64,000 nucleotides of DNA from Clostridium sp. (lineage in GTDB: Bacteria; Bacillota; Clostridia; Clostridiales; Clostridiaceae), in assembly GCA_031292145.1 (NCBI GenBank), contig JARLHR010000043.1, positions 1 to 64,000 of the forward strand, written 5' to 3'. This document shows, one piece after another, positions 1 through 64,000 of this stretch. Numbering within the stretch: position 1 is the first letter of the stretch; the number at the start of each line of letters is the position of its first letter. A program made the position numbers and the translations under genes. Under the pieces are notes generated by a model. It ran no database searches. It was given only the letters and a program-made list of their open reading frames with translations, and had not been told where the DNA came from.

Positions 1-138
1 AGAACATTCCCAATGAATGCACCAATCATCGACAAAATTGAAATCGCAAGAAAAGGTAAAGTTAGAAGAGCTAAACTTTACTACTTAAGAGATAGAGTTG
101 GTAAGGCTGCTAAAGTTAAAGAATTATTAACTAGATAG
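1..138 (+). CDS. rplS: 50S ribosomal protein L19, C-terminal part
   Basis: The window opens inside this gene, and only the last 45 codons before TAG are present. The translation contains [20 protein letters not shown] and the ending KVKELLTR, typical of the L19 C-terminus. L19 sits at the interface of the 30S and 50S subunits. The gene is followed at once by a strong terminator. Its place upstream of rbgA matches the Bacillus and Clostridium order rplS-ylqF-rnhB. The 5' part lies outside the window. Confidence 0.95.
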
Positions 139-147
139 TATTAAAAG

Positions 148-175
148 AGGGACTGTTTCAGTCCTTTTTTTTTTA
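148..175 (+). terminator. Rho-independent terminator after rplS
   Basis: GGACTG and CAGTCC form a stem with a three-base loop, followed by about ten T residues. It ends the rplS transcript. Confidence 0.9.
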
Positions 176-285
176 ATTTCTAGAAAAGTGTGGATTTTTT
201 TGAGTCTGAAAGATTTATAAAATCTAGAAAGTAATAAATGAAAGATAATAATAAAATTTTAAAATAAATTTAAGGAGGAATTCAT

Positions 286-1152
286 ATGGCAATTAATTGG
301 TTTCCAGGGCATATGAAAAAAACTCAAAGAGAAATTAAAGAAAATTTAAAGTTGGTTGATGCAGTAATTGAAATAAGAGATGCTAGAATTCCAAGAAGTT
401 CTGCAAATCCTGATATCGAAAAATTGTTAGAAGGAAAGCCAAGAATTATACTTTTAAATAAAAGTGATTTAACTGATAGTAATGCTACTAAGGAATGGAT
501 AAACTATTTAACTAAAGAAGAAGTTAGAGTATTAGAAGTAAATTGCTTAAAAGGTGATGGGTTAAATAATATAAAACCTATGTTATTAAACCTTTTGAAA
601 GAGAAACATGATAGATTAAAAGCAAAAGGTATGGTTAACATAACAATAAGAGTCATGGTAGTAGGAATACCTAATGTAGGAAAATCAACTTTTATAAATA
701 AGATGGCAAGAAATAATATTGCTAAAACAGGTGATAGACCAGGTGTTACTAAAAGTAAACAATGGATAAAAACTGGAATAGGAATTGAACTATTAGACAC
801 ACCAGGAGTATTATGGCCTAAATTTGAAGATGATGAAACAGCTTTAAATTTGGCTTTTACAGGGGCTATAAAGGATGAAATAATGGATATAGAAGAATTA
901 GCCTTGAAGCTTGTTGGCAGACTACAGGAGAGTTATGAAGCTAAATTAAAAGAAAGATATAAGTTAAAAGAGATTTTTGAAGATCCATTAGATACTTTAG
1001 ATGCCATAGGGAGAAAAAGAGGTACTTTAATTTCAGGGGGGCAAATTGATTATAATAGATTAGCTGTTATTTTACTTGATGAATTTAGAGGGGGTAAAAT
1101 GGGAAACATTTCATTAGAGCGACCATTAGATGAACAAAATGAAGATAATTAA
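286..1152 (+). CDS. rbgA: Ribosome biogenesis GTPase RbgA (YlqF)
   Basis: This 288-aa protein is a circularly permuted GTPase needed for late assembly of the 50S subunit. The motifs appear in permuted order: G4 NKSD at residues 58-61, then G1 GIPNVGKS at 127-134, a G2 threonine near 155 and G3 DTPG at 171-174. The N-terminus MAINWFPGHM is the family signature. A strong AAGGAGG site precedes the ATG. The 3' end overlaps the start of rnhB by 23 bp, so the two are probably translationally coupled. Length and motifs match intact family members. Confidence 0.96.
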   Translation: MAINWFPGHMKKTQREIKENLKLVDAVIEIRDARIPRSSANPDIEKLLEGKPRIILLNKSDLTDSNATKEWINYLTKEEVRVLEVNCLKGDGLNNIKPMLLNLLKEKHDRLKAKGMVNITIRVMVVGIPNVGKSTFINKMARNNIAKTGDRPGVTKSKQWIKTGIGIELLDTPGVLWPKFEDDETALNLAFTGAIKDEIMDIEELALKLVGRLQESYEAKLKERYKLKEIFEDPLDTLDAIGRKRGTLISGGQIDYNRLAVILLDEFRGGKMGNISLERPLDEQNEDN

Positions 1153-1951
1153 CGAGGATATAACATTATTGTCATTTACAGAAATAAAGGGTGAAATAAA
1201 TAAAATATCAGTGGTTGATTATTATAAAAATGGTCACTTGCCAGAAATAATAAAATGGTTAGAAAACGACAAAAGGAAAAATGTATTATCAATTAAAAAT
1301 AAAATTCAGAAAGAATTAGATATATATTTAAATGAAGTTAAAAGAGTTAAAGCGATGTATGAATTCGATAAATCCTTTGGAAACTACAGATATGTGGCAG
1401 GTGTAGATGAAGTAGGAAGAGGGCCTCTTGCAGGTCCAATTGTTGCTTGCAGCGTTATATTAGATTTAGAGGTTTTAGATACTGACTTGATTTTATACAT
1501 AAATGATTCTAAAAAAGTAAAGGAAGCTAAGAGGGAAGAGCTTTCGGAAATCATAAAAGAAAAAGCATTAAGTTATTGTATAGCAGTTTCTTCAAATGAA
1601 GAAATTGATGAAAAAGGAATAGCGTTCTCTAATAATAAAATATTTTTAGAAAGTTGTAATTCTTTAAGCGTAAAACCTGATTTAGTATTGTCTGATGGGT
1701 ATTTAATAAAGAATATTCAAATTGAAAATAAATCGGTAATAAAAGGAGATACAAAGAGTGCAAGCATTGCAGCAGCATCAATTGTTGCAAAGGTATATAG
1801 AGATAACCTAATGAAAGAATATGCTAAAGAATACCCTTGTTATGATTTTGAAAACAATGTAGGATATGGGACTTCAAAGCATATAGAAGCATTGAAAACT
1901 TATGGGAAATGCAGTATACATAGAAATAGTTTTTTAACAAAATTGTTATAA
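1130..1951 (+). CDS. rnhB: Ribonuclease HII
   Basis: RNase HII cuts the RNA strand of RNA-DNA hybrids and removes single ribonucleotides from DNA. The signature GVDEVGRGPLAGP contains Asp93 and Glu94. Further acidic residues are Asp189 in LSDGYL and Asp225 in SIVAKVYRD, giving the expected metal-binding set. At 273 aa it has an N-terminal extension of about 85 residues before the catalytic domain, as in Bacillus RnhB. ATG at 1130 or 1139 are both possible; neither has a strong ribosome site because the start lies inside rbgA. Confidence 0.95.
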   Translation: MNKMKIINEDITLLSFTEIKGEINKISVVDYYKNGHLPEIIKWLENDKRKNVLSIKNKIQKELDIYLNEVKRVKAMYEFDKSFGNYRYVAGVDEVGRGPLAGPIVACSVILDLEVLDTDLILYINDSKKVKEAKREELSEIIKEKALSYCIAVSSNEEIDEKGIAFSNNKIFLESCNSLSVKPDLVLSDGYLIKNIQIENKSVIKGDTKSASIAAASIVAKVYRDNLMKEYAKEYPCYDFENNVGYGTSKHIEALKTYGKCSIHRNSFLTKLL

Positions 1952-2011
1952 TGTAAATTAAGGCACATATTTTTTTGAATATGTTTTGGGGTTGTTCCAA
2001 AATAGATTTTA

Positions 2012-2067
2012 AGCACAATATAGTAGAGTTTTGACGAAAACTCTACTATATTGTGCTGTTTTTTTAT
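2012..2067. terminator. Long perfect hairpin between convergent rnhB and yraN
   Basis: A 21-bp perfect inverted repeat (2012-2032 and 2037-2057) encloses a 4-base loop. T-rich DNA follows on the plus strand, and an A-rich stretch lies on the other side. It can terminate rnhB and probably the convergent yraN as well. Confidence 0.85.
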
Positions 2068-2092
2068 TTTGCGATAGCCTTATATATTAATA

Positions 2093-2464
2093 TTATTGTA
2101 ATCTAAAAGCATCTGCTACATGGTTTATTTTAAAAAGTGTATTCTGTGGATTTAAATAAATCTCTATAACGTCAAATCTTACGTTAAAATTAAATAATTT
2201 CTTATAATAAATATATGATTTAGCAACACTAATTATGGATTTTTGTTTTGAGGAAGTTATTGATTCTATTGGTAATCCGTAATTATAATTATACCTTCCT
2301 TTAACTTCGACGATTACTAATAAACTATTTTTGATACATGCAATATCTATTTCGCCTGAAAAAGCTCTAAAATTGCAATCTAAGATTTTGTAATTATTCT
2401 TCTTAAGATAATCTTTAGCTAAATTCTCGCAATAATTGCCAACTTCTTTATTTAATCTTTTCAC
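2093..2464 (-). CDS. yraN: UPF0102 family protein YraN, nuclease-like fold
   Basis: This 123-aa protein has the UPF0102/YraN pattern. It shows GEIDIACIKNSLLVIVEVKG, the acidic and lysine residues of a restriction-endonuclease-like (Holliday-junction-resolvase-like) core. Its cellular role is not established. It starts with GTG, preceded by GGAG at a good spacing. It is divergent from comM and convergent with rnhB. The yraN/comM/dprA neighbourhood is common in clostridia and suggests a DNA-processing role by context only. Confidence 0.88.
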   Translation of the reverse strand: MKRLNKEVGNYCENLAKDYLKKNNYKILDCNFRAFSGEIDIACIKNSLLVIVEVKGRYNYNYGLPIESITSSKQKSIISVAKSYIYYKKLFNFNVRFDVIEIYLNPQNTLFKINHVADAFRLQ

Positions 2465-2601
2465 TAGTTCACTCCAATTCTAACTTGTTAAAAAATATAG
2501 TTCTCTGAGATTATTAACAATTTAAAAATAATTTAAACAAATTCGTTTTTTTAGAATTAATATTTAAATGTGTGTCTATAATTCTGTAAGAGGTGAATTA
2601 T

Positions 2602-2727
2602 ATGGCGGTAAAAATAATAAGTGCTACACATAATGAATTAGAGGGTTTTTTGATAAATGTGGAGGTGGATATATCTAAGGGATTGCCCGTGTTTAATATA
2701 GTAGGATACAATATCATGATGTTGTGA
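2602..2727 (+). pseudogene. comM: comM (YifB), 5' fragment cut by the island
   Basis: An ATG with a good AGAGGTG site opens a frame whose first 35 codons match the N-terminus of the ComM/YifB Mg-chelatase-like AAA+ protein, ending in KGLPVFNIVG. At 2707 the reading frame runs into island DNA and stops at TGA 2725-2727. The rest of the gene is at 32257-33686, 29.5 kb away. Joining the two at the shared 14-bp core gives GLPVFNIVGLPDTSVKEA, the expected uninterrupted ComM sequence. ComM promotes branch migration during natural transformation. Confidence 0.93.
2693..2706 (+). other. attL core
   Basis: The core reads TTAATATAGTAGGA and is shared exactly with 32257-32270. Left of it is comM sequence and right of it is island sequence. 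Serine integrases cross over at a central dinucleotide within such cores. Confidence 0.88.
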
Positions 2728-4182
2728 GCTAAGTAACATTAATGGCTAGAGCATATATAGTTTTGAAAGAATGTTCTATTTTAGCTTAAATCAGAATGCT
2801 AAAAAGATAGAGAGAATAATATATACTAGAATGTTTGCCTTTATAATGCGTTTGTAAGCTTGCATTATGAAAGTGGTGTTTTTATGCTAACATTATTCTA
2901 AAGCACAATAGTGAAGCTAATAAGTGGATAAATGAGCATTTTCTATACAGAGATGAATAAAAGACTAGAAATTATGTAATATAAAAGCTAGGAATAGGGA
3001 GCTCCGGTATTCCTTAGCCTTATTTACTTTCAATTATCTATAATTTGTTAGATTCAACGTACTACATAATTATTTCAAGCTTAGACCACTATGTTTTTTT
3101 ATTTTTTCGTATTCTGGAATTAATTATATTAACTCTAATTTAATGGCCATTCTGCGCTCAGGCTAATAAATTAGTCTTATTATATTATGATTTGATGTTA
3201 TAGTGATATGAGTTTGCGATAATATGATTAATAAATTATATATAATTGAGAAGTATCTTGAATCATTAATATTATCGGAATAAGAACAATTGATTTATAC
3301 TTTGGAAAGAATGTTGGTGTAGAAAATATAAAATGCCTATAAGAGGCTTAACAGTAAGAACTATAAAAATAAAAAGTATAGCTTACTTAAAGGAACAAGT
3401 TATCATGAATACTGGTTAAGTGATTTAATTAGGGAAAAATAAACGCATAAACTATTTTATGTTTTTATAATAAAGCTAATTGTGATAGTAATAGGGCGAA
3501 ATATAGTGAAAATAACATGGGCTAAGGAGTTTGACAACACTTCTTAGCTTTATTTTTATATATAAATACATATTGATAATTGAAAAATATAAAATAGGTA
3601 ATTTAGTTTGTTGCACAAACACATGAAAATTTAATAGAGTATGAAAAAATGTAGATATGTATTAACGGAATGACAATAAAATGCAGAAAAATACAGGAAA
3701 GATTATGGTTATGATATAGAGGCTATATTGGTTAATTGTCTATAATTTATTAACTGGGTTTATTCAATCTCTATTGATAAAATACCATGCCTAAAGCTAA
3801 GAGTCAAGCCACTTGCAAAGATTTATTTTTCATGTATTATATTAAAAAGAGGCGCGTCTCCTAAAAAAAATAGGAGGTAAAGTATATGGGTGGAAAGTAA
3901 TATTAGTGTTAATTAAATATGACATTAAACAACAATTACTAAAATTATAGAGCAAAAGTTATAACTAGCGTAAAGAAAATGTTTGGGTAACTTTAGTTCT
4001 GTGATTAAACTCCAACGCAAAAAGAACTAAAAGAAAATTCCATGTGTGAGTTAGATATATGTTAATGCAGAGGAAATTTTCAATAATGTATATGGAATAA
4101 TTACTTAAATTATATCGAAGGAAGATAGACAAGAGTTCTTGGAATATCTAATAGAAAATAAACAAAGGATATATTACAAATA
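2728..4182. other. Gene-poor decayed stretch at the island's left end
   Basis: No open frame here looks like an intact gene. Terminator-like hairpins lie at about 2989-3030 (GCTAGGAATA paired with TATTCCTTAGC) and 3522-3555 (GCTAAGGAGT paired with ACTTCTTAGC, then T-rich). A perfect TAGGAGG site at 3871-3877 leads into an ATG with only three further codons before TAA (3886-3900); CTCCTA at 3858-3863 can pair with this site. Frames at about 4011-4058 and 4121-4182 look like leftovers of a gene upstream of the helicase. It appears to be the remains of deleted genes. Confidence 0.6.
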
Positions 4183-5817
4183 ATGATAAAGTTAAAGCTA
4201 AAATGGGTAAGTGAGGCAATAGGAGAAGAATACAAAGAATGGAAGAAAGGGGATATTATTAAGATATTAGCTCAAACAGGTACAGGTAAGACTTTTTTTA
4301 TTAAAAGTAAACTGGTACCTTATATGAAGCCTTGGGAGCGTATGTTGATTGCAGCAAACAGAATAAATTTGAAAAGACAATTGAAGAAAGACTTATTAGA
4401 ATATTACAATCAAGAAATTCCAAAAACACTAAAGGAATTAGATAACTTAACAACAATCGGAAATGTAACAATATTATCATACCAGCAAATATCAGAATTA
4501 AAGAAAGCAGATAAATATGAATTAAATAAATTAGACTTAGGTTATTATAGTTATATTATTTGTGATGAATGTCAATTCTTCTTTAGTGATGCATCATTTA
4601 ACAATAAGTGTCATTTGGCATGGCAAGGATTAGTGCAAGCTTGGCATAGAGATACTATAAAGATATTTATTAGTGCAACGATGGATGAGGTAGAAGAAAC
4701 GATAGATATGGCGGTTGATGCAATACAGGATGCTGGAGTTGGTGAAGAGGTAAAATGTTCATTATTTAAATATTCAACGAATATAGACTATAGTTATTTA
4801 AACATTAAATACTTTAGAAATATTAAAGATATTGCGACATTAATAAAAAACGATATTAGTAATGATAAATGGCTTGTATTTGTTACTAAAAAAGATGATG
4901 CTAAATACATGAAAGAACATATAGAAAAGAAGAAAAAAGTTAGCATTATAACTAAAGACACAGATATAAATAAAAGTATAGATTTGCAAACCATTATAAC
5001 AGAAAGTAAGTATGAATGTGATGTATTAATATGTACTAAAGCGATGGATAACGGAATAAATATAGCAGATGATTTGGTAAAGAATGTTGTAATTATGGCA
5101 TGGGATAAAATATCATTTATTCAAGAGTTGGGGAGGATTAGGATAGATATAAATAATGCTTCTACAATTAATTTGTATATACCAACTATGAGTTGGAGTT
5201 CTTTCAATACATTATTAAAAAAGCAATATGAGTGCAAGGAGAAACTAATTGAATTTTATCAAGAAAATAGAATTAAATTTAATGCAAAATATGATTATGA
5301 ATATGAAAAATTACCTAGGGATATATTTATATTAGATAAAGATGAGGGCTGGAAAATTAATATTATTGGACATATAAGGCTTGTAAATGACAGGAGATTT
5401 GCAACTGAAATGTGTGATAAATTTGGTGAAAAAGAAAATACAGAAGCTAATATATTCGCTTACATAAAAGAACAGTTAAATTGGATTGAACAAGGTCATA
5501 CATTTAATAAGTTGAATCTCATACAAGATGTTATTGATGATGAAGAAGTAGAAACATTGAAAAAATATTTAGAAAAACATGTTAACGAAAAATTATTTAA
5601 AGAACAACAACAGGAACTATGTAATCTAATAATTAAGGAACTAACAACGTTTGGAAATAATGCAGATTATAGAACTAAAATATTAAAACCAAATACATTG
5701 GAAAATATATTAAGAATCCAACTCAGATTACCTTATGCAGTTAGTAAATCTAAGCAAGAAAATAAAGGTGAAATGAGAAATAAGAGATATATTGTTATTA
5801 CGAAGATTAAAAATTAA
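4183..5817 (+). CDS. SF2 DEAD/DEAH-type helicase of mobile-element type
   Basis: This 544-aa protein has a full set of superfamily 2 helicase motifs: Walker A QTGTGKT at residues 31-37, AANR (Ia) at 57-60, DECQ (Walker B, in the DEAH position) at 128-131, SAT (III) at 164-166, CTKAMDNGINI (V) near 284-294 and QELGRIR (VI) at 314-320. Two RecA-like domains are therefore present, followed by a C-terminal part of about 200 residues I do not recognise. Such helicases occur in plasmids and phages, but replication is only one possible role. The ATG at 4183 has no close ribosome site, and the preceding gene appears broken. Confidence 0.8.
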   Translation: MIKLKLKWVSEAIGEEYKEWKKGDIIKILAQTGTGKTFFIKSKLVPYMKPWERMLIAANRINLKRQLKKDLLEYYNQEIPKTLKELDNLTTIGNVTILSYQQISELKKADKYELNKLDLGYYSYIICDECQFFFSDASFNNKCHLAWQGLVQAWHRDTIKIFISATMDEVEETIDMAVDAIQDAGVGEEVKCSLFKYSTNIDYSYLNIKYFRNIKDIATLIKNDISNDKWLVFVTKKDDAKYMKEHIEKKKKVSIITKDTDINKSIDLQTIITESKYECDVLICTKAMDNGINIADDLVKNVVIMAWDKISFIQELGRIRIDINNASTINLYIPTMSWSSFNTLLKKQYECKEKLIEFYQENRIKFNAKYDYEYEKLPRDIFILDKDEGWKINIIGHIRLVNDRRFATEMCDKFGEKENTEANIFAYIKEQLNWIEQGHTFNKLNLIQDVIDDEEVETLKKYLEKHVNEKLFKEQQQELCNLIIKELTTFGNNADYRTKILKPNTLENILRIQLRLPYAVSKSKQENKGEMRNKRYIVITKIKN

Positions 5818-5953
5818 AATGCGTCAATTATACTAAAATCTTAATTATATAAGTTTGATAGTAAAAGTGACGCAAAATAGAAATTGCTTGAGATTGATTA
5901 CTTTTGTAAAGCTTATCAATAGAATATTTAAAGTTGAAAAGGAGAAATACAAT

Positions 5954-6730
5954 ATGAGAAAAGATTATATGAAATATAGTGAAAATTTATGTGAGGAATT
6001 AAATGAAAATGTTGAAGGAAAACGTGTTATTTTTCGTGTATCTGATTCAGGTGAAACTATTGAAGTTAGAAAAGTATTAGATATTAGAGGGATGGCTTTT
6101 AACGCTGGTTATTTTACAGATGAAGATATAAATGAAAATAGTTTAGATGAAATGGTTGAGTTAGTACTGGATGATTTAGGGATGGGAAAATATAAAACGG
6201 TATTTCCAACACCGAAAGAGATTGAGCTATGTGATAAATTAAAAATTAACTGTTGGCTTGAAGAAGGCATAAGGATAGAACAAGGAGTTTTTTATATAAA
6301 AGAAGAAGCATGGTCAAGTATAGATACGATGGAATTCATTAAAATAAATAGAGATACTATAGAAATTATAACTAAGGATGATATTGAAGAAGAAGGTTTT
6401 AAGATGACTATAAAACGCGGATTGGAAGTTAACATAGAAGATGGCAAGATGATACCTTTTAATGTAGTGTTTGGTAAAGAGGAAGAGGAGAAATTTGTAA
6501 GATATGTTATTGTTGATGAGATTGATTTTAAAACTGCTACAGGCAAAATATATTCAAGTAATGGAGAACTTCGCTATAATGATAAATTAGGTGACAATGT
6601 GATTTGTGATTTGGATAAGCTTACGAAAATTACGTATGTTGCTAACGAGAATGTATATATAGTTGGAACTGTATTTGAAGAGAGTCAAATTGAGTATGAA
6701 CCTTTTAATAAATTTGGATTGGAAATGTAA
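5954..6730 (+). CDS. Hypothetical acidic protein downstream of the helicase
   Basis: I do not recognise a family. The open frame extends back to 5855, but ATG at 5954 is preceded by AAAGGAG at ideal spacing, giving 258 aa (starting MRKDYMKYSE). The protein is acidic and predicted mixed alpha/beta, with no signal peptide, membrane segment or cysteine cluster. It follows the helicase in the same direction with about 140 bp between them, so the two may be co-transcribed. Confidence 0.6.
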   Translation: MRKDYMKYSENLCEELNENVEGKRVIFRVSDSGETIEVRKVLDIRGMAFNAGYFTDEDINENSLDEMVELVLDDLGMGKYKTVFPTPKEIELCDKLKINCWLEEGIRIEQGVFYIKEEAWSSIDTMEFIKINRDTIEIITKDDIEEEGFKMTIKRGLEVNIEDGKMIPFNVVFGKEEEEKFVRYVIVDEIDFKTATGKIYSSNGELRYNDKLGDNVICDLDKLTKITYVANENVYIVGTVFEESQIEYEPFNKFGLEM

Positions 6731-6842
6731 AATATTAATTAACATAAAATTAATATCATAATACTTTTTTTTGATTTTAAGTTTTATTGCAGTAGAAATT
6801 ACTTACCTTATAAAATTACTTTTTTATGTTATATAATTGTAT

Positions 6843-7000
6843 TGGCTACGCAGTAGACAGGACAAACTCTGTCATTACTTGATAATGACGGAGTACCTAT
6901 AGGAGTTATTATGGATTAAACCTCTATAGCAAGAATTCAGGCAGACAAAATATCATATAAGGCTCAACTAAAGCCTTATGTTATATTATTGGCTACCTGA
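6843..7000 (+). ncRNA. Candidate structured non-coding RNA
   Basis: A TATAAT box at 6832-6837 would start a transcript near 6843, although no good -35 box is seen. The next 160 bases have no plausible gene but several stems. The strongest is a 12-bp stem around 6867-6895 (ACTCTGTCATTA with TAATGACGGAGT, one G-U pair). A CTATAG/CTATAG stem follows, then ATAAGGCT/AGCCTTAT with a 7-base loop near 6957-6980. TTGGCTAC occurs near both ends (about 6842 and 6989). The region lies between convergent gene blocks. The class is unknown to me. Confidence 0.4.
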
Positions 7001-7035
7001 TTGTTCATCTAAAGATGCATAAGTGAAGTAATATC

Positions 7036-7269
7036 TCATTCTTTTTTTATAATTTTAACAACAGAATATTTTCCGCACTTAGGACATTTCACATGCAATC
7101 TTCCAAAAACTCTATAACTATTAAGTTGATTTTCAAAAATATCAAATATATGAAGACATTTTGTACATTGAAAGTTATGATTTTCTTTATACTTAGAATC
7201 TATCAATAAAATAATTGGCACCCCAAGAATTAAAAAGACACCTACTATAATGATTATAATTGTATACAT
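7036..7269 (-). CDS. Small membrane protein with a zinc ribbon
   Basis: This 77-aa protein has one N-terminal transmembrane helix (about residues 2-24). A cytoplasmic-type zinc ribbon follows, made by CTKC at 35-38 and CPKC at 62-65. GGAGGT lies at a workable distance before the ATG. It is the last of four reverse-strand genes (7036-9147) of similar style. Function is unknown. Confidence 0.65.
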   Translation of the reverse strand: MYTIIIIIVGVFLILGVPIILLIDSKYKENHNFQCTKCLHIFDIFENQLNSYRVFGRLHVKCPKCGKYSVVKIIKKE

Positions 7270-7314
7270 CTCAGAGTTACCTCCATATAGCCTATGAATA
7301 GAAGTTCTATTAAG

Positions 7315-7983
7315 TTATTTAATATTTTCTGCCCTTTTATTTAATTCAGATAATGCTATAAAATATTCAAATTCTATTATTTTTTTCGTATCTACGCTTC
7401 TTTGTAAATGGTTATAAAATTGTACACTGTCACCATTCTCGAGATATTTAATGGCAATATATAATTCGTATTTGCATAACGTTCTGTTTCTTAATGGAGA
7501 ATTTTCTGAAATAGTATCTAATAATTCGGTTTCATTAATTTCATTAAGTAAAAATGAGACTAATGGCAACTTTTTCTTAACATGTTTTTTGAGATATTTT
7601 ATTGATTCTTTTTTTACTTTTTCATCTTTAAGATAAACAGAAGAAAAATAAAGTATTGCAGGTGGAATAATTATATTACTTGTATACGGTGGTTTCAAAA
7701 TAATTGAGTCTAAAAACATCTGTGTCGCTTTTGTATATTCGCCAAGTAGCCAATACACAACACCAACAGAAATATAATCCGTATCCCCCTTATGCCAATC
7801 TTCTGTTTCATTTAATACTTTTATATAATCAGCTAACGCATCTTCATACTTATTCATCATTAGTGAGGCCATAGCACGATGTCTTATACATGCAAAAGAT
7901 TTTGTAGTATCATATTCTTCGGTTGCTCTATTAAATGCTTCAGTAAACAAGTTTTTTTCAATAAGGCTCCATGAACTATCCAT
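7315..7983 (-). CDS. TPR-like helical repeat protein
   Basis: This 222-aa protein has a strong AAAGGAGG site before its ATG. Repeated helical pairs resemble tetratricopeptide repeats, for example the stretch around ALADYIKVLNE and GVVYWLLGEYTKATQMF. Such repeats usually mediate protein contacts. There is no signal peptide or membrane helix. It belongs to the reverse-strand cluster 7036-9147. Association with a toxin or immunity function is possible but not shown by the sequence. Confidence 0.65.
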   Translation of the reverse strand: MDSSWSLIEKNLFTEAFNRATEEYDTTKSFACIRHRAMASLMMNKYEDALADYIKVLNETEDWHKGDTDYISVGVVYWLLGEYTKATQMFLDSIILKPPYTSNIIIPPAILYFSSVYLKDEKVKKESIKYLKKHVKKKLPLVSFLLNEINETELLDTISENSPLRNRTLCKYELYIAIKYLENGDSVQFYNHLQRSVDTKKIIEFEYFIALSELNKRAENIK

Positions 7984-8102
7984 TACTTCCCCCTCCTTTA
8001 AAAGTGAATAAAAAATTGTAAATTCATTTCTGAATAGTGCGACATATAAATCTATTGTTAATTTTTGTTTGTATAGAATAGTATTCAGTACTTATCTGTA
8101 TG

Positions 8103-8573
8103 TTAAGAGAAATTTATACTTAATTCCCCACTGAATTTAATCATATATCCTATTTTTAAAGAAGAAATTTTACTTTCAAGTTCAACAGAGATATTTTCGC
8201 TCAAACCATTGACGGAGCATATAAATGTATACTCATCTAAAATATCTTTTACCTTTGCAATAACTATAGCATGTGAAGAATCCTTAATTGGCTGCTCAAA
8301 TGTAGATTCGCTGTAATCATAAATTAACTCATAGGTACTTACAAAGACTATTTTTAGATTTGCTTTAATTTTATCATTAAGCCTTAAAATTAACTTTTCA
8401 TTGATTAGTTCATTTAGAACATTAATCTCGTCAGTGTTGACAGTGGGGGCTCTATAGTTTATTAGTGGTACATAGCAATATAGGGTTTTAAAATTATTAA
8501 TGTATAGCTCTATGCAACAGTCGTAACCACTTGGATTTATATGCATACTTTTTATATATCCATTTTGAGACAT
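8103..8573 (-). CDS. Hypothetical protein, possibly beta-rich
   Basis: This 156-aa protein starts MSQNGYIKSM, with AAGGAG upstream. Strand-rich segments near the ends suggest a beta barrel or OB-like fold, but I cannot name a family. It is soluble by sequence. It lies between the TPR-like gene and the cysteine-rich gene on the same strand, with about 120 bp gaps on either side. Confidence 0.55.
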   Translation of the reverse strand: MSQNGYIKSMHINPSGYDCCIELYINNFKTLYCYVPLINYRAPTVNTDEINVLNELINEKLILRLNDKIKANLKIVFVSTYELIYDYSESTFEQPIKDSSHAIVIAKVKDILDEYTFICSVNGLSENISVELESKISSLKIGYMIKFSGELSINFS

Positions 8574-8691
8574 TTGACTTTCTCCTTAAAAGAACAAATT
8601 TTTTATTCATTATGATTAAACTATAAATTAAGTATGAATAATAATAGGTTTGCGAAATAATGAATGGTAGTCGAGCGTTAACTCAATTATA

Positions 8692-9147
8692 TTAATATTT
8701 TGAAACAATCATCTTTAATGTTAATTTACCGAAACATTTACTGGCTTCGAAAAGGTCATGTTTACATGGGGGATATACTGGATTCAAAACTTCTATAACA
8801 AATTTAGAAAACCCACAATCCATTTGGTATTTTAAGTCATTTAGTGTGGAATCTCTGTTGCAACACGGAAGAAAAATATTCAAATTATTAAAACAACTTC
8901 TTTTATAGCACATATCCATCATTTTTTGCCAAACATCTATACTAATATTATTTCCGCAAAAGGGACATGTAATTGAATCAAAATTACTACCACAATCAAT
9001 AAATGCAGGATTTTCAAAACTTTCCCAAGATATTCTATCTGCGTGAACATACATTTTCAAAATTTTCACTGCTCCATCAATTGTCTTTGTATCAATCGGA
9101 AAAAAATTATAATTTTCTGGTATTATTTTATATATAATTTCTGACAT
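8692..9147 (-). CDS. Cysteine-rich hypothetical protein with zinc-finger motif
   Basis: This 151-aa protein carries CPFC at residues 61-64 and further cysteines at 80, 85, 95, 96, 111, 128 and 138, enough for one or two zinc sites. The stretch CNRDSTLNDLKYQMDCGFS followed by FVIEVLNP looks like a conserved core, though I cannot name the family. AGGTGG precedes the ATG. It is first in the reverse-strand cluster. Small accessory proteins of this kind are often immunity-like, but that is only a guess here. Confidence 0.6.
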   Translation of the reverse strand: MSEIIYKIIPENYNFFPIDTKTIDGAVKILKMYVHADRISWESFENPAFIDCGSNFDSITCPFCGNNISIDVWQKMMDMCYKRSCFNNLNIFLPCCNRDSTLNDLKYQMDCGFSKFVIEVLNPVYPPCKHDLFEASKCFGKLTLKMIVSKY

Positions 9148-9393
9148 TTTAACACCACCTAACTATTATTATCTCATAAATAGTGTTTTCAATAGCCCTA
9201 AAGCAACATTCAACAGTTTACTATTATGAATTAATTATAACATATTTTGTAAAAATAATATTACTGATTAATTTTTTTAGATTTTTTGGATAGCAAAATT
9301 TAAATTTGTCATTATTCTGACACAATAACAAATTATAATAAACTCATAAGATTGATAAAACTTTTTTTAATAAATATTTACCCTATAAATATA

Positions 9394-9434
9394 AAAGAGT
9401 AGCACACATATTATCCCTATGTATGTTACTCTTT
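9394..9434 (-). terminator. Terminator of the GNAT gene
   Basis: On the reverse strand, AAAGAGTA plus further pairs close around a seven-base loop with TACTCTTT, followed by T-rich DNA. It lies just past the acetyltransferase stop codon. Confidence 0.75.
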
Positions 9435-9450
9435 CTTATGCTTCTGAAAA

Positions 9451-9888
9451 TCAAAGTTGCTTTTTGAATACATAACTGGTTTTATCAAATCCCATTTTTA
9501 ATTCATAAAATTTATGTGCTTCTACTCGTTGTAATCCTGATGATAGTGCAACCACATCGCAACCATTTTCTTTTGCCCATTCATTAATAAATGATAGGAG
9601 ACTTTGTCCATATTTCTTTGACCTTTGATTTACATCGGTAACTAAATCATTAACCCATATATGTTTGCCGTAATATAGGTTTGTAAGCTTAATAACACCT
9701 GCAACAGCAACAATTTCTTCATCTACAAAAAGTGCAAACATTCTATATCCTTCTTTTTTCATATCTTTAATTAAGTTTAAGTATGTTTCCTCAACTAAAT
9801 GTGTTCTCAATTGTTTCATTACTGGAAATGCATTAAGCAATTCTTCGTTATTTAATAATTCTTTAACATAAGTAGTTTCTTTATCCAT
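9451..9888 (-). CDS. GNAT-family N-acetyltransferase
   Basis: This 145-aa protein starts at an ATG preceded by AAGGAGG; the frame extends 15 codons further upstream without a good site. The GNAT core is visible: [16 protein letters not shown] (beta strands), then [19 protein letters not shown], the acetyl-CoA loop, and [19 protein letters not shown] at the end. GNAT enzymes transfer an acetyl group from acetyl-CoA to an amine; the substrate here is unknown. It is a lone reverse-strand gene with its own terminator. Confidence 0.82.
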
Positions 9889-10021
9889 GTATAGCCCTCC
9901 TTTTATCTGCAAGAATCCATAATAAATCATCAATATAATATATGGTTATTCGGCGATTTACTATTACAAATCAATTATAGCATATATTGTAAAATGGTTG
10001 CTATTATATGTGGGTTATTAA

Positions 10022-10465
10022 ATGGGGAAAGTTAAACAATTAATATTTCTATATATGACAGTGGTAAGTGGACATCAACGTTTAAAAGCGTCCAAGGATT
10101 TAGGAGTAACTAAAGTACCTATAATTATAAGGGATGACTTAGATGATGAGGATGAGAAGTTAAAGAAGCTCTTAGCTACTAACTTTGGAAGGATTAAAAA
10201 TGACCCTAATAAGATGAGGAAAGTTGCTGTTGAGTATGTTGAGTTGTGTGGGATGAAGAATGGAGAGAAGCTTTCCGATAATCGTAAAGCTATAACTCAA
10301 GGTGAAATAGCTCAACAACTAGGAATTTCAAAGACCACATTAACAGAATTACTTGAAATTGAACGTAAGTTAACTCCAGAAGTAAAGCAATTGCTGGATT
10401 ATGGAGCAATTAGTAAAACGTCAGCAAGTAAGATATGGGTTAAATATTGGTTACTAAAATTTTAG
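10022..10465 (+). pseudogene. ParB/Spo0J-like protein, truncated at both ends
   Basis: The frame begins at SGHQRLKASKDLG, the ParB box II region. The upstream part of the ParB N-terminal nuclease/CTP-binding domain is absent. The HTH that follows is intact (ITQGEIAQQLGISKTTLTEL). The protein then ends abruptly after KTSASKIWVKYWLLKF, where homologues continue. No ribosome site precedes 10022. This looks like the remnant of a plasmid- or phage-type partition or regulatory protein and is probably not functional. Confidence 0.7.
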
Positions 10466-10483
10466 TATAGTTAGATGAAGGAC

Positions 10484-10510
10484 AGCTCAAATTTGAGCTA
10501 TGCTTTTTAT
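10484..10510 (+). terminator. Terminator after the ParB-like fragment
   Basis: The 16-base palindrome AGCTCAAATTTGAGCT is followed by a short T run. Confidence 0.55.
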
Positions 10511-10813
10511 AAATTCTTATAAGTAGAATATCTAGAGTTCATATTTTGGACATATAAATACGTACAGTAATTTTAATAGCTTTAAAAACGAGTAGCGAGT
10601 AAATTGGGTGAAATTAGGCTTAATGTTAGAAATATAAAAAGTCTTGTAATATCAATGATTTTAGAATACTTAAGAGTGTTTTAAGAAGTATAGAATCTTT
10701 AGAACAATTGGTAGAGCTAAGCTTGACCGATTAGGATAACGAATAGAAATAATTAGGAAGAATTCACTTTGTTGTTGTATAATTGGTTATATTATATGAA
10801 AGGGGGGAGAGAT
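10511..10813. other. Intergenic stretch, no gene seen
   Basis: I find no plausible coding frame with a ribosome site and no strong hairpin here. It is A/T-rich and probably eroded. Confidence 0.5.
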
Positions 10814-11056
10814 ATGGTCAAAATGAGTGATTTTGAAATTAAGAGAAATAAAGATGGCAATTTAGTAGGAATGACAGAGTGCACTATATGTAAAAAGATG
10901 TTTCAGTTTGAAGAAAATAAAAATTCAGAAGCTGTTGTAAAGGATTTATCAGATGAATTTGGAAAAACATATGTAAGATTGGATATGTTCTCTAAATGTC
11001 CAAATTGTGGTTATAGGATAAAACACTTTCAAACTGAGGAAAATAATTTATTATAG
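10814..11056 (+). CDS. Small zinc-ribbon protein
   Basis: This 80-aa protein starts at an ATG placed after AAAGGGGGGAG; the frame is open upstream to 10769. CTIC early in the protein and CPNC near the end form a zinc ribbon (CTICKKMF, SKCPNCGYRIKHF). Small zinc-ribbon proteins of this kind are common in phages and plasmids; the role is unknown. Confidence 0.65.
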   Translation: MVKMSDFEIKRNKDGNLVGMTECTICKKMFQFEENKNSEAVVKDLSDEFGKTYVRLDMFSKCPNCGYRIKHFQTEENNLL

Positions 11057-11162
11057 TAATAAGTTAAAGCTCTCAAATGAGGGTTCTTCTTTATATAATT
11101 AAAGTATTTGGGATTAAATTGAATACTCTTGCATAAATAATTATATAAAAGGAGTGAGTTTT

Positions 11163-11405
11163 ATGATAAATGCAATAACAATTAGGTTTAGAGAGAATGA
11201 GACAAAAAATATTGTATTTGCTACTAAAGAGATTGCCGTTAAATATGCACATACTCAAATTCAAGTAAATGAAGCGGAATTTAATAAATTAGAGAAATGG
11301 TTGGAAAGTGAATCAAATTCAGTTTCAATAAAATGTACAAAAGGAGATATTATGTTTTTAAACAAATATGGGATAGAGTATGCAATGGCTAGTGAAGAAA
11401 AGTAA
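11163..11405 (+). CDS. Small hypothetical protein
   Basis: This 80-aa protein starts at an ATG 8 bases after AAAGGAG; a GTG at 11154 is less likely because it overlaps that site. No family is recognised. It is soluble by sequence, with one central helix and no membrane segment. It lies in tandem with the zinc-ribbon gene at 10814. Confidence 0.55.
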   Translation: MINAITIRFRENETKNIVFATKEIAVKYAHTQIQVNEAEFNKLEKWLESESNSVSIKCTKGDIMFLNKYGIEYAMASEEK

Positions 11406-11499
11406 TTAATGAAATCTAGAAATAGGGTTCTTTTATTTTGATTAGAACTGAATACCACAGGCAATACTTTAGCAATTAGAGTTGTTGGAGGTGTTGCAG

Positions 11500-11598
11500 A
11501 TGGCAGGATTTATATTAATGAGTGCATTAATGGGAATATGCTTAGGGTATTTACTGATTAAGTTGTTTATATATATTGCTGTTAGTAAAATAATTTAA
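11500..11598 (+). CDS. 32-residue single-helix membrane peptide
   Basis: ATG follows TTGGAGGTG at good spacing. The product is almost entirely one hydrophobic helix (MAGFILMSALMGICLGYLLI, then K and another hydrophobic stretch). This resembles small membrane peptides or type I toxins, but no antisense RNA partner could be shown. It is short enough that ordinary gene callers may skip it. Confidence 0.5.
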   Translation: MAGFILMSALMGICLGYLLIKLFIYIAVSKII

Positions 11599-11772
11599 AA
11601 TAAATGTTGGAGCTGTTCGTGTATCCTCAAATATCTCCAGAGCCTCAAAAAGAATCAAAAAATTGACAAGGTGCTCCACCAAGAATAACATCATTAGATA
11701 TTTGTAGGTATTATTATATTGAATGTTGGCAATAATAATTTACAAAAGTGACGTAAAAGAATACAATTATAA

Positions 11773-11807
11773 TAAGAAAAAGCACTACTAATTCCAGTTA
11801 ATAGTGC
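11773..11807 (-). terminator. Terminator of the reverse-strand small membrane gene
   Basis: On the reverse strand GCACTATTAA pairs with TTAGTAGTGC (one G-U) around a six-base loop. TTTTTCTT follows. Confidence 0.8.
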
Positions 11808-11822
11808 CTTGACTTAGGTAGA

Positions 11823-11960
11823 TTACTTAAGCATATTGTGTATGTTTACCATTATTCCAGTAATGGTGTAAATCATGCCTAGTACAAAAATAATCTTTTC
11901 TGCTAACTGCTTGGTTTGACGGCTAGGCAGTTTTGTTTTTTTAGGCTTATTTCTTTGCAT
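11823..11960 (-). CDS. 45-residue basic/membrane small protein
   Basis: ATG at 11960 (reading down) follows CGGAGGTAATTAT, an ideal ribosome site; the frame upstream of it is not needed. The product has a basic N-terminal part (MQRNKPKKTKLPSRQTKQLA) and then one hydrophobic helix (KIIFVLGMIYTITGIMV). It has its own terminator. A small membrane protein of unknown function; toxin-like architecture is possible. Confidence 0.6.
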   Translation of the reverse strand: MQRNKPKKTKLPSRQTKQLAEKIIFVLGMIYTITGIMVNIHNMLK

Positions 11961-12152
11961 ATAATTACCTCCGTATAATATTATAGCAGCGTAGCTATTT
12001 ATTAATAATACAATTATCATTATATTAAGTAAATATTGTTATAAACATTTATTTCTACATAATATTACATTTGAATTAGGTTAAAGATTGAAATAAGGGT
12101 AATAATTTTTGATAAATAATTAAATATAGATATGATATATTAATTATAAGAA

Positions 12153-12189
12153 AAGCATAGTAATTAACTTTAACTACTATGCTTTCTTA
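12153..12189. terminator. Bidirectional terminator hairpin
   Basis: AAGCATAGTA and TACTATGCTT pair around 12 bases, with T-rich flanks on both strands. It lies just past the reverse-strand gene ending at 12210. Confidence 0.7.
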
Positions 12190-12198
12190 AATCTTTGT

Positions 12199-12239
12199 GA
12201 AACTAACGTTTATCTTTGGTCGGATGGAGCGTTAGTTTC
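12199..12239. repeat. 10-bp inverted repeat at the 3' end of a small gene
   Basis: GAAACTAACG (12199-12208) and CGTTAGTTTC (12230-12239) are perfect inverted copies separated by 21 bases. They enclose the stop codon and last codons of the reverse-strand gene at 12210-12374. Confidence 0.6.
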
Positions 12240-12374
12240 CTTTGTTGTTGAAAAATTTACTTCAGTCTGATTATGTTTAAAAGTAACAGTACAAGGTTTG
12301 CTATATGGCAATAATGCTGTATATGCTAAAAACCCTAAGACTACAACTAACAATATAACTAATATATTTTTCAA
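12210..12374 (-). CDS. 54-residue small exported or membrane protein, TTG start
   Basis: On the reverse strand AAGGAGG lies 7 bases before a TTG codon; the TTG start explains why it is easily missed. The product begins with a hydrophobic segment (KNILVILLVVVLGFLAYTAL). A short polar tail with one cysteine follows (PYSKPCTVTFKHNQTEVNFS). It could be a single-pass membrane protein or an uncleaved signal anchor. Function unknown. Confidence 0.6.
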   Translation of the reverse strand: MKNILVILLVVVLGFLAYTALLPYSKPCTVTFKHNQTEVNFSTTKETNAPSDQR

Positions 12375-12993
12375 TGATACTCCTCCTTTCTTTTTTAATA
12401 ATATATTATAAGCAACATGTATTGCTTTATAACGTTCAGTAATCTTAACAAGGTTTTATTAAGAGATACAATAAACTCGATTCTAAGAACTACACCAACT
12501 TCGATTAGATGTAAAAAATCTTCTATACTTTATTATTTGCAAGTGACTATAAAAAATATATTATCCTTGAAATATATTACAAATTTTTCTCTAAATTAAA
12601 GTAAAGTTAATCTTTCAGAGCTTGTACTTATCTCTTAATAAAAATTATAAACTCTTTTTTTATGAAAATTATTCGATTTTTATTCCAAAATTATTCCACT
12701 AAATCAGTATTGAAGTAGTTTAGCTAGTGATATATTTTATGATTAAAATGCTAAAGCTCCTTTATATATAAGCAATTTAAAATGAATTTGTTTTTTTGAA
12801 AATCCACTTAGACACTCTTTGTTTGTTTAGACCATACTCTAAAACAATAGATTGATAAATTTAGGAATGGCTTAACAAGTGTTTATTTAGAGTTGATTTT
12901 AAATTTATAAACATTTGTTTGTAAAAGTTGTTGCATTCAAATAAACAAATTGGTATAATATAGATAAGAAGTTAAGTAAGGGAAGTATTGAGA
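12375..12993 (+). promoter_or_regulatory. Upstream region of the resolvase: promoter plus res-like repeats
   Basis: A textbook sigma-A promoter is present: TTGCAT 12931-12936, a 17-bp spacer and TATAAT 12954-12959. Upstream lie several imperfect inverted repeats built on TGTTTAT and ATAAACA, for example within about 12820-12950 (TTGTTTGTTTAGA facing TCTAAAACAA; TGTTTAT facing ATAAACA). Their position directly upstream of a small serine resolvase fits a res or operator site. The first 440 bases of the gap show no credible gene. Confidence 0.55.
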
Positions 12994-13563
12994 ATGAATA
13001 TAGGATATATAAGAGTAAGTACAGTTGAACAAAATGAGGCAAGACAAATTGAGGCATTAAAAAAATACAACCTTGATAAAACATTTACTGAAAAGGTAGG
13101 TGCTAAAGATACAAATAGACCAGAGTTAAAAGCAATGTTAGAATTTGCAAGAGAAGGTGATACAGTTTATATACATTCATTTGATAGACTTGCAAGAAGT
13201 ACATCTGATTTATTGAATTTAGTAGAACAATTACAAGCAAAGGGGATACACCTAGTAAGTAATAAAGAGAATATAGATTCAAGTACAGCAACAGGAAAGT
13301 TAATGCTAACAATGATAGGTGCAATTAATACATTTGAACGTGAGAATATGTTAGAAAGACAAAGAGAAGGTATCGCAATAGCAAAAGAACAAGGGAAATT
13401 CAAAGGCAGAAAAGCAATAGAGTATCCAAGCAATTGGAAAGATGTATACAAACAATGGAAGAGTAGAGAAATAACAAGCAATGGAGCAATGGAACAACTA
13501 GGACTTAAAAGAAATACATTCTATAAGCTAGTAAAAGAATATGAAGAAGGTCAAGAGGTTTAA
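12994..13563 (+). CDS. Serine resolvase/invertase, Tn3/Sin type
   Basis: This 189-aa protein has the small serine recombinase layout. The catalytic serine is in MNIGYIRVST, the helper arginines in HSFDRLARS, and the long E helix and HTH follow (IGAINTFERENMLERQREG, then a C-terminal HTH ending NTFYKLVKEY). Such enzymes resolve cointegrates or plasmid multimers or invert DNA at local sites. I chose ATG 12994 over TTG 12988 because it begins the conserved N-terminus. The upstream repeats are likely its binding sites. It is distinct from the large integrase at 30531. Confidence 0.92.
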   Translation: MNIGYIRVSTVEQNEARQIEALKKYNLDKTFTEKVGAKDTNRPELKAMLEFAREGDTVYIHSFDRLARSTSDLLNLVEQLQAKGIHLVSNKENIDSSTATGKLMLTMIGAINTFERENMLERQREGIAIAKEQGKFKGRKAIEYPSNWKDVYKQWKSREITSNGAMEQLGLKRNTFYKLVKEYEEGQEV

Positions 13564-13567
13564 GAGT

Positions 13568-13767
13568 ATGAATAGCAAGGATTATAAGCAACAATTAAAT
13601 AGATTTAGAGAGTTATATCTGCAAGGGGACAAGAATAGCAGAGGATTCTATATGTCAGAGATGGAGAAAATCTTTAATATACTCTTCTGAATGATGAAGA
13701 ATATAACAGGAATAACAGAGAAGTAATAGAACTATACAGAAAGTTCGCAGACTGGTGGTTTGATTAA
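13568..13767 (+). pseudogene. Small gene after the resolvase, frameshifted
   Basis: From ATG 13568 the frame reads MNSKDYKQQLNRFRELYLQG and continues to a TGA at about 13688. A shift of one base near 13680-13686 opens LLNDEEYNRNNREVIELYRK, and the frame then ends ADWWFD at TAA 13767. The two halves clearly belong together, so this is a frameshifted gene or a sequence error. It starts 5 bases after the resolvase stop and is followed by a terminator, so the pair forms one transcript. Confidence 0.65.
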
Positions 13768-13800
13768 GGGTTGTTTACATAGCAACTCTTTTTTATTTTT
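13768..13800 (+). terminator. Terminator after the resolvase unit
   Basis: GGGTTG pairs with CAACTC (one G-U), followed by TTTTTTATTTTT. Confidence 0.8.
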
Positions 13801-13938
13801 GTTAAATAATGAATGTATTTCAAGTGAAATGAATAAAATTAAAGAAGATAATGGATAATATGCTTATAATATTCCAATATTGTAAAATATGATATAATAA
13901 AGTTAAATTTAAACAATATAACAGAGGAGGAATAAATA

Positions 13939-14223
13939 ATGGGTATTAAATTTTGGCTCAAGGCAATGGGCGTATTATCAATAATAGGAGGAATATTTGG
14001 TGGTATTGGCATCTTTTTAAACTCACTTCCATTAAATCTGGATTTTGGGATTATGGGTGCTTTTTTATGCTTTATAGGTGGAATATGTGGATGTGCTATA
14101 TCTGCTTGGTTAGTGCAGATGTTAAATCATGCTGAAGCTCAGACAAAATTGTTAGCTGATATTAAAAGACAGTTATCTGATAATAGTAAAGAGAGTCAAG
14201 AGATATCAGAAATATCTGTATAA
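13939..14223 (+). CDS. Small two-helix membrane protein
   Basis: This 94-aa protein has a strong GAGGAGG site before the ATG. Two glycine-rich transmembrane helices (about residues 8-28 and 36-58) are followed by a charged, coiled-coil-like tail of about 35 residues. No family is recognised. It is upstream of, and probably co-transcribed with, the Zn-ribbon/LRR gene at 14268 (44-bp gap). Confidence 0.6.
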   Translation: MGIKFWLKAMGVLSIIGGIFGGIGIFLNSLPLNLDFGIMGAFLCFIGGICGCAISAWLVQMLNHAEAQTKLLADIKRQLSDNSKESQEISEISV

Positions 14224-14267
14224 ATAATATTGTAAATTTAATAAAGGACAACTTAGGGGGAAGATAA

Positions 14268-15506
14268 ATGCTTTGTAAATATTGTGGTGAAGAACTTAAG
14301 GTGGAACAAAAAACTTGTTTAAATTGTGGTCAGAAAAATCTAGATTTTAAAAGCAAGAAAAATATTATAATATATACTATTGTTGGTGTTTTAATTTTAA
14401 TTGCAATTTATATTGGTATCACAGATAATAATTTAAGTTCAAAAACATCAGTTACATCATCTACAAGTGAATCTGATGCAACAGATGTAATATTTGATGC
14501 TAAAAAACTTATTGGAGCAAAAAAGCAAGATGTTGATGTGTTACTAAACATTAAAGGAACTCAAGACACTAATGAACCATATGTTTGTCATTATGGAGAT
14601 GATATTGATGTTGTATTTGATGATAATGGAATATGTTTAGATTTATGTTTAGACACAGATGGGAAGGAATATAAATCATATGATGAAACTAAAATCTTTA
14701 AATCGTATGGAATAGAGCTAACTGATAGTTATTATAAACAATCAAATGAAAATGTTAAAACTTATACTAAAATTAAGGAGTTTGGAGAAATCGATATTTT
14801 TTATAATTTTCAAAAGGGCGACTCGCCAACTGATATTAAACAAATAGTATTTTATACAGAGAGTTCTAAGAAACTAAATGATTTTCTTGAAAAAAAATCT
14901 GAAAGCTTTGAAAATGAGTCGAATAATAATTCTAATTCAAATTTTATATTCGATGAAGCAACAGGAAAGATAAAGAAGTACACTGGTACTGATTCTACAG
15001 TAGTTATACCGAACCAAATTAATGGTGTTAAGGTAGTAAATATAGGAGAAGATGCATTTATTAACGGTCATAGTTTAACAAACATAACAATACCAGATAG
15101 TGTAACAAGTATAGAAAAAATGGCATTTACTAACTGTGATAAATTAACAAGTTTAACTATTCCTAATGGTGTAACAAGTATAGGAGAAGATGCATTTGGT
15201 TGTTGTAGAAGTTTAACAAGCATAACAATACCAGAAAGAGTAACAAGCATAGCAAACATGGCATTTGTTAACTGCAATAGTTTAACAAGCATAACAATTC
15301 CACATAATATAACAAGTATAGGAGAATATGCATTTGAAAATTGTTATAATTTAAGAAGCATAACTATTGCGGATGGTGTAACAAGTATTGGAAAAGGCGC
15401 ATTTGGTGATTGTAAAAACGCTAAAATTTTTGTGAAAAGTAAACAAGCAAAACAACTTTTAATTAAGAGTGGTGTAGATGCAAGTAAAATCATAGTAAAT
15501 GATTAA
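14268..15506 (+). CDS. Zn-ribbon, single-TM, BspA-type leucine-rich repeat protein
   Basis: This 412-aa protein combines three parts. An N-terminal zinc ribbon has Cys3, 6, 17 and 20. One transmembrane helix spans about residues 33-51. After a linker region come about six 23-residue repeats of the BspA/LRR_5 type (pattern SLTSITIPxxVTSIGxxAF) from about residue 235 to 395. With no signal peptide, the ribbon should face the cytoplasm and the repeats the outside. AGGGGGAAG precedes the ATG. BspA-like repeats usually bind proteins; the ligand here is unknown. Confidence 0.75.
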   Translation: MLCKYCGEELKVEQKTCLNCGQKNLDFKSKKNIIIYTIVGVLILIAIYIGITDNNLSSKTSVTSSTSESDATDVIFDAKKLIGAKKQDVDVLLNIKGTQDTNEPYVCHYGDDIDVVFDDNGICLDLCLDTDGKEYKSYDETKIFKSYGIELTDSYYKQSNENVKTYTKIKEFGEIDIFYNFQKGDSPTDIKQIVFYTESSKKLNDFLEKKSESFENESNNNSNSNFIFDEATGKIKKYTGTDSTVVIPNQINGVKVVNIGEDAFINGHSLTNITIPDSVTSIEKMAFTNCDKLTSLTIPNGVTSIGEDAFGCCRSLTSITIPERVTSIANMAFVNCNSLTSITIPHNITSIGEYAFENCYNLRSITIADGVTSIGKGAFGDCKNAKIFVKSKQAKQLLIKSGVDASKIIVND

Positions 15507-15535
15507 TAATATATAGTAACTAACTAAATAGTTTT

Positions 15536-15564
15536 ATAGAGTAGTAGAAGCTACTCTATTTTTT
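15536..15564 (+). terminator. Terminator after the LRR gene
   Basis: ATAGAGTAG and CTACTCTAT form a perfect 9-bp stem with a six-base loop, then TTTTTTG. Confidence 0.88.
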
Positions 15565-15606
15565 GTAATAAAATTCTTATTTTAAATAGCCATAGATGAT
15601 AGCCAC

Positions 15607-15700
15607 GGGGGTGTTTTAGAATAATTTTGAATTAGACCTTTTCCTAAAACCACTACATACGTGTATCTTTACCGCATGAGCTATTTTTCAACGAACAATT
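15607..15700 (+). repeat. Island repeat, copy A (upstream of SIR2 gene)
   Basis: A G5 tract leads to a 61-nt core at 15620-15680 that begins AATAAT and ends GCATGAG. CTATTTTTCAACGAACA follows. Copies B (19079) and C (21259) align to the core with no gaps. The stretch TGTTTTAG and CTAAAACCAC within the copy can pair. It lies in non-coding DNA between the LRR terminator and the SIR2 gene. The nature of the repeat is unknown. Confidence 0.65.
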
Positions 15701-15862
15701 AATTAAAATGAACATATTTTTGTTTATATTGTGTAAAAGAAAATGTAAAATAATAAAATTCTAGAAAATAAGTTTTTTATTGTAATAGATAATATATTGC
15801 ATTGATTATGATAAAATAGAAATAACATACATTTAAAAAAATATCTATAAGGGATGATAAGT

Positions 15863-18800
15863 ATGAGAGATTATATTAATACGAGCATAAAAAAGATAAG
15901 ACAAGCAATATACAATAATAAATTAGTTATTTTTGTAGGAGCAGGGGTATCAGCAAATTCAAAATGTCCATCTTGGGGAGAATTAATAGATAGATTTTCA
16001 GATGAGTTAGGAATACCGCAATCCGAAAGGAAGAAGGAATCAACAGAATATTTTCTTAAAATTCCTCAATATTATTATATAGAAAGAGGGCAAAAGCAAT
16101 ATTTTGATATTATTAATAATGTTTTTTGTAATCCAAACAATATCCCTGTGCCAAACGCAATCAATAAAAGAATATTTGAACTAAATCCGTCAATAGTAGT
16201 GACAACAAACTTTGATGAATTATTAGAAAAAACAATAGAATCAGATGCAAGATATTATACAGTTATTAAGCAAGATGAAGATTTACCTTATAGTCTCAAT
16301 GATAATTTAATAATAAAAATGCACGGGGATGTTAAATTAAAAAATATAGTATTAAAAGAAGAAGATTATTTAAATTATTCGAATAACTTCCCACTGATTG
16401 AAAATTATTTAAAAGGATTATTCTCAACTAAAACCATTTTATTTGTTGGTTATTCAGCCAACGACCCAGATTTCAAGTTGATGTTCAATTGGGTAAAAGA
16501 AAAATTAAATGGACATTTTCAACCAGCATATCTGTTGGAAACTGAAAAAAATCAAGAACGCTTAGAATTTAATTATTATAAAGATAGGGGAATTAACATT
16601 CTTTATTATAAAGAAATACAAGATGATATAGCTAAATTGCTTGGAGAAAGTTTTGAGAGTAGTTTAAATGATGATAGAGGAAAACATCTAGAAATATTTT
16701 TAAGGTATATAAGAGATTATAATGAAAAGTTAAGTTTTGTGAAAGATATTTATAATAGATTAAAAGTATTTGAAGGTTTGAATGCAATAATGCCGAAAGA
16801 TATACTAATGCAGTTAAACGAAAAATATACATGTTTTAATATTGAGTATAAAAGTTTAATATTCAATACGCATGAAGACAAAAGTGACTATCTAAATGAA
16901 TTTAAAGAAAAGATAGAGGAAGGTTTAAAATTAGAAAGTAATAAGAATCGAGAAGAATTTTTAAAAAAAATCATACAAGAAGACAAGAATATATTAAGAA
17001 TATTTGATATATTACATAAGGCTTCAATAAGCGAAATTTTAGTGGGGAATTTAGGAGATTATAAAAAGGTAGAAATAGCGGATTATATACAATTTAATGA
17101 TGATTTAGAGAAAGATGAATTTGAAGAATTATTAAAAGCATGCGATTTGGAAAAACTGGAGAAAATGTTGCATTATTATTTAATTAGCACACCTATAAAT
17201 GGTAATGAATATTTATATCTAAGAAAAGCATATTTTTTATATAAAATTGGAAAGTACCTCGAGGCATATACAATATTAAGAAATGTTTCAGTATATTGCT
17301 ATAGTAGTAAAAAATATTTATTGTGGTATATTTCATTATTTAATATGAAGAATTTATATGGAAAAATATTTGAAGAGAAATATAATTTAGCAAAAAAGTA
17401 TTTCGAGTCAAATTATAATGAAGTTTTAAATGAAATAAAAGAAATAGATTTAGAAAAAGAGGTAAATAAAATTCCATATCAATACATTCAAGAAAAGTTA
17501 AAGTATGTTAGTAAAAGAATTTCAATTGACGTATTTAATCAAAAAATACAACATGTGCAAGAACTAACTGGCAAAATTAAGGAAGATAAAATTTTGATAG
17601 AGAGAGGAGGTACTTCATACAATCAGAATATCGCAAAATTATATCAAGAAGTTAAAGATATGACTAATTTTATACATAGAAATTATCTTATGGTATCGCA
17701 TTTGAATAGTATATCAAAAATATTTTCAATATTTATTGAGGGGATAATTGTTAATTATAGCGTAAAAAAGAAAAATAGTTCAATAGAGATTTTTGGAACA
17801 ACACCAAAAGTTGAAGAATTTGATGATTTTGATATTGAAATGATGTTATTATATACAATTAATAAAGAATTAATAAGCTATATTGATGGAAATAATATTA
17901 TTGAATTAAATGTTAATAGAAATGGAATAGAGTATCTTTTAACTTGTCTAGATAACATAGTCCAATTAAACAGGTCAGAAATTGTAAAAATGGACAACTT
18001 ACTTAATAATATTATTACAATATTATCATATTGTGATTTATCTAAGCAAGAGTTTGAAATGATAATAGAAAAATTTATAGTGCTTTTAAAAAAGAATGGA
18101 TTAGTGATGTTAAGCTTTGAGAATATAAATATGTTTATAGTTAGAATATATAAAAAAGATAAAGAACGTATAGAATTAAACGCATTAATTTTATTTTTAA
18201 AGCAATATCTTATTATGTATAACAACAATGAACTAAATGGATTTGCGAGAGAAATACTTAAAAGTACAATATTATTTATAAATATATGTTACATAAGTAA
18301 TGAAAAAAGCATGAGTATTGATAATGAGATTACTATTTTTATTTCTAATTATTTAAGCGAGATAAAAAATAGGTCTTATGAAAATAATTATGTTGATGCA
18401 GAAGAAATCATTCCCAATTTATTAATACCTGTATTCAATATTTTAGGTGATAAAGATAATATAAAGAAGAGTATATTAGACACAATAGAAGAAATAGTAT
18501 TATATTTTAAAAAGTTAGAAAAATTTAATATATATTTAAAAATAGAATATTATTTACTTTTTAACGATATGATTAAAATCAATGATGAAGAAAAGAATAG
18601 GTTTGTTGAAAATATTAATTGTTCTTTTAGAGAAAAATTAGATTGTGAAAAAAAAGCTAAATATAATTCTAATAATTCTAGTGAAATGTATATGAAAATG
18701 TTGCTTAATCTAATTTTAGCTAAGAAAATAAACTATAGTTCAATAAAAGAGTTTTGTAAAGATATTAAAAATGAAAACAATATGTTTAGTTTTTTTGTAG

Positions 18801-19012
18801 AGCCAGATACTTTTGATTATAGGAAGTTTGATGCAGAGTGGATAAGGTTTATAAGTGATGAAGCTATAGAAGAACTATCTAAAAATATAAATGTAGCCAA
18901 TAAAATAACGCCTGTGTTATTGGAAAAATTGAATGAAGAGAATATAGGTAAGGAATATAAAAGAAAGATAATATTGTTAATAAAGAAAGTTTTTTTAATA
19001 GAGGTTAAATAG
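15863..19012 (+). CDS. SIR2-domain NADase-like protein, probable anti-phage effector (DSR-like)
   Basis: This 1049-aa protein has an N-terminal SIR2-like domain with FVGAGVSANS near residues 24-33, the TTNFD motif (Asn near 116) and KMHGDV (His near 154). FVGYSANDPDF follows, completing the nucleotide pocket. The Asn-to-His spacing is 38 residues. The remaining 780 or so residues are helical and unrecognised, as in the large defence-associated sirtuins (DSR1/DSR2) that deplete NAD+ on phage infection. ATG 15863 is preferred over 15854 because AAGGG sits 8 bases before it. It is a stand-alone gene: no HerA, TIR or STAND partner adjoins it. The activity is inferred. Confidence 0.82.
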   Translation: MRDYINTSIKKIRQAIYNNKLVIFVGAGVSANSKCPSWGELIDRFSDELGIPQSERKKESTEYFLKIPQYYYIERGQKQYFDIINNVFCNPNNIPVPNAINKRIFELNPSIVVTTNFDELLEKTIESDARYYTVIKQDEDLPYSLNDNLIIKMHGDVKLKNIVLKEEDYLNYSNNFPLIENYLKGLFSTKTILFVGYSANDPDFKLMFNWVKEKLNGHFQPAYLLETEKNQERLEFNYYKDRGINILYYKEIQDDIAKLLGESFESSLNDDRGKHLEIFLRYIRDYNEKLSFVKDIYNRLKVFEGLNAIMPKDILMQLNEKYTCFNIEYKSLIFNTHEDKSDYLNEFKEKIEEGLKLESNKNREEFLKKIIQEDKNILRIFDILHKASISEILVGNLGDYKKVEIADYIQFNDDLEKDEFEELLKACDLEKLEKMLHYYLISTPINGNEYLYLRKAYFLYKIGKYLEAYTILRNVSVYCYSSKKYLLWYISLFNMKNLYGKIFEEKYNLAKKYFESNYNEVLNEIKEIDLEKEVNKIPYQYIQEKLKYVSKRISIDVFNQKIQHVQELTGKIKEDKILIERGGTSYNQNIAKLYQEVKDMTNFIHRNYLMVSHLNSISKIFSIFIEGIIVNYSVKKKNSSIEIFGTTPKVEEFDDFDIEMMLLYTINKELISYIDGNNIIELNVNRNGIEYLLTCLDNIVQLNRSEIVKMDNLLNNIITILSYCDLSKQEFEMIIEKFIVLLKKNGLVMLSFENINMFIVRIYKKDKERIELNALILFLKQYLIMYNNNELNGFAREILKSTILFINICYISNEKSMSIDNEITIFISNYLSEIKNRSYENNYVDAEEIIPNLLIPVFNILGDKDNIKKSILDTIEEIVLYFKKLEKFNIYLKIEYYLLFNDMIKINDEEKNRFVENINCSFREKLDCEKKAKYNSNNSSEMYMKMLLNLILAKKINYSSIKEFCKDIKNENNMFSFFVEPDTFDYRKFDAEWIRFISDEAIEELSKNINVANKITPVLLEKLNEENIGKEYKRKIILLIKKVFLIEVK

Positions 19013-19078
19013 AATTATTTAAAATAAGAGTTTAATGTAATTAGCAACTTCTTTCATTCTATGTGGTAATGTCATAGA

Positions 19079-19164
19079 GGGGGGAATAATTTTGCAAGTT
19101 AATTTCCTCAAATCCCTTCGCATATCTAGATATTCAGAGCACGAGCTATTTTTTACGAACAGTG
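19079..19164 (+). repeat. Island repeat, copy B (downstream of SIR2 gene)
   Basis: A G6 tract is followed by the 61-nt core 19085-19145, then CTATTTTTTACGAACA. About 43 of 61 core positions match copy C by my hand alignment. Together with copy A it brackets the SIR2 gene. Confidence 0.65.
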
Positions 19165-19237
19165 AATAAGATTATATACGATTTAGAAGAAATATAGGAA
19201 CTAATTTATATTTGTCTAATGAAACTTTTAAAAGTAG

Positions 19238-19279
19238 AACTCCTCTTCAGAGTAGAAATAGTATATAAGAAGAGGAGTT
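19238..19279. terminator. Terminator of the XRE gene
   Basis: AACTCCTCTTC and GAAGAGGAGTT are a perfect 11-bp inverted repeat lying just past the stop of the reverse-strand regulator. The 20-base loop is rather long. Confidence 0.65.
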
Positions 19280-19281
19280 TA

Positions 19282-19611
19282 TTATTTGTTATATTTAATT
19301 ATTGGCTTTATAACTTCTGTAATTAACTTAATCTTTTCGGAAGAACATCCGTTTAACATGTCAACAATATCATTTCTCAAATAATCATGAGATGAAGATA
19401 TAGAACCGGTTAGGACGTAAGATGGGTCTATATTTAAATAAGTGCATATTCTTACTAATAGTTCTAGGCTTAATTTTGTTGTGCCTCTTTCAATTCTACT
19501 AATATATGAATTTGACACTTCTAAATGTTCTGCTAAATTTTCTTGGGTTTTATTATTTTCTTTTCTAGCTTGTTTAATTCTTTTACCAATAACAGTATAA
19601 TCTATATTCAT
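19282..19611 (-). CDS. XRE-family transcriptional regulator
   Basis: This 109-aa protein has a Cro/CI-type HTH at about residues 8-62 (GKRIKQARKENNKTQENLAE, recognition helix SNSYISRIERG). A short helical tail follows. AAGGGTG lies before the ATG at 19611; the upstream GTG overlaps that site. It is divergent from the secreted-protein genes at 19820 and 20201. A role in controlling them or other island genes is possible but unproven. Confidence 0.85.
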   Translation of the reverse strand: MNIDYTVIGKRIKQARKENNKTQENLAEHLEVSNSYISRIERGTTKLSLELLVRICTYLNIDPSYVLTGSISSSHDYLRNDIVDMLNGCSSEKIKLITEVIKPIIKYNK

Positions 19612-19819
19612 ATTTATCACCCTTGAATTAAATATAGCAGTTATAGGTTTAATGCTACAGTAACTAATAAGTAAACTTGAACTTGTAAGTAAATATTGTT
19701 ATTATATTACTATATACGACTAAAAATACTATTTTATGTTTATTTGGTCATTATATGGCTAATTATTAAATAGTACATGAAATAATATTATTTGAATTAT
19801 TTATTTAGAAGGGAGAATA

Positions 19820-20173
19820 ATGATGAAAAGAAGCTTTATTAAACGTATGATAGTTTTAGCTATTATTAGTACAACATTGTTATCAGTAATGCCAATAGCG
19901 GCAAATGCATATAATGGCCAATATTCAATGAATCAAATATGGACAACTAATGAAGAGAAAGCGTATGCAGATAGTTATCAGTGGGTAAATAATGGTATAG
20001 GGTGGAAATGTGCTACACCAGACTTTCATCAAGGATATGCTAATGCTTGGATTTGTACAAATGGAGTTTGGTATTATGTAGCTAAAGACGGATACATGTT
20101 AACTAATGTATGGGTTAATAATTATTATGTAGATGATGGTGGAGCATGGGTTCCTAATGCTACTAAAGGATAA
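19820..20173 (+). CDS. Secreted small protein with wall-binding-like motifs
   Basis: This 117-aa protein has a signal peptide (basic start, hydrophobic core, then AANA before Tyr, a likely signal peptidase I site near residue 30). Mature sequence carries the aromatic pattern NGVWYYVAKDGYMLTNVWVN typical of choline-binding/CW_binding_1 repeats, but only about one clear repeat. AAGGGAG precedes two tandem ATG codons (19820, 19823). It lies directly upstream of a longer related gene at 20201. Confidence 0.72.
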   Translation: MMKRSFIKRMIVLAIISTTLLSVMPIAANAYNGQYSMNQIWTTNEEKAYADSYQWVNNGIGWKCATPDFHQGYANAWICTNGVWYYVAKDGYMLTNVWVNNYYVDDGGAWVPNATKG

Positions 20174-20200
20174 ATAGATATTAATGAGGGGATGAATGTT

Positions 20201-21130
20201 ATGAAAAAGAATATTAAAAGATATATAGTAATGGGAATAATATCAGCGTCAATAATGGCAGTTAATCCAATAGCAGCACACGCAGAATGGAAACAGGATA
20301 ATACCGGTTGGTGGTATAGTCAAGGAAATTCATATGCACAAAGTTGGTTACAAGACAATAACGGAAAATGGTATTATTTTGGACAAGATGGATATATGAA
20401 AACTGGATGGCTTAATGATAATGGTAAGTGGTATTACTTAAATAATGATGGTTCTATGGCCGTTAATACGAATATAGGTGGATATCAAGTTAATAATAAT
20501 GGTGTATGGATTCAAAATACTACAAACAGCAACAATACAACTAATGTTAATAATGGTTCTACAAGTTCTAATGCTGGGACAACAGCTGGAGCTTCAGCAA
20601 CAAATACAGATGCAAATAGTAATTATACAAATACCGGCAATGCACAGACTAACGCAAATAATTCTTCTGCTACTACTAGCACAAGTGGCAATACCAATCA
20701 AGGAATTAGCGATGAAAATAAACTTTTCCCATGCTGGGTATTAATAAATGGAAAGTATTATTACTTCAATGAAAATCAGGAGATTCAATATAACACTACT
20801 ATAGACAGCTATAAATTAGGCTATGATGGTGCATGGATTGAAGATGATTCAATGCAAAAGCCTAATGTAATTCATGTTTCAACGGGTCTATGGTCAGCAA
20901 TGAATCAAGTAATACAAAAACAAAAATTTGAAGCTGAAGCGCATCAAAGTATGGTAGAAAACCATCAAAGTATGAACTTTGAAAGACAACAAAAAATAAA
21001 TGATTTACAGGATGAAATAAATCAAATAAAGCAAAAAACTGTTGATGATTCTGCATCACAAAAAATACAAAAAGATGAAGCAGAAATAAAAGAATTACAA
21101 GATTTAATTGCCAAAGATTCTGAATCATAA
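20201..21130 (+). CDS. Secreted wall-binding-repeat protein with coiled-coil tail
   Basis: This 309-aa protein starts at ATG 20201, 8 bases after GAGGGG; 20192 is less likely. A signal peptide ends in AAHA. Next come CW_binding-type repeats (GWWYSQGNSYAQSWLQDNNG, then KWYYFGQDGYMKTGWL and another). A low-complexity Asn/Thr/Ser linker follows (about residues 105-175), then another repeat. The tail is a charged coiled coil (about residues 245-305). It is probably bound non-covalently to the cell wall. Partner unknown. Confidence 0.78.
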   Translation: MKKNIKRYIVMGIISASIMAVNPIAAHAEWKQDNTGWWYSQGNSYAQSWLQDNNGKWYYFGQDGYMKTGWLNDNGKWYYLNNDGSMAVNTNIGGYQVNNNGVWIQNTTNSNNTTNVNNGSTSSNAGTTAGASATNTDANSNYTNTGNAQTNANNSSATTSTSGNTNQGISDENKLFPCWVLINGKYYYFNENQEIQYNTTIDSYKLGYDGAWIEDDSMQKPNVIHVSTGLWSAMNQVIQKQKFEAEAHQSMVENHQSMNFERQQKINDLQDEINQIKQKTVDDSASQKIQKDEAEIKELQDLIAKDSES

Positions 21131-21138
21131 TTTATTAT

Positions 21139-21169
21139 AAAATCCCTCCATATTTGGGGGATTTTTTTG
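21139..21169 (+). terminator. Terminator after the wall-protein genes
   Basis: AAATCCC pairs with GGGGATTT around a short loop, followed by seven T residues. Confidence 0.88.
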
Positions 21170-21258
21170 TAAACTATTGACTATACGTATAATATTTGTT
21201 ACATGAGTAGCTAAATGATGATTCTATAATAGGATTAAATGTGTACATATGCTAGGGT

Positions 21259-21350
21259 GGGGGGTGTCTTACAATAATCTGGAAGATGACTTTCTTCAAA
21301 TGCCCCCTCATACCTAAATCATCATAGCATGAGGCGTTTTCGAACGACCA
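21259..21350 (+). repeat. Island repeat, copy C
   Basis: A G6 tract is followed by the 61-nt core 21273-21333 (starts AATAAT, ends GCATGAG) and GCGTTTTCGAACGA. GGGGG can pair with CCCCC at 21303-21307, and TATGCTA upstream with TAGCAT at 21325-21330. It lies past the terminator of the wall-protein genes. Confidence 0.65.
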
Positions 21351-21624
21351 GCGATATTAAATGTATTGTCATTGGAAGGAATAAAAATGGGTAAAATGGA
21401 TATAATGCTAATGGATGAAAATGTAGATGAATGAAATAAGTTAAATCTATGTCAACTGATAATTCAGAATTGATTTTTCTGTTATGCAAATCTGTTTTTA
21501 TACTTGTATTTGACTTTAAACGAAAACTATCTTGTTTATATACTATAGTCTTCCATATAATACCTAACAATATAATTGTAAGGCATATAATAGAGACTAT
21601 TGCAATTATGTTTAAATCGTTCAT
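21322..21624 (-). CDS. Possible small membrane protein
   Basis: This 100-aa frame begins with a convincing transmembrane helix (LNIIAIVSIICLTIILLGII) followed by a polar segment. A GGAGG lies 11 bases before the ATG, slightly far. The last 30 or so residues are unusual and the frame runs into repeat copy C, so the true gene may have lost its original end. Moderate doubt that it is expressed. Confidence 0.4.
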   Translation of the reverse strand: MNDLNIIAIVSIICLTIILLGIIWKTIVYKQDSFRLKSNTSIKTDLHNRKINSELSVDIDLTYFIHLHFHPLALYPFYPFLFLPMTIHLISLVVRKRLML

Positions 21625-21719
21625 CTACTTATCATCCTCCTGTTACAAGATGAATTAACATAACTTTAATCCATGGAAATATTTTATGAAGAAAGTATTA
21701 AGATATATAATTATTAAAA

Positions 21720-21749
21720 AGGCTAGGGAGAAAATGTGCTTCCTAGCCT
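21720..21749. terminator. Hairpin, terminator-like
   Basis: AGGCTAGG and CCTAGCCT (an 11-bp stem with one mismatch) enclose an eight-base loop. The T run lies on the reverse strand. Confidence 0.45.
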
Positions 21750-21990
21750 AATTTGCGTATAGATATAAAAAGTTAAAGATGATTGAAAAACACCTTAATA
21801 TAAGGGAGTAGACTCATTTTGTGAATTCTGTAAAAATGATTCAACAAATTTAAACTAATATAGATATAGTGATATAATTAAATGCAAATGTTTACAAACT
21901 GACAATTTGGTGGTACCATAATGTTAATATATGGAAAATGATAAGGGTGTTGTAAAATGAATAAGTAAGATATAGATTGGAGAAGTAAAT

Positions 21991-22809
21991 ATGGACGATA
22001 AACCAATAAATAATTTTTTAGAAATAATAGAAGAACTACAAAGAGAGCAAGAGAAAAAAATTGAGTATTTAGAGAAAGAATTAGAAGCAACGAAATCTAT
22101 ACATGCTAAGTTAAAAAAAATAAGAGAGGACGTTTATAATATTTACAAAAATGAGGCGGTTAGAATAGCTTCAACCAATATTAATAACAATAGTATAGTT
22201 TGTAATGATATTAAATTATCTACAAAGCATATAAAAATGCTAAATAAATCACTACCAGAACTTGAAGAATTGGACAAGGTATATACAATAGATGAGATGG
22301 CTAAAATATTAGAACTTGAGCAATCTGAAATCATATTTTATCATCATAGACTTAACGATTTTCTTAATATACCCTGCATTGGTGCATTCCAGTTTTACAG
22401 TAGAGAAGATGTAGAGAATTTAAGGAGAATTAAACATTTATATGTTGACTTAAAGATGAATATGCAAGATATTAAACAATACCTAAAAATCAATAGACAG
22501 GAGATTTTACTAAGCAAAAGCCAAGAATTAAAAGTTATTCTAAGAGATGATTACTGCGAAGATAATAATAGTAGTTATGATACAATTAGTTCTAGTAATG
22601 CTAAAGGTAAAAATACTGGTGGACAAAAACTTAATGAAGCACTAACTAAGTATAGGAATACTGAGAACTCTAGTAATAAATCTCAAATAGTTGGGGAAGC
22701 AAACAACTTTTATGAATCTCCAGAAGTAAAAAAGAATAAAATAAAAGAAAGTAAAATAGAACAGTTAAGAAGGATGAAAAAAATGAAAGATAGGATATTT
22801 GGAATTTAA
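21991..22809 (+). CDS. Coiled-coil protein with MerR-like HTH
   Basis: This 272-aa protein begins with a long coiled coil (about residues 12-55, rich in E/K heptads). A MerR-type winged HTH follows around residues 95-165 (KVYTIDEMAKILELEQSEII and FYSREDVENLRRIKHLYVD). The C-terminal 90 residues are charged and low-complexity. TGGAGAAG precedes the ATG. This architecture is seen in plasmid and phage DNA-binding proteins, but its target is unknown. Confidence 0.65.
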   Translation: MDDKPINNFLEIIEELQREQEKKIEYLEKELEATKSIHAKLKKIREDVYNIYKNEAVRIASTNINNNSIVCNDIKLSTKHIKMLNKSLPELEELDKVYTIDEMAKILELEQSEIIFYHHRLNDFLNIPCIGAFQFYSREDVENLRRIKHLYVDLKMNMQDIKQYLKINRQEILLSKSQELKVILRDDYCEDNNSSYDTISSSNAKGKNTGGQKLNEALTKYRNTENSSNKSQIVGEANNFYESPEVKKNKIKESKIEQLRRMKKMKDRIFGI

Positions 22810-22877
22810 AGATAAACGGATAATATGTTCTTTAGCGAGTAATGTTGATAAGTCAAAATCTAACCCATCATAGAAGT

Positions 22878-23147
22878 GAACCTTTTAAAGCTGAAGAATT
22901 AAGAGCAATGTTGCCAGATGATTTTGGGGTGGATAATATTATTAAAGATAAAACAATCACTGGTAGTATGACTAAATGTAGAAAAATTGGTAAGCAAAAC
23001 TTTATGACGTATTAAGAAGGTACAGAGATTAGTAAAGTAATGAATATATTACTGATATGTGTAGAGATTAATGTAAACTTATATATTGTAAGAAGTGAAG
23101 AAGAGAGCTATATCTTCTCTTTTATCGTCATAAAATCGATATTTTAA
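22878..23147 (+). pseudogene. Remnant of an unrecognised gene
   Basis: A continuous frame reads EPFKAEELRAMLPDDFGVDN and onward, with an internal TAA at 23013-23015, and stays open to TAA 23145-23147. It has no start with a ribosome site. It looks like the eroded middle of a gene; no family recognised. A GAAGAGA/TCTTCTC hairpin lies near 23100-23128. Confidence 0.4.
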
Positions 23148-23725
23148 CTAGTATAAAAGTTTCAGCATTAATAGGTGATACTAGGGATAGGAAATTTAGA
23201 GATTTGTATAAGTACAGATTAACTTCATTAAGCATATTAGTGTCAATAATAATGTAGTGTTATCAAGGAATCTTTGATTTATAAGAGAAATATACATAGT
23301 TTAATAATTATAACTGCATCTGTTACTATGAGAAATATTTATGGGTAGATATATAAATTTATAAGTGAATTTGTAGATTAATAACTAGCACTTATAATAA
23401 CACAATGAATATTAAGAAAGTATTAGCTTCTTTAGGTGATTCCTATGAAAAATTTTGTACAAAATAAATTATATTATGAACTAAGATACTTATTAATTTT
23501 ACTATTTAGGCGCTAATTACATATACTGCAAATATACTTTAAAATACTTATAAAACAGTATTTTTAGTTAAATAATTTTATATTTAATATGTTCTAAGGT
23601 TAGAAAATTTAAAAGATTTTTCAACCTTATTTTTGTTATAAGTGTACAAATTAATGTAACCCTTCTCTCTATAAAAATCTAAAATGTATTTATTGGTTAA
23701 ATTATGTAATAATTGTTGAAAACTC
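23148..23725. other. Gene-free stretch before the four-gene operon
   Basis: No convincing coding frame. It ends with a terminator-type hairpin (TAAGGTT...AACCTTA then ATTTTTG) at 23595-23637. Confidence 0.5.
23595..23637 (+). terminator. Terminator upstream of the four-gene operon
   Basis: TAAGGTT-GAAAAT pairs with ATTTTTC-AACCTTA (one bulged base), followed by TTTTTG. It insulates the operon from upstream transcription. Confidence 0.7.
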
Positions 23726-23734
23726 TGATATAAT
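23726..23734 (+). promoter_or_regulatory. Extended -10 promoter of the four-gene operon
   Basis: TGATATAAT is a perfect extended -10 element (TGnTATAAT). No good -35 is visible. It lies about 50 bases before the histone-fold gene. Confidence 0.5.
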
Positions 23735-23782
23735 AAATATATTAAATAAAAATTTACTTATAATTCATTATATGGAGGAAAT

Positions 23783-24229
23783 ATGGGGCAATTAAAATTA
23801 GATTTAAATGATACCACAAATATTAACTATAAAGATGTAGATAATGATGTTTTAAATTTATTAGATGACGAGATAGAAGAAGAAGAAGCAAATTTATTGT
23901 ATACAAATAGATTAAAAAAAATGATAAAGGATATTGCAGAATTTGACAATCTATTAGGAGTGCAAGCTGGAGAAATTGCTTTATCAAGATTTCAAGAAAA
24001 CAGCAAGTATTTAATAGCAATGTTAGTGATACAAACATTAGATGAATTGCAAAATACAGGACGAAAAAAGATTAAACCTAATGATGTTGATGATGCTTTA
24101 GATAAAATTCTGTCTAAAGCAAGTGGTATAGATACAGCCTTAGAAATATTAAATAAAGATATAGAAACGCTTAAGGGATTAAATAAAAATACGTCAATAA
24201 CTAAGACAAGCAAATTTATTAATAGATAG
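23783..24229 (+). CDS. Histone-fold-like small protein, first gene of the operon
   Basis: This 148-aa protein has a very acidic N-terminus (residues 19-37). Residues 42-111 then resemble a histone fold: a helix near 42-52, a long helix near 66-92 (RFQENSKYLIAMLVIQTLDE), a loop GRKKIK at 93-98 and a short helix PNDVDDALDKIL at 99-110. The GRKxIKxxD(V/I) loop closely resembles archaeal histones (GRKTIKAEDI). The first helix-loop is about five residues longer than in histones. TGGAGG precedes the ATG. DNA binding is not implied; the acidic N-terminus suggests protein contacts. The fold assignment is by eye. Confidence 0.6.
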   Translation: MGQLKLDLNDTTNINYKDVDNDVLNLLDDEIEEEEANLLYTNRLKKMIKDIAEFDNLLGVQAGEIALSRFQENSKYLIAMLVIQTLDELQNTGRKKIKPNDVDDALDKILSKASGIDTALEILNKDIETLKGLNKNTSITKTSKFINR

Positions 24230-24238
24230 GTGAGTGTT

Positions 24239-25597
24239 ATGTTAGAACAAAAATTGTTTTTTACAAGAAATGGTGAATATACTGTTTGGGAAAAAATACA
24301 ATTTCTTAAAGAAGCTAGTTTAAAAGAAATTATTAATTATATTTATGAAACTGGATGTAGAATTGAATCAATGCAAAATAACTCATTAAGAAAGGGCATC
24401 ATATATAAGTTGTGCACTTCTAAGGAATATGAGTTAATTAAAAAAGATATACTGGAATTAATAGACAAGCATTTTTATAAAGATAATGCTGTAGATAAAG
24501 CTGATTTTAATGGATTACTTTTTAAAATAGATTTTAGCTATATGGATATAAGTAATGCATATAAAGCATTACAAAAATTAAATGAAATAAAGGAAGAATA
24601 TGATATAGATAATCCAAAATTCTATATATTTTTAAGAAAAAATGAAGAATGCATAGACATAAGACTTAACACGACTAAAATAAATGAGTATAAAGATAAT
24701 TTCAATGAGCAATTTATGAACACAGAGCTAAGGTTATATTTTAAATTAGGTTTAATATTGATGACAGATTACAGTGAGTATACTCATATAAAATCTATAA
24801 AAACAAAATTAATAGATGACATACAGAAGTTGCTAACTAATACAAGTGTTAGACTTGAACCCTATAAGTTAAGTGATATGACATTAAGAGTTTTACTAAA
24901 GAAAAGCAAAAAATACTCATCTAAGTTTAAATTTTCCATAGATGGTATCATGGATGTTGATTTTAATGTTTCAGAAAATATAAATGACGACCCGTTAATG
25001 TATGATAGTTTAAGGGAATTTTATGATAAACATTTAATATCAGTAATAAAAATATCAATGAGTGATAATGAAGATAAATATATAACTGTTGATGGAGAAA
25101 AAGGTAAGTTAATATCTAGGTCTAAAAACATGGAAGTAAAAGATATTAATGAATTTATTGAATTACTTAGTTATGTAATAAAATATGATTATTTAAATAA
25201 TAATTATATGAAAAACATTAAGAATATGGCAAAGGATAAGTTAATTGGGCCAACAACAAATAAAATGGCACAAATAGAAAGTCTATATTTAGAAATAGAA
25301 AATAATATAAAAAAGAATGTGGATGAAGACCCAGATAATGCAGTAATAATAAGAAATACATTTTTCTATTGTCTAATAAAGGGGGTAATGGTGAATCAAT
25401 ACAATGAAATGGATTTTAATTTAAATGATGAAATAGTTTCAACATTAGCGAAAGTATTATGTTTAGATAAAAAATTGATTAATAGTTTATTTAATTATGT
25501 AATAAATTTAGCAAGAAATCCTGATAATAATGATTTATTAGAAACATTTGATAAATTTATTAATTCAAAAGGTGAATTCAATGTTAGTAAAATATGA
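24239..25597 (+). CDS. Unknown 452-aa protein, second gene of the operon
   Basis: I do not recognise any domain. The protein is mixed alpha/beta and soluble, with no cysteine cluster, signal peptide or membrane helix. The start ATG 24239 lies 7 bases after AGGTG; a GTG at 24230 is possible. The gene begins 9 bases after the histone-fold gene ends, and its last 17 bases overlap the next gene's start, so it is surely co-translated. It is large enough to carry the sensing or enzymatic role of the set, but no catalytic motif is evident. Confidence 0.6.
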   Translation: MLEQKLFFTRNGEYTVWEKIQFLKEASLKEIINYIYETGCRIESMQNNSLRKGIIYKLCTSKEYELIKKDILELIDKHFYKDNAVDKADFNGLLFKIDFSYMDISNAYKALQKLNEIKEEYDIDNPKFYIFLRKNEECIDIRLNTTKINEYKDNFNEQFMNTELRLYFKLGLILMTDYSEYTHIKSIKTKLIDDIQKLLTNTSVRLEPYKLSDMTLRVLLKKSKKYSSKFKFSIDGIMDVDFNVSENINDDPLMYDSLREFYDKHLISVIKISMSDNEDKYITVDGEKGKLISRSKNMEVKDINEFIELLSYVIKYDYLNNNYMKNIKNMAKDKLIGPTTNKMAQIESLYLEIENNIKKNVDEDPDNAVIIRNTFFYCLIKGVMVNQYNEMDFNLNDEIVSTLAKVLCLDKKLINSLFNYVINLARNPDNNDLLETFDKFINSKGEFNVSKI

Positions 25598-26672
25598 ATA
25601 TGAACTTTTATCTTATATTGCTACAAAAGGAACAAATAAAGTAAACTTTGATTTAGCGGTTTCGATAAAACGGATTAATTTAGAATTAGATGAAGATATA
25701 CATATATATTTAGAAAATTTAAAATTAAAAGGTTTAATTACAATTGAAGAGAATACAATAACTATAAAATCAGAGAAATGGGTTAAGTATTTTGTAGAAA
25801 AACTTAATGAAGAATTTAAGAAGAATAAGTTGGAAATAATATGTGATTTCAAGCAAGAAAAATTTGCTATAGAGTTTAGTGCTAATGGTTCAATTAAAAA
25901 TTTTAATTTAATTTTGAATGAAAATAATATTTCGCCTAATAAATATGAAGAAGATTCAATTTTTATGTGTATGCCAAATTATTATGAGGATAGAATATTT
26001 TGGTTGGACTTACTTAATGATGTGAATACATTATTATTGTTTTCATCTTATATCTCAAATGAAATAAGCAATATTAATAAGGAAAGATATAGGAAGATAG
26101 TAGAATTTGATGGAATTAATGATGCTTATGTAAGTGAAATATTTAGTAGCTCAATAAAAGAGTATTTCGAGAAAATATCAAAAAATATTATAGAATTTCC
26201 ACAAGAATATAATGATATTGTAAGAAAAATACTTAAAAGTGAAAATCATAGTTATTATGGAGTGGAATTTGATAATGAAATTCTATTAATATTAAAAAAA
26301 AATAGAGAGATAATATTTTTAACTTATAGAAATAAGGAATTGGTCTATTCAGAACAAATTAATAATGAGATAAATAAATTAAATGATAAGATTATCAATA
26401 AACTAAGTCAATATAGAAAGTTACTTATGTTTAGGGAAAATAATATAATAGATAATTCATTAAAACTAATAAGTAATTTAGCTGTTTTCTTTGTACCATT
26501 TACAATGATAATTAATATATTGGGTTTTTTTAATTTAAATTTGGATAGTGTTAAAAATTATAAATGGCTATTAATTATAATAATGGCAGTATTAGCGTTT
26601 ATTCAAGGAGGAATAATATATCTCATATATATCCCGGCTATTAGAATGAGTAGATTTAAATGGAAGTTATAG
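25581..26672 (+). CDS. Protein with CorA-like C-terminal membrane hairpin, third gene of the operon
   Basis: This 363-aa protein starts at ATG 25581, 8 bases after AAAGG, inside the end of the previous gene. Residues 1-65 look like a winged helix. A mixed-fold middle leads into a long helix (about 255-295). Two transmembrane helices follow at 296-317 and 329-351. The segment NLAVFFVPFTMIINILGFFN closely follows the CorA/ZntB pattern (IFLPLTFIAGIYGMN), with the GMN pore signature changed to GFF. Ion transport is therefore doubtful. A membrane effector is an inference. I assign only the C-terminal resemblance with some confidence. Confidence 0.6.
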   Translation: MLVKYEYELLSYIATKGTNKVNFDLAVSIKRINLELDEDIHIYLENLKLKGLITIEENTITIKSEKWVKYFVEKLNEEFKKNKLEIICDFKQEKFAIEFSANGSIKNFNLILNENNISPNKYEEDSIFMCMPNYYEDRIFWLDLLNDVNTLLLFSSYISNEISNINKERYRKIVEFDGINDAYVSEIFSSSIKEYFEKISKNIIEFPQEYNDIVRKILKSENHSYYGVEFDNEILLILKKNREIIFLTYRNKELVYSEQINNEINKLNDKIINKLSQYRKLLMFRENNIIDNSLKLISNLAVFFVPFTMIINILGFFNLNLDSVKNYKWLLIIIMAVLAFIQGGIIYLIYIPAIRMSRFKWKL

Positions 26673-26692
26673 TATTAAAATAGGAGGTTTTT

Positions 26693-27679
26693 ATGGGGAT
26701 AAAAATGAAGGAAGCTAGAAAAATTTCTGATAAAAAAATTATTAAAATAAAAGATGCAACTGATAAAATGAGAAAAAATAAGGAATTAAAATGTATAACG
26801 AATGAATGTGATGCTAAAATAACTTGGGCAAAACGTCATATGATAAATAGTGAAATAGAAAATAAATTTTTTAGATTGTTGCAAGGAGAAACTCATAGCA
26901 ATAAATGTAAATATAATACATCTGGAAGAGTTGAAATTTTAGCAAAATCATCAGATAAAAATATATTAAAGCAGCTAGAGAACAATTGCTATGAATTTAG
27001 ATTAAATTTAATAGTGGAAAATTTAAAAGAAGTAAGCATAAAAAAAGAAGACGAAGATGAAAATTCAGAACAAAAGAGAAAAGATAATTTAGTTCAAAAG
27101 AGTTATCGGAAAAATGGACAGGCAAAACCTTATTTGTCTTTAATGAGAGATGTTATGATATTAAGAAGTGAAGTTGAAGAAGATGAAGAACTGAAGAAAC
27201 ATATTAAACTTACATTTGACAAAAAGAAAGTAGATTGGAGCAAGTTTTTTTACGATGAAGGAAGTGAAGAGAAAATATATGATTACATAAAAAGAAATGG
27301 ATATAAGTCATACAATAAAACTACTATTAGGCTGGAGCATCCTATATGCATTGAAGGTGCGGTAGCTAAAAAAATTATAATTAATCAAGATACAAAAGTA
27401 TATTTTATTAATTATAAATTATCAAGGTTTATAGAACCAAATCAAGATAATGAAGTTATATTATATAAAGTAAGTTTAATGACTAAAGATAAGAAAATAG
27501 CAGAAAATTTGAATAAAGGTATAGAACTGAAAAAAATAGTACATCTAATTACATATTCGATACCATATGCAGACATTTCTCAAAAAGAATATATTAAGAA
27601 TGATGTGAAAATGATAATTAGGGAGATAAAAGGATGGATTAATTATGAAGAACAAATATATATAGTAGAAGACAATTAA
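26693..27679 (+). CDS. Cys/His-rich protein, fourth gene of the operon
   Basis: This 328-aa protein starts 20 bases after the CorA-like gene, behind TAGGAGG. A probable zinc site near the N-terminus is formed by Cys34, Cys39, His68 and Cys72 (CITNEC, then GETHSNKC). This resembles the N-terminal zinc domain of CoiA-like proteins, but no nuclease motif can be confirmed. The remainder is mixed alpha/beta and charged. A terminator follows 100 bases later, closing the operon. Confidence 0.6.
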   Translation: MGIKMKEARKISDKKIIKIKDATDKMRKNKELKCITNECDAKITWAKRHMINSEIENKFFRLLQGETHSNKCKYNTSGRVEILAKSSDKNILKQLENNCYEFRLNLIVENLKEVSIKKEDEDENSEQKRKDNLVQKSYRKNGQAKPYLSLMRDVMILRSEVEEDEELKKHIKLTFDKKKVDWSKFFYDEGSEEKIYDYIKRNGYKSYNKTTIRLEHPICIEGAVAKKIIINQDTKVYFINYKLSRFIEPNQDNEVILYKVSLMTKDKKIAENLNKGIELKKIVHLITYSIPYADISQKEYIKNDVKMIIREIKGWINYEEQIYIVEDN

Positions 27680-27777
27680 GAAAGAAGAGATTTATTTAGA
27701 GTACATTCTATATAGGTAACTGAAATAGTATTAAGAATATTTGTTTAAAATCTTTTAAATAAGTGCTTTCAATAGTT

Positions 27778-27810
27778 TAGAGCATAAAGAAATGCTCTAG
27801 GTCATTTTTT
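27778..27810 (+). terminator. Terminator of the four-gene operon
   Basis: TAGAGCAT and ATGCTCTA form a perfect 8-bp stem with a six-base loop. A T run follows a few bases later. Confidence 0.75.
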
Positions 27811-27848
27811 CATTGAATTGGAAATAATGAATTTAAGAGGAATATTAA

Positions 27849-27965
27849 GAAGATAAAAACACTAATAACTCAATTGAAACAGATGTTGTTGAGGGATTAC
27901 AAAAAGAATTTCAAAATATACTGGATAAAATCAAAAATGAGATTTCTAAAAATACTATGAAGTAG
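27849..27965 (+). pseudogene. C-terminal remnant of an unrecognised gene
   Basis: A short frame reads EDKNTNNSIETDVVEGLQKE and ends KNEISKNTMK at TAG. It has no ribosome site or start. It appears to be the surviving end of a helical protein. Confidence 0.35.
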
Positions 27966-28084
27966 TAAATGTGGATATGGTGATTCGCACTCATTATGAA
28001 AATTACAAAAATACTTAAGGCATATTTAATTATTATTATGTTATAAAAGTTTAATTTTATATTATTTAGATGAAAACAGTATTA

Positions 28085-28116
28085 AGAGAAGGGGATAATC
28101 CTCTTCTTTTTTTTGT
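28085..28116 (+). terminator. Terminator upstream of the GHKL gene
   Basis: AGAAGGGGA pairs with TCCTCTTCT (one G-U) around TAA, then a T run. Confidence 0.85.
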
Positions 28117-28217
28117 AAAAATTCAATAATCTGTATAACTAATAGAAGTTCTGTAATTCGATTATTTAAATCTGCATATATATGGGTATAGAACTAATTT
28201 TATTTAGAGGAACTTTT

Positions 28218-29324
28218 ATGGGCATAAATGATTATTTTACAAAAGAATACAGTGTGAAAAGCTTAATCGAAGGAACTACGATAGAGAATGCAATATGTTT
28301 CTTAATTGATAATTCTTTAGATGCGGCAGAAAAAGCAAATAAAAGTATTAATATAGAAATTGTTTTAGATAATAATACTTTTAGAATTCAAGATAATGGC
28401 ATAGGTATATCATACAAAGAAGCACAAGAAAGCCTCTTAAAAATAGGAGAAAAAAATTCGTTTACAGATTTATACGGTCAAGGTTTGAAAAAAGCAATAC
28501 TTACCATGGGTAAAAAAATAAATATAAAATCGACTAGAGGTACAGGAGTGACAAACATAAATTTAAGAATATTGGGTGATGATGAAAAAGATTTATGGAA
28601 ACCAAGCTTAAACTACAGCCGTACCAAAAGTAAAGAGGGATTCATAGTTGAAATAACTGAATTTACAAATGAAATGAATAAATTTATAATGGATAACATG
28701 AATTTGAATAAATTTGTAAAATTAAAGAATAAACTCTCATATAAATATAGATATATTTTACAATCGGGATTAGCAACTATAAAGTTCAATGAAGATTACT
28801 TAGATGCTAAGTTTATAGATGCTGACAAGGTAGATGAGAAAAGTACAATAATAGATGAATTAAATGTTACTGTCAAGATATTCAAGAACATAAAAGAAAA
28901 ATCTTTAAATGGAATAGATTTTATTGTAAATAATAGATGTGTAGTTGAGAAAGAAAAAAGTAAAAAAATAGATTGGAACTTAAAAATAAGAAAAAAGGGA
29001 CATAGCTACGTAAAATTTTTTGGAGAAGTAATTGTAGAAACCGATGATATAGAAAAGTTGGGAGTAAGCCCATCAAAAAATAAAATTAATTTTACAACTA
29101 CTCAGTTTCAGAAAATACTAGATTATATGTTTAGCGCTATAGAAGAGAATAGATTAGCTTATACAAAGCCAACAATATCAGTACAATTTGATATAGAAGT
29201 TGAAGATTATATTGAATGGAAAGAAATTTTAGAAGAACAGGGTAGTAAATTTGAGTGTGCTAAAGAGGTAATAGAACATTTATATCAATTAGGAGTGAAT
29301 AAAATAAGAGCAAATAAAGATTAA
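28218..29324 (+). CDS. GHKL ATPase (MORC/MutL/Hsp90-type fold)
   Basis: This 368-aa protein begins at ATG 28218 behind AGAGGA; the frame is open upstream. The ATP-binding fold is clear: the N box ENAICFLIDNSLDAA at about 23-37, DNGIG at 59-63 and GQGLKKA at 87-93. A middle S5-like domain and a helical tail follow. Such ATPases dimerise on ATP. In bacteria, MORC/MutL-like members occur in restriction and anti-phage systems. There is no MutL endonuclease motif and no fused nuclease. It lies about 540 bp after the four-gene operon behind its own terminators, so joint function is only suggested. Confidence 0.8.
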   Translation: MGINDYFTKEYSVKSLIEGTTIENAICFLIDNSLDAAEKANKSINIEIVLDNNTFRIQDNGIGISYKEAQESLLKIGEKNSFTDLYGQGLKKAILTMGKKINIKSTRGTGVTNINLRILGDDEKDLWKPSLNYSRTKSKEGFIVEITEFTNEMNKFIMDNMNLNKFVKLKNKLSYKYRYILQSGLATIKFNEDYLDAKFIDADKVDEKSTIIDELNVTVKIFKNIKEKSLNGIDFIVNNRCVVEKEKSKKIDWNLKIRKKGHSYVKFFGEVIVETDDIEKLGVSPSKNKINFTTTQFQKILDYMFSAIEENRLAYTKPTISVQFDIEVEDYIEWKEILEEQGSKFECAKEVIEHLYQLGVNKIRANKD

Positions 29325-29368
29325 GTTATAATATAAGTATTTAAAATTAAAAAATACTTAGTAACGTT

Positions 29369-29395
29369 GAAGAGGGACAAGACCTCTTCTTTTTG
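29369..29395 (+). terminator. Terminator after the GHKL gene
   Basis: GAAGAGG and CCTCTTC form a perfect stem with a seven-base loop, then TTTTTTG. Confidence 0.88.
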
Positions 29396-29753
29396 CTGTA
29401 GATTATTATAATTAAAAACAAATAGAGATAGGATTGAGTGAATGTTTTGGCAATAAAATTACTATTTCTTAATGGGAAATATATGATTACATTAGCATTA
29501 TTGATAATATATAGACAAATATACAGTAAAACTAATACATAATAGCATTAATACTATAGCTAGATTTATTCTAATACAACTATACTTCATAATGTACCTC
29601 TCAATTTTTATTTATTTAATATAATTGACAATAATTAAATTAATTATGCAATTATAACTTTTGTACAATAAATTTCTTTAATAGTAACATTAAAGGGATA
29701 TTGCTAAAAAAGTAGAAATATAATATATGTAAAGAAAAAATATAGGGGGAATA
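29396..29753. other. Intergenic stretch, no gene seen
   Basis: Only A/T-rich non-coding DNA is visible, with the ribosome site AGGGGG of the next gene at its end. Confidence 0.5.
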
Positions 29754-30278
29754 ATGATGAAAAAATTCAAAAGACTAATTGTGAGTTTTGCTACCTTAAT
29801 AATGTTGTTAGCAATAGCTCCAATATCAGCACATGCGGAATGGAGACAAGGAAATAATGGCTGGTGGTATTCTCAAGGTGGTTCATCTTATGCTACTGGT
29901 TGGACTAAAATTAATGGACAATGGTATTACTTTGATTCTAATGGCTATATGGAGACTGGATGGATAAATGATAATGGAAATTGGTTCTATACATATGGTG
30001 ATGGAACTATGGCTCATGATACTAAAATTGATGGCTATTACTTAAATAGTTCTGGAGCTTGGACAAACAGTGTACCAACTTCTACTTCATATAATGCTAA
30101 TGGTTACAGTGGTTCAACAAGCAGTTATGTAGGTGATAATCAAAGCCAAACAGTATATGTATCTAAAAATGGAATATATCATTCAAGTCCAACGGCACAT
30201 GGGATGAAATATTATACACCAATGTCTAGAGCAGATGCTGAAAAGGCTGGATATAGAGCTTGTAAAATATGTTATTAA
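29754..30278 (+). CDS. Secreted wall-binding-repeat protein with a C-terminal cysteine module
   Basis: This 174-aa protein has a signal peptide (cleavage after AHA near residue 28). CW_binding-type repeats follow (GWWYSQGGSSYATGWTKING, QWYYFDSNGYMETGWI), then a short linker. The end is a module YVSKNGIYHSSPTAHGMKYY with PMSRADAEKAGYRACKICY. This module resembles a metal-binding tail seen on clostridial secreted nucleases, but the first cysteine expected near SPTC is replaced by Ala. AGGGGG precedes two tandem ATGs. It is related in design to the genes at 19820 and 20201. Confidence 0.75.
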   Translation: MMKKFKRLIVSFATLIMLLAIAPISAHAEWRQGNNGWWYSQGGSSYATGWTKINGQWYYFDSNGYMETGWINDNGNWFYTYGDGTMAHDTKIDGYYLNSSGAWTNSVPTSTSYNANGYSGSTSSYVGDNQSQTVYVSKNGIYHSSPTAHGMKYYTPMSRADAEKAGYRACKICY

Positions 30279-30286
30279 GATAATTA

Positions 30287-30336
30287 TAGAAGCAGTAGGT
30301 AAGTTGAATCTTATTTACTGCTTTGTTTTTTATAAA
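30287..30336 (+). terminator. Terminator after the wall-binding gene
   Basis: AAGCAGTA and TACTGCTT form a stem with an inner AAG/CTT pair, followed by TGTTTTTT. Confidence 0.75.
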
Positions 30337-30380
30337 CTAATATTTTATTTATATATAATAATGAAGAAACTTAAATGTAG

Positions 30381-30418
30381 AGGGTAATAAGGAGAAATCT
30401 TTATTGCCTATTTTTTGT
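30381..30418 (+). terminator. Second terminator upstream of the integrase
   Basis: GGTAATAAGGA pairs with TCTTTATTGCC (two G-U pairs) around a GAAA loop, then TATTTTTTG. Confidence 0.75.
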
Positions 30419-30530
30419 TATTCCCTTTTATATAAAGTTAAGGAAAAAGATTAGTTGCATTAAATCTTGTAGTTGGGTATAATACAATAAATAATATAGT
30501 TGGATACGTCCAGATAAAAAGGAGACACTA

Positions 30531-32198
30531 ATGAGTAAAAAATTAATCAAAGCTGTTTATTATACACGTGTTAGTACCAATAAAGAGGAACAAGAGCAAA
30601 GCTTTGAAGCACAAGAAGCATATTTTAAAGAACTTCTAAGTAAAGAGAATGGTTATGAATTAGTTGCTGGGTATTGTGAAAAAGGGGTGAGTGGTACAAA
30701 ACTTTCTAAAAGACCAGAGTTCAACAGAATGTTAGAAGATGCAGGATTAAGAAAAGTTATTAACAAAGCTACACCTCAAGAAGTAAGAAAGAAATTTATA
30801 AGTACAGACTATGTGCTAACGGAAAAAGAACCAGAGTTCAAAATGATATTTGTTAAGGATAATAGTAGGCTTGCCCGTAATACTGATATTGGAGGAATAT
30901 TAAAAAAGCTGAAAGATAAAGGGGTATATGTATATTTTTGCGACTTAAATAGAAGTAACGAACATGATAGTGATGATATGCTTTTAAATATGCTTTTTAG
31001 TTTGGCACAACAGGAAAGTGTAGACAAGAGTACAAAAGTTAGATTTGGAGCATTACAAAGTGCAAAAAATGGAAAGATACGTTGTGGAAATCAGTTGTAT
31101 GGATACACATATAATAAGGAAGAAAATTCTCTGAGGATTATTGAAAAAGAGGCTAATATAGTTAAATTAATATATCAATTAAGAGAACAAGGTAATGGTA
31201 CTAGAAAAGTATGTAATTATTTGAAGGAGCAAGGAGTTACTACTAGAAGTGGAGTAGATTTTAGACCGAATGTAGTAAGTAGAATGTTGCAAAATCCTAC
31301 TTACACAGGAAAATTAGTTAGAAATAAGTTTGATTGTAATATGATAGGTGAAACTGGAGGACAGAAACAAAAGCCTAGAGAGGAATGGATTATAGATGAT
31401 ACGGATAAAGTAGATAAAATAATAGATGAAGAAGTTTTCGAAAAGGTTCAAGAATTAATAAATGAAAATATTGATAAACTTGGGGGCATTAAGAAAGGTA
31501 AGTATCTAAGTAGAAGTGAATTTGCAGAGAAAATAATTTGTGGTAAGTGCGGGAAACATTATGTAAGAAATAGTGATAAATTGGCTGATGGTAGTAAAAA
31601 AATATTTTATAATTGTGCTACTAAGAAGCAGAAAGGTGTAAAAGTGTGTGATAGTAGGAATATATCTTCGGAAGAGTTAGAAGATAAAATAAAGAATAAT
31701 TTATCTAGAGGGAAATATAAAGAATTAGTAAATTTCCACATTAATATAGCTATAGAATTTATAAAGCAAGATAAAGCTAAATTATATAAGGATGATTCAC
31801 ATGTTGAAGAAATAGAGAAAATTAAAAAACAAATCGAAAATTATAAAAATATGTTAAATACATTGCTGGATATATTATTTAAAGATAATTCTGATAGTGC
31901 TATGGAAGTATTTAATACAAAAAAATCTGAGATAGAAAATCATGTAAGAGTATTAGAAGACAGATTAAAAGAGTTAACATTATCAGATAAAGAAAGGGAA
32001 GCGAAAGAAAAATTCATAAACGATAATATGGCAATACTTCGACAATATGCAGAAGCCATTCCAGAAGAGATAAGCCGAGAAGAATTCTTAAAAGACCATT
32101 TGGTTTATTTTGAGGTAAATAGAAAAGGAGAGTTGGGTTTATTTACACATGCTAATAGAATAGTAGGAGAAATACAGAATATTTTAAAAGGCGAATAA
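30531..32198 (+). CDS. Large serine recombinase, the island's integrase
   Basis: This 555-aa protein has the large serine integrase layout. The N-terminal catalytic domain has Ser15 (YYTRVST) and DNSRLARN. The recombinase domain includes GNQLYGYTYN and VVSRMLQNPTYTGKLVRN. A zinc ribbon follows (CGKCGKHYVRN, then CATKKQKGVKVCD). It ends in a coiled-coil region (about 420-490). AAAAGGAG precedes the ATG. Its gene ends 58 bp before the attR core, the usual place for the integrase of such islands. It is expected to join the comM target site with the island's end. It appears intact, so excision is possible. Confidence 0.95.
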   Translation: MSKKLIKAVYYTRVSTNKEEQEQSFEAQEAYFKELLSKENGYELVAGYCEKGVSGTKLSKRPEFNRMLEDAGLRKVINKATPQEVRKKFISTDYVLTEKEPEFKMIFVKDNSRLARNTDIGGILKKLKDKGVYVYFCDLNRSNEHDSDDMLLNMLFSLAQQESVDKSTKVRFGALQSAKNGKIRCGNQLYGYTYNKEENSLRIIEKEANIVKLIYQLREQGNGTRKVCNYLKEQGVTTRSGVDFRPNVVSRMLQNPTYTGKLVRNKFDCNMIGETGGQKQKPREEWIIDDTDKVDKIIDEEVFEKVQELINENIDKLGGIKKGKYLSRSEFAEKIICGKCGKHYVRNSDKLADGSKKIFYNCATKKQKGVKVCDSRNISSEELEDKIKNNLSRGKYKELVNFHINIAIEFIKQDKAKLYKDDSHVEEIEKIKKQIENYKNMLNTLLDILFKDNSDSAMEVFNTKKSEIENHVRVLEDRLKELTLSDKEREAKEKFINDNMAILRQYAEAIPEEISREEFLKDHLVYFEVNRKGELGLFTHANRIVGEIQNILKGE

Positions 32199-32237
32199 CA
32201 TTAGTATAAATGGGCAGTATTAAGATAATAATTCATA

Positions 32238-33686
32238 ATGATGCTGTCCTTTACTATTAATATAGTAGGACTTCCTGACACTTCGGTTAAGGAAGCAAAG
32301 GAAAGAGTTAGAGCTGCAATTATAAATTGTGGGTATGAATTTCCATTAGGCAGGATTACCATTAACTTAGCTCCAGCAGATGTTAGGAAAATAGGATCAT
32401 TATTAGATTTACCTATTGCACTTGGAATTCTTATGGAATCTAACCAAATTTTAAGAAAGAGTATGGATGATTATATAGTATTTGGCGAGTTATCTTTATT
32501 TGGCGAATTAAAAGGAATAAAAGGCACAATACCAATAATAATTGAAGGAGCTCGACAAAATATTAACAAGTTTATATTTCCGTATGAGAATTTAGAAGAA
32601 ACATACTATTTTAAAGCTGGAGAATACTATCCATTAAGGAATTTAAAAGAGGTGATCTCTTTTATAACATATGAAGATATGCTTCCTTATGAAGGAAGCA
32701 ATGACATAAACGAAGACTCGGAGAATAAATTGTTGGATTATGGTGATATTATAGGGCAGTATTCATCTAAAAGGGCACTGGAAATAGCAGCGGCCGGGAA
32801 GCATAATATTGTTTTATACGGAGAACCAGGATGTGGAAAAACTATGCTTGCAAAAGCTTTAATATCGATATTACCTTCTTTATCGAAGGAAGAATTATTA
32901 GAAGTTGCTAAAATTTATAGTGCATGTGGCCTTATACATAAGGATCTGCATCTAAAAAGACCATTTAGATCACCGCATCATACTACAACAAAATTAGCGT
33001 TAATAGGTGGTGGGAAAGAAATAAAACCGGGAGAAATAACACTTGCCCATAATGGTGTTCTATTTTTAGATGAAATGCTTGAATTTAAAAAGGAATCTTT
33101 AGAATCCTTGAGAGAACCCCTTGAAGAGAAGTGCGTAAATATAACTAGAATCAGTGGCAGCCATATAATGCCATCAGATTTTTTGTTAATTGGTGCATTT
33201 AATCCAGTAGAAAATAATGAAGATAAGGATTTTAATGATAACAAATATTATTATAATACCAGATTAAATAAATATTCTAATAAATTTTCAAGTGCTTTGT
33301 TAGATAGAATTGATATTTTAAATTATGTTCCGAGGCTTAATTATGATCAGATTAAAAAAGAAAAAGATACATACGACTCAAAGGTTATGAAAGAAAATGT
33401 ATTAAGAGCTATAAGAATTCAAAAAGAAAGATTTAAAGATACAGGATATAAATATAATTCTGACATAAAAGGAAAAGATGTTTTTGAAATATGCAGAGTA
33501 GATAATGGATGCACAAAGATTTTAGAGCACTATTATAATACATCTAATGTATCATTAAGAGGTTACGGAAAAGTAATAAAGCTTGCAAGAACAATAGCAG
33601 ATATAGAAAATGAAGTAGATATATTAGAGGGACATATTTTGGAAGCTTTTAGTTATAGAAAAAATATTAATGGAGAAATTATATAG
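32238..33686 (+). pseudogene. comM: comM (YifB), 3' fragment with island-derived start
   Basis: The frame carries nearly all of ComM: the remainder of the N-terminal S5-like domain, then AAA+ Mg-chelatase motifs GEPGCGKT at residues 195-202 and GVLFLDEM, and the C-terminal domain to residue 482. Its first codons (MMLSFT) come from the island; comM proper begins at NIVG. The natural first 31 residues are missing, so it is probably non-functional, although a shortened protein could be made. No good ribosome site precedes 32238. It reads in the same direction as the integrase, 39 bp downstream. Confidence 0.9.
32257..32270 (+). other. attR core
   Basis: TTAATATAGTAGGA is identical to the attL core at 2693-2706. 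Everything to the right is comM. Confidence 0.88.
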
Positions 33687-33703
33687 AAAGGAAAAAGAAA
33701 AAT

Positions 33704-34759
33704 ATGAATTATGACTTATGGTTAATGCTTCTTGATATATCAAATTTTCAAAAAATAAAACTAATAAATAAATATAATAATGCAGAAAATGTATATAATA
33801 ATTTTGAGGAGATTATAAAAGAAAGTAAAGCGATAAATAAAAAATTAAAAAATTTTCAAAAAGAAGATTTACATTATGAAATTTTACATTTAAAGGAAAC
33901 TATACACAAAAAGAATATAGGATACATTACATATGATAATCCTTTATATAAAGAGAAGTTGAGTGGGATTTTACATCCTCCATATTTCTTATTTTATAAA
34001 GGAAATATAGATGTTATAAAAAATAAATCAATAGGAGTTGTAGGAACAAGAAAATGCTCAAATTATGGACTAACCGTAACAAAACTCTTGACAAAGGAGC
34101 TTATTACTAATAATATAACGCTTATAAGCGGAGGTGCAAGAGGAATAGATTCAATTGCACATAAAACTGCTTTAGAATATGATGGATATAACATATGCGT
34201 ATTAGGATGTGGAATAGATAGAGTATATCCAGCTGAAAATAAAATATTGTTTTCTAAAATAGCAGAAAAAGGTGTTGTAGTTTCGGAATTTTTACCTGGT
34301 ACAGAACCATTAAGAGAAAACTTTCCGAGAAGGAATAGGATAATAAGTGGGCTTAGTCAAGGGATAATAGTAACAGAAGCTTCAGAAAAAAGTGGATCGT
34401 TAATAACAGCAAGGATTGCTAATAAACAAGATAAAAAAGTTATTGCGGTTCCGGGTTCGATATTTTATGAAGGGGCACGAGGTACTAATAAGTTAATCAG
34501 AGATGGTGGTGCTAGTACATGTACAGATATAAATGATTTGAAGGTATTTCTTAGTTTGGAATACATTGAAAATCCTGTGAAACTTATGCCAGAAAAGAAT
34601 GATATATTGGATTTGATTACAGAGTCACCAATTCATATAGATGATATTTTCAAAAATACATCTGTTGATAGGGGAGCTTTATATGCATTATTATTTGAAA
34701 TGCAGATAAAAAATGAAATTATATGCCTGCCTGGAAATTACTATGTGAAAGCAATTTAA
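33704..34759 (+). CDS. dprA: DNA processing protein DprA
   Basis: This 351-aa protein is the loader of RecA onto incoming single-stranded DNA in transformation. The Rossmann core is visible: VGTRKCSNYGL, SGGARGIDSIAHKTAL and GCGIDRVYPAEN, then SGSLITARIAN. An N-terminal extension and a C-terminal winged-helix-like part (about 285-350) complete the family length. GAAAGGAAA precedes the ATG. It follows comM by 17 bp, as in other clostridia. With comM broken, this gene may still have an upstream transcript from the integrase side. Confidence 0.95.
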   Translation: MNYDLWLMLLDISNFQKIKLINKYNNAENVYNNFEEIIKESKAINKKLKNFQKEDLHYEILHLKETIHKKNIGYITYDNPLYKEKLSGILHPPYFLFYKGNIDVIKNKSIGVVGTRKCSNYGLTVTKLLTKELITNNITLISGGARGIDSIAHKTALEYDGYNICVLGCGIDRVYPAENKILFSKIAEKGVVVSEFLPGTEPLRENFPRRNRIISGLSQGIIVTEASEKSGSLITARIANKQDKKVIAVPGSIFYEGARGTNKLIRDGGASTCTDINDLKVFLSLEYIENPVKLMPEKNDILDLITESPIHIDDIFKNTSVDRGALYALLFEMQIKNEIICLPGNYYVKAI

Positions 34760-34767
34760 AAATATGT

Positions 34768-34805
34768 AGGGGGGTGAATACTTCATAATTATATGAAGTA
34801 GTAAT
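34768..34805 (+). promoter_or_regulatory. Ribosome site and hairpin spacer before topA
   Basis: AGGGGGG (34768-34774) lies about 31 bases before the topA ATG, too far to act directly. Between them is a perfect 9-bp hairpin: TACTTCATA at 34779-34787 and TATGAAGTA at 34792-34800, four-base loop. Folding would bring the site to about 9 bases from the start. GTG AAT ACT TCA TAA (34774-34788) could also be a tiny upstream frame. Confidence 0.5.
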
Positions 34806-36899
34806 ATGGGTCAAAAACTTGTAATTGTTGAATCACCAGCAAAAGCAAAAACAATCGGTAAATATTTGGGGAAAAATTATATAGTAGAAGCATCTATGGG
34901 GCATGTTAGAGATTTGCCTAAGAGTACACTAGGTGTTGATATAGAAAATAATTATACTCCCAAGTATATAACTATTAGAGGAAAAGGAGAACTAATAGAT
35001 AAATTAAGAAAAGCTGCGAAGAAAGCAGATAAAGTTTATCTCGCTACGGACCCCGATAGAGAAGGTGAAGCTATCTCATGGCATTTAGCGAATATTTTAA
35101 AGATTTCAGAAGATGATACCTGTAGAATTGTATTTAATGAAGTTACAAAAACAGCAGTAAAAGCATCGATTAAAGAAGCTAGAAAGATAGATTTAGATTT
35201 GGTTGATGCACAACAAGCAAGAAGAATATTAGATAGACTTGTTGGTTATGAGATAAGCCCAATCTTATGGAAGAATGTAAAATGGGGGCTTAGTGCAGGA
35301 AGAGTACAATCAGCTGCTTTAAAATTAATATGTGATAGAGAGAAAGAAATAAATGATTTTGTTCCAAAAGAGTATTGGTCTATAGACTGTATGCTTAAAA
35401 AGGAAAAAAAGAAGTTTCCAGTAAGACTTTCGACGTATAAAGGAAAAAAAATTGAGATAGAAGAAGAAGGTATAGCTAATAGCATTATAAAAGAATTGGA
35501 ATCTGGCAATTTTGTTGTGAAAGCCATAAAAAAAGGCAAGAAAAGTAGAAATCCACTTCCACCTTTTACAACAAGCACACTTCAGCAAGATGCAAATAAA
35601 AAGCTAAACTTTATGACTAAAAGAACTATGGCTGTAGCTCAAGGTCTATATGAGGGTGTTGAGGTAAAAGGTTATGGAACAGTGGGATTGATAACATATA
35701 TGAGAACTGATTCTGTAAGAATTTCTGAAGAGGCACAAGGAAGGGCTAAGGAATTTATTGAAAATACTTATGGGAAAGAATATTTGCCAAGTTCTCCTAG
35801 AATATATAAGGGTAAAAAAAATATTCAAGATGCCCATGAAGCAATAAGACCTACTTATGTGGAAATTACACCTGAGGTTGCAAAAGAAAATTTAACATCG
35901 GAACAATATAAATTATATTCACTAATATGGAATAGGTTCGTAGCAAGTCAGATGGCTTCGTGTGAATTAAAGACAAATTCAATAGACATAGTGAATGGTG
36001 ACTATAAGTTTAAAGCGTCAGGATCAATAATTTCATTCGATGGTTTTATGAGGATATATGAATATTCTAATGAAGAAGATGAAAATTCAGTAATGTTGCC
36101 GGAATTAGAAGAAAATGAAAAGCTTATAGTAGAGTTACTTGAAGGAACTCAACATTTTACGCAACCAGCACCAAGATATACGGAAGCATCTTTTGTTAAA
36201 TTGTTAGAGGAAAAGGAGATAGGTAGACCAAGTACCTATGTGCCGACTATTTCAACTCTGCTTGGAAGAAATTATGTTATTAGAGAAAAGAAAAATTTAA
36301 TTCCTACAGAACTTGGGGGAATAGTAAATAATATTGTAAGTGAATATTTTAAGCAAATTGTAGATGTTGATTTTACAGCAGATATGGAGAAAAAACTTGA
36401 TGATGTTGAAGAGGGAAATGAAAATTGGACTAAAATAGTTGAAGAATTTTTTAATCCTTTAAAGATTGCAATTGAGAAGGCTGAAAAAGAAATATCTAAG
36501 GTAGTCATTGAAGATAGAGTAAGTGATGTAAAATGTGAAAAATGTGGACGTATGATGGTTATTAAAAGAGGTAGATTTGGTGAGTTTTTAGCTTGTCCAG
36601 GATATCCTGAATGTAAAAATGCTAAGCCTATAGTTGAAGAACTAGATGTATCGTGTCCAGAATGCGGAAAAGCAATTGTGGCGAAGAAAAGTAAAAAGGG
36701 TAAGAAGTTTTTTGGATGTGTAGGTTATCCAGAGTGCAAATTTGTAAGTTGGTATGAACCAGTTAAAGAAAAATGTCCAAATTGTAATTCTTATATGGTA
36801 TTAAAATATTCCAAGTCAAAAGGTAAGTATATACAATGTTCAAATAATGAATGTAATCATGTGGAAGAATTAAAAAAAGATAATGAAGAAGAAAAATAG
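34806..36899 (+). CDS. topA: DNA topoisomerase I
   Basis: This 697-aa type IA topoisomerase relaxes negative supercoils. The Toprim domain begins LVIVESPAKAKTIGKYLG, with the acidic LATDPDREGEA motif. The catalytic Tyr298 sits in ITYMRTDS. After the core come three zinc ribbons with four cysteines each (CEKCGRMM with CPGYPEC, CPECGKAI with CVGYPEC, CPNCNSYM with CSNNEC). Length is normal for Firmicutes. It follows dprA by 46 bp in the usual order. Confidence 0.97.
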   Translation: MGQKLVIVESPAKAKTIGKYLGKNYIVEASMGHVRDLPKSTLGVDIENNYTPKYITIRGKGELIDKLRKAAKKADKVYLATDPDREGEAISWHLANILKISEDDTCRIVFNEVTKTAVKASIKEARKIDLDLVDAQQARRILDRLVGYEISPILWKNVKWGLSAGRVQSAALKLICDREKEINDFVPKEYWSIDCMLKKEKKKFPVRLSTYKGKKIEIEEEGIANSIIKELESGNFVVKAIKKGKKSRNPLPPFTTSTLQQDANKKLNFMTKRTMAVAQGLYEGVEVKGYGTVGLITYMRTDSVRISEEAQGRAKEFIENTYGKEYLPSSPRIYKGKKNIQDAHEAIRPTYVEITPEVAKENLTSEQYKLYSLIWNRFVASQMASCELKTNSIDIVNGDYKFKASGSIISFDGFMRIYEYSNEEDENSVMLPELEENEKLIVELLEGTQHFTQPAPRYTEASFVKLLEEKEIGRPSTYVPTISTLLGRNYVIREKKNLIPTELGGIVNNIVSEYFKQIVDVDFTADMEKKLDDVEEGNENWTKIVEEFFNPLKIAIEKAEKEISKVVIEDRVSDVKCEKCGRMMVIKRGRFGEFLACPGYPECKNAKPIVEELDVSCPECGKAIVAKKSKKGKKFFGCVGYPECKFVSWYEPVKEKCPNCNSYMVLKYSKSKGKYIQCSNNECNHVEELKKDNEEEK

Positions 36900-37098
36900 G
36901 GTACAACAAATACATTTGATAAATTAAGTAATATTATTTTGTCGAATTACAAAAAAGAAGTGTTGAAAATGAGAATTTTATGTGATAAACTAGTCTTAAT
37001 AGCAACTTGTAAAAAAATTCAATAAATTTAGAATTTTCTGACAATTAGAACGTTTTATGTAAAAGCTTTGTTATACAGTTGCCAAGGAGGATAATAAG

Positions 37099-37875
37099 AT
37101 GTCATCACTATTAAATAAAACTAGAATGTTAAATAAAATTCTACAGAAATCTGGTACAGAACCTGTGGCATTTCAAGATATATGTACATTATTGAGTGAA
37201 GTTCTTGAGTGTAATGCATACATAATAAGTAAAAAAGGGAAAGTACTTGGATATACTTTTGGAAAAGAATTCGAATGCGAAGCTATGAAGAAAAAAGTAA
37301 TAGAGGATAAAAGGTTCCCAGAAGATTACAATAATACATTGTTAGAGGTTAATGATACTTTAGCTAATCTTCCTAATGAAGGTAGATGTGTATTTCAGGA
37401 AATTGGTAAATGCAAAAAAGTAGATAAGCTATCGACGATTGTGCCTATAATAGGAAGTAGAGAACGTATAGGAACTTTAATACTAGCTAGATTTGGAAAT
37501 CCATTTACAGATGATGATTTGGTTTTAGTAGAATATAGTGCAACTATAGTGGGAATGGAAATGCTTAGAGCTATGCAAGATGAAATTGCAGAAGAAACAA
37601 GAAAAAAAGCTGTAGTTCAGCTAGCAATAGGAACTCTTTCGTATTCTGAATTAGAAGCAGTTGAACATATATTTGATGAATTAAATGGCAATGAAGGCTT
37701 ATTAGTAGCTTCTAAAATAGCTGATAAAGTTGGAATAACTAGAAGCGTTATAGTAAATGCATTAAGAAAATTTGAAAGTGCTGGAGTAATTGAATCTAGA
37801 TCTCTTGGAATGAAAGGAACTTACATTAGAATACTAAATGAAAAATTAGTAGAAGAATTAAGAAAAATTAAATAA
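37099..37875 (+). CDS. codY: GTP/branched-chain-amino-acid-sensing repressor CodY
   Basis: This 258-aa protein shows the CodY GAF sensor domain (about 1-160) and the C-terminal winged helix with [20 protein letters not shown]. It represses stationary-phase, nutrient-scavenging and virulence genes when GTP and branched-chain amino acids are plentiful. AAGGAGG precedes the ATG. It is a single-gene unit, separated from topA by 200 bp and closed by a strong terminator. Confidence 0.97.
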
Positions 37876-37878
37876 GGC

Positions 37879-37924
37879 AAAATAGCTATAGGAAACTTTA
37901 ACCTATAGCTATTTTAATTTTTAA
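37879..37924 (+). terminator. Terminator after codY
   Basis: AAATAGCTATAGG pairs perfectly with CCTATAGCTATTT, followed by TAATTTTT. Confidence 0.88.
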
Positions 37925-38014
37925 AAATATACTTTTATAAGAGTTCTTCGTTGAAAATTATATTAATAGCCTGTAATTTTTGTGATAACTGTATCTAAGA
38001 AAAAGACTTTATAC

Positions 38015-38140
38015 AGTTAAGAGGGAAGAAGTAAGAAGTAAGAGATATGGAAGAAAAGCCACAGGCTTTTCGATAAAAATATTTTTTGGAAATCCCGTTC
38101 GGGGATTTCATCATTAACTCTTAGTTCTTAGTTTTTAACT
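38015..38140. repeat. Palindromic MITE-like repeat between codY and rpsB
   Basis: The outer ends AGTTAAGAGG and TTAGTTTTTAACT are imperfect inverted copies. Inside are two perfect small hairpins, GAAAAGCC/GGCTTTTC and GAAATCCC/GGGGATTTC. There is no coding capacity. It differs from the AGGCAT-type family described elsewhere in this window. Confidence 0.6.
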
Positions 38141-38342
38141 AATAAAAAAATCACCAACATATACTAAATAAATTTCTCAATACGTTTCCCTATAGTAAAA
38201 TGTTATAAAAAACTTTTGAAATAGATTCTATGGATTTTATTTTACATATGTATAAATTTAGAATTATATGACAAAACTTTATATAAGCATTGGATTATTT
38301 TTAAAAAGTTAAATTTTAGATGTCTAAATTGAAAAATTTTTG

Positions 38343-38371
38343 TTGATACGTTAAATACCTTATGATATACT
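38343..38371 (+). promoter_or_regulatory. Promoter of rpsB-tsf
   Basis: TTGATA at 38343-38348, a 17-bp spacer and TATACT at 38366-38371 form a good sigma-A promoter, about 112 bases before rpsB. Confidence 0.75.
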
Positions 38372-38379
38372 ACTAAAGG

Positions 38380-38482
38380 TAAGAAATACACACACTACCC
38401 AATTGATGAATTAGGTGCTCTTTATTTTGAGAGGAATTTATTAGCGGAAGGTAGTGGAGGTAAAAACCAAGGAGGTAACAAA
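38380..38482 (+). promoter_or_regulatory. Structured leader of rpsB
   Basis: The leader carries CACTACC near 38393 and GGTAGTG near 38450, which can pair across the whole region, plus internal AATT-rich stems. Leaders of rpsB are commonly bound by S2 for feedback control. That this one is such an element is inferred from position and pairing. Confidence 0.45.
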
Positions 38483-39184
38483 ATGTCAGTAATATCAATG
38501 AAACAATTATTAGAAGCAGGTGTACATTTCGGACACCAAACAAGAAGATGGAACCCTAAAATGGCTCCATATATATTCACAGAAAGAAATGGGATATATA
38601 TCATAGATCTTCAAAAAACAGTAAAGAAAGCTGAAGAAGCTTATAACTTCATTAGACAAGTATCAGAAGAAGGTAAAGATATACTTTTTGTTGGTACAAA
38701 GAAACAAGCTCAAGAAGCAATTCAAGAAGAAGCAATCAGAAGTAATATGCATTTCGTAAATAACAGATGGTTAGGTGGAATGTTAACAAACTTCTCAACT
38801 ATCAAAGGTAGAATTAGAAAATTAGAACAAATCGAAAAAATGCAAGAAGATGGAACTTTTGATGTTCTTCCTAAGAAAGAAGTTATAAAGCTTAAGGGAG
38901 AAATGGAAAAGCTTGAAAAGAATCTTGGTGGTATCAGAAACTTAGATGCTTCAAAAGTTGGAGCTATGTTTATAGTTGATCCAAGAAAAGAAAAAAATGC
39001 TATATTAGAAGCTAAAATATTGGGAATACCAGTAGTTGCTATTGTAGATACTAACTGTGATCCAGAAGAAGTTGATTATGTAATTCCAGGTAATGATGAT
39101 GCAATTAGAGCCGTTAAATTAATAACTGCTAAAATGGCTGATGCTATTATAGAAGCAAGACAAGGCGAAGAAATAGCTGAATAA
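38483..39184 (+). CDS. rpsB: 30S ribosomal protein S2
   Basis: This 233-aa protein begins [20 protein letters not shown], the S2 signature, and contains [15 protein letters not shown] and [13 protein letters not shown]2 joins the small subunit late and lies near the platform. AAGGAGG precedes the ATG. It is followed by a terminator-like hairpin and then tsf, the universal rpsB-tsf pair. Confidence 0.97.
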
Positions 39185-39186
39185 TT

Positions 39187-39232
39187 TCAATAAGGGGTAA
39201 GTGAATTAACGCAGTTACCCTTTTATTGAATG
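39187..39232 (+). terminator. Attenuator-type hairpin between rpsB and tsf
   Basis: CAATAAGGGGTAA pairs with TTACCCTTTTATTG. It has a weak T run, so partial readthrough to tsf is likely. Confidence 0.6.
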
Positions 39233-39391
39233 TTAAGGATTACTTTATCTCATAACTAACTTAGATTATCAGCATGCATTTAAGTTAATGTCAATTTAAA
39301 TTAGCTTATGGATAAGTTCAACTAAAATTCAGATGAATATATGAAATTAACTGAATTAAGTTTCACTTGATAATAGAGGAGGATTTATATT

Positions 39392-40309
39392 ATGGCAAAT
39401 ATATCAGCACAATTAGTTAAAGAACTAAGAGAAATGACTGGAGCTAAAATGATGGATTGTAAAAAAGCTTTAGTTGAAACAGAAGGAAATATTGAAAAGG
39501 CTGTAGAATTTTTAAGAGAAAAAGGGCTTGCAGATGCAGCTAAGAAATCAGGGAGAGTTGCTGCTGAAGGTATAGTTAAGACATATATTGCAGAAGATAA
39601 GAAAAAGGGAGCAGTTCTTGAATTTAACTGCGAAACAGACTTCGTTGCTGCTAATGATGAATTTGTTGCTTTTGCTGAAAAATTAGCTAAAATGGTAGTT
39701 GAAACATCAGCTACAACAGTTGAAGAACTTCTTAATGAAAAATTTGATGGAGAAGCTTCAGTTTCAGATAGCTTAAAAGCTTTAATAGCTAAGCTTGGAG
39801 AAAACATGACAGTAAGAAGATTTACTAAGTTCTCACTTGAAAACGGAGTAGTTAGTAGTTATATTCACGGTGGTGGAAGAATCGGAGTTTTATTAGAAGT
39901 TGCTTGTGATAAAGCTTCAGAAGTTCTTGATGAAGTTTCAAAAGAAGTTTGTATGCAAATTGCTGCAGCAAATCCATTATTCTTGAGTAAGGCTGATGTA
40001 GATACAGAATCTATGGAAAAAGAAAAAGAAATCTACAGAGTTCAAGCTTTAAATGAAGGAAAACCTGAAAATATCGTTGAAAAAATGGTTATGGGAAGAA
40101 TTCAAAAGTACTTCAAAGAAGTTTGTCTTTTAGAGCAACTATGGGTTAAAGATGGCGATAAGTCAATTACAAAATTCTTAGAAGAAAAATCTAAAGAGGT
40201 TGGTTCTCCAGTTACTGTAACTAGATTCGTAAGATACGAAAGAGGAGAAGGAATCGAAGTTGAAAAGGTAGACTTTGCTGAAGAAGTTGCAAGACAAATC
40301 GGTAAATAG
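39392..40309 (+). CDS. tsf: Elongation factor Ts
   Basis: This 305-aa protein is the nucleotide exchange factor for EF-Tu. The N-terminal UBA-like domain has [17 protein letters not shown] and the core domain has [21 protein letters not shown] precedes the ATG. Its length matches family members, and a terminator follows. Confidence 0.97.
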
Positions 40310-40321
40310 TTTAAACCTGTA

Positions 40322-40348
40322 AGAGAACACTTTGTGTTCTCTTTTTTT
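40322..40348 (+). terminator. Terminator after tsf
   Basis: AGAGAACAC and GTGTTCTCT form a perfect 9-bp stem with a TTT loop, then a T run. Confidence 0.92.
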
Positions 40349-40361
40349 AAGAAATAAAGTA

Positions 40362-40562
40362 AGGCACAATCAAGAAAATAATAGACCAGTATGCTCGTCT
40401 ATTTCGCGTCATACTGCGTCAGTAAATTCTACTAATAGCCCCACTATGAGCAGAATTTGCTTCCTTGTCTGACACAAAATATACACATTAAGAAAGAGCA
40501 GCTATGCTGCATATAAGAACATCTAATAGCATCTTTGGTCTATTATTTTCTTTCATGTGCCT
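40362..40562. repeat. MITE-like repeat, family 1, copy between tsf and pyrH
   Basis: This 201-bp element has terminal inverted repeats of about 27 bp: AGGCACAATCAAGAAAATAA at the left and the inverse of this at the right, ending TTTCTTTCATGTGCCT. The interior is non-coding. The same type of end occurs at 42038, 43985, 49021 and 63206. Confidence 0.75.
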
Positions 40563-40757
40563 AAATATAGTAAAAGAAGTTTTAATATAATGGAAAGTAG
40601 TATCAATATAATTTTTATAAATGAAGATTATGACTACATATTCATACATGACTTCTTCTAAACTTTAGAGGAAGATTGTATTTCAATAAAATAAAATTTC
40701 ATCTAAAGTTATGAATGACTTGATATAATCCCTAAAAGATTCAGGAGGTAATTAGAA

Positions 40758-41471
40758 ATGGCAGAGTGTAAATACAAGAGAGTAATTTTAAAACTTTCAG
40801 GAGAGGCATTAGCTGGAGTAGGCGGATTTGGACTTGATTTTAATGTGGCAAAGAGAATAGCTCTTGAAATTAAAGAATTAATTGATATGGGCGTTGAAGT
40901 GGGCGCTGTAGTTGGTGGCGGAAATATTTGGAGAGGAAGAGAAGGTCAAGGTATGGATAGAACCACTGCAGATTATATGGGAATGATGGCAACTTGTATA
41001 AATGCATTGGCACTTCAAGATTCATTAGAACAAGTTGGGGTTAAAACAAGAGTACAAACTGCTATAGAAATGAAGGAAATTGCAGAACCATTTATAAGAA
41101 GAAGAGCAATGAGGCATTTGGAAAAGGGTAGAGTAGTAATTTTTGCTGCAGGAACAGGAAATCCATATTTTTCAACAGATACTACTGCTGCACTCCGAGC
41201 AGCTGAAATTGAAGCTGATGTAATTCTTTTGGCTAAAAAAGTTGATGGAGTTTATGATAAAGATCCTCATAAGTATTCAGATGCGAAAAAATATGATACA
41301 CTATCATATATAGAAGTATTAGATCAAGGATTACAAGTGATGGATTCTACAGCAACTTCGTTGTGTATGGATAACGAAATTCCGATTTTGGTATTTGGAT
41401 TAGATGATCCGGGAAATATTAAGAGAGCAATGTATGGAGAAAATATAGGTACATTAGTTAAAAGTAAGTAG
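40758..41471 (+). CDS. pyrH: UMP kinase
   Basis: This 237-aa bacterial UMP kinase (amino-acid-kinase fold) turns UMP into UDP. Motifs: [10 protein letters not shown] at the start, [10 protein letters not shown] and [20 protein letters not shown]. It has the family length and no relation to eukaryotic UMP/CMP kinases. TCAGGAGG precedes the ATG. It is 10 bp from frr, with which it is probably co-transcribed. Confidence 0.97.
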
Positions 41472-41481
41472 GAGGAAAATC

Positions 41482-42039
41482 ATGATTAAGGATATTATTA
41501 AAAATGCAGAAGAAAAAATGAGTAAAACAATATCTGTATTAAAATCAGATTTATCAACAATGAAGGCAGGGAGAGCGAATCCAACAATGCTTGATAGAAT
41601 TCAAGTAGATTATTATGGTAGTATGTGTCCACTTAATCAAGTGGCAAATGTTTCAGCTCCAGAGCCAAGAGTACTTATGATAACACCATGGGAAAAACCT
41701 CTTTTAAAAGAGATTGAAAAAGCTATTTTAAAATCAGATTTAGGGTTAAATCCATCAAATGATGGATCAATCATCAGATTAGTAGTGCCAGAATTAACAG
41801 AAGAAACTAGAAAAGTACTTGTTAAAAATGTTAAGAAAACTGGAGAAGAAGCTAAGGTAGCTGTTAGATCTATCAGAAAGGCTGCTAACGATAAAATTAA
41901 GGCACTAAAAAAAGATGCGGATTTATCAGAAGATCAAATTAAAAAAGCTGAAGATGATGTTCAAAAGAAGACTGATGCAGTTGTAAAGGAAATAGATTCT
42001 ATAATTGCTGCAAAGGAAAAAGAGGTCTTATCAGTTTAG
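41482..42039 (+). CDS. frr: Ribosome recycling factor
   Basis: This 185-aa protein splits post-termination ribosomes together with EF-G. It shows LKAGRANP-type (STMKAGRANPTMLDRIQVDY) and the conserved VRSIRKAANDKIK. TAGGAGG precedes the ATG. The last two bases of its stop codon are also the first bases of a MITE-like repeat. Confidence 0.97.
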   Translation: MIKDIIKNAEEKMSKTISVLKSDLSTMKAGRANPTMLDRIQVDYYGSMCPLNQVANVSAPEPRVLMITPWEKPLLKEIEKAILKSDLGLNPSNDGSIIRLVVPELTEETRKVLVKNVKKTGEEAKVAVRSIRKAANDKIKALKKDADLSEDQIKKAEDDVQKKTDAVVKEIDSIIAAKEKEVLSV

Positions 42040-42198
42040 GGATCTTCAAAAAATAACTAGTCAGATTCTGGTCTATTTTGTGCTATGGCTTCATCACCAC
42101 CACAACCCTTACATAGCTCGCTATGCGCGGGTTATGGTTCTTCGCCTAGCGTAAAATATCCTCGGAATCTTTGACTTGTTATTTTATTTCAGATCGCT
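42038..42198. repeat. MITE-like repeat, family 1, copy after frr
   Basis: This 161-bp element starts AGGGATCTTCAAAAAATAAC and ends CTTGTTATTTTATTTCAGATCGCT, the inverse pattern with a few mismatches. It begins inside the frr stop codon. Confidence 0.65.
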
Positions 42199-42207
42199 TA
42201 AAGTTTA

Positions 42208-42233
42208 AAACCTGCTAAGAGAGCAGGTTTTTT
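42208..42233 (+). terminator. Terminator after frr
   Basis: AAACCTGCT and AGCAGGTTT form a perfect stem with a five-base loop, then a T run. Confidence 0.9.
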
Positions 42234-42349
42234 CATTAAGGAGACAAGTGAAACTATAGAAATTAAGATTCAAATTTAAAGTGATTTTGTATAAAAATTA
42301 CTTAGATGTGTATATGGCAAAGTTTTTTATGAACTAGGGGGATGAAAAC

Positions 42350-43108
42350 ATGCTGAAAATTTTTACTTCAAAAAAACAAGATAGTGGAAGTGTTGAATTG
42401 GATATGAATAACATACCAAATCACATAGCTATAATAATGGATGGAAATGGACGATGGGCTAAAGAAAAAAAATTGCCTAGAAGTATGGGACATAAAGCGG
42501 GCATGGAAACTATTAGAATAATTTTGAAAGAAGCTACTAGACTAGGTGTTAAGAATTTAACTTTATATGCTTTTTCAACTGAGAACTGGTCTAGACCTAA
42601 AGAAGAAGTTGGGGCGATAATGAAGTTATTAGTCACTTATTTAAATAAGGAACTGAAAGAATGTCATGAAAATGGTGTAAAAATGAATCTTTTAGGGGAT
42701 ATTACACGATTACCAGAGGAGTGTAAAAAGGCGTTAAACAATGCTATGGAAACTACTAAGAACAATACGAAAATAAATTTGAACTTTGCTTTGAATTATG
42801 GCGGAAGAGATGAGATAATTAGGGCAATAAAACTTATTAGTTTAGATGTAAAAAATAATAAAATAGCAGAAGAAGATATAGATGAAGCGTTAATAAAGAA
42901 TTATTTATATACTAAAGACATACCAGATCCTGATTTAATTATAAGACCATCTGGAGAGCAGCGACTTAGTAATTTCTTGTTATGGCAATGTGCTTATTCT
43001 GAGTTTTGGTACTCACATATAAACTGGCCAGAATTTAAAGAAAAAGACTTGAGAAGAGCTATTGCAGATTATCAAAATAGGGATAGACGATTTGGAAAAG
43101 TTAAATAG
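42350..43108 (+). CDS. uppS: Isoprenyl (undecaprenyl) diphosphate synthase
   Basis: This 252-aa cis-prenyltransferase makes the C55 lipid carrier for cell-wall synthesis. The catalytic Asp31 is in IIMDGNGRWA. LNFALNYGGRDEI and RPSGEQRLSNFLLWQ are the other family signatures. GGGGGATG lies before the ATG. The gene is 15 bp from cdsA, the usual pair. Confidence 0.96.
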   Translation: MLKIFTSKKQDSGSVELDMNNIPNHIAIIMDGNGRWAKEKKLPRSMGHKAGMETIRIILKEATRLGVKNLTLYAFSTENWSRPKEEVGAIMKLLVTYLNKELKECHENGVKMNLLGDITRLPEECKKALNNAMETTKNNTKINLNFALNYGGRDEIIRAIKLISLDVKNNKIAEEDIDEALIKNYLYTKDIPDPDLIIRPSGEQRLSNFLLWQCAYSEFWYSHINWPEFKEKDLRRAIADYQNRDRRFGKVK

Positions 43109-43123
43109 AGGAGTGGTTGGATT

Positions 43124-43918
43124 TTGAAATCTAATAATAGATATTTAGGCGCTGCGATGATTGCTCCGTTTATAATATTTGTTTTTCTTGGAGGAATTTA
43201 TCTTAAAGGATTTGTATTGGTACTATCTGGAATAGCACTTTGGGAATTCTATAGCGCAGTTAAAGAAAAAAATCTCAAACCAATAAAAAGTATCGGGTAC
43301 ATTTTATTAGCAATGTATTATATATTGAATAATAATTTTGAACTTATGATGTATATACTTGTTATCGCATCATTTATGTTATTAATAGTTCCGGTCATAA
43401 ATTTAAAGTATACTTTTATTGATGTTTCGGTAACGTTACTGGGTGTTATTTATTGTGGAATTTTATTTAGTTTCGTATATTTAGTTAGTGCAAAGCCATT
43501 TGGAGAATATTTGGTTTGGATAATATTTATTGGTTCATGGCTTTCAGATACGGCCGCTTTTTATAGTGGAAAATTATTTGGAAAGCATAAACTTTCACCT
43601 AAGGTATCGCCTAAAAAAACAATAGAGGGTTCAGTTGGAGGACTTATTGGAGCAACAATTTTTACTGGTTTTTTTGGAGTTATAATACAGCATTATATAC
43701 ATATTATGCCGGTATATAATTATTTTCTAATAGGTGTGTTGTGTGGTTTGTTTGGACAATTGGGAGATTTAGTAGCTTCCTCTATAAAAAGATATGTAGA
43801 TATTAAGGATTATAGTAATTTAATTCCAGGGCATGGAGGGATACTAGATAGGTTTGATAGTATAATATTTTCGTCAACAGTTGTATTTTATTATCTGACT
43901 TTCATAATAAAAATTTAA
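43124..43918 (+). CDS. cdsA: CDP-diacylglycerol synthase
   Basis: This 264-aa membrane enzyme makes CDP-diacylglycerol from phosphatidic acid and CTP. About seven transmembrane helices are visible. The C-terminal signature reads SSIKRYVDIKDYSNLIPGHG followed by GILDRFDS. It uses a TTG start behind AGAGGAG. A strong terminator follows. Confidence 0.95.
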   Translation: MKSNNRYLGAAMIAPFIIFVFLGGIYLKGFVLVLSGIALWEFYSAVKEKNLKPIKSIGYILLAMYYILNNNFELMMYILVIASFMLLIVPVINLKYTFIDVSVTLLGVIYCGILFSFVYLVSAKPFGEYLVWIIFIGSWLSDTAAFYSGKLFGKHKLSPKVSPKKTIEGSVGGLIGATIFTGFFGVIIQHYIHIMPVYNYFLIGVLCGLFGQLGDLVASSIKRYVDIKDYSNLIPGHGGILDRFDSIIFSSTVVFYYLTFIIKI

Positions 43919-43930
43919 TAATAAAAATAG

Positions 43931-43976
43931 AAGTCTATGTTTTCTTTTTTTTAATTTAAAGAAAACGTAGGCTTTG
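43931..43976 (+). terminator. Terminator after cdsA
   Basis: AAGTCTATGTTTTC pairs with GAAAACGTAGGCTT (two G-U pairs), loop T-rich. Confidence 0.75.
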
Positions 43977-43984
43977 TTATATTT

Positions 43985-44078
43985 AGGGACATTCAAAAAA
44001 ATAACAAATCAATCTGATTCTTTGTCTGATGAAAAATAATCGTGGCATTTTTGACTTGTTATTTTCTTTCATGTCCCT
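43985..44078. repeat. MITE-like repeat, family 1, short copy after cdsA
   Basis: This 94-bp element begins AGGGACATTCAAAAAAATAAC and ends GTTATTTTCTTTCATGTCCCT. It is the smallest complete copy in the window. Confidence 0.72.
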
Positions 44079-44208
44079 TATTAAAAAGTTCTTAGTTAGT
44101 AATGTAAAGATAATATTATAATTGGTATTAAATTCATGTTATGAAGTCTTTAAGGTAAAGTTGTAAGCATATACTATAATAAAAAAAGAAAATAAAGTTG
44201 GTGAGGTG

Positions 44209-45174
44209 ATGAATATTTTTAAGACATATAAAAAACTCTTCTCACTTTTGTTGTCTCTTATATTTGTAACAATCGGAACTTTTTTTATAAAATATTATTT
44301 TAAGCCTTTTATATTTATGGTTCTGATGATTATAATTTGCACGCCAATATATAAAGGTATCATTAAAGCCAAGGTTCCTAATAAGATAGCTGGAGCCATA
44401 AGTATTATTCTTGTTAATATTATTATAATTCTTGTGGCAATATATTTAGGAAGTGAAATATTTGCTTTATCAAAAAAAATATATTTAGATAATTTGGAAA
44501 AAATAAATAAACTTATTCAGGATATTTCCAATACTTTAAATGTGGATTTTAGCAATTTTAAGATTGGGAAAAGTGTTATTTCTATAATCAATGATCAAAA
44601 TATAAGAGAAGGGGCTGTAAGCACTGGAGAGAGTATTTTGGCTTATTTTATAGGGAATATTTGTACATTTTTTGTCTTGATAGATAGGGCGAAAATGTTG
44701 GAAGTGATTTCTATGTTGCTTCCAAAAGAGATTATATTTAAGTTTAGAAATCAAAAAAAAAATGTTACTCAAATGATGGGGATAGAAGGAATGCTTGTTC
44801 TTATTTCAACATTAGAGATAATAAGCGGATTTTTCATACTTAAAGTTCCTAATTTCTTTATGCTGGGTATTACGTGTGGCATCCTAGATATTTTGCCTTA
44901 CGTAGGAACAGTAATTGTATTTATTCCGATTATAATATACAATATTATAATGAAGAAATTTATTATTGCGTTTGGGTTAATGTGTTTATATATATTAGTA
45001 CAAATTATCAGGGAAATATTAGAGGCTAAATTTTTAGGGGATAAATTGGATATTCATCCCCTTGTTATACTGTTATCTATATATATTGGAGTGAAGCTAT
45101 TTGGTGTATTAGGAATATTAGTCGGACCAATGTATAGTATTTTAGCAAAAGAAATAATCTATAGCACAGACTAA
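44209..45174 (+). CDS. AI-2E family (UPF0118/YtvI-like) membrane protein
   Basis: This 321-aa protein has about seven transmembrane helices. The C-terminal half carries the family pattern GILDILPYVGTVIVFIPIII and FLGDKLDIHPLVILLSIYIG. Members are proposed transporters or Na+/H+ antiporters; the substrate is unknown. GGTGAGG overlaps the start region, and ATG 44209 is preferred over the GTG just before it. It is inserted between cdsA and dxr, where Bacillus has no such gene. Confidence 0.85.
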   Translation: MNIFKTYKKLFSLLLSLIFVTIGTFFIKYYFKPFIFMVLMIIICTPIYKGIIKAKVPNKIAGAISIILVNIIIILVAIYLGSEIFALSKKIYLDNLEKINKLIQDISNTLNVDFSNFKIGKSVISIINDQNIREGAVSTGESILAYFIGNICTFFVLIDRAKMLEVISMLLPKEIIFKFRNQKKNVTQMMGIEGMLVLISTLEIISGFFILKVPNFFMLGITCGILDILPYVGTVIVFIPIIIYNIIMKKFIIAFGLMCLYILVQIIREILEAKFLGDKLDIHPLVILLSIYIGVKLFGVLGILVGPMYSILAKEIIYSTD

Positions 45175-45175
45175 T

Positions 45176-45272
45176 GCAGTTATCAATTAACAGTTAACAA
45201 TGACGGGTGAAATTCTTTCGGAATTTCAGTCATAATTGAACAGTGATAATTAATAATTGATAATTGTAATGC
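45176..45272. repeat. Palindromic repeat (second MITE type) upstream of dxr
   Basis: Ends GCAGTTATCAATTA and TAATTGATAATTGTAATGC are imperfect inverted copies. The centre has GAAATTC/GGAATTTC. It starts two bases after the preceding stop codon. Confidence 0.6.
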
Positions 45273-45356
45273 ATATATTAAAATTTTGATATGATTTTAA
45301 ACTATGTAAAGATTTATTAGAGTGCTTGTTGTGATTTGCTTTTAGGAGGAAAAAGA

Positions 45357-46520
45357 ATGAAAAAACTTTCTATATTAGGGACTACAGGTTCTATAGGAAC
45401 TCAGACCTTAGATGTGATTAGAAGATCAAATGGAGAATTAAAATTAATTGGAGTAACTGCAAATACTTCTGTAAAAAAAGTCATTGAAATAATTGAAGAA
45501 TTTGAACCATCTTATGTAGCTATGATGGAATTAAGAAGTGCTAATGAAGTAAAAAGTTATTGTGAAAAATACAATAAGAAAATTGAAGTTTTAGATGGAA
45601 TAGAGGGTCTTAATAAAATTGCTTCTTTAGATGAAATTGACATAGTAGTAACATCTGTGGTTGGAATGATAGGATTAGAACCTACAATGAAAGCTATAGA
45701 AGCCCAAAAAGATATTGCATTAGCTAATAAGGAAACCTTAGTTGTTGCTGGGGAAGTTGTGATGAAAGCTGCCAAAGAAAATAACATAAGGATTCTTCCG
45801 GTAGATTCAGAACATAGTGCCATATTTCAATCTCTAAGAGGTAATGATATAGATTCATTAAAAAAAATAATTTTAACTGCATCAGGTGGACCGTTTAGAG
45901 GGAAAACAATAGAAGAATTACAGGAAATAAAAGTAGAAGATGCATTAAAACATCCAAAATGGAATATGGGAATGAAAATTTCAATAGATTCCGCAACGCT
46001 TATGAATAAAGGTCTTGAGGTAATAGAAGCACATTGGCTTTTTAATTGCGAATATGATAATATACAAGTTTTAGTTCATCCGCAAAGTATCATACATTCT
46101 ATGGTAGAATATAAGGATGGAAGCATAATAGCACAGCTTGGCGCACAGGATATGAGATTGCCGATACAATATGCTTTAAACTATGAGACAAGGAAGAATC
46201 TTGTAGCGGATACGATAGATTTTTATGAAATATCAAAATTAACATTTGAAAAGCCAGATACAGATACATTTAAATCATTAGATTTATCATTTAAGGCAGG
46301 AAAAATAGGTGGACTTATGCCAACTATTTTAAATGGAGCTAATGAAGCCGCTGTGGAATTATTTTTGGATGAGAAAATAGAGTTTTTGCAAATTCCTAAT
46401 ATTATAGAAGAATGTATGGAAAAATTTAAAGGAGAAGTAAAAAAAGAATTAAATTTAGAAAATATAATTGATTTAGATAAAAGAGTTAAAGAATATGTTA
46501 TGAGAAATGCAGTAATTTAA
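45357..46520 (+). CDS. dxr: 1-deoxy-D-xylulose-5-phosphate reductoisomerase
   Basis: This 387-aa enzyme carries out the second step of the MEP isoprenoid pathway. The NADPH site GTTGSIGTQTLDVI is at the start. Metal-site residues lie in PVDSEHSAIFQ, and KHPKWNMGMKISIDSATLMN follows. ATG 45357 follows TAGGAGG; the frame is open 7 codons upstream. It lies with rseP and ispG, as in many Firmicutes. Confidence 0.97.
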   Translation: MKKLSILGTTGSIGTQTLDVIRRSNGELKLIGVTANTSVKKVIEIIEEFEPSYVAMMELRSANEVKSYCEKYNKKIEVLDGIEGLNKIASLDEIDIVVTSVVGMIGLEPTMKAIEAQKDIALANKETLVVAGEVVMKAAKENNIRILPVDSEHSAIFQSLRGNDIDSLKKIILTASGGPFRGKTIEELQEIKVEDALKHPKWNMGMKISIDSATLMNKGLEVIEAHWLFNCEYDNIQVLVHPQSIIHSMVEYKDGSIIAQLGAQDMRLPIQYALNYETRKNLVADTIDFYEISKLTFEKPDTDTFKSLDLSFKAGKIGGLMPTILNGANEAAVELFLDEKIEFLQIPNIIEECMEKFKGEVKKELNLENIIDLDKRVKEYVMRNAVI

Positions 46521-46535
46521 GGAGGTAATTTTTAT

Positions 46536-47546
46536 ATGTATATAATTTGGGCTATATTGGCTTTTGGAGTTTTGATAATTGTTCATGAACTGGGACATTT
46601 TACTTTAGCAAAATTAAATGGAGTAAGGGTTGACGAGTTTTCTATTGGAATGGGACCAAAGATTTTATCGAAACAAGGAAAAGAAACTAGATATTCGTTA
46701 AGTCTCTTTCCTATAGGCGGATATGTAAAGATGATGGGAGAGGAAGAAAATGTTGAAGATGAAAGAAGTTTTTCAGCTAAATCTCCATTAAGAAGGATAA
46801 GTATAATAATTGCAGGAGTAGTTATGAACTATATTCTAGCTATAATTATATTTACTGCTATAATATATAATTTTGGATATATAACGACTACCGCTAATAA
46901 AGTGGAGAATGCATCACCTGCGTATGAAGCAGGTATGTTAACAGGAGACAAAATTTTAAAAATGGGAAATTCTAAAATTTTTTCACAGGATGATATTTTA
47001 ACTAATATATATTTATCTAAGGGTGCAACGATAAATTTTTTAGTTGATAGAAATGGTGAAAAAAAGGAAATATCTATAACGCCTAAAGTTAATGAAGAGG
47101 GACAATTTAAAATAGGAGTAGCGTTTGATGTTGTAGAAAAGCCAAACATTTTAACTAGCTTTAAACAAAGTTTTAGTAAAACAGCATCTTTAGTGTCTCA
47201 AACATTCACGGGACTTAAAATGATATTCACTGGCCAGGCTAATCTAAAAACTGATGTGGGTGGGCCTATTACGATAATTAAAATTTCAGCAGCAAGTGCC
47301 CAAGCAGGAATTTGGAATTTAATGAATTTTGTTGGGTTTTTAAGTGTTAACTTAGCAGTCTTTAATCTGTTACCTTTTCCAGCATTAGATGGAGGATGGT
47401 GCGTAATATTATTGATAGAATTTATAACTAGGAGAAAAGTTCCGGATAGAATAGTGGGAGTATTAAATTATATCGGTTTTGCAGCACTAATAGGATTGAT
47501 GATAGTGGTAACAATAAAAGATATATTGTTCCCAATAAAATTATAA
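46536..47546 (+). CDS. rseP: Site-2 intramembrane protease RseP/RasP
   Basis: This 336-aa integral membrane zinc protease cleaves anti-sigma factors and signal peptides. The HELGH zinc motif is at 17-21. A PDZ domain lies at about 115-190, and the second metal motif is in LPFPALDGGW near residue 285. Four transmembrane segments are seen. TAAGGAGG precedes the ATG. It sits directly downstream of dxr (15 bp). Confidence 0.95.
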   Translation: MYIIWAILAFGVLIIVHELGHFTLAKLNGVRVDEFSIGMGPKILSKQGKETRYSLSLFPIGGYVKMMGEEENVEDERSFSAKSPLRRISIIIAGVVMNYILAIIIFTAIIYNFGYITTTANKVENASPAYEAGMLTGDKILKMGNSKIFSQDDILTNIYLSKGATINFLVDRNGEKKEISITPKVNEEGQFKIGVAFDVVEKPNILTSFKQSFSKTASLVSQTFTGLKMIFTGQANLKTDVGGPITIIKISAASAQAGIWNLMNFVGFLSVNLAVFNLLPFPALDGGWCVILLIEFITRRKVPDRIVGVLNYIGFAALIGLMIVVTIKDILFPIKL

Positions 47547-47561
47547 GGGATATAAAATAAG

Positions 47562-47594
47562 GCTTACTCATATAAGATGCTTATAAGGGTAAGC
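47562..47594 (+). terminator. Hairpin after rseP
   Basis: GCTTAC with further pairs meets GTAAGC. There is no clear T run, so it may only weaken transcription. Confidence 0.35.
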
Positions 47595-47682
47595 TAATTA
47601 TATAATGAACAACCAAAAAAATAATAGACAGTATGTTTAGAGATATTTATTATATCGGAAAGTGCTAAGGGAGAGAACGTTA

Positions 47683-48759
47683 ATGGAAAGAAGAAAATCT
47701 AGAAAAGTAAAAGTTGGAAACATATATATTGGAGGAGATGCTCCGATTACAGTGCAATCAATGACTACAACTCCTACAAAGAATGTAGAAGATACTTTGA
47801 ATCAAATAGAAAAATTGTATAATGCAGGATGTGATATTATAAGATGTGCAGTACTAGATATGGAGGATGCAGAAAAACTCGGAGAAATAACAAAAAAATC
47901 ACCCATTCCAGTAGTTGCAGATATACATTTTGATTATAAATTAGCATTAAAGGTAATAGAAAATGGAGTTTCAGCTCTTAGAATAAATCCTGGAAATATT
48001 GGAAGTGTAGATAGGATTAAGATTCTTAAGGAAGCTTGTAGTGAAAAGCAAATACCAATAAGAATTGGTGTTAATTCTGGTTCTTTAGAAAGAGATATTT
48101 TGGAGAAATATGGCATGCCAACTGCAGAAGGCTTAGTTGAAAGTGCATTAAGACATGTTAAAATCTTGGAAGACTTAGATTTTTATGATATTGTAATATC
48201 CATAAAATCATCAAATGTACAAATGATGATAGATTGCTATAGAATCATAGCAGAAAAATGTGATTATCCTCTTCATCTAGGAGTAACGGAAGCTGGAACA
48301 ATACAAAGAGGAACAATTAAATCGAGTATAGGAATTGGAACACTTTTAGCAGAAGGGATAGGGGATACTATAAGGGTATCCTTAACTTCGGATCCAGTTC
48401 ATGAAATAAAAGTTGGAACTGAAATTTTGAAAGCTTTGGGATTGAAGAAAAAAGGTGTTGAATTTGTATCGTGTCCTACTTGTGGAAGAACTCAAATAAA
48501 TTTAATAAAAATTGCAGAAGAAGTTGAAAAAAGACTAGAAAATTATAAAAAAGATATTAAAATAGCAGTTATGGGATGCGTTGTTAATGGACCAGGAGAA
48601 GCTAGGGAAGCGGATATTGGAATTGCTGGTGGCAAAGGTGAAGGAATTATTTTCAAAAAGGGAGAGATAATAAAAAAAGTAAAAGAAGAAGAATTAATTG
48701 ATGCGTTGATGGAAGAAGTAGAAAAATTATACACAGATGAAGAAAGCACGCACAAATAA
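47683..48759 (+). CDS. ispG: 4-hydroxy-3-methylbut-2-enyl-diphosphate synthase
   Basis: This 358-aa enzyme of the MEP pathway holds a [4Fe-4S] cluster. The cluster cysteines are in SCPTCGRT and AVMGCVVNGPGEA. It begins MERRKSRKVKVGNIYIGG; the ATG at 47683 follows AAGGGAG, and the 7-codon extension upstream is not needed. Two of the pathway's genes, dxr and ispG, lie in this cluster. Confidence 0.97.
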   Translation: MERRKSRKVKVGNIYIGGDAPITVQSMTTTPTKNVEDTLNQIEKLYNAGCDIIRCAVLDMEDAEKLGEITKKSPIPVVADIHFDYKLALKVIENGVSALRINPGNIGSVDRIKILKEACSEKQIPIRIGVNSGSLERDILEKYGMPTAEGLVESALRHVKILEDLDFYDIVISIKSSNVQMMIDCYRIIAEKCDYPLHLGVTEAGTIQRGTIKSSIGIGTLLAEGIGDTIRVSLTSDPVHEIKVGTEILKALGLKKKGVEFVSCPTCGRTQINLIKIAEEVEKRLENYKKDIKIAVMGCVVNGPGEAREADIGIAGGKGEGIIFKKGEIIKKVKEEELIDALMEEVEKLYTDEESTHK

Positions 48760-48845
48760 AAAAAGGTGTGAAGCACAATTAAGAACTTGTTGAGTGCATA
48801 CGAATTGTTAATTGTAAGATATATATTTTAAATTAAGATTATTAC

Positions 48846-48874
48846 TTGTATTGTGAAGAGAATTGTGATATTCT
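48846..48874 (+). promoter_or_regulatory. Candidate promoter of the rimP-nusA-infB operon
   Basis: TTGTAT at 48846-48851, a 17-bp spacer and TATTCT at 48869-48874. It is 330 bases before rimP, with a long leader that holds two terminators and a repeat. Confidence 0.4.
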
Positions 48875-48902
48875 ATAAACAGAATTATTTCTAATAGCTA
48901 GA

Positions 48903-48972
48903 AAAAGGAGTGGGAAAATTACCCGCTCTTTCTGTTTGTAACGCAACTAACTTAAGATAGTTGCGTTTTTGA
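48903..48972 (+). terminator. Two tandem hairpins in the rimP leader
   Basis: GGAGTGGG pairs with CCCGCTCTTT around a short loop at 48905-48932. AACGCAACTA and TAGTTGCGTT then form a perfect 10-bp stem (48940-48967) followed by TTTTG. They could terminate ispG-side transcripts or act as attenuators. Confidence 0.65.
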
Positions 48973-49020
48973 TTACAAATTTTAAAAATGCATATGCTAA
49001 TTATAAAATATGTGTTTTTA

Positions 49021-49180
49021 AGGCGTATGAAAGAAAATAATGAGTCCATGATGCGATGTATATTTCCCGTCAGACAAGGAAGTATTTTTGCCTCATAGTG
49101 GGCCTATTAGGTAAAAATACTGATGAAGTATGACGAGAAATAGACTAGCATGCTGACTTATTATTTTTTTGAATATGCCT
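49021..49180. repeat. MITE-like repeat, family 1, copy upstream of rimP
   Basis: This 160-bp element begins AGGCGTATGAAAGAAAATAA and ends TTATTTTTTTGAATATGCCT; the terminal repeats match over about 26 bp with five mismatches. It is very similar to the copy at 63206. It ends 23 bases before the rimP start. Confidence 0.82.
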
Positions 49181-49203
49181 AGATGAAAGTGAGGGTTAGG
49201 AAG

Positions 49204-49665
49204 ATGAAAAAAGATGCTTTGATTGAAAAAATTGAGGAGTTAGTAAGACCTATTGTTCTAGAGTTATCATGTAAATTGTATTATGTAGAATATGTAAAGG
49301 AAAATGGAGAATTTTACTTAAGAATATATATAGATAAAGAAAATGATAGAGTATCTCTAAATGATTGCGAGGCAGTTTCAAGAAGAATTAGTGAGATTTT
49401 AGATGTTCAGGATCCAATTAAAGAGGCGTATTATTTAGAAGTTTCTTCACCAGGTCTTAATAGAGGCTTATACAAGGAGGAACATTTCAATAAATTTATA
49501 GGAAGTGAAGTTTTAATTAGACTTACTAGTTCAATTGATGGAGTGAAAAGTGTTAAAGGGATATTAAAAGATAACTTAGAAGATTCAATAGTAGTTGAAG
49601 CTGAAAAAGAAATTAAAATTCCAAAAGATAAAATAAAATCAGCAAATTTAGAAGGGGAAATATAA
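49204..49665 (+). CDS. rimP: Ribosome maturation factor RimP
   Basis: This 153-aa protein assists 30S assembly. The pattern [20 protein letters not shown] and [14 protein letters not shown] is diagnostic. The frame opens at 49183, but ATG 49204 has TTAGGAAG close before it and gives the usual length. It is first in the rimP-nusA-rnpM-ylxQ-infB-rbfA operon. A MITE-like repeat ends just upstream. Confidence 0.94.
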
Positions 49666-49681
49666 CGAGGAGGGTATAAAA

Positions 49682-50878
49682 ATGAATGAAGAGTTTGTAG
49701 GTGCTCTTAAAGAATTAGTTAAAGAAAAGGGGATTTGTGAAGATTTACTTTTTACAACTATTCAAGATGCAATGGTTGCAGCATATAAGAAAAATTATGC
49801 CAATGCCAATACAAATGCGCAAAATGTAAAGGTAAGTATAGATAGAGAAACTGGAGAAATACATGTATATGCTCAAAAAACAGTGGTTGATGAAGTATAC
49901 GATGATGTAACAGAAATTTCGTTAGAAGAAGCAAAAGATGTTAATCCTAATATTGAAGTAGATGATATTATAAGCTTAGAAGTAACTCCTAAAAATTTTG
50001 GAAGAGTTGCAGCGCAACTTGCAAAACAAGTAGTTACACAAAGAATCAAAGAAGCTGAGAGAAATATAATATATGATGAATATAAAGAAAAGGAATTTGA
50101 TATAATTACTGGAACTATATTAAGAAAAGACAAAGGAATGGTTTTTGTTAATTTAGGCAAATTAGAAGGTATAATAGGCCCAAATGAACAAATTCCAAAT
50201 GAAGAATATAAATTCAATGAAAAGTTAAAACTATATATAGTTGAAGTGAAAAATGGAAGTAAAGGGCCTCAAATACATGTTTCAAGAACTCATCCAGGAT
50301 TGGTAAGAAGATTATTTGAACTTGAAGTTCCAGAAATATTTGAAGGAATAGTTGAAATTAAAAGTATTTCAAGAGAAGCAGGTTCAAGAAGTAAAATAGC
50401 TGTACATTCTAATGATGAAGAAGTAGATCCAATGGGGGCTTGTGTAGGTCCAAAAGGAGTAAGAGTACAAAGTATAGTAAATGAACTTAAAAATGAAAAA
50501 ATAGATATAATAAAATGGAGTAAAAATCCAGAAGAGTTCATAGCTAATTCTTTAAGTCCAGCAAAAGTTCTAAGTGTGGTAGTTAATGAAGATAACAAAT
50601 CAGCAAAAGTTGTTGTTGATGATAATCAACTTTCACTTGCAATTGGTAAGGAAGGTCAAAATGTAAGACTTGCAGCAAAACTTACAAATTGGAAGATAGA
50701 TATTAAGAGTAAATCACAAAAGGAAGCACAAGATGAAGAAGATGAAAGAATTTTAAATACTGAAGTAGAAATACAAAATGAACAAACTACTGATTTAAAT
50801 GAATTAGAAGTTTCAGAAGAAATTGAAGTTAATGATTCAATAGATATTGAAACTTTAATTGAAGAAATAATAGAATAG
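49682..50878 (+). CDS. nusA: Transcription termination/antitermination factor NusA
   Basis: This 398-aa protein binds RNA polymerase and nascent RNA. It has the NusA N-terminal domain (1-125), an S1 domain (about 135-200), and KH domains with ACVGPKGVRVQSI and LAIGKEGQNVRLAAKLTNWK. An acidic tail follows. GAGGAGG precedes the ATG. It is 16 bp after rimP. Confidence 0.97.
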   Translation: MNEEFVGALKELVKEKGICEDLLFTTIQDAMVAAYKKNYANANTNAQNVKVSIDRETGEIHVYAQKTVVDEVYDDVTEISLEEAKDVNPNIEVDDIISLEVTPKNFGRVAAQLAKQVVTQRIKEAERNIIYDEYKEKEFDIITGTILRKDKGMVFVNLGKLEGIIGPNEQIPNEEYKFNEKLKLYIVEVKNGSKGPQIHVSRTHPGLVRRLFELEVPEIFEGIVEIKSISREAGSRSKIAVHSNDEEVDPMGACVGPKGVRVQSIVNELKNEKIDIIKWSKNPEEFIANSLSPAKVLSVVVNEDNKSAKVVVDDNQLSLAIGKEGQNVRLAAKLTNWKIDIKSKSQKEAQDEEDERILNTEVEIQNEQTTDLNELEVSEEIEVNDSIDIETLIEEIIE

Positions 50879-50891
50879 CGAGGTGCTTTTC

Positions 50892-51158
50892 ATGAAGGTT
50901 AAGAAAATTCCTTTGAGAATGTGTACTGGATGCATGGAAATGAAACCAAAGAAAGAATTAATCAGAGTTGTAAAATCTCCAGAAGGAGAAGTTTGTATCG
51001 ACTTAACTGGTAAAAAATCAGGAAGAGGTGCATACATTTGCAAAAGCATAGAGTGTTTTGAAAAAGCATTTAAAACCAAAAGACTTAGTAGAAATCTTGA
51101 AACACCTATAAGTGAAGAAATTTATGAAAGACTAAAGGATGAAGTAAGTAATGAATAA
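50892..51158 (+). CDS. rnpM: RNase P modulator RnpM (YlxR)
   Basis: This 88-aa YlxR-family protein has MCTGCMEMKPKKELIRVVKS near the start and GRGAYICKSIECFEKA. YlxR has been linked to control of RNase P. ATG 50892 is chosen because GAGGTG lies 6 bases before it. It overlaps ylxQ by 8 bases. Confidence 0.93.
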   Translation: MKVKKIPLRMCTGCMEMKPKKELIRVVKSPEGEVCIDLTGKKSGRGAYICKSIECFEKAFKTKRLSRNLETPISEEIYERLKDEVSNE

Positions 51159-51462
51159 ATTTTTTAACTTTCTAAGTATTGCAAAGAAATCAGGTAATTT
51201 ACTTGAAGGATATAGTAAATGTGATGATTATAGAAATAATACTAAAATCTATATGTTTATAATATCAAATGATTTATCAGATAAATCTAAAACTAAATTT
51301 AAAAAGCATTGTATAGAAAAAAATATACCATATATTGAAGATTTCTCGAAAGAGCAACTAGGAACTCCAATTGGGCGTAAAGAAGTTATGCTTTTAGGAA
51401 TTCTAGATAACGATATAGCAAAAAAAATGTTGTCGTTATACGAGGAGGAAAAAAATATATGA
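51151..51462 (+). CDS. ylxQ: L7Ae-family RNA-binding protein YlxQ
   Basis: This 103-aa protein of the L7Ae/L30e/S12e family is predicted to bind kink-turn RNA. The fold pattern is LSIAKKSGNLLEGYS, then FIISNDLSDKSKTKF and LGTPIGRKEVMLLGI. It lies between rnpM and infB, as in B. subtilis. Its start overlaps the end of rnpM. Confidence 0.88.
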   Translation: MNKFFNFLSIAKKSGNLLEGYSKCDDYRNNTKIYMFIISNDLSDKSKTKFKKHCIEKNIPYIEDFSKEQLGTPIGRKEVMLLGILDNDIAKKMLSLYEEEKNI

Positions 51463-51488
51463 GTAGATAATAATACGGGGGTGACTGC

Positions 51489-53573
51489 ATGTCAAAAATA
51501 AGAGTACATGAATTAGCAAAGGAACTTAATATAGGTTCAAAAGAATTAATAACTATATTAATGGAAGAATTTAATATAGAAGTAAAAAATCATATGAGTA
51601 CAATAGAAGATGAAGATGCTGAATTAATAAAGGAATTATTAGCAGGAAGGTCAGGAAATAATTCGGGAGAGTCTACTGAAACTTCAAAGAGTATAGTTGA
51701 CGTATATGAAGATGAATTAGCTGAACAGCTTAACAAAGGAATAAAGAAGAAGAAAAAAACAAAAAAAGAAGAACAAGAAGAAGCAATGAGAAATGCTGAA
51801 GCTTTAAATGGAGAATACACTGAAACAATTGAAATAGGTGAAAGCATAACAGTTAAGGAATTAGCTGAAAAATTAAAGAAGCCTTCCAATGATGTTATAA
51901 GAACATTAATTTTTGCAGGCGTTATGGCAGCTATAAATGCAGAAATAGATTTTGAAACTGCAGAAAAAGTATGTGCTGAATATGGGGTCTTACTTGAAAG
52001 AAAAGAAGAAATTCAAGAATTAGAAGTTTTAGAAATAGAAGAAGATGATGAAGAAAATCTTCAAAAAAGACCTCCAATTGTAACTGTTATGGGGCATGTT
52101 GACCATGGTAAAACATCTTTGCTTGATTGTATAAGAAAAGCAAAGGTTACAGATACAGAAGCTGGTGGTATAACTCAACATATAGGTGCGTATACTATTA
52201 CATTGAATGGAGAAGAAATAACATTCTTAGATACGCCAGGTCATGAAGCGTTTACAGCAATGAGAGCAAGAGGAGCACAAATTACAGATGTTGTTATATT
52301 AGTTGTTGCAGCTGATGATGGAATTATGCCACAAACTAAGGAAGCTATCAGTCATTGTAAAGCAGCTGGAGTACCAATGGTAGTTGCGATAAATAAAATC
52401 GATAAGCCAGGTGCAAATATAGATAGAGTTAAGCAAGAATTAGCTGATCAAGGCTTACTTGCAGAAGATTGGGGCGGAGATACTATATGTGAAGAAGTAT
52501 CTGCAAAACAAAATTTAAATATTGATAAATTGCTTGAAATGGTTCTTCTTACAGCTGAAATGCTTGAACTTAAAGCTAATGAAAATAGAAGAGCGGTAGG
52601 AACTGTTATTGAAGCTAAACTTGATAAAGGTAGAGGTTCGGTTGCAAGTTTATTAGTTCAAAATGGAACATTAAGAGTTGGAGATTCAATTTTGGTTGGT
52701 TCTACAAATGGTAGAATAAGAGCTATGTTTGATGATACTGGTAAAAAGATAAAATCTGCTGGCCCATCAATTCCAGTAGAAGTTTTAGGGCTTTCAGAAG
52801 TTCCAGAAGCAGGAGATAGATTTAATCAAGTAAAAGATGAAAAAACTGCTAGAAATATGGCGGATAGCAGAAAAGACAAATTAAAAGCGGAAACTTTACT
52901 TGCAAATCATAGAGTTTCATTAGAAGATTTATATAGTCAAATTAAAGAAGGTAAAGTTAAAGAACTTGCTATTATAGTAAAGGCAGACGTTCAAGGGTCA
53001 GTTGAAGCTATTAAGAGCTCTTTAGAAAAACTTTCTACTGATGATGTAAAGGTAAGAGTTATTCATGGTGGCGTTGGAGCTATAACTGAAACAGATATAA
53101 CACTTGCTACTGCATCTAATGCAATAGTTATTGGATTTAATGTAAGACCTGATAATAATGCAGCATCTCAAGCTGATAAAGAAGGCGTATATGTTAAGAC
53201 TTATAGAATTATCTATGATGCACTTGATGATGTAAAAGCTGCTATGATAGGAATGCTTGATCCAGTGTACAAAGAAGTTATATTAGGTTCTGCAGAAATA
53301 AGATCGATATATAAGATTTCAAATATTGGAACAATAGCAGGATGTTATGTATTAAATGGTAAGCTTCAGAGAAATGCAGAAACAAGAGTTATAAGAGATG
53401 GAATAGTAATTTTTGAATCAACATTATCATCATTAAAGAGATTTAAAGATGATGCAAAAGAAGTTAATGCCGGATATGAATGTGGTTTAACTGTAGATAA
53501 GTTCAATAACATTAAAGAGGGCGATATCATTGAGTGCTTTATGATGGAAGCAATTAAGAGAAAAGAACTTTAA
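51489..53573 (+). CDS. infB: Translation initiation factor IF-2
   Basis: This 694-aa GTPase delivers initiator tRNA. An N-terminal IF2N region and a charged linker lead to the G domain: G1 [10 protein letters not shown]3 DTPGHEAF and G4 NKID. Domains II-IV follow, with [11 protein letters not shown] and a C-terminal beta barrel. GGGGTGAC lies before the ATG. Confidence 0.97.
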
Positions 53574-53592
53574 AAAGAGGTGAGTAACATAC

Positions 53593-53943
53593 ATGGCAAA
53601 TTATAGAGGTGGAAGAATTAACGAAGAATTCAAAAGAGAAATTAGTAATTTAATTCAAAATGAAATTAAAGATCCAAGACTTACAGCTATGATTTCAGTT
53701 ACAGATGTTAAAGTTACTAAAGATTTAAGATATGCTAAAGTGTATGTAAGTATATTTTCAAAAGATGATGATGAAAAAAAGAGTAACCTTGAAGCATTAA
53801 AAAATGCAAGTGGATTTATAAGAAAAGCAGTAGGCCAAAAAATAAACTTAAGACATACCCCAGAAATAATTATTGAACTAGATGATTCCATAAATTATGG
53901 TATGCATATGGATGAGTTAATTCAAAGGATAAGTAAACAATAA
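53593..53943 (+). CDS. rbfA: Ribosome-binding factor A
   Basis: This 116-aa KH-fold protein assists 16S rRNA 5'-end maturation. It shows NEEFKREISNLIQNEIKDPR-like (INEEFKREI, KDPRLTAMISVTDVKVT) and the C-terminal GYxMHMDEL-type ending. AGAGGTGAG precedes the ATG. Its stop codon overlaps the next start. Confidence 0.95.
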   Translation: MANYRGGRINEEFKREISNLIQNEIKDPRLTAMISVTDVKVTKDLRYAKVYVSIFSKDDDEKKSNLEALKNASGFIRKAVGQKINLRHTPEIIIELDDSINYGMHMDELIQRISKQ

Positions 53944-54929
53944 TGTGCAGTTTAAAGAGCATTAAAGAGGAAATTTTAAAATCAAAAAGAATAGGATTAT
54001 CATATCATATGTCTCCAGATGGAGATGCTATAGGTAGTACTTTAGCATTACTTAATGCATTAAGATGTTTAGGAAAGGACGCATATGTAGTGTCAAGAGA
54101 TGTTATATCAGATAACCTCTCTTACCTTTCCTTAGCTAATGAAATTGACGGTAATACTGTAAAACCAAAAGCAGGTACTGATTTAGTAATCGTATTAGAT
54201 TGTGGCAATGTAGAAAGAATATCTGCAGATTTAACTAGCTACAGTGGAAAAAAAATTAATATTGATCACCATATTTCTAATGAAAACTATGGGTTTATTA
54301 ATTACGTAGATGTAACTGCAGCTGCCACTTGTGAAATAGTATATTTATTAATAAACGAATTAGGTTTGAATTTTGAAAATAAAATTGATGAACATGATTC
54401 TAAGCTAGCTATAGGAAGAGCAATTTATACAGGAATTGTAACAGATACAGGGTCTTTTAGACACTCAAATGTTACAAGAAGAACTCATAATATAGCAGCT
54501 GAACTTATAGAGTTTGGAATAGATAGCAGCAAAATTCATAGCAGTCTTTTTGATAATAAACCGTTTGAAAAAATAAAATTAATGGGATATGTTTTATCTA
54601 ATATAGAACTTGTATTAAATAATAAAGTAGCGGTGCTCCAAATACAAAAGAAGATGTTAGAAGAATTTAACTTATTGAATACAGATACCTCAGATGTAAT
54701 TTCAGTTGGCCTTGGAATTAAAGGGGTTGAAGTTTGTTTGCTTTTAAAAGAAGTTGATGATGGAGTTAAAGCAAGCTTAAGATCTAAAAATGATGTAGAT
54801 GTAAGAAAAGTTGCAGAAGTTTATGGCGGTGGCGGGCATATTAAAGCTGCTGGAGTTATGCAAAAAAATGTAGGTGTTATAGAGGCAAAAGAAAATTTAT
54901 TAAAAATACTTAAACAAGAGATTAACTAA
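53943..54929 (+). CDS. nrnA: DHH-family oligoribonuclease/pAp phosphatase NrnA
   Basis: This 328-aa enzyme degrades short RNAs and removes the 3'-phosphate of pAp. Motifs: SPDGDAIGSTLAL, VLDCGN, NIDHHISNENYG (the DHH) and GGGGHIKAAGV at the end (DHHA1). The ATG shares one base with the rbfA stop, indicating coupling. Confidence 0.93.
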   Translation: MCSLKSIKEEILKSKRIGLSYHMSPDGDAIGSTLALLNALRCLGKDAYVVSRDVISDNLSYLSLANEIDGNTVKPKAGTDLVIVLDCGNVERISADLTSYSGKKINIDHHISNENYGFINYVDVTAAATCEIVYLLINELGLNFENKIDEHDSKLAIGRAIYTGIVTDTGSFRHSNVTRRTHNIAAELIEFGIDSSKIHSSLFDNKPFEKIKLMGYVLSNIELVLNNKVAVLQIQKKMLEEFNLLNTDTSDVISVGLGIKGVEVCLLLKEVDDGVKASLRSKNDVDVRKVAEVYGGGGHIKAAGVMQKNVGVIEAKENLLKILKQEIN

Positions 54930-54953
54930 TAAAAGGGATATAGGGACTAGTGT

Positions 54954-55829
54954 ATGAATGGTGTATTAAACATATTTAAAAATAAAGGAATGACATCTTT
55001 TGATGTAGTTAGAAAAATAAAATATTTAGCTAACGAAAAAAAAGTAGGACACACTGGTACCTTAGATCCAGAGGCAACAGGAGTCCTTCCAGTATGTCTT
55101 GGGAAGGCTACAAAAACTATTGACTATATAATGAATAGTAATAAAATATATGAAGTTAAATTTTTACTTGGAATAAAGACAACTACATATGATCTTGAGG
55201 GTGAAATACTAGAAAAAAATGATACAAAACATCTTGATGAAGATGAAGTTTCAAGAGTTGCATTATCATTTATTGGAGAATATGATCAAGTGCCCCCAAT
55301 GTATTCGGCTCTTAAGAAAAATGGAGTAAGGCTTTATGAGTTAGCTAGACAAGGAATCGAAGTGGAACGTGAAGCTAGGAAAATTAAGATATTCAATATA
55401 TCGAATTTAAAATTTGATTTACCTTATGTTTCTATGAAGGTAGCTTGTTCAAAGGGAACCTATATAAGAAGCTTGTGTTATGATATTGGAGAAAAATTAA
55501 AAGTTGGGGCTGCTATGTCTGAACTAAATAGAAGTGAAACATCTATTTTTAAACAAGAAAATAGTATAAATATAAATGATTTAACTAAAGAAAATATAAA
55601 TGATTATATTATTTCTATTGAAGAAGCACTTTTATTTTATCCAAAACTAACAGTAAACAGTGCATTTACTAAGTTGCTCATAAATGGGGTTAAGGTATTT
55701 GATAAGCGACTAACAAACGAAGCGAAAGAAAAAAATATATTATATAGGGTATATGATAATGAAGGCACTTTCATAGGTATTGGAAAACAAGACGATGCAG
55801 GTTTTAAAATTGAAAAATTGTTGCTTTAG
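54954..55829 (+). CDS. truB: tRNA pseudouridine-55 synthase
   Basis: This 291-aa enzyme makes pseudouridine 55 in tRNA. Motif GHTGTLDPEATGVLPV contains catalytic Asp38. CSKGTYIRSLCYDIGE is also typical. A C-terminal region beyond residue 220 is shorter than a full PUA domain. It is 24 bp after nrnA. Confidence 0.95.
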   Translation: MNGVLNIFKNKGMTSFDVVRKIKYLANEKKVGHTGTLDPEATGVLPVCLGKATKTIDYIMNSNKIYEVKFLLGIKTTTYDLEGEILEKNDTKHLDEDEVSRVALSFIGEYDQVPPMYSALKKNGVRLYELARQGIEVEREARKIKIFNISNLKFDLPYVSMKVACSKGTYIRSLCYDIGEKLKVGAAMSELNRSETSIFKQENSININDLTKENINDYIISIEEALLFYPKLTVNSAFTKLLINGVKVFDKRLTNEAKEKNILYRVYDNEGTFIGIGKQDDAGFKIEKLLL

Positions 55830-55883
55830 GCATCATTTTGAGTCATTGAGCTTTGAAGGTGTTTTAATTAGGGAGTAAGGATA

Positions 55884-56819
55884 ATGATTGTTATAAATAA
55901 AGATTTACAATATATTAGCAATTCTAATAATTATACAGCACTTGGTAGTTTTGATGGGCTTCATATAGGGCATCTTTCCTTAATATACAAAGTAGTAGAA
56001 ATTGCAAAAAAAAATAATGGCAGAAGTATGGTTTTTACCTTTAAAAATCATCCTAGAACTTTAGTAAATAAGGAAAATTCTCTAAAGCTTTTAATGGATA
56101 ATAAAAGAAAAATTGAAATTTTAGAAACTCATAATATAGATATAGTTTGTTTTAAAGAGTTTGATTCTGAATTTATGAAAATGACACCAAAAGAATTTAT
56201 AAAATATCTGGTATTTGAGTATAATATAAAGGGAATTGTTGTAGGATTTAATTATAAATTTGGCTATAAAAATTTGGGAAATGTAGAACTTCTAAAAGAG
56301 TTACAAAACGAATATGGATATGAATTACATATAATGGAACCATGCATATATAATAATGAAGTTATAAGCAGCACTAGAATACGAAAATCCTTAGCGGATG
56401 GGGAAGTTCTAGAAGCAAGTAAAATGCTTGGATTGCCATATGCTCTAAAAGGAGAAGTTGTTCATGGAAAGAAGATTGGACGAACTATAGGATTTCCTAC
56501 AGCTAACTTAAAATATGATAAAAATTTCGTTTTACCTAAAGAAGGGGTATATTATACTAATGTAGAGGTAAATAATAATATATATAAGGGAATTACATCT
56601 GTTGGTAATAATCCTACGGTAAAAGGTGAAGCATTAACTGTAGAAACATATATTTTAGATTTCCGTAAAGAGATATATGGAGTACAAATAAATGTTAGTT
56701 TCATAAAAAAAATCCGCGATAATAAAAAATTTAATAGCCTAGAAGAATTGAAGAATCAGCTTGAAAAAGACAAATCTTTCGCAAATAATGAAAACTATAT
56801 GTCGAGTAGAATAATATAG
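55884..56819 (+). CDS. ribF: Bifunctional riboflavin kinase/FAD synthetase
   Basis: This 311-aa protein makes FMN and FAD. The adenylyltransferase part has ALGSFDGLHIGH and SSTRIRKSL. The C-terminal kinase part has GRTIGFPTANLKYD and VETYILDF. GGGAGTAAGG precedes the ATG. It follows truB by 54 bp, the standard order. Confidence 0.95.
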   Translation: MIVINKDLQYISNSNNYTALGSFDGLHIGHLSLIYKVVEIAKKNNGRSMVFTFKNHPRTLVNKENSLKLLMDNKRKIEILETHNIDIVCFKEFDSEFMKMTPKEFIKYLVFEYNIKGIVVGFNYKFGYKNLGNVELLKELQNEYGYELHIMEPCIYNNEVISSTRIRKSLADGEVLEASKMLGLPYALKGEVVHGKKIGRTIGFPTANLKYDKNFVLPKEGVYYTNVEVNNNIYKGITSVGNNPTVKGEALTVETYILDFRKEIYGVQINVSFIKKIRDNKKFNSLEELKNQLEKDKSFANNENYMSSRII

Positions 56820-56820
56820 T

Positions 56821-56848
56821 TTACAATATTAGTTACTTTTGATATAAT
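56821..56848 (+). promoter_or_regulatory. Promoter of rpsO
   Basis: TTACAA at 56821-56826, a 16-bp spacer and TATAAT at 56843-56848. Confidence 0.65.
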
Positions 56849-56854
56849 AACTCA

Positions 56855-56930
56855 TGGAACCTAATTCTAAGTTTTAAGGTGCCATCTTTTTACTTGGAAC
56901 TAGGGGATAATTAATATAATACACGGAGGT
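56855..56930 (+). promoter_or_regulatory. Candidate S15 autoregulatory leader of rpsO
   Basis: CCTAATTCTAAG at 56860-56871 pairs with CTTGGAACTAGG at 56893-56904 (11 of 12 positions, one G-U). It forms a long stem with a T-rich loop that can form an alternative ATGG/CCAT pair. Feedback by S15 on its leader is known in several bacteria. Confidence 0.45.
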
Positions 56931-56939
56931 GCACTTATA

Positions 56940-57203
56940 ATGGATAAGGCAAAAAAATTAGAAATTATTAAAAAATTTGGAAGAAGTGAAGGGGACACTG
57001 GTTCACCAGAAGTTCAAATAGCATTACTTTCTGAAAGAATTAAATCTTTAACTGAACATTTAAAAGTTCACAAAAAAGATCACCATTCAAGAAGAGGATT
57101 ATTAATGATGGTTGGTCAAAGAAGAGGTCTTTTAAACTATTTAAGTGATCAAGATGTTGAAAGATACAGAACTATAGTGAAAGAATTAGGTTTAAGAAGA
57201 TAA
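56940..57203 (+). CDS. rpsO: 30S ribosomal protein S15
   Basis: This 87-aa protein has the S15 signature: [35 protein letters not shown] and [10 protein letters not shown]. It binds 16S rRNA at a three-way junction. CGGAGG precedes the ATG. A terminator follows, then pnp. Confidence 0.98.
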
Positions 57204-57208
57204 TTTTT

Positions 57209-57236
57209 AGAGCGGAGGATTCCGCTCTATTATTTT
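57209..57236 (+). terminator. Terminator after rpsO
   Basis: TAGAGCGGA and TCCGCTCTA form a perfect 9-bp stem, then TTATTTT. Confidence 0.85.
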
Positions 57237-57308
57237 AAAATATACAGAATGTACCAAAAAAATAAAAAACAACAATAGTTGGATGAACCTAAAGGGAGGT
57301 CAAGAATT

Positions 57309-59414
57309 ATGAATAACGTTCTAACGACTGAAATCGCTGGAAGAGAATTAAAAGTTGAGTTCGGAAAAGTGGGTATGTTATCGAATGCGGCAACATTTAC
57401 TAGCTATGGAGATACAGTAATTTTAACTAATGTTAATGCATCACCACAACCTAAAGAAGGGATAGATTTCTTTCCTCTAAGCGTTGAATATGAAGAAAGA
57501 TTATATGCAGTAGGGAAAATCCCAGGAGGATTTATTAAGAGAGAAGGAAGACCATCAGAGAAAGCAATATTGAATGGTAGAGCTGTTGATAGAACAATAA
57601 GACCTCTATTTCCAAAAGGATATAGAAATGACGTTCAAGTTGTTACTACAGTTGTATCAGTTGAAAAAGATAATTTACCAGAGATCTTAGCTATTAATGC
57701 AGCATCGCTTGCATTATGTCTTTCAAGCATTCCTTATACAATTCCAACAGCAGCAGTACAAGTAGGACTTATAGATGGAAAATTTGTTACCAACCCAAAT
57801 ACTGAAGGACGTGAAAAAAGTATTCTTCATTTGACAGTATGCGCAACAAAAGAAAAGGTAATGATGATTGAAGCGGGTGGGCAAGAAATTCCAGAAGATA
57901 CTATGATAGATGCTATTAAGTATGGCTTTGATGAGTGTCAAAAAATTATCACATTCCAAGAAGAAGCAATGGTCAAGTTTGGAAAGAAAAAAGATGAGCC
58001 AGTATTATATGCTGTAGATTCAGAAGTTGAAAGAGATGTTAAAGAATTTGCTCATGATATGGTTAAAGAAGCAATGTATATCATGGATAAAGATGAAAGA
58101 AATGCTGCAGTAGATATTGTATATGAAAAAGTTAAAGAACAATTTTCTGAAAAGTATGCTGATAAAATGGGAGATATAAAAGAAGTGCTTTACAATATGC
58201 AAAAGAAAGTTGTAAGACATATGCTTTTAAAAGACAAAAGAAGACCAGACGGAAGAGCTTTTGATCAAGTTAGACCACTTGGGTGTGAGATTGGATTATT
58301 ACCAAGAACACATGGTACAGGATTATTTACAAGAGGATTAACTCAAGTAATGACAGTTGCAACTCTTGGATCAATCAGTGAAATTCAAATATTAGATGGA
58401 ATAGATGAAGCACAATCAAAGAGGTATATGCATCACTACAACTTCCCAGGATATAGTGTTGGAGAAGTAAAACCATTAAGAGGTCCAGGAAGAAGAGAAA
58501 TTGGGCATGGAGCGTTAGCAGAAAGAGCTCTTGAACCATTAATCCCTTCAGAAGAAGAATTCCCTTATACAATTAGATTAGTATCAGAAGTTTTAAGTTC
58601 TAATGGATCAACTTCACAAGCTTCAGTTTGTGGATCAACATTAGCATTATTAGATGCAGGAGTTCCTATTAAGAGACCAGCAGCTGGTATTGCAATGGGG
58701 TTAATAACATCAGAAGATTTATCAGAAGAAGCAGTAATAACTGATATTCAAGGAATAGAAGATTTCTTTGGAGATATGGACTTTAAAGTAGCTGGAACAA
58801 CTGAAGGTATAACATCAATTCAAGTTGATACTAAACTTCAAGGTTTTAGTTTTAATGTAGTAGAAAATGCTATTAAAGATGCAAGAAAGGCTAGACTTAC
58901 TATTATTGATAAAATAAATGAATGTATATCTGCTCCAAGAGAAGATGTTTCACTATATGCACCAAAAACTCAAATAATGAGTATAAATCCAGATAAAATA
59001 AGAGATGTAATTGGAGCTGGTGGTAAGGTTATAAATAAAATAATCCAAGATACAGGTGTTAAAATTGATATAAAAGAAGATGGAACTGTATTTGTAAGTT
59101 CAACTGATCACCAAGGTGTTAACGAAGCTATTAAGATAATAGATGGTTTAACTAAGGAAGTAAAACCTGGGGAAGTTTATTTGGGTAAAGTTACTAAAAT
59201 AACTACCTTTGGAGCATTTGTTGAAATTTTACCTAGTAAAGAAGGATTAGTTCATATTTCTAAATTAGCTAATGAGAGAGTAAACAAAGTAGAAGATGTA
59301 GTATCTATTGGAGATGAAATTCTGGTTAAAGTAACAGAAATTGACAATCAAGGAAGAATAAATCTTTCGAGAAAAGATGCTTTATTAGAGCAAGAAAATA
59401 AAGAAGAAAAATAA
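57309..59414 (+). CDS. pnp: Polynucleotide phosphorylase
   Basis: This 701-aa 3'-5' phosphorolytic exoribonuclease carries two RNase PH domains ([18 protein letters not shown] in the first). A KH domain ([12 protein letters not shown]) and an S1 domain ([15 protein letters not shown]) follow. ATG 57309 follows AAAGGGAGG; the frame extends 10 codons further but without a site. The rpsO-pnp pair is conserved. Confidence 0.97.
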
Positions 59415-59415
59415 G

Positions 59416-59438
59416 AGGCATTAAATTGCCTTTTTTTT
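59416..59438 (+). terminator. Terminator after pnp
   Basis: AGGCA and TGCCT form a short stem with a six-base loop, then a run of T. Confidence 0.75.
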
Positions 59439-59462
59439 AACTTATAAGGAGGGCAAGTACAC

Positions 59463-60770
59463 ATGTATAACACATATACTCTTAAAAATGGATTACGAGT
59501 TGTAACCGAAAAAATCGAACATTTAAACTCTATTAGTGTTGGAGTGATGGTACAGAACGGTTCTAGAAATGAAAGTGCAGAAGTTAATGGGATATCTCAT
59601 TTTATTGAGCATATGTTTTTTAAAGGAACTGATAAAAGAACTTCAAAACAAGTTATGGAGGATATAGAAAATGTAGGTGGTCAAATTAATGCTTTTACAA
59701 GTAAAGAGGCTACTTGCTACTATGTTAAAGCATTAAATACTCATTTAGATTTAGCCTTGGATATTCTTTCAGATATAATGTTAAATGCAAAGTTTGATCC
59801 TGAAGAAATAGAAAAGGAAAAAGGAGTAGTAATTGAAGAAATTAATATGAGCGAAGATTCTCCAGAAGATGTATTGGATGATGCTCATTCGAAATCATGT
59901 TTTGGTAAAGAATCACTAGGATATCCGATTTTGGGAACAATACCTTTAGTAAAATCATTTACTAGAGAAAAAATATTAAATTTTATTAATGAAAAATATA
60001 CTCCATATAATTCTGTAATATCAGTATGTGGTAAATTTGATGATAAAGAGCTGGAAGATTTAATTGATAAATATTTTGGTAGTTGGAAAAGTAAAAATCA
60101 ATATAAACCAGGATATGCAGAGACAATAATACAAGTTGATTCAGCATATGCTAAAAAGGAAATTGAACAACTTCATATTTCCTTAGGTTTGCAAGGATTA
60201 CCTTATGGTGATGAGCATACCTATTCATTAGTACTTCTTAACAATATATTTGGAAATGGAGCTTCGTCCATTCTTTTTCAAAAGGTAAGGGAAGAATTGG
60301 GGTTATGTTATTCAATAGCATCTTATTTGCAACCGTTTCAAGAGGTTGGTACATTAAATATATATGCAGGTTTAAATAGAAATTATGGAGAAAAGGCCTT
60401 AGAAGTTATAAACAAAGAAATAACGCTGTTTAGTAAGAATGGAATTACTGATGAACAATTTCAAATTAATAAAGAAAAAATTAAAGCTAATTATATATTA
60501 GGGTTAGAAAGTACTAGTTCAAGAATGTTTTCAAATGCAAAAACATATCTTTTTAGAAATAGAATAAAAACTCAAGAAGAAGTAATTAAAAAGATCGATG
60601 ATATAAATAAAGATGATATTCAGTATGTATTAGAAAGATGCTTTAAAAATGGAGTGCTAAATGCTGCATATGTCGGGCAAGATGTAGAGTATGCTAAATT
60701 AGATTCTATAATATTAAAGAATTCCAAGGCTTATGATAATTCAAACTATAGCAGTAAACACAATTTGTAA
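59463..60770 (+). CDS. mlpA: M16 family zinc peptidase (MlpA/YmxG-like)
   Basis: This 435-aa pitrilysin-type protease has HFIEH at 46-50, the inverted zinc motif HxxEH, and a second glutamate around EKEKGVVIEEI. Its substrate is unknown; in Bacillus the homologue is called MlpA/YmxG. AAGGAGG precedes the ATG. It lies between pnp and ymxH, matching the Bacillus order. Confidence 0.93.
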   Translation: MYNTYTLKNGLRVVTEKIEHLNSISVGVMVQNGSRNESAEVNGISHFIEHMFFKGTDKRTSKQVMEDIENVGGQINAFTSKEATCYYVKALNTHLDLALDILSDIMLNAKFDPEEIEKEKGVVIEEINMSEDSPEDVLDDAHSKSCFGKESLGYPILGTIPLVKSFTREKILNFINEKYTPYNSVISVCGKFDDKELEDLIDKYFGSWKSKNQYKPGYAETIIQVDSAYAKKEIEQLHISLGLQGLPYGDEHTYSLVLLNNIFGNGASSILFQKVREELGLCYSIASYLQPFQEVGTLNIYAGLNRNYGEKALEVINKEITLFSKNGITDEQFQINKEKIKANYILGLESTSSRMFSNAKTYLFRNRIKTQEEVIKKIDDINKDDIQYVLERCFKNGVLNAAYVGQDVEYAKLDSIILKNSKAYDNSNYSSKHNL

Positions 60771-60788
60771 AAAAAATTATGTAATAAT

Positions 60789-60836
60789 AAACCCCCTTTT
60801 CTCATATTATTTTATGAGTATTAAAGGAGGTTTTTT
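60789..60836 (+). promoter_or_regulatory. Hairpin enclosing the ribosome site of ymxH
   Basis: AAACCCCCTTT (60789-60799) pairs with AAAGGAGGTTT (60823-60833), 10 of 11 positions, with an inner CTCATA/TATGAG stem. The right arm is the ribosome site, and six T residues lead straight into ATG 60837. The structure therefore looks both like an intrinsic terminator and like a block on translation. Confidence 0.6.
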
Positions 60837-61118
60837 ATGAGTGAAGAAAATAAAATTAAATATTTAAGTGATATAGAAAGATATGAACTTATAAATATTA
60901 ATGATGGAGAAAAGTATGATTACTTGTTAAATAATGATTTGATAATAGACGATGAAGGAAACTTTAAATATCTAATAGTCAATTTAAATGGTGGAAAATT
61001 TAACATTTTTAGCAGTAAAGATTTTTTGGAAATCCCATGGAGTTGCGTAAAAAAGATTGGATCTAAAACGATTATATTGGATGCAGAAGAGGAAGTAATT
61101 AAAAAGGTAAAGCTATAA
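60837..61118 (+). CDS. ymxH: PRC-barrel-like YmxH/YlmC family protein
   Basis: This 93-aa protein has the YlmC/YmxH pattern (LSDIERYELININDGEKYDY, LIVNLNGGKFNIF and IPWSCVKKIGSKTIIL). It is a small beta-rich protein of unknown function associated with sporulating Firmicutes. Its order between mlpA and dapG matches B. subtilis; the dipicolinate synthase genes found there are absent here. Translation may be controlled by the hairpin upstream. Confidence 0.85.
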   Translation: MSEENKIKYLSDIERYELININDGEKYDYLLNNDLIIDDEGNFKYLIVNLNGGKFNIFSSKDFLEIPWSCVKKIGSKTIILDAEEEVIKKVKL

Positions 61119-61133
61119 TTAGGAGGGATTTTA

Positions 61134-62330
61134 ATGAAAATAGTTGTACAAAAATTTGGAGGGACTTCAGTATCTACTGAAGAAAATAGAAAAAAAGTTA
61201 TAGAAAAGGTTAAAAATGCTGTCAATGAAGGATACAGTCCTGTTGTTGTAGTATCAGCTATGGGAAGAAAAGGAGAACCTTATGCCACAGATTCATTATT
61301 GTCATTAATAGATGATAAATTTAAAAATGTAAATAAATTAGCTCAAGACTTACTTATGTGTTGTGGAGAAATTATAAGTTCCGTTGTCATGAGTAACGAT
61401 TTATATAGTGCGGGGATTGATGCTGTGCCGCTTACTGGCGGGCAAGCTGGTATATTAACTGATAGTAATTTTACAGATTCAACATGCATTAATGTTACGC
61501 CTAAGAAAATTTTAGATTTAGTGTCACAGGGAAGGATTCCGGTAATTACAGGATTTCAGGGAATCACCGAAAATGGATATTTGACGACATTGGGCAGGGG
61601 TGGAAGTGATACAACAGCTTCTATTTTAGGAGTTGCACTTAAAGCTTCAGCTATTGAAATATACACTGATGTAGATGGAATTATGACAGCTGATCCTAGA
61701 ATTGTTAAAAATGCGAATTTAATCGATGTTATAAGTTATAATGAAGTATTTCAATTGGCAGATAAGGGGGCTACAGTAATCCATCCAAAGGCTGTAGAAA
61801 TTGCGATGGAAGGCAATATACCTATATTAATCAAAAATACTCTAAGTAATTGCAAAGGAACACTTATAAATAACTTTGGTGATAAAGTTAGTGATAAGTT
61901 AATGACTGGCATTACCAGCCAAAAAAATAGAATTCAAGTCTCAATTAGAGCATGCGAAAATGAAGGCAATGTGAAATATAAAAATGTTTTAGATTTAGTA
62001 GCTGCAAATAATATAAGTTTAGATTTAATAAATATATTTCCAAAAGAGCAAATTTTCACCATAACTCAAAAAGATAAAGAAGTTTTAGTAGATGTTTTAA
62101 ATGATGCTAATTTGAAATATAGCTTAATAGAAGATTGTAGCAAGGTAGCAGTTATTGGTTCGAAAATGAAGGGAATACCTGGGGTTATGGCGAAAATTAT
62201 AAAAGCTTTAAGTGATAGTAATATAGAAGTGTTACAAACCGCAGATTCGCATATGACAATTTGGTGTTTAGTACGCTCTAAAAATGAAAAAGATGCAATA
62301 AATGTTTTACATAAAACTTTTAAGCTTTAG
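61134..62330 (+). CDS. dapG: Aspartate kinase
   Basis: This 398-aa enzyme makes aspartyl phosphate, the first step to diaminopimelate, lysine, threonine and methionine. It begins IVVQKFGGTSVST. GRGGSDTTASILGVAL and two C-terminal ACT domains (from about 255) follow, the second with GSKMKGIPGVMAKI. I name it dapG by position between ymxH and tepA; it could equally be labelled lysC. TAGGAGGG precedes the ATG. Confidence 0.9.
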   Translation: MKIVVQKFGGTSVSTEENRKKVIEKVKNAVNEGYSPVVVVSAMGRKGEPYATDSLLSLIDDKFKNVNKLAQDLLMCCGEIISSVVMSNDLYSAGIDAVPLTGGQAGILTDSNFTDSTCINVTPKKILDLVSQGRIPVITGFQGITENGYLTTLGRGGSDTTASILGVALKASAIEIYTDVDGIMTADPRIVKNANLIDVISYNEVFQLADKGATVIHPKAVEIAMEGNIPILIKNTLSNCKGTLINNFGDKVSDKLMTGITSQKNRIQVSIRACENEGNVKYKNVLDLVAANNISLDLINIFPKEQIFTITQKDKEVLVDVLNDANLKYSLIEDCSKVAVIGSKMKGIPGVMAKIIKALSDSNIEVLQTADSHMTIWCLVRSKNEKDAINVLHKTFKL

Positions 62331-62360
62331 GCATATTCAAAAAATAATAAGTCAGCATGA
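62329..62360. repeat. Half of a family-1 repeat end after dapG
   Basis: The sequence AGGCATATTCAAAAAATAAT continues to AAGTCAGCAT. It matches one terminal arm of the 63206 and 49021 repeats, without the partner arm. It begins within the dapG stop codon, so it is either a deletion remnant or a solo arm. Confidence 0.55.
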
Positions 62361-62366
62361 TGAATA

Positions 62367-62410
62367 AAATACCTCCTAATGTACAGAATAAAAAAAGTAT
62401 AGGAGGTATT
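62367..62410 (+). promoter_or_regulatory. Perfect hairpin enclosing the ribosome site of tepA
   Basis: AATACCTCCTA (62367-62377) is the exact inverse of TAGGAGGTATT (62400-62410), an 11-bp stem whose right arm is the AGGAGG site of tepA. A 22-base A-rich loop separates them. It should hold the site closed unless opened. Confidence 0.6.
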
Positions 62411-62415
62411 ATTAT

Positions 62416-63123
62416 ATGAATGAATATATTTTAAGTAAAGATGAAACAGGAAAAGAAGACGATAATAAAACAAAGGCGCAAGATAAAATAGAAGATGTAA
62501 AAGAGCTTGGAAACACAAATTTAGCAAATCCTAATAAAAGAATACAAGTTTTATCTATAATAGGACAAATAGAAGGGCATTCAGTGCTTCCGCCGCAAAC
62601 AAAGGCTACAAAATATGAACATATTATTCCACAGCTCATAGATATTGAACAAAATGAAGAGGCCAAAGGCTTGCTTATAGTACTAAACACTGTAGGAGGA
62701 GACGTAGAAGCCGGGCTTGCTATTTCTGAAATGATTCGTAGTATGTCAAAACCTACAGTATCTATAGTGATTGGTGGAGGCCATTCAATAGGAGTACCGC
62801 TTGCCACATCAGCTGATTTTTCATTTATAACTCCATCAGCAACAATGATAGTTCACCCGGTGAGAATGAATGGATTTGTAATTGGGGTATCACAAACCTT
62901 TGAATATTTTAAAAAAATGCAAGAAAGAATAAACGAATTTATAGTAAGAACATCTAAGATAAAGGATGAAACATTACAAAAATTTATGCTACAAACAAAT
63001 GACTTGCTAAACGATGTAGGTACTATGTTAATTGGAAAGCAGGCAGTGGATTGCGGACTTATTGATGAAGTAGGAGGAATACATGAAGCTCTAGATAAGC
63101 TTAATGAACTTATAGAAAAATAG
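62416..63123 (+). CDS. tepA: ClpP-class serine protease TepA-like
   Basis: This 235-aa protein has the ClpP/crotonase fold: LNTVGGDVEAGLAISEMIRS, then IGGGHSIGVPLATSADF with catalytic Ser124, and His147 in IVHPVR. It resembles B. subtilis TepA (YmfB), a protein lying next to spoIIIE. There is no signal peptide; it is probably a peptidase of the cytoplasm or membrane surface. Translation start lies behind a closed hairpin. Confidence 0.9.
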   Translation: MNEYILSKDETGKEDDNKTKAQDKIEDVKELGNTNLANPNKRIQVLSIIGQIEGHSVLPPQTKATKYEHIIPQLIDIEQNEEAKGLLIVLNTVGGDVEAGLAISEMIRSMSKPTVSIVIGGGHSIGVPLATSADFSFITPSATMIVHPVRMNGFVIGVSQTFEYFKKMQERINEFIVRTSKIKDETLQKFMLQTNDLLNDVGTMLIGKQAVDCGLIDEVGGIHEALDKLNELIEK

Positions 63124-63133
63124 CAGTATTTTT

Positions 63134-63165
63134 AAGGTTATAGAAAAAAATCTATAGCCGATTTT
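63134..63165 (+). terminator. Terminator after tepA
   Basis: GGTTATAG pairs with CTATAGCC (one G-U) around an A-rich loop, then a T-rich stretch. Confidence 0.75.
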
Positions 63166-63205
63166 TATTTTTAGTGTTATCTTATTAAATGAGAATAGTT
63201 GTTTT

Positions 63206-63331
63206 AGGCATATGAAAGAAAATAATAAGTCCATGATGCGATGTATATTTCTTGTCAGACGAGGAAGTATGTTTGCCTCATAGTGGGCTATTAGGGAAAC
63301 ATGCTGACTTATTATTTTTTTGAATATGCCT
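63206..63331. repeat. MITE-like repeat, family 1, copy upstream of ftsK
   Basis: This 126-bp element begins AGGCATATGAAAGAAAATAAT and ends TTATTTTTTTGAATATGCCT. Its first 40 bases are nearly identical to the copy at 49021, whose interior is about 30 bp longer. Confidence 0.82.
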
Positions 63332-63363
63332 TATGTAGAAGATAGATGTGAGGTGATGAAGGT

Positions 63364-64000
63364 ATGAGTAGGGCGAAAGGTAAGCAGAGTGCTGCAAAAA
63401 ACAAAAAAGATGAAAATACAGTAAATCCCGATATAGTAGGAATAGTATATATTGCAACAGGAATAATACTTGGAATTGCATTATACACGTCTTTGGCTGG
63501 AATATTATCATCTTTAGCGCAAAGAATATCATGGGTAATAATAGGAATAGGTGCAAATGCATTACCTCTTTATTTAGTATATTTTGGATTTCAATATATA
63601 AAAACAAGGGGGAATGTTGAGTTAAAGAAAAGTTTTTGGGGAATTACTATTTTTGTTATTGTCATTATGTTGACTTTTGGAATTATAAATATTCAAAGTA
63701 TTGATGATCAAAGTGATTTCTTTGCGAATATCAAACTAATAATTGGTGATGGTACAGGTACCATGCATGGAGGAATATTGTCATATATTATATGTTATCC
63801 TCTTAATAAAATTGTGGGAGCTTTAGGGACGTATGTTATTCTTCTTACTTTTTCAGTAATAGCCGTTATATTGATTTTTGATATTACGCTATATGATTTA
63901 GGATTAAAAGCATATAATAAAGGCGAAAGCATAAGAAACAGTAGAAATAAAAAAATTAGAGAAAAAAATGAGAAACAAAGAACTAGTGAAGATTATATTA
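63364..64000 (+). CDS. ftsK: DNA translocase FtsK/SpoIIIE, N-terminal part
   Basis: The gene runs off the end of the window; 212 codons are present. After a short basic start (MSRAKGKQSAAKNKKDE) four transmembrane helices follow (VGIVYIATGIILGIALYTSL, WVIIGIGANALPLYLVYFGF, and two more to about residue 190). A charged linker begins near the edge. This is the usual FtsK/SpoIIIE membrane anchor; the AAA+ motor lies outside. The position after tepA matches B. subtilis spoIIIE. GAGGTG lies 10 bases before the ATG. Confidence 0.88.
   Translation, partial: MSRAKGKQSAAKNKKDENTVNPDIVGIVYIATGIILGIALYTSLAGILSSLAQRISWVIIGIGANALPLYLVYFGFQYIKTRGNVELKKSFWGITIFVIVIMLTFGIINIQSIDDQSDFFANIKLIIGDGTGTMHGGILSYIICYPLNKIVGALGTYVILLTFSVIAVILIFDITLYDLGLKAYNKGESIRNSRNKKIREKNEKQRTSEDYI

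What the first reader, a model, noticed from the sequence alone, without database searches (positions are those of the whole stretch)
23726..27810. Compact four-gene operon of unknown type: candidate undescribed defence or conflict system
Four genes with 9, -17 and 20 bp junctions share one extended -10 promoter and one terminator. They encode a histone-fold-like protein, a 452-aa unknown, a protein with a CorA-like membrane hairpin, and a probable zinc protein. I know of no described system with this set. It sits in an island that also holds a SIR2 effector and a GHKL ATPase. A membrane protein next to soluble unknowns fits a sensor plus membrane-damaging effector, but this is inference.
Basis: partly seen in the sequence, partly recalled or inferred. 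Interest (0 to 1): 0.82.

Follow-up and report, generated by a model that had tools for sequence, protein, structure and literature searches.

The report
Histone-type operon on a mobile element
Three of the four genes look like a rarely described bacterial histone operon of unknown function, here carried by a mobile DNA element, and the fourth resembles a separate gene that phages carry at a site known for defence genes.

Summary
The four genes, their 9, -17 and 20 bp junctions, the extended -10 box and a terminator-like hairpin are present. They lie in an element of about 29.6 kb that splits comM. Genes 1-3 match one in order and layout: the "RdgC histone" operon of Schwab et al. 2024 (histone, RdgC-like protein, winged-helix transmembrane protein; some Bacillus and Halobacteria; function unknown). 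Sequence support is uneven. The histone motif is suggestive (best of 463 frames, but 7.1 bits; 2 of 1000 shuffles as good). The membrane hairpin of gene 3 resembles CorA without its GMN motif. Gene 2 showed no RdgC signal. Structure prediction, the decisive test, was switched off. Gene 4 looks independent: its relatives stand without genes 1-3, and in 8 of 8 phage or viral loci lie between tail genes G and FI, where P2 carries fun(Z), in a published defence hotspot. Genes 1-3 are very rare: one partial relative of gene 3 was found, none of genes 1-2. Most likely: a DNA-binding, membrane-tethered complex as mobile-element cargo, plus an accessory gene. A defence role is plausible, not shown.

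The parts
2693..2706 (.). left junction repeat TTAATATAGTAGGA at the end of the 5' piece of comM (2602-2706)
   Evidence: 14-bp match to 32257-32270; 35-codon piece read
23726..23734 (+). extended -10 box TGaTATAAT, putative promoter
   Evidence: sequence; promoter-like sites in the region are not above chance
23783..24229 (+). P0001, histone-fold-like protein, 148 aa; acidic N-tail, GRKKIKPNDVDDAL motif, C-terminal extension
24239..25597 (+). P0002, 452-aa orphan; RdgC-like by position and size only
25581..26672 (+). P0003, 363 aa; putative winged helix at the N-terminus (my reading), CorA-like two-helix hairpin at the C-terminus
   Evidence: one relative in G289
26693..27679 (+). P0004, phrog_7195-like protein with a Cys/His cluster; relatives at the G-FI site of P2-like phages
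27775..27802 (+). terminator-like hairpin
30531..32198 (+). large serine recombinase of the element
   Evidence: Resolvase, Recombinase and Zn_ribbon_recom matches
32257..32270 (.). right junction repeat, start of the 3' piece of comM (to 33686)

Best explanation
Genes 1-3 are most likely a clostridial member of the RdgC-histone operon described by Schwab et al. 2024, carried as cargo of a serine-recombinase element that splits comM. Proposed working, inferred and not shown: P0001 forms a DNA-bridging histone multimer; P0002 clamps DNA like RdgC; P0003 binds DNA or its partners through its N-terminal domain and anchors the complex in the membrane through a CorA-type hairpin. Foreign or replicating DNA would be bridged and held at the membrane, which would hinder its replication or recombination. 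Gene 4 is an independent accessory gene on the same transcript, of a Cys/His-cluster family that in P2-like phages occupies the fun(Z) site; it probably acts alone. My estimates: identity of the three-gene module 0.7; a DNA and membrane complex, given that identity, 0.6; a role against foreign DNA or phage 0.35. The confidence below is for identity plus the 3+1 division.
For: The published operon is histone gene first, then an RdgC-like protein with two extra domains, then a TM protein with a winged helix, two unknown domains and a TM domain (PMC11390915 section 9); order, sizes and the C-terminal TM domain agree. P0001 ranks first of 463 frames for a histone profile, 2 of 1000 shuffles as high, and beats 100 of 100 shuffles in hhalign. 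The P0003 tail matches only CorA in the PDB (7 of 7 matches at E<=10). P0004 relatives occur without genes 1-3 in 13 of 13 fetched loci. The G289 relative of P0003 has no P0004 relative in the 9 kb fetched. comM is split with a 14-bp repeat at both ends.
Against: P0002 shows no sequence signal to RdgC: 79 of 100 shuffles score as high. The histone score is weak (7.1 bits, E 0.18; hhalign probability 3.29%) and PF00808 does not list P0001 in this genome at E<=10. P0001 also has sub-threshold matches to other families (MAG0865_DivIVA E 0.0008 at 19.5 bits against a cut-off of 55; DUF7141 E 0.0088). No winged-helix match was found for the P0003 N-terminus. No published member could be fetched for direct comparison. 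The four genes share one apparent transcript, which favours coupling of gene 4.
Confidence: 0.6

Rival explanations
1. Abortive-infection system: P0001 and P0002 sense DNA (phage DNA or recombination intermediates) and open the P0003 CorA-type channel, so that the infected cell stalls or dies.
For: CorA-like hairpin in P0003; SIR2 and GHKL genes in the same element; CorA-family membrane effectors act in type III CRISPR defence (PMC12255297, abstract and passages).
Against: GMN is replaced by GFFN and no CorA Pfam match appears at E<=10; the G289 relative shows no CorA match; no PADLOC match; no phage test exists.
Confidence: 0.2
2. Element housekeeping: the three proteins organise, silence or partition the mobile element or its DNA, without any defence role.
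For: Position inside an integrated element; histones and RdgC are DNA-organising or recombination proteins (PMC11390915).
Against: Very rare even in the same family of genomes (P0002: own only, 1 of 206), which is unusual for a core element function; a membrane hairpin is not needed for silencing.
Confidence: 0.3
3. One undescribed four-gene system, with P0004 as a necessary nuclease-like or nucleic-acid-binding partner and no relation to RdgC histones.
For: One apparent promoter and terminator for four genes; similar GC3 in the four genes, 0.165-0.177; no RdgC signal in P0002.
Against: Layout fits the published three-gene operon; P0004 relatives stand without genes 1-3 in 13 of 13 fetched loci.
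Confidence: 0.15

Closest known systems
RdgC-histone operon (Schwab et al. 2024, Nat Commun 15:7950, PMC11390915)
   Same: Histone-like gene first, a larger soluble protein second, a TM protein with C-terminal membrane domain third; acidic tail and a basic putative alpha1 in the histone.
   Different: Published from certain Bacillus and Halobacteria; here a Clostridium-type genome, as mobile-element cargo, with a fourth gene behind it. RdgC fold and winged helix not verified.
CorA channels and CorA-family effectors of type III CRISPR
   Same: The C-terminal hairpin of P0003 aligns with the CorA hairpin.
   Different: GFFN in place of GMN (the role of GMN is recalled), no CorA Pfam match, other N-terminal domains. 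CRISPR genes were not searched for in the window.
phrog_7195 family, Wphi orf44 at the fun(Z) site of P2-like phages
   Same: P0004 matches the family at E 1.3e-12 over residues 13-201 and shares its Cys/His cluster.
   Different: Relatives stand alone in the fetched loci; here the gene closes a four-gene operon. No function is published that I saw, and no PADLOC model matches the 5 aligned members.

Membership tests
RdgC-histone operon | gene order: histone first, then RdgC-like protein, then TM protein | tested here: met
   order and sizes of P0001-P0003 against PMC11390915 section 9; met for layout, the identities are separate rows
RdgC-histone operon | histone fold in gene 1 | tested here: inconclusive
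   rank 1 of 463 frames, 7.1 bits, 2 of 1000 shuffles as high; hhalign above 100 of 100 shuffles but probability 3.29%; PF00808 does not list it
RdgC-histone operon | long C-terminal helix forming a tetrameric coiled coil | not testable with these tools
   structure prediction switched off; 39 residues follow the motif
RdgC-histone operon | positively charged alpha1 face | tested here: inconclusive
   residues 41-56 hold 4 K/R and 3 D/E; the placing of alpha1 is by eye
RdgC-histone operon | RdgC-like fold in gene 2 | tested here: inconclusive
   no sequence signal to five RdgC proteins, 79 of 100 shuffles as high; the published pair shares only 18% identity, so a sequence test is nearly blind
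RdgC-histone operon | winged helix at the N-terminus of gene 3 | tested here: inconclusive
   no winged-helix match in the PDB for residues 1-86; one weak match to 1ygm, E 0.059
RdgC-histone operon | C-terminal transmembrane domain in gene 3 | tested here: met
   two hydrophobic stretches, 293-356
CorA (PF01544) | match to the family model | tested here: not met
   no CorA model at E<=10 for P0003; no CorA chain at E<=10 with the A1 profile
CorA (PF01544) | two-helix hairpin with GMN motif | tested here: not met
   hairpin aligns with CorA in 7 of 7 PDB matches, but the loop reads GFFN
phrog_7195 | match to the family model | tested here: met
   E 1.3e-12, 48.6 bits, profile positions 12-201 of 299
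known anti-phage systems (PADLOC-DB 2.0.0) | match of any of the four proteins to one of 5027 models | tested here: not met
   0 families at E<=1 for P0001-P0004 and for the 5 members of the P0004 alignment

The most novel reading that the evidence does not exclude
A bacterial histone serves immunity: a histone and an RdgC-like clamp recognise foreign DNA and gate a CorA-derived membrane pore, a chromatin-based abortive-infection system carried by a mobile element. It would give the published RdgC-histone operons of Bacillus and haloarchaea a role.
Probability: 0.15. Interest if true: 0.88.

Novelty: new member of a known kind. Interest (0 to 1): 0.52.

Why it matters
RdgC-histone operons are described in one survey without a function; two searches of the held library found no other paper on them. 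The same layout as cargo of a mobile element, with a CorA-like hairpin in the membrane protein and SIR2 and GHKL neighbours, turns an unexplained chromatin curiosity into a testable conflict hypothesis. It also points to a gene family (orf44 of Wphi) at a P2 defence hotspot, present in 116 of 5426 complete E. coli genomes.

Tried and rejected
Conservation of genes 1-3 could not be shown. P0002 matched only itself in 206 genomes of the family (1 of 206). In 391 genomes of the class it had four weak matches besides its own (E 8.6e-4 to 8.7e-3); I inspected one of the four (L023, an unrelated 817-aa open frame). P0003 had four matches besides its own in 391 class genomes: G289 is real (E 4.5e-36); the other three (E 0.003-0.005) lie, by my reading, in a 188-aa membrane protein, in a frame antisense to a regulator gene, and in a glycosidase-like protein. 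The A1 profile of P0003 found only its own genome in 398 phylum genomes and only G289 in the 14 genomes of G289's family. P0002 and P0003 had no match in plasmids or phages and none in viral contigs; in genome contigs P0002 had none and the A1 profile only the G289 contig. The contig scans use short peptide patterns and see close relatives mainly. P0001 had no match in plasmids or viral contigs nor in five chosen genomes; it was not searched in phages, in genome contigs or in the family sample. In G289, P0002 and P0001 had no match at E<=1. A weak P0002 match in G529 (L015, E 0.0376; 7e-4 in the small set) lies in an oxidoreductase-like frame.

Rejected: DUF7463 as a link to haloarchaeal histones (weak match in P0001, E 0.032); the H. 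volcanii control did not ring. Rejected: a shared MerR module between the window and the G169 locus (weak match, E 0.006). Led nowhere: Rfam, no match at gathering scores in 2500-32400; inverted repeats at the element ends, none; a sample of 39 same-phylum genomes for a Bacilli 16S pattern, 0 of 39, so Bacillus relatives could not be reached. No empty comM site was examined.

Full report
What is there. Between about 2707 and 32270 lies an inserted element. comM is split into a 5' piece at 2602-2706 (35 codons) and a 3' piece from 32259 whose ChlI domain begins at profile position 13 of 121. The junctions share a 14-bp repeat, TTAATATAGTAGGA, at 2693-2706 and 32257-32270. A large serine recombinase, 30531-32198, sits beside the right junction. 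No empty site in a relative was examined.

The operon. Four genes with junctions of 9, -17 and 20 bp, an extended -10 box and a terminator-like hairpin. The promoter is a reading only, because promoter-like sites are no denser than chance (35 against 48.1). The third-position GC of the four genes is alike (0.165-0.177), so composition does not set gene 4 apart.

P0001. A profile of four archaeal histones gives it the best score of 463 frames from the window and five fetched loci, but only 7.1 bits (E 0.18); in a second run its score was reached by 2 of 1000 shuffles, one of them higher at 9.2 bits. hhalign scored 18.13, above 100 of 100 shuffles (maximum 17.59), over residues 65-109, including GRKKIKPNDVDDALDKI against GRKTIKAEDIELAVRRF, although its own probability is 3.29%. 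The general histone model PF00808 did not list P0001 among its three matches in this genome at E<=10. Other sub-threshold matches exist: MAG0865_DivIVA, E 0.0008, 19.5 bits against a cut-off of 55, and DUF7141, E 0.0088. The N-tail is acidic (12 D/E, 2 K/R in residues 1-40) and the putative alpha1, residues 41-56, holds 4 K/R and 3 D/E.

P0002. An orphan: no match in Pfam, PADLOC or NCBIfam at E<=1 and only chance-level PHROGs, best E 0.042. Against five RdgC proteins hhalign gave no signal; 79 of 100 shuffles scored as high.

P0003. Two hydrophobic stretches near the C-terminus. The last 106 residues matched 7 PDB sequences at E<=10, 7 of 7 CorA over the hairpin, best E 0.36. Against one CorA hairpin, chosen because it was the best match, the local score of 69 was reached by 4, 2, 0 and 0 of 2000 shuffles under four schemes, three of which keep local composition. 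The loop has GFFN where CorA has GMN. Against this: the two-sequence profile of the whole protein listed no CorA chain, no CorA Pfam model matched, and the only relative, in G289, showed no CorA match. That relative is 33% identical, lies at a contig end with stops upstream of the open part, and has no relative of P0004, P0001 or P0002 in the 9 kb fetched.

P0004. It matches phrog_7195 at E 1.3e-12. Four relatives at 24-29% identity share C34, C39 and C72, with a His three or four residues before the third Cys. In Wphi, the P2 record OU784549 and six IMG/VR contigs the gene lies between tail genes G and FI, eight of eight. In reference P2 this place holds fun(Z), annotated as blocking T5. Vassallo et al. 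2022 (PMC9519451; section 8 read in full; passages) call the locus with fun a second defence-enriched locus holding three of their systems. I did not establish whether orf44 is one of them; no PADLOC model matches it. In E. coli the gene is in 116 of 5426 genomes, of which I inspected one context. Relatives on pTHAF3_a, pNY3A and in G169 also stand without genes 1-3. In all, 13 fetched loci hold a relative (two of them, L003 and L014, are the same G169 gene) and none of the 13 has a match to P0001, P0002 or P0003 at E<=0.01.

What it is. Schwab et al. 2024 (PMC11390915; section 9 read in full; other passages) describe RdgC histones in certain Bacillus and Halobacteria: histone gene always first, then an RdgC-like protein with two extra domains, then a TM protein with a winged helix, two unknown domains and a TM domain, no function assigned. 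Genes 1-3 fit this in order, size and topology. Two library searches for other papers on the module found none; a third, on histone folds and phage defence, I saw only as a listing, and it named none to me. A 2026 paper on archaeal histones does not mention RdgC (find). The fit is an architectural argument; the fold test could not be run.

How it may work. Shown: gene order, hydrophobic helices, mobile context, family of P0004. Inferred: DNA bridging by P0001 (Schwab et al. showed bridging for a coiled-coil histone, HMfC), DNA clamping by P0002, membrane anchoring by P0003, action on foreign DNA. A CorA-type pore that stalls or kills the infected cell is the bolder reading; CorA-family effectors with that role are described for type III CRISPR (PMC12255297, abstract and passages).

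Verdict. 'Of unknown type' is probably wrong for genes 1-3, and 'four-gene system' is probably wrong for gene 4. What remains of interest is a histone operon of unknown function turning up as mobile-element cargo beside conflict-type genes.

Noticed in passing
window 15854-19012 +: 1052-aa protein with an N-terminal SIR2 domain resembling ThsA of Thoeris (PADLOC E 2e-34 over residues 7-236); the rest has no clear match.
   Followed up: partly
window 28182-29324 +: 380-aa stand-alone GHKL ATPase (HATPase_c_3, E 7.9e-12) with a weak MutL-like C-terminal match, E 0.048.
   Followed up: no
window 2707-32270: Element of about 29.6 kb in comM with a 14-bp junction repeat; it also carries a helicase, a BspA-type LRR protein and choline-binding-repeat proteins.
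   Followed up: partly
window 12988-13563 and L014 7781-8437: Small serine resolvases 38% identical in this element and beside the P0004 relative in G169.
   Followed up: partly
L007 (CP079755.1, pNY3A): Plasmid labelled Klebsiella grimontii, yet its genes round the P0004 relative (YueH family, M4 metallopeptidase) look Bacillus-like to me; the label may be wrong.
   Followed up: no
L013 1-1024 (G289): The only P0003 relative is partial: contig end and stops upstream of its open part.
   Followed up: partly
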